DNA of 37,722 bases from the NCBI GenBank assembly GCA_002843005.1, contig PHEX01000006.1, forward strand, positions 1-37,722, given 5' to 3'. The stretch's first letter is position 1; the number at the start of each line of letters is the position of its first letter. Shown one piece after another: positions 1 through 37,722 of the stretch. This DNA is from Candidatus Anoxymicrobium japonicum. GTDB lineage: Bacteria > Actinomycetota > Geothermincolia > Fen-727 > Anoxymicrobiaceae. Made by a program: the position numbers and the translations under genes. The notes under the pieces were generated by a model, which had not been told where the DNA came from, did not search any database, and saw only the letters and a list, made by a program, of their open reading frames with translations.

Positions 1-159
1 GACGGGTGTCACCCCCTTAAATGCCAGCTCAACGTTGCGAGGGCTCGCGACACGACGTACGGCGGCGTCCGTTACGCGCGCGCCCTCGATCTCGCACTCT
101 AGCAGCAACGGCATCCTCATCGCCGTATCGAACGGCCCGATAGAAAGGAGGCCTTTCAT
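1..159 (-). CDS. Partial NuoD/hydrogenase-large-subunit-like protein (N-terminus only)
   Basis: The ATG at 159 overlaps the stop of the preceding antiporter-like gene as ATGA, so the two are probably translationally coupled. The 53 codons present begin MKGLLSIGPFDTAMRMPLLL and continue through a CEIEGARV segment. This fits the conserved N-terminus of NuoD/HycE/EchE proteins (GPxHPAL...P..L.L...GE.V). The gene leaves the window before the positions that would show whether it carries the two CxxC nickel-binding motifs of a hydrogenase or is a nickel-free relative. Its place after NuoH-, NuoB- and NuoL/M-like genes supports a catalytic-core subunit. It is short and below normal gene-calling size, but frame, overlap and context make it convincing. 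Confidence 0.72.
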   Translation of the reverse strand, partial: MKGLLSIGPFDTAMRMPLLLECEIEGARVTDAAVRRVASPRNVELAFKGVTPV

Positions 160-1913
160 CGTCTGCTCCGCAGGTAGCCAATTCGCGTCTTTATCCATGC
201 CACGCTGGATTCAAAACCTCTCCCGCGTTTCAAAGGGAAATCAGGCCACGAAAATTCATACGCGCCATCCGCCCCACCCAGAAACGGCGTCATCTGTTTC
301 GCGGCGCCCGACGGCGGGTGGGCCGCCCTGCTCGCGAAGTAGGCGATCAGTGTGACAACCGCAAGCACCAGCAAGAACGCTCCTGCGACATCTCCCCACA
401 CACGGTAGGCGCTCAACGCCGACGCGACGACGTCGGAGGTTCCACGAAACACGACGCCGGGCCCCACAAACCCTCTCGGGAACAACAAGCGCGAACCGCC
501 GCCGATAAAATTCCGCGACAAGATGCCCGGAAACAACCCTATCATCAGTGAAGCGGCGCATATCCCGAGCGGAACCAGTCCCTCCAACAAATGCGGCTTG
601 CGCGAAGAGACAGCCAACCCGCGCGCCGCGTAAGCGCCTCCAAGCACACGGACGACAGCGACGAGCCCGAGTGCCAGGCCCACCAGCACGCCGAAAAGCG
701 CCAGCGCATAAAACCCTCTGACACCGGCTTTGTCGCTGCTCGCGAGCGCAAGCATCGCTTTTCCCACGAACCCGTCCATCGGGGGAACTCCCGCTATCGC
801 CATGCCGGAGAACAGCGTAGCGCCAAACACGAGAGGGGCGGCGTTTACGCTCAGCGGTTGCCTCCCTAGGCGCCCGGTTCCACGAAGCTCTCCCGTCGTC
901 TGAAAAGCCATCAGAAACGCTGTCAGAAACAGCGGCGCGACGAGCAGCAGAAAAAGCCCCGCTTCGAACCCCCCCCTCGAAAACAAAGCGAACGACAGAA
1001 GCAGAGCCCCAGATTGCGCGCAGTAAAACCCGGACACACAGCCCGGGGCCGCGCCGGCGCGGATCGCGACGATTGGCCCGACAACTACCGACAAAAGCGC
1101 GCATATCGCGATGGCCGCGCTCCAATCGCTCGAGACCAGACGCCCGACAAGCGCGATGACAATTGCAAGCCTCATGCCAGCCAGCAAAAAGTTGATGCCC
1201 CCCAGGTAAAAAGAACTCCACGAAGAGTCCGTCCTCGAAACCAGGTCGCCGCTCCACGCGTGAACGGGAAACACGGCAAGCCTTATAAACGCGCTTGCGA
1301 GAAATAAAGCCATGACCGTCACTACCTGCGCTTCGTTCCCCGATGTCAGAGGCGGCTCTATGAGAACCGCGCTCTCCTTGAGCCATATAGAGCAAAGAAG
1401 CGCGCCGGACGCCAGCAGCGCGTCGGCCAGCAACCACGGAACGAAAGCGCGGAAGCGCGGGCGGAGACCGACGGAGTCATGCGCCAGCAATCCCACAAAA
1501 GCCACGGCGCTGACCCCGAGCCACATGAGAACGAAAGACAACAACGTCGTGGCAACGAGCGCCATGCCACCCAACCCGCACGCTGCGGGAATCGTCGCCA
1601 TCAGCAGCGCCGGTCGCGGGACGCTCAGTGGTTTGAAGCCGGCGTAAAGCACGGCCGCTACAGTCAGCATGTTGAGCACAAGAAACGCGGGAAAACCAAA
1701 AGGAGTAAACGTGATCGAGCCCCATGACGTGTGATGTGAACGATTTAGAAAAGCGTTCAGCAGCGCCAGATTGAATCCTGCCGCCAGAACAGCGTAACAA
1801 AACGCGAGTATGCGCCTCGAGCGCTCAGTCCCCCCGGTCACGACAATTATCGCCGATGCCGCGAACGGCAGGAGTACTGTAACGGCTGTGAGCCAGGAAG
1901 CTTCAGCGCGCAA
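156..1913 (-). CDS. NuoL/M/N-type proton (or Na+) translocating membrane subunit
   Basis: This is a 585-residue, very hydrophobic protein with about 14 predicted membrane helices and a soluble C-terminal tail of roughly 45 residues. It belongs to the Mrp-antiporter/complex I family (NuoL, M, N; HyfB/F; EchA). Recognisable pieces include FPVHAWSGDL, matching the PFHxWLPDAH loop, and AGVPPMDGFVGKAML, matching the PPxxGFxxK motif of helices 11-12. It would carry the ion-pumping half-channel of a membrane-bound oxidoreductase. The start overlaps the NuoB-like stop by 11 bases and its stop overlaps the next gene as ATGA, showing tight coupling. Whether the ion is H+ or Na+ cannot be read from the sequence. 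Confidence 0.85.
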   Translation of the reverse strand: MRAEASWLTAVTVLLPFAASAIIVVTGGTERSRRILAFCYAVLAAGFNLALLNAFLNRSHHTSWGSITFTPFGFPAFLVLNMLTVAAVLYAGFKPLSVPRPALLMATIPAACGLGGMALVATTLLSFVLMWLGVSAVAFVGLLAHDSVGLRPRFRAFVPWLLADALLASGALLCSIWLKESAVLIEPPLTSGNEAQVVTVMALFLASAFIRLAVFPVHAWSGDLVSRTDSSWSSFYLGGINFLLAGMRLAIVIALVGRLVSSDWSAAIAICALLSVVVGPIVAIRAGAAPGCVSGFYCAQSGALLLSFALFSRGGFEAGLFLLLVAPLFLTAFLMAFQTTGELRGTGRLGRQPLSVNAAPLVFGATLFSGMAIAGVPPMDGFVGKAMLALASSDKAGVRGFYALALFGVLVGLALGLVAVVRVLGGAYAARGLAVSSRKPHLLEGLVPLGICAASLMIGLFPGILSRNFIGGGSRLLFPRGFVGPGVVFRGTSDVVASALSAYRVWGDVAGAFLLVLAVVTLIAYFASRAAHPPSGAAKQMTPFLGGADGAYEFSWPDFPLKRGRGFESSVAWIKTRIGYLRSRR

Positions 1914-2325
1914 CGTCCATCAACCCCTCACGAATAGCTTCCAGCGAGATGGGGCAACCACCGACTTCGGCATCGGCACTTAAACTGTCCGCGACTGTGT
2001 CAAAATATTTCAGCGGCGCCGCGAGAGGCCCCCTGCCGAGAGCGCAATCTCCAAGGATCATTACCTTTCGCGCGGCCGGCGCCTGCTCTATCACGGAAAG
2101 CGCCGCCTCCGCAAGCCCAACATTCCACAACCCTGTTACTACTATGAGCCCGGCGTGCCTGGGCGAGGCGCACTCACGCGCGCGCGGGCCACGCGCGAAA
2201 CGACCACGGATTACCGCGTCGACCATATCACCGCAACCTCCACAGCAACCAAGACGCACGTGGAAAATAGTGGTTCCTCCGGCCTGTGGCATGAACAAAC
2301 CACTCACGCCGATACTCCGATCCAT
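1903..2325 (-). CDS. NuoB/EchC-like [4Fe-4S] small subunit
   Basis: About 140 residues, matching the NuoB/HyfI/EchC fold. A LGCCGGCGD segment near residue 25 supplies the first cluster ligands. It contains both a Cys-Cys pair as in NuoB and a CxxC spacing as in EchC. A GDCALG segment and a GGCPIS segment supply the remaining two cysteines at the expected distances. The protein would hold the proximal (N2-like) cluster between the large subunit and the membrane arm. The open frame extends upstream, but that part is not protein-like. The ATG at 2325 overlaps the NuoH-like gene by 22 bases; an ATG at 2291 would avoid the overlap and is the alternative start. Confidence 0.78.
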   Translation of the reverse strand: MDRSIGVSGLFMPQAGGTTIFHVRLGCCGGCGDMVDAVIRGRFARGPRARECASPRHAGLIVVTGLWNVGLAEAALSVIEQAPAARKVMILGDCALGRGPLAAPLKYFDTVADSLSADAEVGGCPISLEAIREGLMDVAR

Positions 2326-3242
2326 GTGAGGACCAGACCGATAAGGGCAAGCCCTCCTGCCCCTCCCGCTCCCCAGACAAGCGCTCTTGTGGAGCTGGCT
2401 CTCGCGAAAACGGTGTCTATGAGCGCAAGCAGTAGCAATACCCCCAGAATCTTGAGCCCCCAGAACACAACCGCGAACCAGCGCGCGCACGGCCCCGCGA
2501 AGAAAAGCGCCACCAGGACAAGCGGCACAACGAAAAGCATAGCCGACTCCGAAGCCGCGAAAAACGCCAGTGGAGGTCCGGAGACGTCATCGAGCAAGCC
2601 GCCGGGCGCGCCTTGCTTATAACCTCTTCCCAGTGGGCGCAACCGTGCCAGCGCGAGGGCGGCGGCAGTAGCGGAGGCCAGTGCCAGTAAAGCGCCGGCT
2701 CTGGCCGCGGCGCCTCCCGCGGAAGCGCCCGCCAGAACGCCGTTCGCTACCTGCCACCTGATCAACCCGGAAACCGACACCTCTCCCGTGCGCAGGACGA
2801 GTGCCGCGAGCGCGGTCGCGAAAGGAATCGCCCACGCGAGAAGCGATGCCGCTTCAGGCCACGCCGTCTGACAGACCCTTGGATTTTGAGACAGAAACAC
2901 CGCAAAGACATCCGTGGCGCCCGCCATCAACAACAAAGCGTACAGGAGCGCCAGGTCTCCCTTTAGAAAACCCAGGATGATGCACGAAACCCATGACAGC
3001 GCGAGTATCTTGAGGACAGGAGCTACCCACATGACCGCCTGGAACGAGCCACCGGTGACGATGCACTCGGTGCCGGCGACGACTGAAAAGCGTTCATGGC
3101 CGATGCCCGCGCCCGGCAGTTCCGAGCCACTGATTGCGGTACGAACCCCCGACGCGACGGCGTGAGCGGCAAGACCCGCGAGAAAGATAAACAACATTCC
3201 GGGAAAAACTGTCAGGTAAGCGATCTTTCCAACGAACACCAT
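2304..3242 (-). CDS. NuoH/HyfC/EchB-like membrane anchor subunit
   Basis: A 312-residue polytopic membrane protein. The segment DDVSGPPLAFFAASESAMLF matches the conserved EYSGxxFAxFFLAEY loop of NuoH and HycD, and KILGVLLLLALIDTVFAR matches the following helix and basic end of that family. This subunit links the hydrophilic catalytic arm to the ion-pumping subunits. The open frame begins earlier at 3272, but the ATG at 3242 has a GGAGG six bases ahead and sits just below a leader with a terminator-like hairpin, so it is the better start. It is the first gene of the operon running left. Confidence 0.82.
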   Translation of the reverse strand: MVFVGKIAYLTVFPGMLFIFLAGLAAHAVASGVRTAISGSELPGAGIGHERFSVVAGTECIVTGGSFQAVMWVAPVLKILALSWVSCIILGFLKGDLALLYALLLMAGATDVFAVFLSQNPRVCQTAWPEAASLLAWAIPFATALAALVLRTGEVSVSGLIRWQVANGVLAGASAGGAAARAGALLALASATAAALALARLRPLGRGYKQGAPGGLLDDVSGPPLAFFAASESAMLFVVPLVLVALFFAGPCARWFAVVFWGLKILGVLLLLALIDTVFARASSTRALVWGAGGAGGLALIGLVLTWIGVSA

Positions 3243-3252
3243 GCGCAGCCTC

Positions 3253-3332
3253 CAAAAAAAAGTTGCCCTCAAGCGACTTTCAGGGTCCGTACCGGACGAG
3301 CCGACCCGTTTTCCTTAAATCCTCTTGAGGGC
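3253..3332 (-). promoter_or_regulatory. Leader with terminator and competing stem (attenuator or riboswitch-like)
   Basis: The transcript from the promoter at 3339-3367 should begin near 3332. It starts with CCCTCAAG (3331-3324), which can pair with CTTGAGGG (3273-3266). The 3' half of this stem overlaps a second hairpin, AAAGTCGC (3280-3273) with GCAACTTT (3266-3259), which runs into eight T residues (3261-3254). The two structures exclude each other. A further internal stem GGGTC/GACCC lies between. No start codon for a leader peptide is seen, so a ligand- or protein-sensing RNA is more likely than peptide attenuation. I cannot match it to a named riboswitch class. Confidence 0.5.
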
Positions 3333-3338
3333 TAGATG

Positions 3339-3367
3339 AATCTATTAAATTCCAGTAGCTGCGTCAA
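3339..3367 (-). promoter_or_regulatory. Promoter of the complex I-like operon
   Basis: On the minus strand TTGACG (3367-3362) is followed after exactly 17 bases by TAGATT (3344-3339). This is a good match to a housekeeping sigma-factor promoter. The stretch 3368-3415 upstream holds nothing else I recognise. Confidence 0.6.
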
Positions 3368-3415
3368 GTACACTACGCGGAATTTGTTCAAATTTCTGAA
3401 TCACGCAACTAGGTT

Positions 3416-3554
3416 CGCTTAACTTTGGGAGCAGGTCTTTTTTTTAAAGTCGATCGTCCGTCCAGAGGGGTCAGGCACCGTCTACCGCTAAAGCGGTAGA
3501 CGGTGCCAGGCCCCTCTTAAACTTTAAAAAAAGACCTGCTCCCAAAGTTAAGCG
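3416..3554. repeat. 139-bp near-perfect palindrome carrying the GGGGTCAGGCACCG repeat
   Basis: The outer arms read CGCTTAACTTTGGGAGCAGG from 3416 and the exact reverse complement ending at 3554, directly against the stop codon of the transpeptidase gene. Inside is the inverted pair GGGGTCAGGCACCGTCTACC / GGTAGACGGTGCCAGGCCCC around a short CGCTAAAGCG centre. The left arm has about 13 unpaired bases (3451-3463). The element is the length of a MITE and could fold into a long hairpin or cruciform. It may also end transcription of the transpeptidase gene. Confidence 0.8.
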
Positions 3555-4682
3555 CTACTGCCATCTTGGTTTGGCGGTTACGTCAAACCCGGGGTCGCCC
3601 GGCCCTCGTATTATGTAGACAGGGATGCCCGCTTCAACCATTTCGAAAAGTTGCTCGACGTCTTTCATGTGCATCCGGATGCAGCCGTGAGACGCCGAAC
3701 GCCCGATAGACCACGAAGATGATGTCCCGTGGATCAGCACTCCTGACGCGTTCAACGGCAGGGCGCGCGTCCCCAGCGGATTGCGTGGTCCGGGCGGTAT
3801 GGACGGCGGCATGCTCTTCGCCCATGCGGCGCCGGGGTTGATCCACGATGGGTTCTTCTGCTTCCTCACTATCTTCCACGCGCCTATCGGAGTCGGGTAC
3901 GATGGCGACCCGCAGGCAATCGGAAACTCGGCCAGCACCTGCTCACGGTTGTATAGCGAGAGCTTGTGTTCAGCCAAATTGACAATAATGAGCTTCTGAA
4001 AAACGGCGTCGCTCATCCCGGCTGGAGTGCGGCCTACCTTGACGTTGACAGTCCGATTGCTCGTAACGAGCGCGGCATCGGCGTCCTTCTGGAGTTGCGC
4101 CATGTCACAGTTGCGCCCATCGACAGCCTTGACGATAACCGGTTTCCCCGACGTCACGTCCACATACGCGTCGTGCGGGTGACGGTTGATCGAGTTTATA
4201 GCGTTAGAGAGGAAACTCTGCACGCGGTTGGAATCGCTGTTCGCCAGAACCGAGACGTTAACTGGCATGGGCCTGTTGGTGAAGCGCCTCGCCATCCGCT
4301 CGAAGATGTTTACGTTCCACGCCTTCGCGTAACTTTCCTCGACCATCTTGCGATAATCGAGCATGAGACCAAGCTCCTCGGGTGTTATCTGATACTTCTC
4401 CCCATCGACTTGAAGGGTCAGAGGACGGTTGGCGACACCGGCGAGGTCTTTTCTGCACTTCGCGACCGCTTCCTCCTGGTTCAACCCCGCAACGCTTAAA
4501 CCGACGATCCTGGCGCCCGCGGGAAACTTGCCGAACGCCATCACATCCTCGACGAACAGATACCCCAGCAACCCGGTCACAAGCGCGCCTAACAAGATCG
4601 TGCCCACTACCAGCATTATTCGCGAGAGCTTCTTCTCGCCGAACCATCCCAGCGAGCGAACCGGAATGCTTACCGCTTTCAA
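3555..4682 (-). CDS. Membrane-anchored L,D-transpeptidase (YkuD family)
   Basis: The C-terminal half is a YkuD domain with the signature HGT...SxGxxASHGCIRM; the catalytic cysteine is about residue 334 and its histidine partner lies just before. The enzyme would form 3-3 cross-links in peptidoglycan or attach ligands to it. One transmembrane helix lies near residues 22-45, followed by a domain with GLSVAGLNQEEA, typical of the putative peptidoglycan-binding domain (PG_binding_4) found next to YkuD domains. I choose the TTG at 4682 because AAAGGAG stands five bases ahead of it; the open frame extends to 4730 without an SD. It is divergent from the 3D-domain wall protein, which suggests shared cell-envelope roles. 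Confidence 0.88.
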   Translation of the reverse strand: MKAVSIPVRSLGWFGEKKLSRIMLVVGTILLGALVTGLLGYLFVEDVMAFGKFPAGARIVGLSVAGLNQEEAVAKCRKDLAGVANRPLTLQVDGEKYQITPEELGLMLDYRKMVEESYAKAWNVNIFERMARRFTNRPMPVNVSVLANSDSNRVQSFLSNAINSINRHPHDAYVDVTSGKPVIVKAVDGRNCDMAQLQKDADAALVTSNRTVNVKVGRTPAGMSDAVFQKLIIVNLAEHKLSLYNREQVLAEFPIACGSPSYPTPIGAWKIVRKQKNPSWINPGAAWAKSMPPSIPPGPRNPLGTRALPLNASGVLIHGTSSSWSIGRSASHGCIRMHMKDVEQLFEMVEAGIPVYIIRGPGDPGFDVTAKPRWQ

Positions 4683-4789
4683 GCAATCTCCTTTTAGATT
4701 CACGCCAATCACGGCTATTTCACACGCCACGCCGCAAGCATGATAACGATAATCGGAACGTTAGTCCATCTTTGACTTTCTAAAGTTGG

Positions 4790-4840
4790 CGCAACGGGCA
4801 GGCGCGCCTGTTGCGTGAACGCCTCGTTCTTGTGTATAAT
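4790..4840 (+). promoter_or_regulatory. Promoter with overlapping inverted repeat before the 3D-domain gene
   Basis: TTGCGT (4811-4816) and a perfect TATAAT (4835-4840) are separated by 18 bases. The -35 box is the right arm of an inverted repeat CGCAAC...GTTGCG around a self-complementary AGGCGCGCCT. This could be an operator in the divergent control region 4683-4863. Transcription would start about 15-18 bases before the chosen start codon. Confidence 0.5.
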
Positions 4841-4863
4841 CGGCATGCCAGAAGGTGATTAGA

Positions 4864-5895
4864 TTGCTTTTTAATGATTTCAGGAAGAATACGGATTCAA
4901 ATATCCCGCCGACCAGTGGCGGGTTTGCTGTTATGCGAGCCTGCGCGCCTATCCTCACAATTCTCATAGCCACATCGTTTATCATTGGGTTCGCTGTGTC
5001 ATCGCGCTATGCCACTCGCGCGCTGGCGCAAACCGCGCGTGAAACCGCGAATAGCACAGACGTCATGGCCAGGGACGTTGTGACTCTCGACAGCAAGATC
5101 AACGGCCTGCAGAACAAACTCTCCGAGCTCGAGAGTAAATCGTCCACCCTGAGCGAGCGCATCAAGAGTATCGGCGCACAGATTATGTTGTGTCGCGAGA
5201 AGCTCGCGAACCAGCGCGTGGCCCTCTCGGCGCGCGCGAGGCGGCTGTACATAAACGGACCCACCAACAAGCTCGCGATGCTGGTGTCCTCCGATGACGT
5301 TTCAGACTTTTTCAAGCGCAAAGAGATGCTTCAGAAGGTCGCGGAGCGCGATGCTCAACTCATCAGGAACTTTAAGACGGAAGCGGACGCGCTCAGTGCC
5401 TCTATGTCCGAAATGGAGCAGCGCAAGAAAGAGATCAACAAAATCAGTATGGATCTTCGCTCTCGCGCGCGACGCCTGGAAAACGATCGCAGCGCGCGCG
5501 CGGCGATACTGACAAAGGCGGGCGAAAGAAGCGGTGACGTCACGTCCCGGTCCAACAAAATCGAAGAGAAGATCAAGGAGATCAACCCGCAGGTTCCCAC
5601 GGGCAAACCAACTGGGCGAATAATGATGATGGTCGCCACCGCTTACTCACCCGAGGAGCCCGGACTCAGCAACCATACGGCATCGGGAATGCTGGCGACG
5701 CGCGGCGTGGTCGCGGTGGATCCGCGCGTCATACCGCTCGGCACGCGCCTGAACGTCGAAGGGTACGGCAACTGCATCGCGGGCGACACCGGTTCGACCA
5801 TCAAAGGCAACCGCATCGACCTGTGCTTCGATACGCTCGCTGAAATGAACGCGTTCGGCGGCTACCGCACCGTGCGAGTCGAAATACTGGAGTAA
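4864..5895 (+). CDS. Exported coiled-coil protein with C-terminal 3D domain (cell-wall hydrolase-like)
   Basis: About 343 residues: an N-terminal membrane-spanning or signal segment around residues 25-45, a long coiled coil (about 60-240) resembling the PcsB/CwlO-type hinge region, and a C-terminal 3D domain. The 3D domain shows its three aspartates in VAVDPRVIPLGT, AGDTGSTIKG and NRIDLCFD. 3D domains share the double-psi barrel of MltA-type lytic transglycosylases and Rpf2/YabE wall proteins. The role is probably peptidoglycan cleavage or remodelling on the outer face. The TTG at 4864 has AAGGTG six bases ahead. GTG 4855 and ATG 4933 are alternatives. Confidence 0.75.
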   Translation: MLFNDFRKNTDSNIPPTSGGFAVMRACAPILTILIATSFIIGFAVSSRYATRALAQTARETANSTDVMARDVVTLDSKINGLQNKLSELESKSSTLSERIKSIGAQIMLCREKLANQRVALSARARRLYINGPTNKLAMLVSSDDVSDFFKRKEMLQKVAERDAQLIRNFKTEADALSASMSEMEQRKKEINKISMDLRSRARRLENDRSARAAILTKAGERSGDVTSRSNKIEEKIKEINPQVPTGKPTGRIMMMVATAYSPEEPGLSNHTASGMLATRGVVAVDPRVIPLGTRLNVEGYGNCIAGDTGSTIKGNRIDLCFDTLAEMNAFGGYRTVRVEILE

Positions 5896-5919
5896 GATCA
5901 GGGGTCAGGCACCGTTGCG
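5896..5919. repeat. Short copy of the GGGGTCAGGCACCG repeat
   Basis: AGGGGTCAGGCACCGTTGCG fills the 24-base gap between two convergent stop codons. It joins the head seen at the other loci to the GTTGCGTT tail seen in the hairpins at 9537 and 23032, which ties those hairpins to the same family. Confidence 0.65.
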
Positions 5920-8826
5920 TTACCTCCGGCCGTGGAACTCCGATATCGCCCTCTTCAAGTCGTCTGTCGAAACTTTTCTTCGCTTTGCCCCTGGCAACGA
6001 TCTCAATAGCGTCTGCCCGTATCGCTGCGTATTGATGCGGCTGTCCATGAGCAGCACCTGACCCCTGTCCTGGCGCGTCCTTATCAGTCTGCCGGCGCCC
6101 TGCTTCAGCCGCAGCGCCGCGAGTGGCAGCCCGAAGTCCATGAAGTCGGAGCCGCCCTCCAGTTTCACGCGCTCGCTTCGCGCGACAAAAACCGGCTTCC
6201 CCGGACTCTCGAACGGTATGCGCGTGACCACCACGACGCGCAACGTGCTGCCACGCGCGTCCACGCCTTCCCAGAAACTGGATGTCCCAAAGAGGCTCGC
6301 GTTTGAATCTTCAACAAACTCCTCGGCCAGGCGTCTTCTCGAGTATCCGGGTTGCTGGCACAGGAGGTTCAAACCGTGTCGCCGCATCTCGCCGACAAGC
6401 TGCTCGTACGTCTTCAGCATCAAGCGCCTGTTTGTAAATAAAGCCAGCACACCACCGCGCGCCGCCAGGATCACATCTCCCAGAACGTCCGCGATTCGGG
6501 CTTCGTAGTCGCTCGAGTTAGGGGGAGGCATGTCGTGAAGAATGAGTATCTGCATCTGCCTCGAGTAGTCGAACGACGAGTTGAGAATGCATTCCTCTGG
6601 CGCCGCTCCGCCGGGCAAGTTCAGCCCGACCCTCGACCTGAAGAAATCGAAGGCGTTGTTGACGGTCAGTGTCGCGGAGGTAAGCACTACCGATGAGATC
6701 GCCTCATTGTCGAAGATCGCCTCTCGAAGATCCGAACCTACGTCCACGGGGGAAACCCGCAACGCCTGCTTCTCGAAGTTGTCCTCGCTTGTGACGGTCG
6801 CCCATCTCACTCTCCCGTCATCCTCGTCGGAGAACATGATGGCAAGAGCGCCTGCATGCTCCCGCACGCGCGCCGCTTTGCCTTCGAGATCGCTCATCAG
6901 GTAATCAAGCTCGGCGGCGGCCGTGCCGCGCTCCTCGCATACGGATTTCACACGAGTGATACGCGCGGCAAGCGTCTCGAGGCTCGTCGCGAACTCTTTA
7001 GCTTCGAGCTTCATCTTCTCGTACTCTAAGAGGCGCGTCTGGCCTGATGTGAAGCGGATGTCGTTGAACTCGTACTCCGATCCCGCCCGGAACGCGCACA
7101 GCGTCATGAAGAGCTTCTCGAGGCCCTCACACGCTATCTCGGCGGCCTCACCAGCCTCGATTAACTCAAATCGCGCCGCGTCGTGCGCCTCTGAGGGCAA
7201 GCGCCGGATAACAGTGGCGTCGAGGTCGGCAAGGAAGCCCGATCCGTCCACCGGGTCATAGAGGGACTCGAGGAACCTTCGCGTCTCACGGTATTCGAGC
7301 TCAACCGTGAACTGATCGGTTGCCACATCCTCCAGCGTGTGAGCCTCGTCTATGATCACCGACTTGAACGGGAAATTTACACCCGCGAGCAACAGCGAAT
7401 GGTTTACCACGACTATGTGCGAGCGCCTGGCCCGGTAAAGCGCCCGCCGGTAGAAACAGTAGCCTCCCTGGGCAAACTTGCACCTGCCGCCCGGGCATTC
7501 GCGGTGATTTGCCATCACCAGCTCATCGAGGCCGTGAAGGTGCGGCACGTTCAACAGCGAGACATCTCCCGTCTCGCTCTCCGTGATCCATGTGAGAAGC
7601 ATGCCAAATGCGCCGAGCTGCCGCTCGGAGAGCCTCTTCCTGCCGCTGACGAGCGTCTGCAACTTGCGAAGGCACAGGTAGTTGCTGTAACCCTTGAGAA
7701 CCGAGTAACGGAACGAACCCTCCCCGAGCGCCCCCTCGAGTGTCGGAAGGTCTTTGGTGTGCAACTGGTCCTGCAGGTTGAGAGTGCGGGTCGAGACCAC
7801 GACCGGGTACCCCGTGGCTTTCGACACGAGCACGGCCGGCGCCAGGTACGCGAGCGACTTGCCGGTGCCCGTGCCCGCCTCGATGAGCAGTATGCTGTCT
7901 TCCTCGAAGGCGCGCCTGGTGGCCTCCGCCATCTCTGTCTGCTCGTCACGCTCTTCGTAATCGCCGAACTGGCGAGCCAGCGGCCCGGCAGACGCGAATA
8001 TCGCGCGCACTTCCTCCGCGGGGACATGGCACGGCGCCGACAAACCATCGAGCGGCGGGATATTTTCCCAGAAGCGATCTTTTTGCGCGACGTCGTCAAG
8101 ATTGAGCGCCTCGGGCTTCCTGCCACCGGTTCTCTCGTCCAGCACTCTTCGCGCCAGCAACGTCAATCCGCCTGCGTGCGCCGGCCCATGGTCGGCCAGC
8201 GCACGCAGAAGCGCGACAGACACATTGTAGAGACCGTTTACAAGGACGTGAAAAACATGCAACAGTGTTTCGGCGTCGTCCATGGCGCGATGAGTACGGC
8301 CTGTATCGATACCCCAGATGCCCGCGAGATCGGCCTGCCTGTGTCCGCGCAGGGACGGCATCAGCATCGTCGCAAGGTCGTGCGCGTCAATGTAAGGGTT
8401 CGTGAAACGGCCATGCCCCATGCGGTCATAGAGAGCCCGGAGGAAATCCTCCTCGAAGCGCGAGTACGCCACGATCGTGCGCTCGCCGAGAAACTCCACG
8501 AACTCTTCGAAGAACTCGTCCATGGAAGGCGCGCCGGATACCATTTCATCATCTATTTCCGTCAGCATGCGGATCTGACAGGGGATCTCGCAACCGGGGT
8601 TGATAAGCGTTGACAGACGTCCCACGGCCTTATCGCCCGTAGCGAGTATTGCGCCGATCTCAATTATTCTGTCGCGCGCCGCGTCAAAGCCGGTTGTCTC
8701 GAAGTCGAGAACGCAGTACTCCATATCTCCCTCGAGCAACGCCTGAAACTCACGGGAGAGCGTGGGAAAAGACAGGTATTTTTTCTTGACGTCCGCGCTC
8801 GCGCGCAGAAACAGGTCGTCAGGCAA
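5920..8826 (-). CDS. dinG: DnaQ-type 3'-5' exonuclease fused to DinG-family helicase
   Basis: A 968-residue fusion. Residues about 35-205 are a DEDDh exonuclease (DFETTG at 41-46, HRAMDDAE near 180). The rest is an XPD/DinG-like superfamily 2 helicase: Walker A EAGTGTGKS near 318, DEAH box near 494, FWEGVDARG and the GAGRLIRTRQDRG motif VI near the C-terminus. Four cysteines, one in YLCLRKL and three in a CPGGRCKFAQGGYC segment, fit the iron-sulfur cluster of XPD/DinG. The architecture is standard in Gram-positive DinG. It acts on DNA in replication or repair, unwinding 5'-3'. The TTG start has GAGG four bases ahead. Confidence 0.92.
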   Translation of the reverse strand: MPDDLFLRASADVKKKYLSFPTLSREFQALLEGDMEYCVLDFETTGFDAARDRIIEIGAILATGDKAVGRLSTLINPGCEIPCQIRMLTEIDDEMVSGAPSMDEFFEEFVEFLGERTIVAYSRFEEDFLRALYDRMGHGRFTNPYIDAHDLATMLMPSLRGHRQADLAGIWGIDTGRTHRAMDDAETLLHVFHVLVNGLYNVSVALLRALADHGPAHAGGLTLLARRVLDERTGGRKPEALNLDDVAQKDRFWENIPPLDGLSAPCHVPAEEVRAIFASAGPLARQFGDYEERDEQTEMAEATRRAFEEDSILLIEAGTGTGKSLAYLAPAVLVSKATGYPVVVSTRTLNLQDQLHTKDLPTLEGALGEGSFRYSVLKGYSNYLCLRKLQTLVSGRKRLSERQLGAFGMLLTWITESETGDVSLLNVPHLHGLDELVMANHRECPGGRCKFAQGGYCFYRRALYRARRSHIVVVNHSLLLAGVNFPFKSVIIDEAHTLEDVATDQFTVELEYRETRRFLESLYDPVDGSGFLADLDATVIRRLPSEAHDAARFELIEAGEAAEIACEGLEKLFMTLCAFRAGSEYEFNDIRFTSGQTRLLEYEKMKLEAKEFATSLETLAARITRVKSVCEERGTAAAELDYLMSDLEGKAARVREHAGALAIMFSDEDDGRVRWATVTSEDNFEKQALRVSPVDVGSDLREAIFDNEAISSVVLTSATLTVNNAFDFFRSRVGLNLPGGAAPEECILNSSFDYSRQMQILILHDMPPPNSSDYEARIADVLGDVILAARGGVLALFTNRRLMLKTYEQLVGEMRRHGLNLLCQQPGYSRRRLAEEFVEDSNASLFGTSSFWEGVDARGSTLRVVVVTRIPFESPGKPVFVARSERVKLEGGSDFMDFGLPLAALRLKQGAGRLIRTRQDRGQVLLMDSRINTQRYGQTLLRSLPGAKRRKVSTDDLKRAISEFHGRR

Positions 8827-8871
8827 AACGCCTCAATTCTCTAAACGTTGACTGGCACTAACCGCGCGTGG

Positions 8872-9534
8872 ATGTATCCAAAAGTCGAAGGTAAAAGTAT
8901 AGTATATCCCACACACAACCGTGGAGGTGGATTTGTCCTGACGGATAGCGCGGTTCTCAAAACTGTTTCAATAAGCTCATCGTCCAAGAACTCGGGCAAG
9001 AGCACGGTTGCGTCTTTTCTCGTTGGTGAACTCGGCGCCGACTACGGCCTGAAAGTCAGCCACGGCAACCACGCACCAGCCCCTATCGTCACCGAACCCG
9101 AGATCATCTCTCGGCCCGGCACTGACACCGCCGCGCTCGTTCGAGCCGGCGCGAAGAAAGTAGTCTGGGTGAACGCCGACGCCGGGACGCTCGAGAACGC
9201 GCTCGAGCAAGCGCTCGCGCTGTTCTCTGAAGGCGGAGTCCTGGTGGCGGAAGGAAACAGCGCGCTGGAACGCCTCTCGCCCGACTTCGCGGTATTTCTC
9301 ATGACGGCGCCGTTTGAGGAGTTCAAGCCCTCCGCCTCCCCCGCGCTCGAGAAGGCGAACCTCGTCCTTGTCGACTTGCGATGGGCACTCGCAGACACCT
9401 CGAAAAAGGTTATCAGTGCCGGTCTCCACGCGCGAGCCCCGAACGCCCGTACAATCTTCTACTCAGACAAACAGGGGTTCACCGAAGCGCTCGAGGAAAC
9501 CGCGCGCCTCGCCAGAAAAAAAGTAGCATTATAG
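8872..9534 (+). CDS. MobB-like P-loop protein (molybdopterin guanine dinucleotide synthesis)
   Basis: A P-loop SSSKNSGKST close to the N-terminus is followed by YGLKVSHGNH, which resembles the GxKKSGKT and KHxxH features of MobB, the GTP-binding partner of MobA. Its place, converging on a molybdopterin formate dehydrogenase operon, supports a cofactor role, but it is divergent enough that another nucleotide-binding function is possible. The start is uncertain. ATG 8872 has no SD. The best SD in the region (GGAGGTGG at 8923-8930) lies seven bases before an in-frame CTG at 8938, which would give a 198-residue protein beginning just before the P-loop. TTG 8848 coincides with a TTGACT that may be a -35 box. 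Confidence 0.6.
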   Translation: MYPKVEGKSIVYPTHNRGGGFVLTDSAVLKTVSISSSSKNSGKSTVASFLVGELGADYGLKVSHGNHAPAPIVTEPEIISRPGTDTAALVRAGAKKVVWVNADAGTLENALEQALALFSEGGVLVAEGNSALERLSPDFAVFLMTAPFEEFKPSASPALEKANLVLVDLRWALADTSKKVISAGLHARAPNARTIFYSDKQGFTEALEETARLARKKVAL

Positions 9535-9536
9535 CA

Positions 9537-9577
9537 AAAACGCAACACATGGGGTCAAGCCCCACGTGTTGCGTTTT
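9537..9577. terminator. Bidirectional hairpin terminator of the GGGGTC repeat family
   Basis: AAAACGCAACACATGGGG (9537-9554) pairs with CCCCACGTGTTGCGTTTT (9560-9577) around a five-base loop with one mismatch. The A/T runs at both ends suit termination in both directions, between the converging MobB-like and rnfD genes. Confidence 0.75.
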
Positions 9578-9599
9578 AATCTCTTTTCCGGCTCGACGC

Positions 9600-10565
9600 T
9601 TACCTGGCAACCTCAGCCACAGGCGTCGCTTTCACCTTGCCGAACGTCTTGCGAACCACAAATCGGTTGAAGAGCGGTGTGCATGCGTTGCCGATAAGTA
9701 TCGAGTACGCCACCGCCCCTGTGGGCGCCGCGTATAACCTTATCACCACTATCAGCACGCCGATCAGCACGCCGTACAGTACCTGCGCAACCCTGCAGTC
9801 AGGGCTCGTCACCCAATCGGTGGCCATGAAGAATGACCCGAGCATGACACCCCCGGCGAGGATCATGTAAAGCGGGTTCTGCCCCAGTATCGCCGAGAGG
9901 ATAAACACTGTTCCAATGATCGAGGCCGGTATATGCCAGGTTATATGACCCTTGTACATGAGGTAAGCCGCGCCCACCAGTACGGCAAGCACCGACACTT
10001 CGGCCACCGCGCCACCCGCGTGGCCGAGGAATAGCTCCAGATACCCCGGTCGAACGCCGGCGAGCGAGCCACCTTTGATAAATGTGAGAGGCGTTGCCGT
10101 AGTCACGCCATCCAGACTCCCAAGAGAGTAGGACGCGTTTGCCATTGCCCAGAACCTCGATATCACAAGCATCGATACGAAGCCGAACAGCGCCGGGTTG
10201 AACATGTTGCGGCCCAACCCGCCCATGAGCTCTTTTACTATTGCCACCGCTATGACCGTACCAATCATCGCATACCAGAACGGCACCGCCGGCGGGAGAA
10301 GAAGACCCACAAACAGGCCCGTCACTATCGCGCTGAAATCGTCGATAGTCACACTGCGCTTCATCAGCTTGCGCATGACCCACTCCGAACAGATAGCCGC
10401 CACGACACAAGCCGCCAGGTTCACTATCGCGTAGAGCCTGAAGAACCCGATAGCAACAACAATCACGGGCATGAGGGCGATAGCAACGTCCCTCATAGCC
10501 GAACCAACCTCATCCTTGCTCACTATGTGCGGCGGCACCGACATAATAAATTCACGGTCTGCCAT
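9600..10565 (-). CDS. rnfD: RnfD, membrane flavoprotein subunit
   Basis: About 321 residues of the NqrB/RnfD family with ten or so membrane helices. The DGVTTATPL segment carries the threonine that covalently binds FMN on the outer face in this family (S/TxAT motif). KELMGGLGRNMFNPA, the conserved segment before it, and the late ATDWVTSP segment are also typical. In Rnf, RnfD passes electrons between the outer-face flavins and RnfC. The ATG at 10565 gives the usual N-terminus (MADREFIMSVPPHI); an ATG at 10586 is possible. It directly follows rnfC. No rnfG, rnfE, rnfA or rnfB follows: the operon ends at the hairpin 9537-9577. Confidence 0.93.
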   Translation of the reverse strand: MADREFIMSVPPHIVSKDEVGSAMRDVAIALMPVIVVAIGFFRLYAIVNLAACVVAAICSEWVMRKLMKRSVTIDDFSAIVTGLFVGLLLPPAVPFWYAMIGTVIAVAIVKELMGGLGRNMFNPALFGFVSMLVISRFWAMANASYSLGSLDGVTTATPLTFIKGGSLAGVRPGYLELFLGHAGGAVAEVSVLAVLVGAAYLMYKGHITWHIPASIIGTVFILSAILGQNPLYMILAGGVMLGSFFMATDWVTSPDCRVAQVLYGVLIGVLIVVIRLYAAPTGAVAYSILIGNACTPLFNRFVVRKTFGKVKATPVAEVAR

Positions 10566-10582
10566 GCAAATCTCGCCCCCTT

Positions 10583-11896
10583 TCATTTCTTAGCCGCAGC
10601 GGCAAGTTCCGCCTTGGCTTTGCGCACGTAAGCAATGTGCCGTATTCGAGCCGGGCACACGTAAGAGCAACAGCCACACTCAAAACAGTCATTCGCCCCG
10701 TACTTCTCAGTAAGGTTCCACCGCCCGCGCTTTGCCTGCTTCACTATGAAGTTCGGCATCAGGAACATCGGGCAAACATCTCCGCACTTGTTACACCCAA
10801 CGCACTGCTGTTCCGCACTCTCTTCCACGGCCTCCGCAGGTAAAACCACGATGCCGCTTGTCCCCTTAACGACCGATGCCGACAGATCTTTCTGCGCGAA
10901 GCCTGTCATCGGACCACCCATTATCACCTTGCCAGGATTGCCAATGATGCCCCCGCACTGCTCGATCACATGCGCTATTGGAGTCCCTACCTTGACATTG
11001 ATGTTCCTGGGATTCTTGATGCCCGGGCCAGTAACTGTGATGACGCGTTCTATAACCGGCTTTCCCGTGGCCGCCGCGTCGTAGAGAGCTACCGCTGTCT
11101 GCGCGTTCTGCACCAGCACACCGACCTCGCTCGGCAACTTGCCGGGCGGAACCCTGCGTCCGGTGATCGCGTCGATGAGCATTTTCTCGGCACCCTCGGG
11201 GTATTTGACCTCGAGCACCGATACCTCGAGTCCCGGCTCTCCCGAGAGCTTCGCCGAGAGCAAATCGGCCGCGTCCATCTTATTGGCCTCGATCCCAATG
11301 ATGCCGCGCTCCGCGCCAACAGCTTTCATCATGAGCTTGAGACCTTTGATGAGATCGTCAGGCCTCTCGAGCATCAGCCGGTGGTCGCAGGTCAGAAACG
11401 CCTCACATTCGCAACCGTTAATTATGACAGTATCAATGGATTTGCCCTTTGGCGGCGCGAGCTTTACATAACTCGGGAACGCCGCGCCTCCCAGGCCGAC
11501 CAATCCGGCCTCCTTGGCGATCTCCCTGATCTGCTCGGGCGTCAGATTGCTTACGTCACGCGTGTCGGTAAACTTGCCAGGCTGACCTGGATCCACCGAG
11601 ATAACAACACATGCAACAGAAGCGCCTGTAAAGTTTTTTCGCTCTTCAACAGCCTTCACCGTTCCTGATACGCTGGCGTGCGCTGGCGCCGAGATGAAGG
11701 CCTCACTAGACCCTATTTTCTGGCCAACCTCCACTCTGTCACCGACTTTCACAGTCGCCTGGTTTGGCGCGCCGACGTGCTGCTGCATCGAGATCACCAC
11801 TTCAGTAGGGAGAGAGATGTCTTCTGTCGCCTTGCCGGCGGTGGCCTCCTTCTGATATGGGGGATGTATCCCGCCACGGAATGTCTTAAGTTCCAC
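10583..11896 (-). CDS. rnfC: RnfC, NAD(H)-linked FMN and iron-sulfur subunit
   Basis: A 437-residue protein of normal RnfC length. It starts with FRGGIHPPYQKE, typical of the family, then the biotinyl-like region, the GLVGLGGAAFPSYVKL loop shared with NuoF for FMN/NADH binding, and a SLBB-like part. Two ferredoxin motifs follow near the C-terminus (CVGCNKCGDVCP and CFECGCCSYVCP). It should sit on the cytosolic face and exchange electrons with NAD(H). The GTG start has GGAGG eight bases ahead. It is 15 bases downstream of fdhB and upstream of rnfD. Both clusters and the flavin loop are intact, so it looks functional. Confidence 0.94.
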   Translation of the reverse strand: MELKTFRGGIHPPYQKEATAGKATEDISLPTEVVISMQQHVGAPNQATVKVGDRVEVGQKIGSSEAFISAPAHASVSGTVKAVEERKNFTGASVACVVISVDPGQPGKFTDTRDVSNLTPEQIREIAKEAGLVGLGGAAFPSYVKLAPPKGKSIDTVIINGCECEAFLTCDHRLMLERPDDLIKGLKLMMKAVGAERGIIGIEANKMDAADLLSAKLSGEPGLEVSVLEVKYPEGAEKMLIDAITGRRVPPGKLPSEVGVLVQNAQTAVALYDAAATGKPVIERVITVTGPGIKNPRNINVKVGTPIAHVIEQCGGIIGNPGKVIMGGPMTGFAQKDLSASVVKGTSGIVVLPAEAVEESAEQQCVGCNKCGDVCPMFLMPNFIVKQAKRGRWNLTEKYGANDCFECGCCSYVCPARIRHIAYVRKAKAELAAAAKK

Positions 11897-11913
11897 CAGT
11901 TTTCCCTCCTCTC

Positions 11914-12753
11914 CTATTTATCCAACTTGTTTTTTTCTTCGAGGCCGCGGTTTCGGGCGTTGATAACGCCGTTTACAACCATAGCCGCAACGAGCCCGAC
12001 AGCGGCAAGCCCGCCGTACGGCCTAGCCATGGACTTCCACAACTTGACCGAAGCAGGCACGGACGGATTCACCGGAAGAGCGTACTTCTCCGGAGAAGCC
12101 GACAGCACGTACAGATAACGCAAGCCTCCGAGCTGATCCTTGCCATAAACCTGTGCCTCCGCGACGCCAGCCTTCTTCAACTGTTCCACCTTGAGCTCCG
12201 CCCTGTAAAGAAGCTCTTGCCTGCCGCCAAACAACAGCGCTCCCGGAGCGCACGCCTTGACGCACGCCGGCGTGTCGTAACCGTCCATGGCATTTGAAAC
12301 CCTGTCCAGGCACAACGTGCAACGGTAGACGCCCTTCTTCTTCTGGTTATAACCTGGAACGTCAAATGGACATACCGCTCTGCAATAGTTGCATCCGATG
12401 CACTTTTTTGGGTCGGTCGCTACCCTCTTGATTATCGAACCATCCGCCAGATTGAACTTCTCATGCTTCGTCGCCCCTGACGGGCAAACCTCAACGCACG
12501 CCGCGTCGGTGCAATGCATGCACTGGTGCTTGGTGAACAACCAGCTCATCTGCCCATTGAAGTGCTCATTAAACAGGATGCGCATCCAGGTGTTCGAACC
12601 AAGAGACGGCGGGTTCTCGTAAGAACCAAGATTGGTCGTCCTCTCGGCCGGGTTCTGATTCCACTGCTTGCAGGCAATCTGACATGCGCGGCAAGCTGTA
12701 CATCTTGTCGAATCAACCAGAATTGCCTTTTCGGTTCCATGTCCATCTATCAT
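11914..12753 (-). CDS. fdhB: Formate dehydrogenase iron-sulfur subunit with C-terminal membrane anchor (FdnH-like)
   Basis: A 279-residue protein with four [4Fe-4S] ferredoxin-type cysteine sets (CTACRACQIAC, CMHCTDAACVEVCP, CIGCNYCRAVCP and CTLCLDRV with a later CVKAC). This is the pattern of FdnH/HybA electron-transfer subunits. A single hydrophobic helix near residues 243-260 (GGLAAVGLVAAMVVNGV) follows, as in FdnH, where it anchors the subunit in the membrane with the clusters outside. There is no own signal, so it is expected to be exported together with FdhA through Tat. A strong AGGAGG lies ahead of the ATG. It starts 14 bases after the fdhA stop and precedes rnfC. Confidence 0.92.
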   Translation of the reverse strand: MIDGHGTEKAILVDSTRCTACRACQIACKQWNQNPAERTTNLGSYENPPSLGSNTWMRILFNEHFNGQMSWLFTKHQCMHCTDAACVEVCPSGATKHEKFNLADGSIIKRVATDPKKCIGCNYCRAVCPFDVPGYNQKKKGVYRCTLCLDRVSNAMDGYDTPACVKACAPGALLFGGRQELLYRAELKVEQLKKAGVAEAQVYGKDQLGGLRYLYVLSASPEKYALPVNPSVPASVKLWKSMARPYGGLAAVGLVAAMVVNGVINARNRGLEEKNKLDK

Positions 12754-12766
12754 GCCACGTCACCTC

Positions 12767-15700
12767 CTATGCTTTTTCGATGTTGACCAGGAACGCTTTG
12801 TACTCCGGGATCATGGTGTTGGCGTCACCAACGTGCGGGGTCAACTGGTTTGCCGCGTAGTTATTGCCGTTGGGCCCCCCGGTTGAGTAACCTGTGTAGC
12901 CAAAGTGCCACGGGATGCCAACCACATCAGTTTTCACTCCGTTTATGGTCATTGGCTGCACCCTGTCTGTGACAAGCGCAACCGCGCCCACTTCGCCCCT
13001 GACGGACTTGACCTTCACGCGGGTGCCATTGCTGATACCTTTACGTTTGGCGAGATCCTTGGACATTTCCACCAACATCTCCGGTTGTAGTTCTGCAAGC
13101 CAGGGCAAGTTGCGGGTCATCTGTCCCGCCTGCCAGTGCTCGGTTAGCCTGAATGTCATACAGACTATTGGATAGTTTTTGTCGCCTACCTCCGCCAGCT
13201 TATCCATATCTGAATCCCAGATCTTTATGACCGGGTTATTCTGGCTCTTGCTCATGCTGTTCTCGCACGGCGCCTCCACCGGCTCGTAGTGTTCGGGAAA
13301 AGGCCCGTCCGTAAACGCGCTGCCGGGAGCGAAGAGATGGCCCATGCCAAAGTTGAGCATTATATACGGATTAGCCGCGGATACGGCGGGTGGCACAGGC
13401 GGCTTGTCCGGCTTGGTTGCATCGACAAACGCGAAGTCTGCGACATCGTTGTTGACCCATTTCGCCCCGTCCCACTGAACCAGGTTCTTGTCCTTGTTCC
13501 ACGGCTGGCCCGCAGGATCCGCCGAACAGCGGTTGTACAATATCCGTCGGTTGACCGGCCACGCGAACGTCCACTTCGGGAAAAGACCCAGCCCGCTGGG
13601 ATCCACGTTCTCTGCGCGCTTGGAGAGATTACCTCCTGTCAACGGATAGACATCCTCAGTCGGATAAACGCCCGAGTACACCCAGCAGCCACAGGCAGTG
13701 GATCCGTCATCCTTCAGCGCTGTGAAGTTCAAGACCTGCTTCTTGTCAGCCCACGTAAACCCGTTTATCTCTTTTAATACCACATTTGGGTCGGGCTCTT
13801 CCCCGTACGGCCAGTACAGGTTGACGATAGCCTCGCGATTCGGCGCCTTCTTGTCAGCGACATAGAGTTCGCGAAGCTTCAGCATTACCTGGCTTATTAT
13901 CGCGGCATCCGGCCGCGCCAGGCCTGGAGGGTCAACCGCTTTGTAACGCCACTGCATCCAGCGGCCGCTGTTGGAAATTGTGCCCTCCTTTTCGACGGAG
14001 GAAGCCGCGGGGAGAAAGAACACCTCTGTATCTATCTTGCCGGCATCAGCGTCCGGCCTCTTCCAGAAAGCCGACGTCTCGGTCTCCCACAGGTCAACCG
14101 CGACAAGCCAATCCAGATTCTCTAGGGCTTTGCCTTCCATGTTTGAGTTCGGCCCGCCCACGCATGGATTTTGTCCCCAGCAAAACATTCCCTTGACCTC
14201 TTTTTTGTAAAGAGCCTCAAAAATGGCGATATGACTGTAGTTCTTGCCATCTTTGACCTTGGGGAGCCACTGATAACCAAACTCGTTTTCGGGTTTGGCG
14301 TTGTCCCCCCAGAACGCTTTCAACAGGCTCACTGTAAACTTTGGCCCGTTTTTCCAGAAAGCCGTTCCAGCGCTCTTAACTCTCGTCTCGTTGTGTGTCT
14401 TGAGATCCGGAAGTGTCGTGCTGTTCGGCACCGCCAAGTACCCTGGCAGGATGTGCCAGAGAAGCGCGTGATCCGTTGAGCCCTGAACGTTGGATTCGCC
14501 CCTGAGAGCCGCGATCCCACCGCCGGGAACCCCGATGTTCCCAAGCAATAGCTGCAGAATGGCAAATGAACGGATGTTCTGTGTGCCACAAGTGTGGTGG
14601 GTGAGGCCCATCGCGTAGAGATGCACTCCGCTCTTCCCGCGCTCATGCGTGGCGCAGTAGGTTTTAGATATCTCATCGAACTTCGCTTTTGAGATACCGC
14701 ATATCTTCTCGACCATCTCGGGCGTGTACCTGGAATAATGTTTCTTCAAAAGCTGAAACACGCACTGCGGGTTCTGGAAAGTCGGATCCTTCAGGGGCAC
14801 CGCATCCGGCAGCGGCTTGCCGTCGGGACCAATCTTGTCCATCTGGTAACTCCAGGTGACCGGGTCGTACTTCCGCTTCTCCTCGTTGTAGCCGGAGAAA
14901 AGGCCCGTCTCCTCATTGAACTTGTATCCAGGATTGACCAGGAACGAGAAGTTGGTGTACACCTTTACGTAATCCCAGTCAATGGTGTTGTTTTCGATAG
15001 CATAGTTGATGATCCCGCCACAGAACGCGATGTCAGTCCCCGGGCGAATTGCTGAATAGATATCCGCCTTGGATGCCGTGCGCGTGAACCGCGGATCTAC
15101 CACTATCAGCTTTGCCGGATCCTTTTCGCGATGCATGGCCTCATTCATCCATTTGAACGCGAGTGGATGCGTCTCAGAAGTATTGGAGCCACATGCCAAA
15201 AAGCAGTCTGAGTTCTTGAGGTCGATGAAGTGGTTGGTCATAGCGCCCCTGCCGAAAGAACCGGCCAGGCCGGGAACCGAGGGTGAGTGACAGATGCGAG
15301 CCTGGTGCTCCAGATAAGCAATGCCAAGGCTTCTCGCGAACTTGGTAAGCAGGTAGCACTCTTCGTTATCCAGCGAAGCTCCACCGAAGTTGGCGATGGC
15401 TTCTGTGCGGTTGCACTTTACCTTCTTCCCTGTCGGCTTTCCCTCCTTGTCAAGTATTTCATCCTCGAGAATCCAGTTGTTGTCCCTTGTTTCTTTTACC
15501 TTCCTGGCAATACGCGTGATTGCGTCTTCCCAGGAAATCTCTTTCCAGGACGATGAGCCAGGCGCTCTGTATAGTGGTTTGGTAAGACGCTTCTTGTTCG
15601 GCTTGCCATCTACAAACCCTACCTGAATGAGCGACGTGCCCTTGCTGCAAAGCGTGCCCGTATTAATAGGGTGATCCGGATTGCCTTCCGTATTGATGAT

Positions 15701-15898
15701 TTTTCCTTTTTCACTTCTAACCAAAATACCGCAACCCGTCCCGCAGTAAGGGCAGATAGTCGTCGATTCTTTTCCCGTGGAGATGCGTAGCGGTTCGGTC
15801 GCTGCCAGTGCGGGAACGCTGAAGCCCAGGTTTGCCAGTGCCGCAGTGCCGATACCCGCACCTGACAGCTTCAGGAAATCCCTACGTGTTAGTTCCAT
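12767..15898 (-). CDS. fdhA: Tat-exported formate dehydrogenase catalytic subunit, cysteine type
   Basis: A 1043-residue molybdopterin oxidoreductase closely patterned on FdnG (formate dehydrogenase-N alpha). The N-terminus has a twin-arginine signal (TRRDFLKLSG, arginines 5 and 6) with a likely cut after about residue 33. The [4Fe-4S] cysteines are C49, C52, C56 and C84. The active site reads ARICHSPSV: Cys203 replaces the selenocysteine of FdnG, followed by the conserved His204, and the FGRGAMTNH segment matches FdnG. It oxidises formate to CO2 (or works in reverse) on the outer face, using a Mo- or W-bis-MGD cofactor. The start is an ATG with GAGGGG ahead, and a promoter may lie at 15941-15970. 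Confidence 0.95.
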   Translation of the reverse strand: MELTRRDFLKLSGAGIGTAALANLGFSVPALAATEPLRISTGKESTTICPYCGTGCGILVRSEKGKIINTEGNPDHPINTGTLCSKGTSLIQVGFVDGKPNKKRLTKPLYRAPGSSSWKEISWEDAITRIARKVKETRDNNWILEDEILDKEGKPTGKKVKCNRTEAIANFGGASLDNEECYLLTKFARSLGIAYLEHQARICHSPSVPGLAGSFGRGAMTNHFIDLKNSDCFLACGSNTSETHPLAFKWMNEAMHREKDPAKLIVVDPRFTRTASKADIYSAIRPGTDIAFCGGIINYAIENNTIDWDYVKVYTNFSFLVNPGYKFNEETGLFSGYNEEKRKYDPVTWSYQMDKIGPDGKPLPDAVPLKDPTFQNPQCVFQLLKKHYSRYTPEMVEKICGISKAKFDEISKTYCATHERGKSGVHLYAMGLTHHTCGTQNIRSFAILQLLLGNIGVPGGGIAALRGESNVQGSTDHALLWHILPGYLAVPNSTTLPDLKTHNETRVKSAGTAFWKNGPKFTVSLLKAFWGDNAKPENEFGYQWLPKVKDGKNYSHIAIFEALYKKEVKGMFCWGQNPCVGGPNSNMEGKALENLDWLVAVDLWETETSAFWKRPDADAGKIDTEVFFLPAASSVEKEGTISNSGRWMQWRYKAVDPPGLARPDAAIISQVMLKLRELYVADKKAPNREAIVNLYWPYGEEPDPNVVLKEINGFTWADKKQVLNFTALKDDGSTACGCWVYSGVYPTEDVYPLTGGNLSKRAENVDPSGLGLFPKWTFAWPVNRRILYNRCSADPAGQPWNKDKNLVQWDGAKWVNNDVADFAFVDATKPDKPPVPPAVSAANPYIMLNFGMGHLFAPGSAFTDGPFPEHYEPVEAPCENSMSKSQNNPVIKIWDSDMDKLAEVGDKNYPIVCMTFRLTEHWQAGQMTRNLPWLAELQPEMLVEMSKDLAKRKGISNGTRVKVKSVRGEVGAVALVTDRVQPMTINGVKTDVVGIPWHFGYTGYSTGGPNGNNYAANQLTPHVGDANTMIPEYKAFLVNIEKA

Positions 15899-15902
15899 GT
15901 TC

Positions 15903-16038
15903 CCCTCGCTTTCTTTGGTTTCCCTGCCGTCAATTCACGAAATATAACACAAAATCAATTTACCTGTAAGAAGAACTCGAGTCCCACCTCCCGATGCTCA
16001 TCCATGGTTCCGGCAAAACCGATATCCTTATCGAGCTT
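15903..16038 (-). promoter_or_regulatory. Probable fdhA promoter in the fdhE-fdhA gap
   Basis: On the minus strand CTTACA (15970-15965) and TATATT (15946-15941) are 18 bases apart. This gives fdhAB-rnfCD a possible start of their own in addition to read-through from tatA-tatC-fdhE. A 16-codon reading frame in this gap looks like chance. Confidence 0.4.
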
Positions 16039-16902
16039 TTAGTATCCGCCTGAAGCGCGATTCAAACCTTTCTTCTTCGCCGCAAGGTCAAGTTTGACCG
16101 TCACAATATCTTCCAGCGGTAATAAGACGTCCACGCCGCCGTCCCGCAGGTCAACGACCTTCACATAACGCTTGCAAGCCTTACAGTAGCTGGCCCTTTT
16201 GCTCTCATCATTATCGAGATACAGGAACTCGAGCGAGCCGTGCGAATCATCACAAAACGGGCACTGCGCCCGCTGGACGTTCCACAGGGTATGACATAGC
16301 GAACACTCAACAAGCCAGAGGCCATCTTCTTTGCGAAACTTACCCATCAGGGGAACGCATCCGCAAACGGGGCATTTGCCCCGCCGCCATAACGACTGCT
16401 CCATTTCAACCGGTTGAATACTAGCGCTTTTCCTGTAAAACGGCACAAGCGCCTCCCACAAAATACTCCCGGCAAACGCCAAATTCCGCTCCGCGGACTC
16501 GCCAGTGGGCACAAAATCAAGTTTCTCGCCCGAGAGCACTTTATTTCGTGTGTCTGAGAAGCGCTCATCGGAAAGCCCTTCCCAGGATAGTAGTTCCTCG
16601 CGGTATGAGAAACCACCGACCTTCAGTTTGTCGATTGCCAGGCATATCCGATATGCCAGGACTCGAAATTCGGCCACGTCTATTTCGAAGCTGAACGGAT
16701 CCAGAAGCGGCTTGCCTGAGCGCAGGCTCGCTTCCACATCCTCGGGACTCATCGCGTCCAGCGAACAGGAGATCTCTTCAAGGGCGGCCTGCTGAACCTC
16801 CATTATGGCACCGTACATCCGAAGCGCGTCGGCGTAATCGGGATAGTGCTTCACGTAGAAGGCTACGGATTCGCGAACCGCTTCGACCCCCGGGGTAATC
16901 AC
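16039..16902 (-). CDS. fdhE: FdhE, formate dehydrogenase maturation protein
   Basis: About 288 residues with the FdhE hallmark of paired CxxC zinc/iron-binding motifs: CPVCGC, CSLCH, CPFCDD and CKACK. FdhE binds the twin-arginine precursor of respiratory formate dehydrogenases in the cytosol and helps insert or keep their cofactors before export. The frame is open to 16986, but the GTG at 16902 has AAAGGAG eight bases ahead, a much better site than the upstream TTG. It lies between tatC and fdhA, all in one direction, which fits a Tat-dependent FdhA. Confidence 0.9.
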   Translation of the reverse strand: MITPGVEAVRESVAFYVKHYPDYADALRMYGAIMEVQQAALEEISCSLDAMSPEDVEASLRSGKPLLDPFSFEIDVAEFRVLAYRICLAIDKLKVGGFSYREELLSWEGLSDERFSDTRNKVLSGEKLDFVPTGESAERNLAFAGSILWEALVPFYRKSASIQPVEMEQSLWRRGKCPVCGCVPLMGKFRKEDGLWLVECSLCHTLWNVQRAQCPFCDDSHGSLEFLYLDNDESKRASYCKACKRYVKVVDLRDGGVDVLLPLEDIVTVKLDLAAKKKGLNRASGGY

Positions 16903-16975
16903 AAGCAACTCTCCTTTCCAACGTACATTTTCTACAAAAGCGTATGAAATCTCCGTCGATCCAATCCGCGCGCGG

Positions 16976-17746
16976 TCAGCTTCCAACGTCCGCTTCCAGG
17001 GCAGCCGCGGCGGCCCTTCGTTTTCGCGTCGTAATCCATGCCAGCGCGATGCTTATTATATAGAGGATAAACATTGGAATCGCCACAAGCGTCATAGTGA
17101 CAGGACTCCAGTCGGGTGTTAGCAAAGAGGCGGCAAGCAGGATGATGATCACAGCCCAGCGCCACTGCTTCTGCAACTGCTCGGGGGTTACCACGCCCAT
17201 CGCGACAAGCATCCAGATAAACACAGGGGTCTCGAAGGAAGCGCCCAGACCCAGCATGAACCATCCGGCGAAATTAACGTACTGGTTGGCTGATATCACC
17301 GGCCTCATCTGTGTGCCGGCGACTCCGAGCAGCCACTTGATGCCCGCGGGCATAATGAACTTGTAGCCGAAGGCGACTCCCGCCACGAAGAACGCGACGA
17401 TCGTCAACATGACAAGCACCATGTACCCGCGTTCCTTGCGCTTCAGCGCGGGGGAGACAAAAGACAGTATCTCAAAAAGGATCACGGGCAAAGAGAGAAG
17501 AAGTCCGCCGAAGATCGCCAGCTTGAGCTTGACCAGAAACGGCTCCATAAGCCCCATGTAGTTCAAGTTCAAGGTGATGCCGCCGGCGGGGGCTTTCAGA
17601 ATCTCCAGAATGTCCCACGCGAAGATCCACCCGACCGCAACCGCCACCGCGAGCGCGATAAAAGTTACGATTATCCTGCGGCGAAGCTCCTCCAGGTGCT
17701 GGAAGTAAGTCATCTGACCAGGATGAAACGGGACACTGAACGCCAA
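16976..17746 (-). CDS. tatC: TatC, twin-arginine translocase receptor subunit
   Basis: A 256-residue protein with six membrane helices and the family start FQHLEELRRRIIV. Further TatC features are SFVSPALKRKER and the loop with GASFETPVF carrying the conserved glutamate of the FE(T/L)PV motif. TatC recognises twin-arginine signals. TTG 17746 is the longest start; ATG 17713 gives a more standard MTYFQHLEELR beginning. It lies 16 bases after tatA and ahead of fdhE. Confidence 0.95.
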   Translation of the reverse strand: MAFSVPFHPGQMTYFQHLEELRRRIIVTFIALAVAVAVGWIFAWDILEILKAPAGGITLNLNYMGLMEPFLVKLKLAIFGGLLLSLPVILFEILSFVSPALKRKERGYMVLVMLTIVAFFVAGVAFGYKFIMPAGIKWLLGVAGTQMRPVISANQYVNFAGWFMLGLGASFETPVFIWMLVAMGVVTPEQLQKQWRWAVIIILLAASLLTPDWSPVTMTLVAIPMFILYIISIALAWITTRKRRAAAAALEADVGS

Positions 17747-17762
17747 TTACGCCGCCCTGGCT

Positions 17763-17960
17763 CTATGAGTTCTGCTCGGAATTGGAACCGGATCCATCGA
17801 GGCTTTTCTGTACCTCTTCTTGAACCTTGTCGGTCGAGTCGCGGAACGCGCGCAGCGCCTGACCTACAGACTGCCCAACCTTTGGGAGGCGGGACGGCCC
17901 GAAGATAACAAGCGCGATGACCATTATGATTACCAGTTCCGTCGGTCCGAGTCCAAACAT
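17763..17960 (-). CDS. tatA: TatA-type pore subunit of the twin-arginine translocase
   Basis: A 65-residue protein with an N-terminal helix (LGPTELVIIMVIALVIFGP), the FGPxxLP hinge and an amphipathic helix (GQSVGQALRAFRDS), followed by a polar tail: the TatA/B form. With tatC next to it this is a minimal TatAC system; no tatB is nearby. AAAGGAG stands seven bases ahead of the ATG, and an extended -10 (TG then TATGAT, 18002-17994) suggests a start of transcription between it and the zincin gene. Confidence 0.95.
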   Translation of the reverse strand: MFGLGPTELVIIMVIALVIFGPSRLPKVGQSVGQALRAFRDSTDKVQEEVQKSLDGSGSNSEQNS

Positions 17961-18026
17961 CTGAAAACTCCTTTGTCTCGAGAATTGAGCGCAATCATAT
18001 CACACGCAAGGGCAAAAGCGCCCCGT

Positions 18027-18401
18027 TCAGTAGCCAAGTTCGCGCAAACGCCAGTCGGGAAGCCCGAAGTGATGGGCGATCTCGTGCAAAACCACCTCGC
18101 GGACAACATCGGTCACGGATCTGCGCGTCTGCCGCGCGTACTGCTCGATCGGTTCCTTGTATATCGTTATCTTATCAGGAAGAACAAGGGAGTAACCACG
18201 GCCGCGGCTAGTCGGAGGGACACCTTGATACAGCCCGAGCAAAGCGCTGTGTTCGGTAATCCCCGCCGCATCGAGGTCGGAGCGGTCAGGGTGCTCCTGT
18301 GCCACTACGCTAACGTTGCCCTCGTCGAGAGCGGCTGAGAAGTCCTCCGGCAAACCTTCGATCACTTTCTCTACCAGTAAACTGAAATCCTCGATCTTCA
18401 T
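18027..18401 (-). CDS. Small zincin-type metallopeptidase family protein (Zincin_1)
   Basis: 124 residues. The zinc motif HEIAHHFG lies at about 106-113, and SLVLPDKITIYKEPI is also typical of this short family often found in actinobacteria. Substrates of the family are not known to me. Its ATG overlaps the stop of the metallo-beta-lactamase gene as ATGA, so the two are coupled. Confidence 0.82.
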   Translation of the reverse strand: MKIEDFSLLVEKVIEGLPEDFSAALDEGNVSVVAQEHPDRSDLDAAGITEHSALLGLYQGVPPTSRGRGYSLVLPDKITIYKEPIEQYARQTRRSVTDVVREVVLHEIAHHFGLPDWRLRELGY

Positions 18402-19027
18402 TGTCCGACGAGAAACGGATTGGTTCTTTTCTCTAACCCTACGGTGGTTGAATCCATGTGGCCGGGGTACATTTTCGTTTCCGGGTCGAGCACAAAAACC
18501 TTCTCGCGCACTGAGTTCATGAGAGCTTCAAAATCGCCACCTGGAAAATCCGTCCTGCCGATCGAACCCCTGAAGACTAGGTCGCCGTCGAAAAGCGCGT
18601 CGTCGATAAGAAAGCTTACGCTGCCTGGTGAATGGCCGGGTGTGTGGAGCACCTGTACTGTCAAACCCGCCAGCTCCAGCGCCTGACCGCCCACGAGAGG
18701 CTTGATTTCCTCAGGTGTCCTGAGCTCCTCGATCCCGAGCATGGCAAGCATCATCTCGGGGATCATTTTGAGCGCCGGTATCTCGATCTCGTGCAAATAG
18801 ACATCCGCGCCGGTCGCCCCGGCGATATCGGCCGCGCCGGCGATGTGATCGGGATGCGCATGTGTCAGAAGAATTGCCGCAAGCTCGAGCTCCTGCCTCT
18901 CTAGATACTCCAGTACACGGTGGGTCGATAGCCCGGCATCAATAAGCACGGCGCTGTGTGAGCCATCCTCTCGAACGAGATAGCTGTTAGTGCCGAACGA
19001 AAGATCCGTAAAACACTCTACGTTCAA
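18398..19027 (-). CDS. Metallo-beta-lactamase-fold hydrolase (glyoxalase II-like)
   Basis: About 209 residues with the binuclear metal motif THAHPDH, a later HTPGHSPGS and a DGDLVFRGSIGRTD segment, and a closing GHMDSTT. This is the pattern of glyoxalase II-like thioester hydrolases, though the exact substrate is not readable. The open frame reaches TTG 19042, but the TTG at 19027 has AAGGA six bases ahead and is preferred. A copy of the GGGGTC repeat (19051-19090) sits just upstream, between it and the ATPase gene. Confidence 0.85.
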   Translation of the reverse strand: MNVECFTDLSFGTNSYLVREDGSHSAVLIDAGLSTHRVLEYLERQELELAAILLTHAHPDHIAGAADIAGATGADVYLHEIEIPALKMIPEMMLAMLGIEELRTPEEIKPLVGGQALELAGLTVQVLHTPGHSPGSVSFLIDDALFDGDLVFRGSIGRTDFPGGDFEALMNSVREKVFVLDPETKMYPGHMDSTTVGLEKRTNPFLVGQ

Positions 19028-19050
19028 ACTCTTATCCTTCAAGTCGGGTC

Positions 19051-19090
19051 AGGGGTCAGGCACCGTCTACCGCTGCGTCTACCGCAACCA
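19051..19090. repeat. GGGGTCAGGCACCG repeat, 40-bp unit
   Basis: The unit reads AGGGGTCAGGCACCGTCTAC, then CGCTGCGTCTACCGCAACCA. The same layout recurs at 37665 with one short difference. It lies in the gap between the ATPase stop and the hydrolase start. Confidence 0.75.
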
Positions 19091-19111
19091 GGGGTTTACC
19101 TCTCTACGTGT

Positions 19112-21298
19112 TCATGGCAGGTCTATTATATTCGCTCCGCTCGCGAGCTCATCATAACGATCCGTGCAGGTCAGTACCAGCACCTGCTGGTCGGCCGCCA
19201 CACCCTCGAGAACCTCCCAGAGCAACGCGAGCCGGCGCTCGTCGAAATACGAAAACGAGTCGTCGAAAATCAGGGGCGGCTTGCGCCCTCCCGAAAGAAG
19301 ATCGACCAGTTCGAGCCTCGCGGACAGGTACAACTGGCTCGCGGTTCCCTTGCTCAATGTGGCAAGCAACTCATCACCGGAAATATTTTCCTCTTTCTCC
19401 GGCGAGTAAATTGATATTGCCAGGTCACTACAGTTGACCTCGACACGGTCGTACCGCCCATCGGTCAACAGGGAGAACGTGCGTCCGATGCTCGCGGCAA
19501 GAATGGGAATCGCCGACGAGAACATCTGCTCCGACGCCTGTTTCATCGCGTCCAGCGCCATTGTGTACACGCGCAAGCGTCGTTTCGCGGACAGCGAAGC
19601 CTGTGAGAGCCACGTTACAATTTCTTCGATCTCCACGGAATCCTGCTGATCGGACGCGGACTTCTCGAGATAGAGAAAAAGCGCGCCACGCTCGGTCTCG
19701 AGCCCTTTGATGTCTCCCACAAGTTCGTTGCGCTCGCGGCCAACGGTTTCAAGCTTCTCCGGATCAAGCCTGTACGGATCGAGCTCACGAATATTCTCTG
19801 TTGCGACGGACGTGTCCAAAAGCGCCCGGCGCCGATCATCCTCACACTGATCGATCGGGCGTTGTCCCAGAAGCGCGCTCAGACCCGCGGACCCCTCTTT
19901 GCGTTCCGCCAACAACTCGCGATATCTGTCGAAGCGCGCGAAGAACGTCTCTGGATCATCGCATCCCACCGACTCCAGAAACTCGCGCTCGCGGATTTCA
20001 AGTCTGTGGACCTCGGCCCTGGCGCGTTCGGGTGGCTCACTGTAACCAGTGGAGAGGGTTGGGACATAACCCCCCTCGCCCCCCTTGTCAGGGGGGACAT
20101 AACCCCCCTTGCCCCCCTTGTCAGGGGGGTATCTTGTTGTCGCCGTGAGAAAATAAACGCCTACCGCCGCCAGCAGAACGCCTGGCGCCGCAATCGTGAA
20201 CCAGACGGCATGGATCGCACTTCCGAGCGCGGCGCTCACCGCTATCAAAAGTAGCCCGGCAGCCAGAGCGATCACGCCCGAACGCCTCGAGCGCAACGCG
20301 GCGACGGGCGCGGCTGAACGCTCCTCGAGCTCCTTCTCATGAAGCCCGGCAAGCGATTCGCGCACGTCAATCACTTTTCGCAACTCGACCGCGGCGGCGG
20401 GCTCTACTCCACGGAAGCCGGGGAATTCGTTCTCTACTTCTCTGTCGATGCCCTCGAGCCTGGCGGCTATTTCCATGGCCCTGTCGGCGGCCTCAAACCT
20501 TTCGCGCAAATCCTCCACGCGCGCCTCCGCTTCCATAAGCCGACGGTTCTTGTCAAGCAGTTGGGATAGATCCGCCAGCCTGCTGGCTTTCTCCTCGATC
20601 AACCGCTCGACCTCGGCAAGCCTATCCCTTTGCTTTTTCTCCTCGGCTACGCTGTCAGCCAGGTCTTTTTGCTTGATCAGGTACGTCTCGTGTTCCTCCT
20701 GGAGGCGCTTGATCGTACCCGGATTATTGGTCGGACGTTCGATCCCTCTTTTGAGTTCATCGACCTCGGCGGACAGCCCGCGCATCGCGCGCTCCACCAG
20801 TGCGCTCTCGCGGCTGCCGATCACCACCTCGCGGAGCATGGCCGCAAGCTTTCTGGACGCGGAAAACTCCTTTCCCTGGTTGACCATCTGATCTTGAGTA
20901 ATGCAGGCCGTCCGCAGATACCGCGAGGAGTCGCGAAAGCCAAGAATCTCCGCCATCCTCGAATCGGCCGCTTTCGGACTGCCGAGAGCCGTGGCTTCGC
21001 CGGGCAACTCCAGAGAAACCTTCTTTGAATCGAAATTTTTGACGAGCCTGTACTCGCCGTCGTCGTCAGTGAAGTCAAGCTCTATTTTCGGCAATGTTTC
21101 CGAGCCCCAGCGCGCGTCCTGCCTTCCACTTATGCCCTTTGTGGAGGGCTTCTCAAAAAAAGCGGCTATGAGCGCTCTCACAATCGTCGACTTGCCTGAT
21201 TCGTTCGGGCCTCTGATCAAGTTCAGGCCCGGCGACAGGACGATCTCGACGTCTGAGAAACGACGAAAGTTTATCATCCTCAGCCTTCTCAAACGCAT
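19112..21298 (-). CDS. SbcC/YhaN-like DNA repair ATPase with membrane segments
   Basis: A 728-residue ABC/SMC-type ATPase. Walker A GPNESGKST lies at 30-38. Long coiled coils flank a middle pair of hydrophobic helices near residues 340-385. An LSKGTASQLYLSARL signature and a FDDSFSYFD Walker B/D-loop close the head. The two membrane helices point to YhaN rather than plain SbcC. It overlaps the Mre11-like gene by 10 bases and probably forms an Mre11-Rad50-like nuclease with it. Just after the hydrophobic helices is a tandem in-frame insertion encoding PPDKGGxGGYV twice. Confidence 0.87.
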   Translation of the reverse strand: MRLRRLRMINFRRFSDVEIVLSPGLNLIRGPNESGKSTIVRALIAAFFEKPSTKGISGRQDARWGSETLPKIELDFTDDDGEYRLVKNFDSKKVSLELPGEATALGSPKAADSRMAEILGFRDSSRYLRTACITQDQMVNQGKEFSASRKLAAMLREVVIGSRESALVERAMRGLSAEVDELKRGIERPTNNPGTIKRLQEEHETYLIKQKDLADSVAEEKKQRDRLAEVERLIEEKASRLADLSQLLDKNRRLMEAEARVEDLRERFEAADRAMEIAARLEGIDREVENEFPGFRGVEPAAAVELRKVIDVRESLAGLHEKELEERSAAPVAALRSRRSGVIALAAGLLLIAVSAALGSAIHAVWFTIAAPGVLLAAVGVYFLTATTRYPPDKGGKGGYVPPDKGGEGGYVPTLSTGYSEPPERARAEVHRLEIREREFLESVGCDDPETFFARFDRYRELLAERKEGSAGLSALLGQRPIDQCEDDRRRALLDTSVATENIRELDPYRLDPEKLETVGRERNELVGDIKGLETERGALFLYLEKSASDQQDSVEIEEIVTWLSQASLSAKRRLRVYTMALDAMKQASEQMFSSAIPILAASIGRTFSLLTDGRYDRVEVNCSDLAISIYSPEKEENISGDELLATLSKGTASQLYLSARLELVDLLSGGRKPPLIFDDSFSYFDERRLALLWEVLEGVAADQQVLVLTCTDRYDELASGANIIDLP
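20064..20131. repeat. Two 33-bp tandem palindromic repeats inside the ATPase gene
   Basis: The block ACATAACCCCCCT is followed by GCCCCCCTTGTCAGGGGG and recurs exactly 33 bases on, with one base changed. Each copy holds CCCCCC-TTGTCA-GGGGGG. As the length is 11 codons, the frame is kept and PPDKGGKGGYV/PPDKGGEGGYV is encoded on the minus strand. Confidence 0.85.
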
Positions 21299-22410
21299 GT
21301 CGCATCACCGTCCGCGAGCATCGAGAGCCCGACCTGCATAGCGTCGACGATCTCATCTCTTTCGGCATCCGACGCCCCGATGAGCTTCTCCCGCAAAACT
21401 TCCAGGTAAAGCCTCGCGGGAGAACCTTCAGGATAACTGTCGGGCTGAAGACTCGAAGGCGCCGCACAGGAGCGGTCTGTGAGCAGCACGTGAAAGAACA
21501 TCTCTGACACCGAGTCGATAAGCTTGCCGATATCCGGGTAGTCGAGACGGCGCACCCCCTCTATGAAAACGTGCAGCGCCTTGTCCGGATCCGCCAGTGA
21601 CTCGATCATCGATGTGAGCCCGGCCACTCCCATGTCCTCTGCCTTGATTGTCAACTCCTCGTAAGCGCATTTGCCGAGCTTGACCGGCTGCGCGCGGGTG
21701 GCGTCACGGTCGAAATTCACCAGCAGCACGTGGCCGAACTCGCCTTTCCGCATCTTGATCATTTCGGGGCTCCCGGAGTAGAAAGCCGCGACGTCGCCCG
21801 CCGAACGATCGGAGAGCGAGTGGTAGTGGCCAAGCGCGACGTAGTCCATGCCGCACTTCTCAATGTGGGCACTGGTGGCGACGTATGTGTCGTCGGTGAC
21901 ATCAGGTATCTCAAAGCTGGCGTGAAGCATCCCGATGCGCCACCTGCTGTCGTCGCACGGACGCAGGTCGGCAAGCGGGTACCTGTTCGCGAACGGTTTG
22001 ACGTTGGCATTGCCGTAAACCGTGCAATCGAGCTCAGGAAATCTCACTGGAAGCATCTCCTCGCTCTTGAACACAGTGAGGTTTTCGATCGCGGCAAGCC
22101 CGTCGGCTCGCCATATAGAGTGCTCGCCGTAGGGGTCATGCGTGCCGGGCGACACGAGAACCGGGATGTCCGCGTCCAGCAGATTTTGAAGCCCGCGGGC
22201 CACCCTGTCTATGAGCGATGTGGAAACTCGGTCTGAGTCAAAGAGGTCTCCCGCGATGAGAAACAGGTTGACCCGCTCCCGGATAGCAAGATCCACCGTA
22301 TCGTCGAAAACCTCGAGCAGCCGGGTTCTCATCTCCTCTCCCTTGCGCCCCAGGCTCAAGAATTTCGCGCCGAGATGCACGTCGGCGGTATGAAGAATCT
22401 TAAGCGACAT
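21289..22410 (-). CDS. Mre11/SbcD/YhaO-like DNA repair exonuclease
   Basis: A 373-residue calcineurin-type phosphoesterase. Motifs in order: TADVHLG (about 9-14), AGDLFDSD, SPGTHDPYG (GTHD in place of the commoner GNHD) and ALGHYHS. These bind two metals for double-strand end processing. It runs straight into the ATPase gene with overlapping ends, the classic sbcDC/yhaON pairing. Confidence 0.9.
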   Translation of the reverse strand: MSLKILHTADVHLGAKFLSLGRKGEEMRTRLLEVFDDTVDLAIRERVNLFLIAGDLFDSDRVSTSLIDRVARGLQNLLDADIPVLVSPGTHDPYGEHSIWRADGLAAIENLTVFKSEEMLPVRFPELDCTVYGNANVKPFANRYPLADLRPCDDSRWRIGMLHASFEIPDVTDDTYVATSAHIEKCGMDYVALGHYHSLSDRSAGDVAAFYSGSPEMIKMRKGEFGHVLLVNFDRDATRAQPVKLGKCAYEELTIKAEDMGVAGLTSMIESLADPDKALHVFIEGVRRLDYPDIGKLIDSVSEMFFHVLLTDRSCAAPSSLQPDSYPEGSPARLYLEVLREKLIGASDAERDEIVDAMQVGLSMLADGDATCV

Positions 22411-22440
22411 ATCAATCCATCCTGGTATTCGAAAAGCCGT

Positions 22441-22782
22441 TTAGCGACGCTTGTGAAGCGGCTTTTTGCAAAACTGGCATATCTCATACGCCGAAGGGAC
22501 TGACTGGCCGCAATTGGGACACCGGATAATCTCGGGCATGTCGTACTGGTGATCCTCGCCGCTCCGGATGCGAAGATGGCGCTCTCCGGTAACTTTGAAA
22601 TACAGCCACGCGAATACCAGCCCGAGCGGACCTGTCAGTAATCCTATTAACTGCCAGAGCTGGTAGCTCCCACCGTTTGAGCGCGCGAGATCCGCTGCTG
22701 AAAAAGCGCAGTAAAGCCAGAAAATCGCCACACTGGAAATAAGGGCGATCTTCATCATTGTGTTCGACGCGGCAAAGTACAT
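22441..22782 (-). CDS. Small membrane protein with C-terminal zinc ribbon
   Basis: 113 residues: two membrane helices (about 10-30 and 42-64) and a cytosolic tail with CPNCGQS and CQFCKKP, a zinc ribbon of the CxxC...CxxC kind. I know no function for it. A perfect SD (GGAGG) precedes the ATG. It lies 30 bases before the Mre11-like gene and may be cotranscribed. Confidence 0.78.
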   Translation of the reverse strand: MYFAASNTMMKIALISSVAIFWLYCAFSAADLARSNGGSYQLWQLIGLLTGPLGLVFAWLYFKVTGERHLRIRSGEDHQYDMPEIIRCPNCGQSVPSAYEICQFCKKPLHKRR

Positions 22783-22796
22783 TCACTCCTCCTTTC

Positions 22797-22916
22797 TCAA
22801 GCGCTCTTCCCTTTGAAGCGGGCGCCTCTTATGCGAATCTTGCATTCATCATAAACGCCGGTTCCTTGAATATCGATATAAAACTCCGAAATTTCGTTGA
22901 CGACAGAAGCTATCAC
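22797..22916 (-). CDS. Possible small or frameshifted hypothetical gene
   Basis: A short frame ends at 22797, just before the SD of the zinc-ribbon gene. From a GTG at 22916 it encodes 39 residues including SEFYIDIQGTGVYDECKIR, which look like real protein. The frame continues open upstream without a good start until a stop near 22960. An ATG in another frame about 20 codons further up starts MTKEKPVDVKPS. The two pieces together could be one gene broken by a frameshift. No match to a known family. Confidence 0.3.
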   Translation of the reverse strand: MIASVVNEISEFYIDIQGTGVYDECKIRIRGARFKGKSA

Positions 22917-23031
22917 GCCAGGATCAAGCCTTTTCCGCTCACGCGTGAAGGCTTCACGTCAACCGGCTTTTCTTTTGTCATCCTCAAATCACTTTTCTCC
23001 TAGTCGATGGCCTTCACTTCAAATAACGTGC

Positions 23032-23074
23032 AAAAACGCAACACGGGGGGCCTGACCCCCAATGTTGCGTTTTT
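23032..23074. terminator. Hairpin terminator of the GGGGTC repeat family
   Basis: AAAAACGCAACA...GGGGG pairs with CCCCC...TGTTGCGTTTTT around a short loop. It lies directly after the stop of the iron-sulfur protein gene. Its arms are nearly the same as those at 9537-9577. Confidence 0.75.
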
Positions 23075-23998
23075 CTATCTTTCTCCTTTATTTGACCATG
23101 AAATCAGCGCTTTTATGTCAAGCGGCTCGCCTTTGGACGGGTCGAGCGCCAGGCGTATCGCCCCGGCCTCGCAGGCGCCTTCGCAAACGCCGCAGCCCAT
23201 GCATTTCTCGCTGTCCACCACGGCGGCGTCATCGTCCACCTCGATGGCGAAGAACGGGCATTTCTCGGCGCAGTCGCCGCAACCTGTGCACTCCCCGGCG
23301 ACTCGAGCGCGGTAGCCGCTCGCGCACACCATCGGCAGGCGCATCTTGTTCCACGACTGCATCCCCAGGCAGCAGCACGAGCAGCAGTTGCATATAGCGT
23401 AGAAGCGCCCCCCGACGACGTCCTTGAAGTAGGCGGCGTGCACGTGCCCGCGCTTGTGCTCCGCGCGCAGTATCTCGAGCGCCTCGGGCTGTGTGATCTT
23501 CCGAGCGTTTGAGACGCCGTGTTCCACCGCGAATGACGCGACCGGGTCTCCAACTATGAGGCATACGTCAAGCGGGAGACACGGGTTATCCTGCAAATGG
23601 CGGCACGCGCAATCGAGCACCGCAATATTATCCGGGTTCTTAAGCACGATATCACGAGCGATCGGGTACGGGATTATCGACTCGGAGATGTTCCTGATGT
23701 CGATATCTTCCTGGATCGTCACGAGGCCTTCCGCGAGCTCGAGCGGTACGATCTTGCCGTGGTAAGTCGAGGTCTCGACGGTAAGGATCTCTCGCAATAC
23801 TTTGCTTGCGAGAATCTCGAGTATCTCCTCGACCTCGGGGGGAATCTCCTCTTCAGGCTTTTTCTGGACAAGCGGGGTGTTCTTTGCCATCTGGTACAGG
23901 TAATGAGGGATGTATCGCCCGTAGAGGTAAGCGTGCACGGCTGTTTCCGCGTTCTCGGCCCCCAGCATCTCCAACATCTTTTCAGTCGAGTCTTTCAA
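23075..23998 (-). CDS. Iron-sulfur protein with 2x[4Fe-4S] domain and cysteine cluster
   Basis: 307 residues. An N-terminal helical part is followed by a DCACRHLQDNPC segment, then ICNCCSCCCLG, then a C-terminal bacterial-type ferredoxin domain with CTGCGDCAEKCP and CMGCGVCEGACE. The middle cysteine-rich motifs suggest another metal site besides the two cubanes. I know the pattern from anaerobes but not a proven function; electron transfer is likely. The TTG start has GAGGA seven bases ahead. It follows the CoA transferase/racemase gene by 31 bases and is probably cotranscribed. Confidence 0.8.
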   Translation of the reverse strand: MKDSTEKMLEMLGAENAETAVHAYLYGRYIPHYLYQMAKNTPLVQKKPEEEIPPEVEEILEILASKVLREILTVETSTYHGKIVPLELAEGLVTIQEDIDIRNISESIIPYPIARDIVLKNPDNIAVLDCACRHLQDNPCLPLDVCLIVGDPVASFAVEHGVSNARKITQPEALEILRAEHKRGHVHAAYFKDVVGGRFYAICNCCSCCCLGMQSWNKMRLPMVCASGYRARVAGECTGCGDCAEKCPFFAIEVDDDAAVVDSEKCMGCGVCEGACEAGAIRLALDPSKGEPLDIKALISWSNKGER

Positions 23999-24029
23999 CT
24001 GCTATTCCTCTCCTGTGTAGCGCAAGCGT

Positions 24030-25220
24030 CTATCGGGCGACGCCTTCAGCCTTGAGCCTCGCGATTTCGTCGGTCTGGCGTCCAATCATCTTCAGCACCT
24101 CGTCGGTGTGCTCTCCCAGCGCCGGCGCCGACGTCCGTATCTCGCCTGGCGTCTCCGAGAACTTGAATGGGATGCCGAGCGTCTTCATCCTGCCAAGCTT
24201 CTCGTCGTCTACCTCCGGAATCATTTCGCGGTGCTTTACATGCGGGTCATCGAGAACCTCGTCCAGGTCGAGTATCGGGCTGACGCAGACATTCTCGCGG
24301 CCCAGCAGTTCCATCCACCCGGCACGGGTCTTCCGCTTGAAAGTTTCGCGCAGCCACGCGAACATCTCGTCGAACCTGTCGGGCGAAAATTGCTCGTCGG
24401 CGTACTCGGGGCGCCCGAGCGCCTCGCACAGCCTCCTCCAGAACTTTCCCTCGATAGCGCCGAGGGCCATATACCCGTCGGCCGCCTCGTACACGTTATA
24501 GCACGGGGTCGCTCCCCACAGAAGTTGCGAGCCGCGCGCCGGCGCCTGGCCGGTCGTGAGAACCTCGCCCGTGTTGATGGAAAGCCAGGAGATGCTCCCG
24601 TCCATCATCGAGACGTCCACATGCTGGCCTTCGCCGGTCCTCATCATGTGCGTGTACGCTATGAGGATTGAAAGCGCGCCCGACATGCCACCGCCGCCGA
24701 GATCCGCGATCTGGACGCCGGGAAGGGTTGGCGCTCCGCCGGCGGGACCGGTCGCCCCCAGAACTCCGGCGTAGCCCAGGTAGTTGATGTCGTGTCCGGC
24801 CGCGTCGCGGTACGGGCCGTCCTGGCCGTAGCCGGTGATCGAGCAGTAAATAATGCCCGGGTTGGCTTCCCTGACCATCTCATATCCAAGCTGAAGTGAA
24901 TCCATGACGCCCGGGCGGAACTGCTCGACAAGCACGTTTGCCCATGTTCCCGCCAGCTCCATCAGCAACTCGCGGCCGTCGGCGCGCTTGAGATCGAGCG
25001 CGATGCTCCGCTTGTTCCGGTTGAGCACGTGAAAATGAATGCTCATGCCCGACTTGGTTACAGGCGGATTTGAGCGCAGGGAATCTCCTCCGGCGGGATC
25101 CTCCACCTTGATCACGTCGGCCCCCATGTCGGCCAGCAGCTGCGTGCAATAGGGCCCGGGGAGCAACCGTGTAAGGTCGAGCACGCGCATACCTTCGAGC
25201 GGCAGAGACACCTGCATCAT
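24030..25220 (-). CDS. CaiB/BaiF family CoA transferase or alpha-methylacyl-CoA racemase
   Basis: A 396-residue class III CoA-transferase fold protein (start LPLEGMRVLDLTRLLPGPYC, then DMGADVIKVEDP). The segments GHDINYLGYAG and ADLGGGGM carry the histidine and aspartate used for proton transfer in alpha-methylacyl-CoA racemase, so racemisation of 2-methylacyl-CoA is as likely as CoA transfer. The coupled iron-sulfur protein gives no clear pathway. Start near a weak SD; ATG 25217 is the neighbouring choice. Confidence 0.87.
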   Translation of the reverse strand: MMQVSLPLEGMRVLDLTRLLPGPYCTQLLADMGADVIKVEDPAGGDSLRSNPPVTKSGMSIHFHVLNRNKRSIALDLKRADGRELLMELAGTWANVLVEQFRPGVMDSLQLGYEMVREANPGIIYCSITGYGQDGPYRDAAGHDINYLGYAGVLGATGPAGGAPTLPGVQIADLGGGGMSGALSILIAYTHMMRTGEGQHVDVSMMDGSISWLSINTGEVLTTGQAPARGSQLLWGATPCYNVYEAADGYMALGAIEGKFWRRLCEALGRPEYADEQFSPDRFDEMFAWLRETFKRKTRAGWMELLGRENVCVSPILDLDEVLDDPHVKHREMIPEVDDEKLGRMKTLGIPFKFSETPGEIRTSAPALGEHTDEVLKMIGRQTDEIARLKAEGVAR

Positions 25221-25339
25221 CCTCCCGTTGCTGTTTGAAATTCCAACTCAAGTATCACAGAAAGCGAGCGGGCGCCGCAAGGAAAGTTGCGCGGCGGCGC
25301 TACGCTCCATGCGGCGCTCCACTATTCTTTGAGCGCTCT

Positions 25340-26230
25340 ATGCTTTATCTTGAACATATGGCGATAAACATTGAGGTCACACGGGACTCGTCTTTCTGCC
25401 CGGGCGTGGACAGGGCGTTCAAGATAGCGGAGAAAATTCTCCTCGAGAAGGGCGGCCGGACGTTCTCAGTCGGGCCGCTCATTCACAACCCCGAGGTCGT
25501 ACGCAGGCTCGGCACGCTCGGTCTCGAGGTCATCGACCCTGACGACGCACGCCTTCCCGACTTGAGGGGGCACAACGTGGTGATACGCTCGCACGGGATT
25601 GACACCGCGACCGAACAGAAGCTCCAGGAGCTGGGCGCCGTCCTCGTGGACGCCACGTGCCCGACCGTCAAGCGCGCGCAGCAAGCCACTCGCAGACTGC
25701 TCGAGACAGGCCACCGGGTCGTGGTGCTTGGCGCCGCGAGCCACCCCGAGGTGCGCTCCATCGTCGGGCGCGCGGGTGGCCCGGTTGCTGTTCTTCAGAC
25801 CGCGAATGAAGCGGCGCTATGGGCTGAAATCGAAACTGATCGTCCGGCGCCGGTAGGCATCGTTTGCCAGACCACCATCTCACGCGACCTGCTGAGCGCC
25901 GTGCGGGCCGTGCTGGCGCCGGTCTTTGATGAGATCACCGTGATGGATACGATTTGCGCTTCGGTCACCCGCCGCCAGGAGGAAGCGTCTGAGCTGGCCG
26001 GGCGGGTTGACGTCATGATAGTGGTCGGCGGCAGGAACTCGAGCAACACCTCGCAACTTGTCGAGAAGTGCGAAGCGGCGGCCGTACCGACCCACCTGAT
26101 CGAGAACGCGTCGGAGATCGATCCTGAGTGGCTGGAGGGAGTCGCCTCGGCAGGCGTAACCGGCGGCGCTTCCACCCCTGAATGGCTGATAAAAGAAACA
26201 ACGGAAAAACTCCGCGCTCTGGCCAGCTAA
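25340..26230 (+). CDS. ispH: IspH, 4-hydroxy-3-methylbut-2-enyl diphosphate reductase
   Basis: Catalyses the last step of the MEP isoprenoid pathway, giving IPP and DMAPP. The three cluster cysteines are in FCPGVDRA, DATCPTV and TICASV. The active-site histidines lie in LIHNPEVV and RSHGID and in the ASHPEV segment, and NSSNTSQL matches the substrate-binding SxN motif. The open frame extends to 25235 but that part is not IspH-like. ATG 25340 or ATG 25358 (MAINIEV) are the likely starts; neither has a strong SD. It is divergent from the CoA transferase/racemase; the gap 25221-25339 shows nothing else I can name. Confidence 0.95.
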   Translation: MLYLEHMAINIEVTRDSSFCPGVDRAFKIAEKILLEKGGRTFSVGPLIHNPEVVRRLGTLGLEVIDPDDARLPDLRGHNVVIRSHGIDTATEQKLQELGAVLVDATCPTVKRAQQATRRLLETGHRVVVLGAASHPEVRSIVGRAGGPVAVLQTANEAALWAEIETDRPAPVGIVCQTTISRDLLSAVRAVLAPVFDEITVMDTICASVTRRQEEASELAGRVDVMIVVGGRNSSNTSQLVEKCEAAAVPTHLIENASEIDPEWLEGVASAGVTGGASTPEWLIKETTEKLRALAS

Positions 26231-26234
26231 AAAA

Positions 26235-26334
26235 AGGGGTCAGGCACCGTCTACCTCTCCGTCTACCCCGCGCAGTCGGTTCAACGGGGTCTGGCAGTAA
26301 AGGTAGACGGAGAGGTAGACGGTGCCTGACCCCT
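26235..26334. repeat. GGGGTCAGGCACCG repeat as a 100-bp inverted pair
   Basis: Perfect 33-base arms, 26235-26267 and 26302-26334, start AGGGGTCAGGCACCGTCTAC and end in its complement, around 34 unpaired bases. It lies between the converging ispH and lipoprotein genes and could end transcription of both. Confidence 0.85.
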
Positions 26335-26341
26335 GACCTGG

Positions 26342-27244
26342 CTAGGGCGTCTTCTTGAGCGTCTTTATCTGTTCGACAGCCTGAACCACGTAGCTTTCCA
26401 CTTCGGTCGTCTTCTGTTTCAAACCGGTCGTTTCTCTGGCCTGATCGAGCAACGCGTTTAATTCGCCGTTCGTACGGCCCCACTCCTCAACTACTTCGTC
26501 CACGTACTGCTCAATCGAACTGATCTGCCGCTTGTTCTGGGCATTGTCGGCATCCTCCTCGTCCTCCATCTGCGCGCCTTCATTCACACCGCCAAGCTTC
26601 TTGTTCGCTTCGTCCAGGTTTTTAACAAGCGTCTCAACGAACTCCTGAAACTTCTGATACGTCTGCTGGAGACTCGCGGGCGGCGTCACCGTCCTTAACG
26701 AGTCGCCAAGTTTTCTCGCCCTCTCCGCCAGACCCGCGACCGACGACGGGACATCCTGGCTCTTGTCAAGCGCCTGCATAAGTCCGACGATCTCCGCGGC
26801 TTCCCTTGCCGGCGGCGCCAGCGACTCCAGATAATCCGCGAACTGGGTGGTTATATCCGCGAGGGTCCTGCCGGCGGCTACGACCTTGCCAAGCAGGTCA
26901 TCCAACGGCCTGCACGGATCAGGAGAATCGGTCACGTCCAGTTTTTCCTGGGATTCCGCGAGCGTGTCGCGGTACTGCGCAAGCGCCGGGACAATGCCTC
27001 CCTGCTCGGATACAGGAAGCGTCCAGAACTTCTTGAGCTCGGTTTCACTGGCATTAGCGTTGAAAAGAATCTCGTCGGCAAGTGCAACGTAATTTTTGAT
27101 CGCGGCGCTCCTGTTACAGCCGGCAGGAAAAAAAACAGCGCAAAGCATGATAGAGACAACACATGCGGTTATCGTTGCCGAAAACCCGTTCCATGTCTTA
27201 CGATGATTTCGCGCGTTGTGGCGCGCGCCAGCCGTTTCGGTCAC
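26342..27244 (-). CDS. Putative lipoprotein, coiled-coil rich
   Basis: About 300 residues. The GTG at 27244 has GAGGAG four bases ahead. It gives a basic N-region, a hydrophobic stretch (about 21-39) and a lipobox-like FPAGC with the cysteine at 43. The exported part is mostly helical with several coiled-coil-like stretches and an acidic EDEEDADNAQ segment. No known domain is seen. The upstream part of the open frame overlaps the divergent gene and is not protein-like. A perfect TATAAT on the minus strand lies at 27281-27276. Divergent from the membrane metallopeptidase. Confidence 0.68.
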   Translation of the reverse strand: MTETAGARHNARNHRKTWNGFSATITACVVSIMLCAVFFPAGCNRSAAIKNYVALADEILFNANASETELKKFWTLPVSEQGGIVPALAQYRDTLAESQEKLDVTDSPDPCRPLDDLLGKVVAAGRTLADITTQFADYLESLAPPAREAAEIVGLMQALDKSQDVPSSVAGLAERARKLGDSLRTVTPPASLQQTYQKFQEFVETLVKNLDEANKKLGGVNEGAQMEDEEDADNAQNKRQISSIEQYVDEVVEEWGRTNGELNALLDQARETTGLKQKTTEVESYVVQAVEQIKTLKKTP

Positions 27245-27275
27245 AATTCTCCTCGCGCTTGTGTCACTATGTTTT

Positions 27276-27281
27276 ATTATA
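27276..27281 (-). promoter_or_regulatory. -10 element for the lipoprotein gene
   Basis: TATAAT on the minus strand, about 32 bases before the GTG start; the matching -35 is poor, so an activator or another sigma factor may be needed. Confidence 0.35.
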
Positions 27282-27334
27282 CCCAGCAACGCCACAAGAA
27301 AACATGGCAGCCGCGAAACAGGAGGCGCTTCGAA

Positions 27335-28744
27335 TTGCGAAAAGGGCTTTTCATGCTGGGGCTCATGGTCTTTTTCATAATCATGGGCGCCACCGTCATC
27401 ACGGCGTACTACACGGTCGGCACCGGCAGAGACACGACGACAACCGGGGACGACAGATTCACCCTCTCGTTCAAGCCTTTCACGCTGAACCAGTTGCTGC
27501 GCCACAAAGTCGAAGTTGATATCGACAGTTGCGGCAAGCCTGTCCACTCGGCAAAGTTCAACCTGATTTCAGAGCGCACATCGCAAATCCGCGGCCTGCG
27601 GTTGAAGAAAGAAGTGCCGCTTGTCGAATTCTCGGAGGCGGCAATCCGTTACATGATCACTCTACACTTTGCCGAAGACGAGTCAAGCGATGAGATCATC
27701 GGCGCTGAGAAAATCTTGAAAGCGCTCGGCCTCATGAAGCAGGCCGAGAACCTCCAAGAAATCCTGACCGCGGTTCTAACCGAACAGATCGCCGGCTCGT
27801 ATGACGCCAAAATCAAGAAAATAACGATCATCGCGAACAAGGGCCTGGGCAACGCCACCGACGAGATCACTCTTTCACACGAATTGACACACGCGCTGGC
27901 GGATGAGAACTTCGGCCTCGACAGGCCGCCGCTCGATGACGACGCCTACAACGGCGACAACGACCTCGCCGTCGAGTCGCTCGTCGAGGGCGACGCCATG
28001 GACACGATGTTCACTTACGCCAAAACGTACATGAACGTTTCAGACCTCCTGGGAATACAGCAGGAGTCCGCGAACGTCTCGTCCAGGGAGCTCGACCGCG
28101 CCCCGCCGTACATCAAGCGCGGCCTTCTCTTCCCGTACGAGCAGGGACTCGCATTCGCGCAGAAGATAAAGGAGTCCGGTGGCGAGCAGGCGATAGACAG
28201 GGCATACGCGAGCCCGCCCATGTCCTCCGAGCAGATCATGCACCCGGAAAAGTACCTGAGCGGCAACGACGCCCCGCGCGCCGTGGATCTTCCCGATCTC
28301 GCCGGCCCTCTCGGCAAGGGATGGAAACGCATCGACAGCGACACCCTTGGCGAGTTCGATATGCAGGTGTGGTTCGAGGAGCTCGCGGACATGATGAGCG
28401 CGAGGGAAGTTCCCGGAGGGTGGGGCGGCAACACCATCCAGTACTATCAGGGCACGGGAAAGAATTACGTCATGCCCAACATGACCGTCTGGGACACGGA
28501 GATCGATTCTCAGGAGTTCTTCGACGACTACGTGAAGCTGCTCGAGGGCCGCTTCACGCGCGGCTTGAGGAAGATCGGCGGCACGCCGAAATCCTACCTC
28601 TACGAGGCCGCGGGGGAGTTCTATTACTGCGGCATATCAGGCGACGCGACACTCGCCCTGCAGTCGAACAAGCGCGCCACGCTCAACAAGGCGCTCAAGA
28701 GCTTCCCGCAAATGGAGCGCGGAACTGAGGTCAGGTCCGAATAG
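27335..28744 (+). CDS. Membrane-anchored HExxH metallopeptidase-like protein
   Basis: About 469 residues. The TTG at 27335 has AGGAGG nine bases ahead and gives a short basic start, then one signal-anchor helix (about 7-27), so the bulk should face outward. SHELTHALADENFG holds the zinc motif HELTH at 182-186, and an ESLVEGDAMD segment about 35 residues on could give the third (glutamate) ligand, as in gluzincins. The C-terminal half has no family I can name. Earlier in-frame ATGs overlap the divergent lipoprotein and lack an SD. Confidence 0.72.
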   Translation: MRKGLFMLGLMVFFIIMGATVITAYYTVGTGRDTTTTGDDRFTLSFKPFTLNQLLRHKVEVDIDSCGKPVHSAKFNLISERTSQIRGLRLKKEVPLVEFSEAAIRYMITLHFAEDESSDEIIGAEKILKALGLMKQAENLQEILTAVLTEQIAGSYDAKIKKITIIANKGLGNATDEITLSHELTHALADENFGLDRPPLDDDAYNGDNDLAVESLVEGDAMDTMFTYAKTYMNVSDLLGIQQESANVSSRELDRAPPYIKRGLLFPYEQGLAFAQKIKESGGEQAIDRAYASPPMSSEQIMHPEKYLSGNDAPRAVDLPDLAGPLGKGWKRIDSDTLGEFDMQVWFEELADMMSAREVPGGWGGNTIQYYQGTGKNYVMPNMTVWDTEIDSQEFFDDYVKLLEGRFTRGLRKIGGTPKSYLYEAAGEFYYCGISGDATLALQSNKRATLNKALKSFPQMERGTEVRSE

Positions 28745-28779
28745 TTGCGTTTCCCGTACCCGCCGACCGAGCATTTCGA

Positions 28780-30183
28780 TCAACTGAGAAGCTCGTCAAG
28801 CATCTCAGCATCCCACAAGATCACGTCTTCGTCGCTTGCTCGACTCTCTAGCCCCTTTGTGAATCCGGATCTCGAGCACAGGAGGTAAGTGCTCTTCGCC
28901 TCACGGTCTACCCCGACCGTCGCCACCTTGTCTCTGAGGCGCCCCAGATCCTCAGCGCTCATCTTGGTGCGCCTCCAGCGGCACTCGCCCCACAAAAACG
29001 CTTTGCCGTCCTCGCTAACCCCACAGATGTCTATCTCCTGGTTCTTGTCCCAGTAGCGTCCGATCTTCGAGAAGCGAACCGGGAACACGTCATCCCTGTT
29101 GGCTATTCTCACGGCCTCACGCGTAATCTCCTCCGCCGTCATGCCAACATACGCTTCAAAATCCCTTTTGATTATCGAGAGCAGTGAATCCCTGTCTCCG
29201 CTTTCCACGAGATACTTATAGGGATAGACATAGCGCAACCAGAACCGGACGAAATTGTCCTTGATGGAATAGGAAACCCTCCGTGACTTCTCAGGGCTCT
29301 TGTCGGTTACCGGAAAGTCCCGATTGACTATATCCATGCGCTCGAGCCTGTGAAGATAAGCGCTCACGGTATCCGCTTTGATGCCGGTGTGAGCCGCTAT
29401 CTTTGCCGGCCTTGTCGGACCGCGGGCGATGGAGGACAGGATGGCCATATAAAGCGCGGGGTCCCTGAGCTCCTGGCCCAAAATGTACGGAATCTCCTCG
29501 TAAAGAATCCGTGAAGGGTTGAGTATTTCATCTTCGATGATCCGCCAGATGCCTGAGGCTTTGTTCCCTATCGAAAGATACATCGGCATTCCACCGAGCA
29601 CCGCATACGTCTCGAGCCTTTCTTTGAAGTCCCTTGTCGGGAAGAAAAGCGACATCTCCGGGAAAATGAACGGGCGCAGGTTTATTCGCCCGGTGAAGCG
29701 GCCGTAGAGCGGCTCCTCGCCCATCTGTAGCCTGCGCATTTCACCAACGAGAGATCCGCACAGCAAGAGCATTATCCCGGCGCCCTCCCCGGTTTCGTCC
29801 CAGAGCCTCCTGAGCACCGACGGTACCGCTTTATTCTGGCGGGTTATCTCAGAGAACTCGTCTAAGACGATCACCGTCTTCTCACTTCTTGCTCTAAGCC
29901 TGGGCAACAGGAAGCCGAGCGCGTCGGGCCACGTTTCGAGCCTGCCGAGCGGGCCCTCTTCAGGCATGAACTCCTCGAGAAGCCTCGCGAACGCCCCGAC
30001 CTGTTCTTTCTCGATGTTTGCGTCCGCGGTGAAGAAGATGTGCGGCTTGCCTCTAGCGAACTCCCGCAGCAGGCTTGTCTTTCCGACCCGGCGCCGTCCG
30101 TAGAGTGCCACCATTTCTCCGCGGGGACTTCTGTAGAAATCCTCCAGCGTATCCAGTTCGGTTTTCCGGTCTAGAAAAGCCAT
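28780..30183 (-). CDS. Archaeal-type AAA+ ATPase with winged helix and DUF234 domain
   Basis: 467 residues. Walker A GRRRVGKTS is at 29-37, Walker B IVLDEFSEI near 103, then a sensor GSLVGEMRRL. A winged-helix segment lies around 245-290 (IAAHTGIKADTVSAYLHRLE). The C-terminal DUF234 domain is nuclease-like, with EIDICG and GECRW; the usual lysine of GECKW is an arginine here. Members occur as orphan ATPases in archaea and anaerobic bacteria, with unclear roles, some perhaps linked to mobile elements or toxin-like functions. The start has AGGAG five to six bases ahead, inside a palindrome. Confidence 0.88.
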   Translation of the reverse strand: MAFLDRKTELDTLEDFYRSPRGEMVALYGRRRVGKTSLLREFARGKPHIFFTADANIEKEQVGAFARLLEEFMPEEGPLGRLETWPDALGFLLPRLRARSEKTVIVLDEFSEITRQNKAVPSVLRRLWDETGEGAGIMLLLCGSLVGEMRRLQMGEEPLYGRFTGRINLRPFIFPEMSLFFPTRDFKERLETYAVLGGMPMYLSIGNKASGIWRIIEDEILNPSRILYEEIPYILGQELRDPALYMAILSSIARGPTRPAKIAAHTGIKADTVSAYLHRLERMDIVNRDFPVTDKSPEKSRRVSYSIKDNFVRFWLRYVYPYKYLVESGDRDSLLSIIKRDFEAYVGMTAEEITREAVRIANRDDVFPVRFSKIGRYWDKNQEIDICGVSEDGKAFLWGECRWRRTKMSAEDLGRLRDKVATVGVDREAKSTYLLCSRSGFTKGLESRASDEDVILWDAEMLDELLS

Positions 30184-30185
30184 AC

Positions 30186-30243
30186 CTTACTCCTAAGTAA
30201 CTTACTTGTGAGTAAGTATATCACTAAATGCAACTGGAGTCAG
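30186..30243 (-). promoter_or_regulatory. Promoter overlapped by a nested palindromic operator
   Basis: CTGACT (30243-30238) and TATACT (30220-30215) are 17 bases apart. A 31-base inverted repeat (30186-30216) is centred on 30201: outer arms CTTACTC/GAGTAAG, inner arms AGTAA/TTACT. It covers the end of the -10, the transcription start and the SD. A repressor bound here, perhaps the winged-helix ATPase itself, would block expression. Confidence 0.55.
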
Positions 30244-30340
30244 TCCCCCATGGCGCGCGGACGCGCCACCACCTAAGATGAAAAGGTCTCAGGGTAGCAC
30301 ACACCCACATTACTCCTCACTTTTATACACGAAACAACCC

Positions 30341-30439
30341 AGGGGGCTGGCACCGTCTACCTTTACTGCGTAGAGGGGTCAGGCACCGTCGGAATCAACT
30401 ACGCGGGGTAGACGGAGAGGTAGACGGTGCCTGACCCCT
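30341..30439. repeat. Cluster of three GGGGTCAGGCACCG repeat copies
   Basis: One diverged copy (AGGGGGCTGGCACCGTCTAC, 30341-), one direct copy (30374-30390) and one inverted copy (GGTAGACGGTGCCTGACCCC, 30419-30439), the last preceded by the GTAGACGGAGA also seen at 26302. Confidence 0.8.
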
Positions 30440-30449
30440 GGTAGGGTAG

Positions 30450-30469
30450 CACAGACATTCCTGTCTGTG
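30450..30469. repeat. Small hairpin CACAGACA-TTCC-TGTCTGTG
   Basis: Perfect eight-base arms preceded by GGTAGCA. GGGTAGCACA also occurs near 30293, so this may be a second repeat type. It may help end the surface-protein transcript but has no T run. Confidence 0.5.
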
Positions 30470-30484
30470 ATGCGTCACACTTGG

Positions 30485-33400
30485 TTAATCGACGCCGTAG
30501 CCGCCGACGGCGTGCCCACCCGTCGTCCCATTGTTGTTGTAATCGAAGTACATAGGCCGCTCGATCACAATCGGGAACGAGGACCAAATGGCGCCGCTGA
30601 CATTCGCTTGCTTTTGAATCGCGTCCCTGACGTTGATGGTTGTCCTGGCGTGTGGCGCCAGGGAGTACTCCTTGATCAGGTTCGTGCCGTCCCCGAAGAT
30701 ATACTCAATCACGACATTGCACGCCTTGACGTTGTCCGGGTTTGTGAGCGTGTAGTAAGTGTCGAAGTTGGATATGGTTGTCCCTTCCGCGAGGAAATAC
30801 TGAGTGGACGGGCCGGAGTTCCCGACGGTTGAGTCACCCCCGTTCCAGTATTTTCCTGAGTCCATGCCGTAGATGTAGTACATGGGACGCTCACAGATCA
30901 CCGGCACGTCGGAAGTGACAACGATCGAGACGTCCTGATTGTCTCCCACGTCGTGAAGAACGTTTACAGTATCGCGCGAGAGCGGCTTCACAACGCGCTC
31001 TTTGCTGGTGACCTTGCCCTTAGCGTCGTAGTACTTGAGGTTGCACGTCGCCGGCACGTTGTTGGGATTCTGAATAGTTATCCACTCCTGGTAGCCGTCG
31101 CGGGTACACCCCTCGGCAAACGACCACTCCGTAGAGGGCCCCGTGGCCCCCACGACGTTGCTTCCCTCGAACGCCACGCCGTTATGGTAGTTGAAGTACA
31201 TGGGCCGCTCTACGGCCACCGAAATATCGCTTGAGACGTGCGTAGAGACGTCCTGATTGATGCCTATGTCTTTTGCGACTTCCACAGTGGAGCGCGAGTG
31301 CGGCCCCACCTGGTAAAGCTTCTCGATGTTCTGCCCTGTTCCCAGCATGTAGGTTATCTTGACGTTAGCGGCCTGGTTGTCTGACGGGTTCAAAATTGTG
31401 AGCCACTGCTCGAACTGGTTGCCGTCCCCGTCGTTGAATCTGGTTGTCCCTTCCGCGAAGTACCAATCCTTCTGGAGGGTGTTCACCCCCACAACATTGT
31501 GTCCGCCCTTCCAGTCGTACCCGTCAATGCCCTGCTTGTACCGGAAATATATAGGCCGCTCGGCCACAACCGCCTGGCTGTCAGAGTGGATCTTCACAGA
31601 GACCCCGGCGTGGACGTCAGAGACGTAATCCTTGACCCTCACGGTGTCCCGCTGGTGCGCCAGCATGGAGCGCTCAGCCGTCCTTACCTCCCCGTTTTCC
31701 AGCATGAAGGAGATGGTGTACCTGGCGGGCTCGTCCCCGGGGTTGAGCACGCACAACCACTCATCGAACTCAGGCAAAGTGTTGCCCTCGGCAAAGTACC
31801 AGTCTTTTGCGACATTGCCGACGTATACGTTCTTGGAGATCGCTCCCACGTTGCCGGCGCGATCCTTCACCTTGACCGTGATGACGTGATTGGCTTCCTC
31901 CTTGACCCCGGCGAGCTTCCAGACGTACGCCATATTGAAGGTTCCTTCTCTCGCCGTCTCATACTCCTTCTTGCCATCAACATAAATCCCCGCCCAGGAG
32001 AGCCCGTTGGAGTCGGTCCCGGTCCCGGTGATCCTGAACGACTCGTCTTTGTAGTAGCCGGTCTGGATGGCGCCTTTGTCCGGTCGCATGATCGAGGCCA
32101 CCGGGGCGGTTGTGTCAACATTCACCACGCTGATCTTAGAGCCTTCAACGTTCCCCACCCTATCAACCGAGCGGTAGGTGACCTTCCACTTGCCTTCAAC
32201 CAGATGGAAAGCGCCCTTGTACCGCGTCCAGTTAGAATCTTTCTGTCCGGTGGTGGTGTTTTCGAGCCTGTACTCGGTGTAGCCAGGGTTCTCATCCCCG
32301 GGATCGAGCGTGCAGGTCGCGTCAGAGCGCAACCAGCCATTTGAGCCTGCCGTGCCGCTCACGGCAAGGGAAGTGACCGGAACGCTCGTGTCGACCACCA
32401 CACGACCGCTCACCGCGTCATACGTGTTGCCCGCGGTGTCTGTGAGAGTGCCTTTGAGAAACCACAAGCCCTCGGGCAAGCCACTTCCCACTTTCGCCGT
32501 ACATGTCCACGGAGCGTTAGCTATCTCAGCGCTTATGTCAGGGTCAGTCGGCAGATCTGTCCACTCCCCGGGAGCGGCAGTCGGGTCATTTGCGTACTTC
32601 AGGCGGATACTCGTAACGCCGTTTGTGAACAAGTCGCTTCCATATGTCCCGGTCACGTTCCAGTCGTCAAGGACGTCAGGAAACGAGAGCGTGAAGTTGT
32701 CTTTCACATAGACGTTATCCCCACCGACAGTCGAGGCGGCGCCGTTCACCCGAATTGTGCCCGCAGGCGCTACAAGATCAGTCCTCTTGAGAAAAACCTG
32801 CCCGGAAGCCCCGGTGTCAGAGGCCACGGCAAGGTAAGATCTCGTGCCATCTGATGCCCAGGCAAGCGTCCGGGGAGAGACAAACGGGGCTATGCCTGTC
32901 ATGAGAGATGTGTCCGCTCCAGAGGTAACAGCGGAAACCCCCGTCGCGGAAGCGCGGCACGCTTTTATGACAGAGCCCGTACACGCCCGCACCCCGGAGT
33001 GGCTCATGGCGTTGGCGTCGTACAGCTTTTGCGCCACCACCCACGAACCAAGGACAAACCGCCGCTCCCACGCCTGGCTGTTGGCGCCGTCAAAGTCATT
33101 CCACACCACGCAGAGCCGGTCGCCCGCCCAGGTCACAATATCGGGATAGGAGTTGGTGTGCCCGGCCGCCGCGGCCACGATAGTCGCGCGTGTCCATGCG
33201 CCGGACTGATAGCGCGCCACTCTGATGATTGAGCTGTTGCCGTCGCCCTGCTGGTAGGCGATCGCGTAGTCGTTGGCGGCAAAGCCGCAAACCGAAGGGC
33301 AGTATCCCGGAGTGGCGTCACCCTCGCTTGCGATAATCTCCCCCGACCAGCCTCCGGCGGCCACCTCCCGGAAGTAGACCTCGGAGTGCCCGGAGGCGTA

Positions 33401-33775
33401 ATCCTCATAAGTCAAGAGGAGGCTGCCGTTATCCGAGCGGCCAAAGCGCGGGTTTGCGTGGTTGTGGGCTTCGTTGGTGCGCACGTGATATCCCGCCGTC
33501 CAGGTGGCGCCGTTGTCCGGTGACGTGCGCACGCAAAGCTGCTCGTTATTCGGGGCCCCCTGGTCCAGCGGATCCTTGCTTGTGTAGGCTACGTAGATGT
33601 TACCGTCAGCGCGCGCGCCAATGGCGGGGCGGGAATCCACCGCGGTGCCCGAGAGGTCTATCCTCACCCCCCGATCGTAGGTATCCCCGTAGTGGCTCAT
33701 GCGGACGTAGCGTATCGCCCCGTCCGAGGTCTTCCTCACAATATGGACGTACTCTCCGCAGACGGCGACATCCAC
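30485..33775 (-). CDS. Large surface protein: propeller-like, Ig-like and four WYFAEG repeats
   Basis: 1096 residues of mature-type sequence. Residues 1-340 show repeated beta-propeller-like strands with a sialidase-type Asp box (SPDNGATW). Residues about 345-650 hold three Ig-like modules with repeated 'V(S)VDTSVPVTS' and DRAGNVG style ends. Four repeats of about 110 residues follow, starting near 657, 772, 884 and 990, each opening with a DWYFAEGTT-like motif and NPG/NPSD, and ending with an ERPMYFxY motif. No LPxTG or C-terminal membrane helix is seen. The expected signal peptide is encoded just upstream in another frame (33736-33906), so the true gene probably runs from 33906 to 30485 with a one-base shift near 33800. 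Role: probably adhesion or binding of glycans outside the cell. Confidence 0.8.
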   Translation of the reverse strand: MDVAVCGEYVHIVRKTSDGAIRYVRMSHYGDTYDRGVRIDLSGTAVDSRPAIGARADGNIYVAYTSKDPLDQGAPNNEQLCVRTSPDNGATWTAGYHVRTNEAHNHANPRFGRSDNGSLLLTYEDYASGHSEVYFREVAAGGWSGEIIASEGDATPGYCPSVCGFAANDYAIAYQQGDGNSSIIRVARYQSGAWTRATIVAAAAGHTNSYPDIVTWAGDRLCVVWNDFDGANSQAWERRFVLGSWVVAQKLYDANAMSHSGVRACTGSVIKACRASATGVSAVTSGADTSLMTGIAPFVSPRTLAWASDGTRSYLAVASDTGASGQVFLKRTDLVAPAGTIRVNGAASTVGGDNVYVKDNFTLSFPDVLDDWNVTGTYGSDLFTNGVTSIRLKYANDPTAAPGEWTDLPTDPDISAEIANAPWTCTAKVGSGLPEGLWFLKGTLTDTAGNTYDAVSGRVVVDTSVPVTSLAVSGTAGSNGWLRSDATCTLDPGDENPGYTEYRLENTTTGQKDSNWTRYKGAFHLVEGKWKVTYRSVDRVGNVEGSKISVVNVDTTAPVASIMRPDKGAIQTGYYKDESFRITGTGTDSNGLSWAGIYVDGKKEYETAREGTFNMAYVWKLAGVKEEANHVITVKVKDRAGNVGAISKNVYVGNVAKDWYFAEGNTLPEFDEWLCVLNPGDEPARYTISFMLENGEVRTAERSMLAHQRDTVRVKDYVSDVHAGVSVKIHSDSQAVVAERPIYFRYKQGIDGYDWKGGHNVVGVNTLQKDWYFAEGTTRFNDGDGNQFEQWLTILNPSDNQAANVKITYMLGTGQNIEKLYQVGPHSRSTVEVAKDIGINQDVSTHVSSDISVAVERPMYFNYHNGVAFEGSNVVGATGPSTEWSFAEGCTRDGYQEWITIQNPNNVPATCNLKYYDAKGKVTSKERVVKPLSRDTVNVLHDVGDNQDVSIVVTSDVPVICERPMYYIYGMDSGKYWNGGDSTVGNSGPSTQYFLAEGTTISNFDTYYTLTNPDNVKACNVVIEYIFGDGTNLIKEYSLAPHARTTINVRDAIQKQANVSGAIWSSFPIVIERPMYFDYNNNGTTGGHAVGGYGVD

Positions 33776-33906
33776 ACAGTCAAGCTCGTAGAGGCCACAA
33801 GCTTGTCCGACGTGTATCCCGTGGGGTACGCCTGCGCGCCGCCGCTGATGAGCAACGCCACAACGAGTAGTGACGCCCCGAGTCCAATTGATGCTGCCTT
33901 TCTCAT
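33736..33906 (-). pseudogene. Signal-peptide segment of the surface protein, out of frame
   Basis: The ATG at 33906 starts MRKAASIGLGASLLVVALLI followed by SGGAQAYPTG, a clean secretion signal with an AxA cut site. This frame stops after 56 codons at 33736. The surface-protein frame, one base away, is open across the same stretch and becomes protein-like at about GLYELDCVDVAV. Missing one base near 33800 explains both. AAAAGGAG lies 12 bases ahead of the ATG. Confidence 0.7.
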
Positions 33907-33930
33907 GATCTTCTTCAGCTCCTTTTCTCC

Positions 33931-35058
33931 TTATATAACAGTAACTGACATTGATGCGATATGCGAAGCGCCGTGGCTGTCTGTGACAGTGACAGTGATG
34001 CTCTTTCCTCCCGGCGAACCCCAGGTGAACGTCTGTGATGTCCAGCTGGCGGTGACTGAATCTCCGTCGGGATCTCCGCAGGAGACGCTGTAGCTGGCCG
34101 GCGCGTTTCTCTGGACAGTGCCGGGCCCGCTGATACTGGCGTACGGCGCGCGATTGGCGACCGGTTCCGGCGCAGGGGCTATAGGCGGTGTTGGGGTCGG
34201 TGTAGGAGTTGGCGCCACAGCGGCGTTCACGTTCTCCGTTTGCGCCGCCGCTGTTTGCGGTTGCTCGCCGGCCGGCGCCGGTGTCGTGACAGGGGCCGTC
34301 GCGCCGGCGCTAGGGGCGTAGCCTTTCAAGGCGCCGAACTCATTTTTCGGAGCGGCTTCAGCATTTACACGCTTGCTATCCGCGGCCCGGCTCTTCGGCC
34401 CGGCGGATCCGCTCTTCAATGGGCCCTGCGTAAACAACCATGCCCCGAGAACAAGCACAAGAAGCGCGGCCAGGGCGACGCGCGCGGGTCGTGACTGTGA
34501 AGCGGCGCCACTGAAACGGTTCGGAGTCGCCACGAACCGGTCGTCCACCGGATCGGCCTCGCGCCTCGCTTTTAGAAGCTCACGCGCGTCGCCGCCATCC
34601 ACGTTGCATGACGCTTCAACGGACGCGGTCACTGGCGCGCCCTTTTTCTGTTCCGGCTCACTTTCAACGGGATTAAAGGACGCGAGTTTCAATACCGTAG
34701 CGGATTCACATTGATCCCCTTTGAGATGCGAGAAAATGTACGGGAGATCGTCTGTCGCGGTGCTCCTTGTCAGAAACGTGTCGACGCCCCACGCCTCGCA
34801 ATCCTCTTCATCGTTCTCGGTCAACAAGACGACACCTCTCGGAGGCAGAAGTTGCGGGTCGTGATTGAGATGCTCGAGAAAAGCTTGCGACTGCGGGACG
34901 TCGGCGTCTATGAAGTAGTACTCAAAATCGCCATCCGCCATCAGAGCAACGGCGCCATTTACGTCGCGCGCGAAAGAGATCTCGCCATGCCTGGCCAACG
35001 CCTTCTGAAACACCCTGTCTTTAGCGGCGTCCATGTAAAGGATACGAATTCTTTTCAC
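33931..35058 (-). CDS. Receiver-like domain fused to membrane helix and external PKD/Ig domain
   Basis: 375 residues. Residues 1-112 resemble a response-regulator receiver: D51 in DADVP takes the place of the phosphorylated aspartate (DxxMP), T80 the conserved threonine and R98 the usual lysine; only D10 of the acidic pair is kept, so phosphorylation may be lost. A membrane helix lies at about 193-210. A Pro/Ala/Thr-rich linker (about 230-305, with PTPTPTPTPP) leads to a PKD/Ig-like domain (about 308-375) ending at the C-terminus. The GTG start has GAGG five bases ahead. It lies directly before the surface-protein gene on the same strand. Confidence 0.75.
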   Translation of the reverse strand: MKRIRILYMDAAKDRVFQKALARHGEISFARDVNGAVALMADGDFEYYFIDADVPQSQAFLEHLNHDPQLLPPRGVVLLTENDEEDCEAWGVDTFLTRSTATDDLPYIFSHLKGDQCESATVLKLASFNPVESEPEQKKGAPVTASVEASCNVDGGDARELLKARREADPVDDRFVATPNRFSGAASQSRPARVALAALLVLVLGAWLFTQGPLKSGSAGPKSRAADSKRVNAEAAPKNEFGALKGYAPSAGATAPVTTPAPAGEQPQTAAAQTENVNAAVAPTPTPTPTPPIAPAPEPVANRAPYASISGPGTVQRNAPASYSVSCGDPDGDSVTASWTSQTFTWGSPGGKSITVTVTDSHGASHIASMSVTVI

Positions 35059-35093
35059 GGTTTCCTCACTTTGATCGGAATTTGCGGAATACC

Positions 35094-35122
35094 CTTTTAC
35101 AGTATCGCTTGTCTAATGTCAA
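35094..35122 (-). promoter_or_regulatory. Promoter of the receiver-like/PKD gene
   Basis: A perfect TTGACA (35122-35117) is followed after 17 bases by TAAAAG (35099-35094) on the minus strand. The rest of the divergent gap 35123-35313 is AT-rich; on the plus strand TATGAT at 35277-35282 with TTCACA 19 bases before could serve the amidohydrolase gene. Confidence 0.5.
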
Positions 35123-35313
35123 ATCTAATGATTGTCATGTTGCGAATTATATTATTATCTTGTTTCTCTTTTAACAATATCCTATTCTGGATAGTATTAA
35201 TAATCATATCTTGCCAATAATAGCAATCCCCTTCAAATTTGTAAAGCCCCTTTCACAACAACCGCCGATTCTGCGCTATGATTGTCCTGTCGCCTACGCG
35301 AATGGAGGTCGCT

Positions 35314-36891
35314 GTGTCATCAGACAGAAAAAGGGGACGTCTCGAGGGGCGCGCGGGGCAGGGCGCGGCGCTCGCGGGGATTGCCGGAGCGGGCTACCTC
35401 GCTGCGCGTGTTCGCTCGGTCATGAAAGATCTCTCCACGCCGGAAAGCCCCTTCCAGTGGAAACCCGAGCGTGGCCACTCCGTCTTTCTCAAAGGCGCGA
35501 ACCTGCTGGACGTGAAGAGAGGCCAGATTCTAAAGGAGCGCGGCATCCTCTTCTCAGACGGACAGATAAGAGAGATCGTCGCCACGCGAGACCTGGACAA
35601 GGTCAGCGCCGACCGCACCTTCGACTGTGGCGGGCTTTTCGTCATTCCGGGACTGATCAACTGCCACGTTCACGCGACAATGCCGGGCACGGCGCTTCTG
35701 GGCTTTGACGTTGCGCTATCGCTCAAGCGTCAGGCCGTTCGCAACCTCGAGGAGTGCCCGATCCACGGCGTCACAACCGTGAGGGACGCGGGCGGATGCT
35801 CTCAAATACTGAACAACCTCTCGCAGGCGGTGGAGCGGTTCGAGTTGCTCGGGCCGCGAGTGGTTGGTTGCGGGGCGTCGCTCAAGCCCAGGGGCGGGTA
35901 CCCTGAGTTCTCTCACCAGCTCCCACCTTTCCTCTCTCGCAAGATCGGCGACGCCTCGCTTTATGTTGACTCTCCTGAGTCGGGGCGGCTTGCCGTTCAA
36001 CAGGCTATAGACCAGGGAGCTCGCTTCATCAAGATGTTCTTTGACGACCGCTCGCTGTTCTTCGGTCACAAGCCGTTGCCGATCCTCGACGACGATTCGG
36101 TGCGCGCGATTGTGGACGAGGCGCACAGGCTGGGGCGGCGCGTGGCCGTCCACCAGTCGCAGTTGGAGGGATTCCGGCGGGCGGCGCGCCTCGGCGTGGA
36201 CGACTTCGAGCATGTGCCGATAGACGCTTTCCTCGAGTCCTCCGATATCGAGAGCTTCATGGCGGGAGACCACAATCTCACCCCGACAATCTCCGTGGGC
36301 ATGGCGCTCGGAATCGCGCGAAGAGGGCACCCGGCGCTCAGCGATCCGGTGGTGAACGCTATGCAGGCCGAACGCGACCAGGTGCTCGGGCAGATGGCCC
36401 CGGCGTTTTGTGAGCCGGCAGTTCAGCGAGCGAACTCGAAGATGGTAGAGCTCTACCTGGACGGTAAAGCCGACGTGGCGCGCCTGTCAAAGTCGCTGTT
36501 CGATCCCGAGCCGTATATCAACTCTTTCGGAAAGAAGAACCCGAACATCAACTCTCTCTATAAAGCGGGCGCGCGCATCTGTTGCGGCAATGACGGAGGG
36601 GTGCCGTTGTCCTGGCCGGGCATGCTTTCCGTTGAGATGAAGCTCATGGAGCGGTTCGAGATGTCGCGCATCGATATCCTGCGCGCCGCTACGATAAACG
36701 CGGCCAGGCTCCTGGACATGGAAAGCGAGCTGGGGTCGATCGAACCGGGGAAGCACGCGGATCTCGTGTTGCTTTCCGCGGACCCGACAAAAGATATCAG
36801 AGCAGTCGAGCGGATTGAGGCCGTCTTCCGGTCGGGAGCGCTGCTTCACAGCGGCGGCGCCTTCAAAAGGAGTGACGCCGGTGGACGCTAA
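35314..36891 (+). CDS. Imidazolonepropionase-like amidohydrolase with N-terminal hydrophobic segment
   Basis: 525 residues. The metal-binding motifs of the amidohydrolase superfamily are present in order: NCHVHATMPG, FIKMFFDD with the bridging lysine, VAVHQSQ, DFEHVPID and CGNDGGVPL with the last aspartate. It closes with GSIEPGKHADLVLLSADP, a typical end strand. It would cleave C-N bonds of cyclic amides or peptides; the substrate is unknown. A short hydrophobic stretch (about 15-30) near the N-terminus may be a weak membrane anchor. The GTG at 35314 has GGAGG five bases ahead and is preferred to ATG 35278. Confidence 0.87.
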   Translation: MSSDRKRGRLEGRAGQGAALAGIAGAGYLAARVRSVMKDLSTPESPFQWKPERGHSVFLKGANLLDVKRGQILKERGILFSDGQIREIVATRDLDKVSADRTFDCGGLFVIPGLINCHVHATMPGTALLGFDVALSLKRQAVRNLEECPIHGVTTVRDAGGCSQILNNLSQAVERFELLGPRVVGCGASLKPRGGYPEFSHQLPPFLSRKIGDASLYVDSPESGRLAVQQAIDQGARFIKMFFDDRSLFFGHKPLPILDDDSVRAIVDEAHRLGRRVAVHQSQLEGFRRAARLGVDDFEHVPIDAFLESSDIESFMAGDHNLTPTISVGMALGIARRGHPALSDPVVNAMQAERDQVLGQMAPAFCEPAVQRANSKMVELYLDGKADVARLSKSLFDPEPYINSFGKKNPNINSLYKAGARICCGNDGGVPLSWPGMLSVEMKLMERFEMSRIDILRAATINAARLLDMESELGSIEPGKHADLVLLSADPTKDIRAVERIEAVFRSGALLHSGGAFKRSDAGGR

Positions 36892-37654
36892 CCAGATGCT
36901 CTTCTATGAAACTTTACGCTTTTTCATCGGTCCTATGATGAAACTGCGGTTGCGCCTGAAAATCGATGGGCAAAAAAACGTGCCTGATAACACCGGCGCC
37001 GTGATAGTCTGCAATCATCGCTCCACCCTGGACCCGATGATTCTCGCCTACTCGGTCCGCAACCGGTACATCAACTTTGGCGCGGAACCGTGGTCCTGGA
37101 AAATCCCCGGTTACGCTCAACTGCACGAGTGGGCCGGCGCGTTTCCACTGACTCTTCCCGGCGGGACGGGTTCCAATGACGGGTTCGACCGCGGAATCGA
37201 ACTGCTCGGGGACAACGAGATTGTGGGGATTTTTCCCGAAGGTGATGACACTATCCTTGACCCCGGAAAGTCCGACAAGATCAGGGGGTTCGACACGGAG
37301 TTCGCGAAACTCGCGCTCGAGGTGCGAGTGCCGGTAATCCCATGCTCGGTCATCGGAATATCTGAGCGAAGATTGCCTACCGTGCCAGGTCCCTTGATCG
37401 ATAAGTTCATCAAGCACTCCGGGATTGGATCCGGTTACTCACCGGTTATATACAAGCGCGCGCGGTGCCGCATCGGGGTTCCGCTCGACTTCGGGGATCT
37501 CTACGACAGGCCAGTCAACAAAGCGCTCCTCGACCTGGTGGTCTCCAAGATTCGGCAGATAGTGATCAAGCTGTACAACGGAGAGGATCTGGATCGTTTC
37601 CTTACCGGCGAAACCCCGTTCGACTTCGCGTACGAGCGCGTTGGCAAAAGTTAG
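36881..37654 (+). CDS. PlsC-type lysophospholipid/glycerol acyltransferase
   Basis: About 257 residues of the PlsC family: NHRSTLDP (HX4D motif) near residue 45, FPEGDD near 120 and VPVIPCSVIG as motif IV. It transfers an acyl chain to a glycerophosphate-type acceptor at the membrane. The GTG at 36881 has AAAAGGAG eight bases ahead and overlaps the amidohydrolase stop by 11 bases, so the two are coupled. Confidence 0.9.
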   Translation: MDANQMLFYETLRFFIGPMMKLRLRLKIDGQKNVPDNTGAVIVCNHRSTLDPMILAYSVRNRYINFGAEPWSWKIPGYAQLHEWAGAFPLTLPGGTGSNDGFDRGIELLGDNEIVGIFPEGDDTILDPGKSDKIRGFDTEFAKLALEVRVPVIPCSVIGISERRLPTVPGPLIDKFIKHSGIGSGYSPVIYKRARCRIGVPLDFGDLYDRPVNKALLDLVVSKIRQIVIKLYNGEDLDRFLTGETPFDFAYERVGKS

Positions 37655-37664
37655 AAGTTAAGTT

Positions 37665-37722
37665 AGGGGTCAGGCACCGTCTACCTTTAGCGTCTACCGC
37701 AACCAGGGCGCCGTCTACCGCT
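37665..37722. repeat. GGGGTCAGGCACCG repeat at the right edge (cut)
   Basis: AGGGGTCAGGCACCGTCTAC, then a CGTCTACCGCAACCAGG block as at 19051, then a start of a further GCCGTCTACCGCT copy that leaves the window. It follows the acyltransferase stop. Confidence 0.75.

Follow-up and report, generated by a model that had tools for sequence, protein, structure and literature searches.

The unit around fdhA, fdhB, rnfC and rnfD

The window, by which we mean the whole 37,722-nucleotide stretch of Candidatus Anoxymicrobium japonicum DNA that was analysed, carries on one strand the genes tatA-tatC-fdhE-fdhA-fdhB-rnfC-rnfD, and this run is closed by a strong terminator. An earlier note on this DNA had described fdhA, fdhB, rnfC and rnfD as consecutive genes with small gaps and a terminator at the end, and this description proved correct, with gaps of 13, 17 and 17 bases and a stem-loop behind rnfD. 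The unit is larger than first noted: upstream of fdhA it extends to fdhE, tatC and a gene read as tatA by inspection. The features, by position in the window, are:

17763..17960, minus strand: tatA-like gene for Tat export, 65 aa, a typical TatA sequence by inspection
16976..17746, minus strand: tatC (PF00902, 197.5 bits; TIGR00945, 172 bits), at the same position in relatives
16039..16986, minus strand: fdhE, formate dehydrogenase accessory protein (PF24859/PF24860 above cut-off; TIGR01562 65.6 bits, below cut-off)
12767..15898, minus strand: fdhA, exported FDH-N-type catalytic subunit of 1043 aa (Tat, Mo/W-bis-PGD, 4Fe-4S; TIGR01553)
15290..15292, minus strand: codon TGT of the FdhA catalytic Cys203, placed by manual counting along the sequence
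11914..12753, minus strand: fdhB, 279 aa, subunit with four [4Fe-4S] clusters and a C-terminal transmembrane anchor (TIGR01582; FdnH 1kqf_B)
10583..11896, minus strand: rnfC of the stand-alone clade, FMN/NAD(H) subunit (TIGR01945, 503 bits)
10655..10804, minus strand: eight RnfC cysteines for two [4Fe-4S] clusters, Cys365 to Cys414, by alignment
9600..10565, minus strand: rnfD of the stand-alone clade, 321 aa (TIGR01946, 256 bits; PF03116, 301)
10197..10199, minus strand: RnfD Asn123, riboflavin site (A. woodii N123), by alignment and conservation (PMC11889175)
10092..10094, minus strand: RnfD Thr158, covalent FMN site (A. woodii T156), by alignment and conservation (PMC11889175)
9816..9818, minus strand: RnfD Asp250, riboflavin site (A. 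woodii D249), by alignment and conservation (PMC11889175)
9537..9577, minus strand: intrinsic terminator, an 18-pair stem-loop followed by a T run, from folding against shuffles
8848..9534, plus strand: convergent mobB-like gene (Mo-cofactor; PF03205 and TIGR00176 both below cut-off)

FdhA scored well above the cut-off of the FDH-N alpha model TIGR01553 (1176 against 814 bits), matched the FDH structures 9qm0, 6sdr and 1kqf, and carries the expected Tat signal in the motif TRRDFLK. Among 18 relatives inspected, the position of Cys203 is occupied by an in-frame TGA in 15, and the placement of fdhE beside fdhA is likewise conserved in relatives. FdhB remained below the cut-off of TIGR01582 (219 against 334.7 bits); its closest solved chain is FdnH 1kqf_B (E 6e-57), and four Cys motifs and a C-terminal transmembrane segment bear out its earlier reading as an anchored four-cluster protein. 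Both RnfC and RnfD exceeded the cut-offs of TIGR01945 and TIGR01946, respectively, and matched solved Rnf chains (RnfC: 7zc6_C, E 2e-125, and 9eri_C, E 3e-121; RnfD: 7zc6_D, E 3e-75). An alternative, earlier ATG of rnfD at 10586 would create a 4-base overlap with rnfC. The terminator stem-loop had a z-score of -5.1, and none of 200 shuffled sequences was equally stable. The mobB-like gene also adjoins rnfD in the same-family genomes L040-L043.

In the Rnf complex of A. woodii, RnfD is an electron carrier only, with FMN-D facing outward and riboflavin lying toward RnfC, while ion pumping is ascribed to RnfA/E (PMC11889175). Every A. woodii RnfD residue that holds FMN and riboflavin was kept in the stand-alone RnfD. 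In the aligned proteins, N123, T158 and D250 were retained in 21/21 fdh-linked, 18/18 hydrogenase-linked and 1/1 psr-linked RnfD, and the eight cluster cysteines in 21/21 fdh-linked and 18/18 hydrogenase-linked RnfC. In addition, the RnfD model superposed on 9eri_D with a TM-score of 0.83. In the RnfC tree, the stand-alone sequences formed a clade of 44 rows without canonical members at moderate support (89/74), within which an actinobacterial subset of 37 was supported at 100/99.

Rnf, cytochrome b and quinone in the rest of the genome

The source genome, which is 99.6% complete, was queried family by family. As the earlier note had stated, the window holds neither FdnI nor rnfG, E, A or B, and the RnfA/E family found no match within it. 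The only two RnfA/E matches of the genome are located on contig C13, next to a full rnfC-D-G-E-A-B cluster that is adjoined by an ApbE gene and has its own rnfC and rnfD; a full set elsewhere that lacked these two genes was thus not found. On this ground, and from four relatives without an RnfA/E match, we rejected the view that the fdh-linked rnfCD is part of a partial Rnf encoded at this locus. It is conceivable that the fdh-linked copies (RnfC2 and RnfD2), which are recognisable as Rnf subunits, are spare subunits that join RnfA, E, G and B of the complete cluster into a hybrid second Rnf, so that the linkage to fdhAB would reflect co-regulation only, and the complete Rnf with its neighbouring ApbE fits this idea. 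However, that cluster already owns C and D, stand-alone RnfC branches apart from canonical RnfC at moderate support (89/74), and stand-alone RnfCD is linked to three kinds of exported oxidoreductases, with RnfD loops that differ by partner. Moreover, the relatives G015 (99% complete), G018, G004 and G006 have stand-alone RnfCD but no RnfA/E match, which largely refutes the spare-subunit explanation; we regard it as very unlikely.

An alternative fate of the electrons is that FdhAB delivers them to quinone or to a periplasmic cytochrome while RnfCD serves another role nearby. Related FDH-N enzymes indeed use FdnI and quinone, and FdhB has retained the FdnH-type transmembrane anchor. Against this, b561-type cytochrome b (PF01292), NrfD and the UbiA family of quinone prenyltransferases were all unmatched in the 99.6% complete genome, the last of these being found in 14 of 14 control genomes, and rnfC is the invariant downstream neighbour. 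The search for fdnI that the earlier note had proposed thus yielded no FdnI-type cytochrome b, and a cytochrome b hidden elsewhere in the genome was rejected for want of a PF01292 match. From these results a quinone partner for FdhAB is unlikely in this genome, and we regard the quinone or cytochrome route as a whole as very unlikely too. The same genome encodes CODH/ACS and, on contig C50, a formate dehydrogenase of the soluble NAD-dependent or bifurcating type.

Linkage of rnfCD to exported enzymes in other genomes

Among 31 genomes of the same class (G000-G030), rnfC lies immediately downstream of fdhB in 22 of 23 cases, the remaining fdhB being located at a contig end. Seven further fdhB matches were obtained in other classes of the phylum, all of them in genomes without stand-alone-type RnfC. 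The linkage of fdhAB with rnfCD, whose absence elsewhere would have spoken against the earlier proposal, is therefore maintained throughout the class and is seen in other phyla as well. All genomes found with the arrangement are MAGs or draft assemblies, which could be taken to favour an operon coincidence or an assembly artefact; yet more than 20 genomes that were assembled independently and come from several collections and phyla show the same fdh/rnfCD junction, and this refutes such an explanation, to which we assign practically no weight. Stand-alone rnfCD was also present, in different gene orders, in MAGs that are classified as Bacillota or Desulfovibrio. The RnfC of the Desulfovibrio MAG contig L094 is nested in a Bacillota clade, and this contig may be mis-binned.

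The earlier formate:NAD+ reading was supported by these genomic checks, none of which contradicted it, but the arrangement turned out not to be specific for formate. Stand-alone rnfCD also adjoins genes for exported [NiFe] hydrogenases and PhsA-like molybdoenzymes; the rnfC loci comprised 29 fdh-linked, 25 hydrogenase-linked and 3 psr-labelled ones, duplicates still included. In the loci inspected, rnfG and rnfB were absent beside stand-alone rnfCD. The two RnfD loops that flank the FMN threonine measure 62-68 and 48-49 residues in the actinobacterial hydrogenase-linked proteins, as compared to 33-40 and 28-33 in the fdh-linked ones, so that the extra length sits exactly around the FMN site. 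The hydrogenase-linked RnfD of Desulfovibrio has fdh-like loops of 40 and 30 residues, and an FdhB/HybA-like subunit is present there, the HybA-like protein being encoded on L094.

The hydrogenase version includes a subunit, HyaX, that was first read as a cytochrome b. Pfam and NCBIfam returned nothing for it, and a profile search against the sequences of solved structures gave chance-level matches only, while its fold resembles the cytochrome b of Hyd-1 (6g94, TM 0.65, E 0.024). Since only one His column is largely conserved, a bis-His haem is unlikely, and so is a haem role for HyaX.

Proposed electron path and its direction

Gene content, linkage, retained cofactor residues, the lack of another membrane partner or UbiA match in the genome, and the reuse of RnfCD are the observations on which the proposed complex is based. 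From these we consider it likely, at roughly 80%, that FdhA, FdhB, RnfC and RnfD constitute a membrane-bound formate:NAD+ oxidoreductase; the physical association of FdhAB with RnfCD, the direct transfer from FdhB to RnfD and its direction are what we infer. FdhA and FdhB would be exported by Tat, and formate would be oxidised at the outer face. The Fe-S chain of FdhB, held in place by its C-terminal helix, would then stand in for RnfG and directly reduce the FMN bound covalently to RnfD close to the outer face. From there, riboflavin would relay the electrons through the membrane to RnfC, whose two [4Fe-4S] clusters and FMN would carry them on to NAD+ on the inside. Such a path would correspond to the second, or 'return', arm of the U-shaped path of Rnf alone, operating without the ferredoxin input of RnfB, the RnfA/E ion pump and RnfG.

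Each formate oxidised would send two electrons inward, which would make the reaction electrogenic. The span from formate to NAD+ is about 110 mV under standard conditions, which is about equal to or below the usual membrane potential. The complex could consequently run in either direction with this small driving force, and the contribution to the proton gradient claimed earlier is only conditional; at high membrane potential, thermodynamics leave room for little or no net energy conservation in the direction from formate to NAD+. The same complex might thus work in reverse, with NADH inside and the membrane potential driving the reduction of CO2 to formate outside (or of H+ in the hydrogenase version) as an electron outlet in fermentation or syntrophy. 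By textbook values, the formate/CO2 and H+/H2 couples are more negative than NAD+/NADH by only about 100 mV, and inward movement of two electrons opposes the membrane potential; the occurrence of both formate and H2 versions is also what disposal of excess electrons would predict. On the other hand, outside formate could serve as a donor for the encoded CODH/ACS, and the exported FDH-N and Hyd-1 of E. coli run oxidatively. We therefore treat reverse operation as a serious but tentative alternative to formate oxidation.

Compared to Rnf (RnfCDGEAB), RnfC and RnfD keep all FMN, riboflavin and [4Fe-4S] ligands and the predicted path from RnfD via RnfC to NAD+, whereas RnfD would be fed by an exported formate dehydrogenase or hydrogenase, and RnfA, E, G and B are missing, including the RnfA/RnfE pair with its intramembrane [2Fe-2S] cluster, for which the four RnfCD-bearing relatives gave no match either. 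The unit shares with E. coli FDH-N (FdnGHI) the Tat-exported alpha subunit (TIGR01553) and the anchored four-cluster beta subunit, but has RnfD and RnfC in place of the FdnI cytochrome b and quinone, the predicted acceptor being NAD+. Similarly, E. coli hydrogenase-1 (HyaABC) and hydrogenase-2 (HybOABC) place an exported [NiFe] enzyme on a membrane electron module, and RnfCD occupies the position from which HyaC or HybB would pass electrons to quinone. Two-gene NQR/RNF-like systems also keep one Rnf/Nqr arm, with an RnfD-like transmembrane subunit, a cytoplasmic NAD domain and a proposed one-way transfer; their RnfD is a PF00175 fusion without a flavinylated Thr, and an RnfG-like flavoprotein is their partner in electron transfer to acceptors on the outside (PMC8238504; PMC11334425). 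In contrast, RnfD here is PF03116 only and keeps the Thr, RnfC is separate and full, and the partner is a metalloenzyme. RnfC2 of the A. woodii methylene-THF reductase is another RnfC-type NADH subunit reused outside Rnf, but has no RnfD and no transmembrane step (PMC6436200). Soluble NAD-dependent or bifurcating formate dehydrogenases share the formate:NAD+ chemistry, but are cytoplasmic and scalar, with no transmembrane electron transfer.

With somewhat less confidence than for the formate:NAD+ oxidoreductase, we propose that RnfC-RnfD is probably a general, exchangeable transmembrane adaptor, or 'half Rnf'. With neither quinone nor ferredoxin involved, it would join cytoplasmic NAD(H) directly to exported enzymes of three kinds, namely formate dehydrogenases, [NiFe] hydrogenases and PhsA-like molybdoenzymes. 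Such an adaptor would act as a reversible electrogenic coupling site with partner-specific RnfD loops, to which the hydrogenase version would add a cytochrome b-like subunit without haem ligands. In line with the earlier note, which knew of no such complex, the open-access literature searched yielded no account of RnfCD linked to fdh or hydrogenase genes, though earlier mention elsewhere is possible; two candidate reports (PMC10213532 and PMC10579422) were rejected as unrelated. If the proposal is true, the arms of Rnf are separable, and the return arm alone can connect formate or H2 on the outside with NAD on the inside, needing neither quinone nor ferredoxin, as an undescribed class of coupling site in anaerobes. 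The half Rnf would also be a minimal system for transmembrane electron transport by RnfD flavins without ion pumping, a matter debated for RnfD/NqrB, and stand-alone rnfCD genes might otherwise be counted as Rnf fragments in annotation. For uncultured Actinomycetota of the subsurface, and for some other anaerobes, the half Rnf would open a route for consuming or releasing formate and hydrogen, with relevance to acetogenesis and syntrophy close to the energy limit.

The formate dehydrogenase-rnfCD operon and its genomic setting

Four genes on the minus strand of the window were identified by family scan:

15898-12767, minus strand: fdhA, FDH-N alpha subunit
12753-11914, minus strand: fdhB, formate dehydrogenase beta subunit, scoring under the curated cut-off
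11896-10583, minus strand: rnfC, RnfC
10565-9600 (alternative start 10586), minus strand: rnfD, RnfD

The gaps between them are 13, 17 and 17 bases, and the operon ends at an 18-pair stem-loop followed by a T run (z = -5.1), which bears out the tightly spaced, terminated run described in the earlier note. The features it had assigned to the proteins were likewise found, namely a Tat signal on FdhA and, in FdhB, four Cys motifs plus a hydrophobic stretch at the C-terminus. The below-cut-off score of FdhB is expected of a divergent relative. Upstream of fdhA on the same strand lie tatA (recognized by inspection), tatC and fdhE. The catalytic residue of FdhA is Cys203 (codon TGT, window 15290-15292). 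At this position an in-frame TGA occurs in 15 of the 18 inspected relatives, consistent with selenocysteine. The window FdhA would be a Cys variant within a mostly selenocysteine enzyme family. Convergent to rnfD, a mobB-like gene (8848-9534), which probably supplies Mo-cofactor for FdhA, keeps its position in several genomes of the same family.

The genome's own assembly comprises 1.77 Mb in 130 contigs and is 99.6% complete. A second RnfD is encoded on contig C13 within a complete rnfC-D-G-E-A-B cluster adjoined by ApbE, and RnfA/E-family proteins were found only there; the complete Rnf thus has its own C and D subunits. In profile searches of this single 99.6% complete assembly, the cytochrome b561 family (FdnI type), NrfD and the UbiA prenyltransferase family all went unmatched; UbiA was detected in 14/14 control genomes. 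FdhAB therefore appears to be without the usual quinone route. The genome also encodes CODH/ACS and other Wood-Ljungdahl genes; [FeFe] hydrogenase gave no match, and the [NiFe] large subunit a weak one.

Conservation and partners of stand-alone rnfCD

RnfC and FdhB were each searched in 59 genomes, this one included, and the coordinates of their matches were compared by hand. The linkage proved to be conserved: in the class (genomes G000-G030), rnfC lies directly downstream of fdhB on the same strand in 22 of 23 cases, the remaining fdhB (contig C192 of genome G018) being at a contig end. All seven fdhB matches in the phylum's other classes are in genomes without RnfC of the stand-alone type, that is, from rnfCD lacking rnfG, E, A and B. 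Longer stretches showed the order tatC-fdhE-fdhA-fdhB-rnfC-rnfD in several families. All genomes with this operon are drafts or MAGs, and four that carry stand-alone RnfCD gave no RnfA/E match: G015 (99% complete; apbE just downstream of the operon), G018 (91%), G004 (85%) and G006 (77%).

Many of the same genomes contain a second stand-alone rnfCD. Upstream of it lie genes for the small subunit of an exported [NiFe] hydrogenase, for a large subunit and for a four-TM protein of 154-166 residues, here named HyaX; downstream come a maturation protease gene and then usually hypF and hypD. The operon hyaA-hyaB-hyaX-rnfC-rnfD-hyaD-hypF-hypC-hypD was seen in Geothermincolia-type Actinomycetota (loci L058:3742-14000, L047, L053-L057, L066, L068, L076 and others). 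A second, hydrogenase-type rnfCD in genome G002 (L041:4989-7522) has no adjoining hydrogenase genes and is possibly a remnant after hydrogenase loss or relocation. HyaX had no Pfam or NCBIfam match. Its model (pLDDT 80) best matched the cytochrome b subunit of E. coli hydrogenase-1 (6g94; TM 0.65, a modest E of 0.024, probability 1.00). Across 17 sequences, just one His column shows wide conservation, which implies that the two haem ligands of the hydrogenase-1-type cytochrome are missing. A reasonable guess is that HyaX is a former haem subunit, retained as a scaffold once RnfD took over electron transfer.

Other partners were also observed. Candidatus Geohydrothermomicrobium daggyaiense encodes an FdhB-like protein, rnfC, rnfD and a PhsA-like Tat-exported molybdoenzyme (L059:367-5891, the same as L086). 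Scanning 84,980 species genomes brought in further cases: Bacillota MAGs, in which the order is either fdhA-fdhB-rnfC-rnfD or, flipped, rnfC-rnfD-fdhA-fdhB, and a Symbiobacterium MAG. A Desulfovibrio-labelled MAG (L094:9001-15672) carries rnfC-rnfD, a HybA-like gene and [NiFe] small and large subunits; its RnfC nests inside a Bacillota clade, suggesting transfer or mis-binning. In an unclassified bacterium (L129:79-3232, at a contig edge), a PF01292-type cytochrome b gene lies directly upstream of rnfC-rnfD.

In a tree of 87 RnfC rows, the stand-alone proteins fall together in a moderately supported group (44 rows, no canonical member, 89/74). L129 is its deepest branch, and its actinobacterial part of 37 rows is firmly supported (100/99). 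Formate dehydrogenase- and hydrogenase-linked copies are mixed together, which implies partner exchange.

Cofactor sites and the predicted formate:NAD+ path

In A. woodii RnfD, reported to carry electrons and not Na+, an outward-facing FMN is covalently bound at T156, riboflavin is held by N123 and D249, and electrons then pass to RnfC (PMC11889175). Every aligned RnfD of the stand-alone type retains the equivalents of these residues (T158, N123 and D250 in the window protein). The structure that AlphaFold predicts for the window protein (pLDDT 75) superimposes on 9eri_D with a TM-score of 0.83. All eight RnfC cluster cysteines are kept, except in two rows with alignment gaps there. In formate dehydrogenase-linked RnfD, 33-40 residues separate Asn123 from the FMN Thr and 28-33 separate the Thr from the next landmark, versus 62-68 and 48-49 in actinobacterial hydrogenase-linked RnfD; the single hydrogenase-linked RnfD with an FdhB/HybA-like subunit has formate dehydrogenase-like lengths. 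Docking of the exported partner at the outer FMN would be expected to give such partner-dependent spacing.

The best-supported reading, predicted from genomic evidence, is a formate:NAD+ path across the membrane. Electrons from formate outside would pass through FdhA and the Fe-S chain of FdhB to the FMN of RnfD (predicted at Thr158), then via its riboflavin to the clusters and FMN of RnfC and to NAD+ inside. Per formate, two electrons would cross inward, one proton being freed outside and one consumed inside. By textbook potentials, the span from formate to NAD+ is ~110 mV, so net inward flow would be favourable only at a membrane potential below this value. A contribution to the proton gradient, as the earlier note proposed, is thus possible but conditional, and the complex may also operate in the opposite direction.

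No description of RnfCD coupled to a hydrogenase or a formate dehydrogenase was found in the open-access literature searched. RnfC is reused in methylene-THF reductase (PMC6436200). For two-gene NQR/RNF-like systems, a single arm of the path has been argued to work alone; these differ in that their RnfD is fused to PF00175 and lacks the flavinylated threonine, and in having an RnfG-like partner (PMC8238504, PMC11334425).

Contig C50 of the same genome (L039:1-6019) encodes another formate dehydrogenase, which is cytoplasmic and has NuoEF-like and MvhD-like subunits. The two enzymes, one cytoplasmic and one exported, would permit formate cycling across the membrane.
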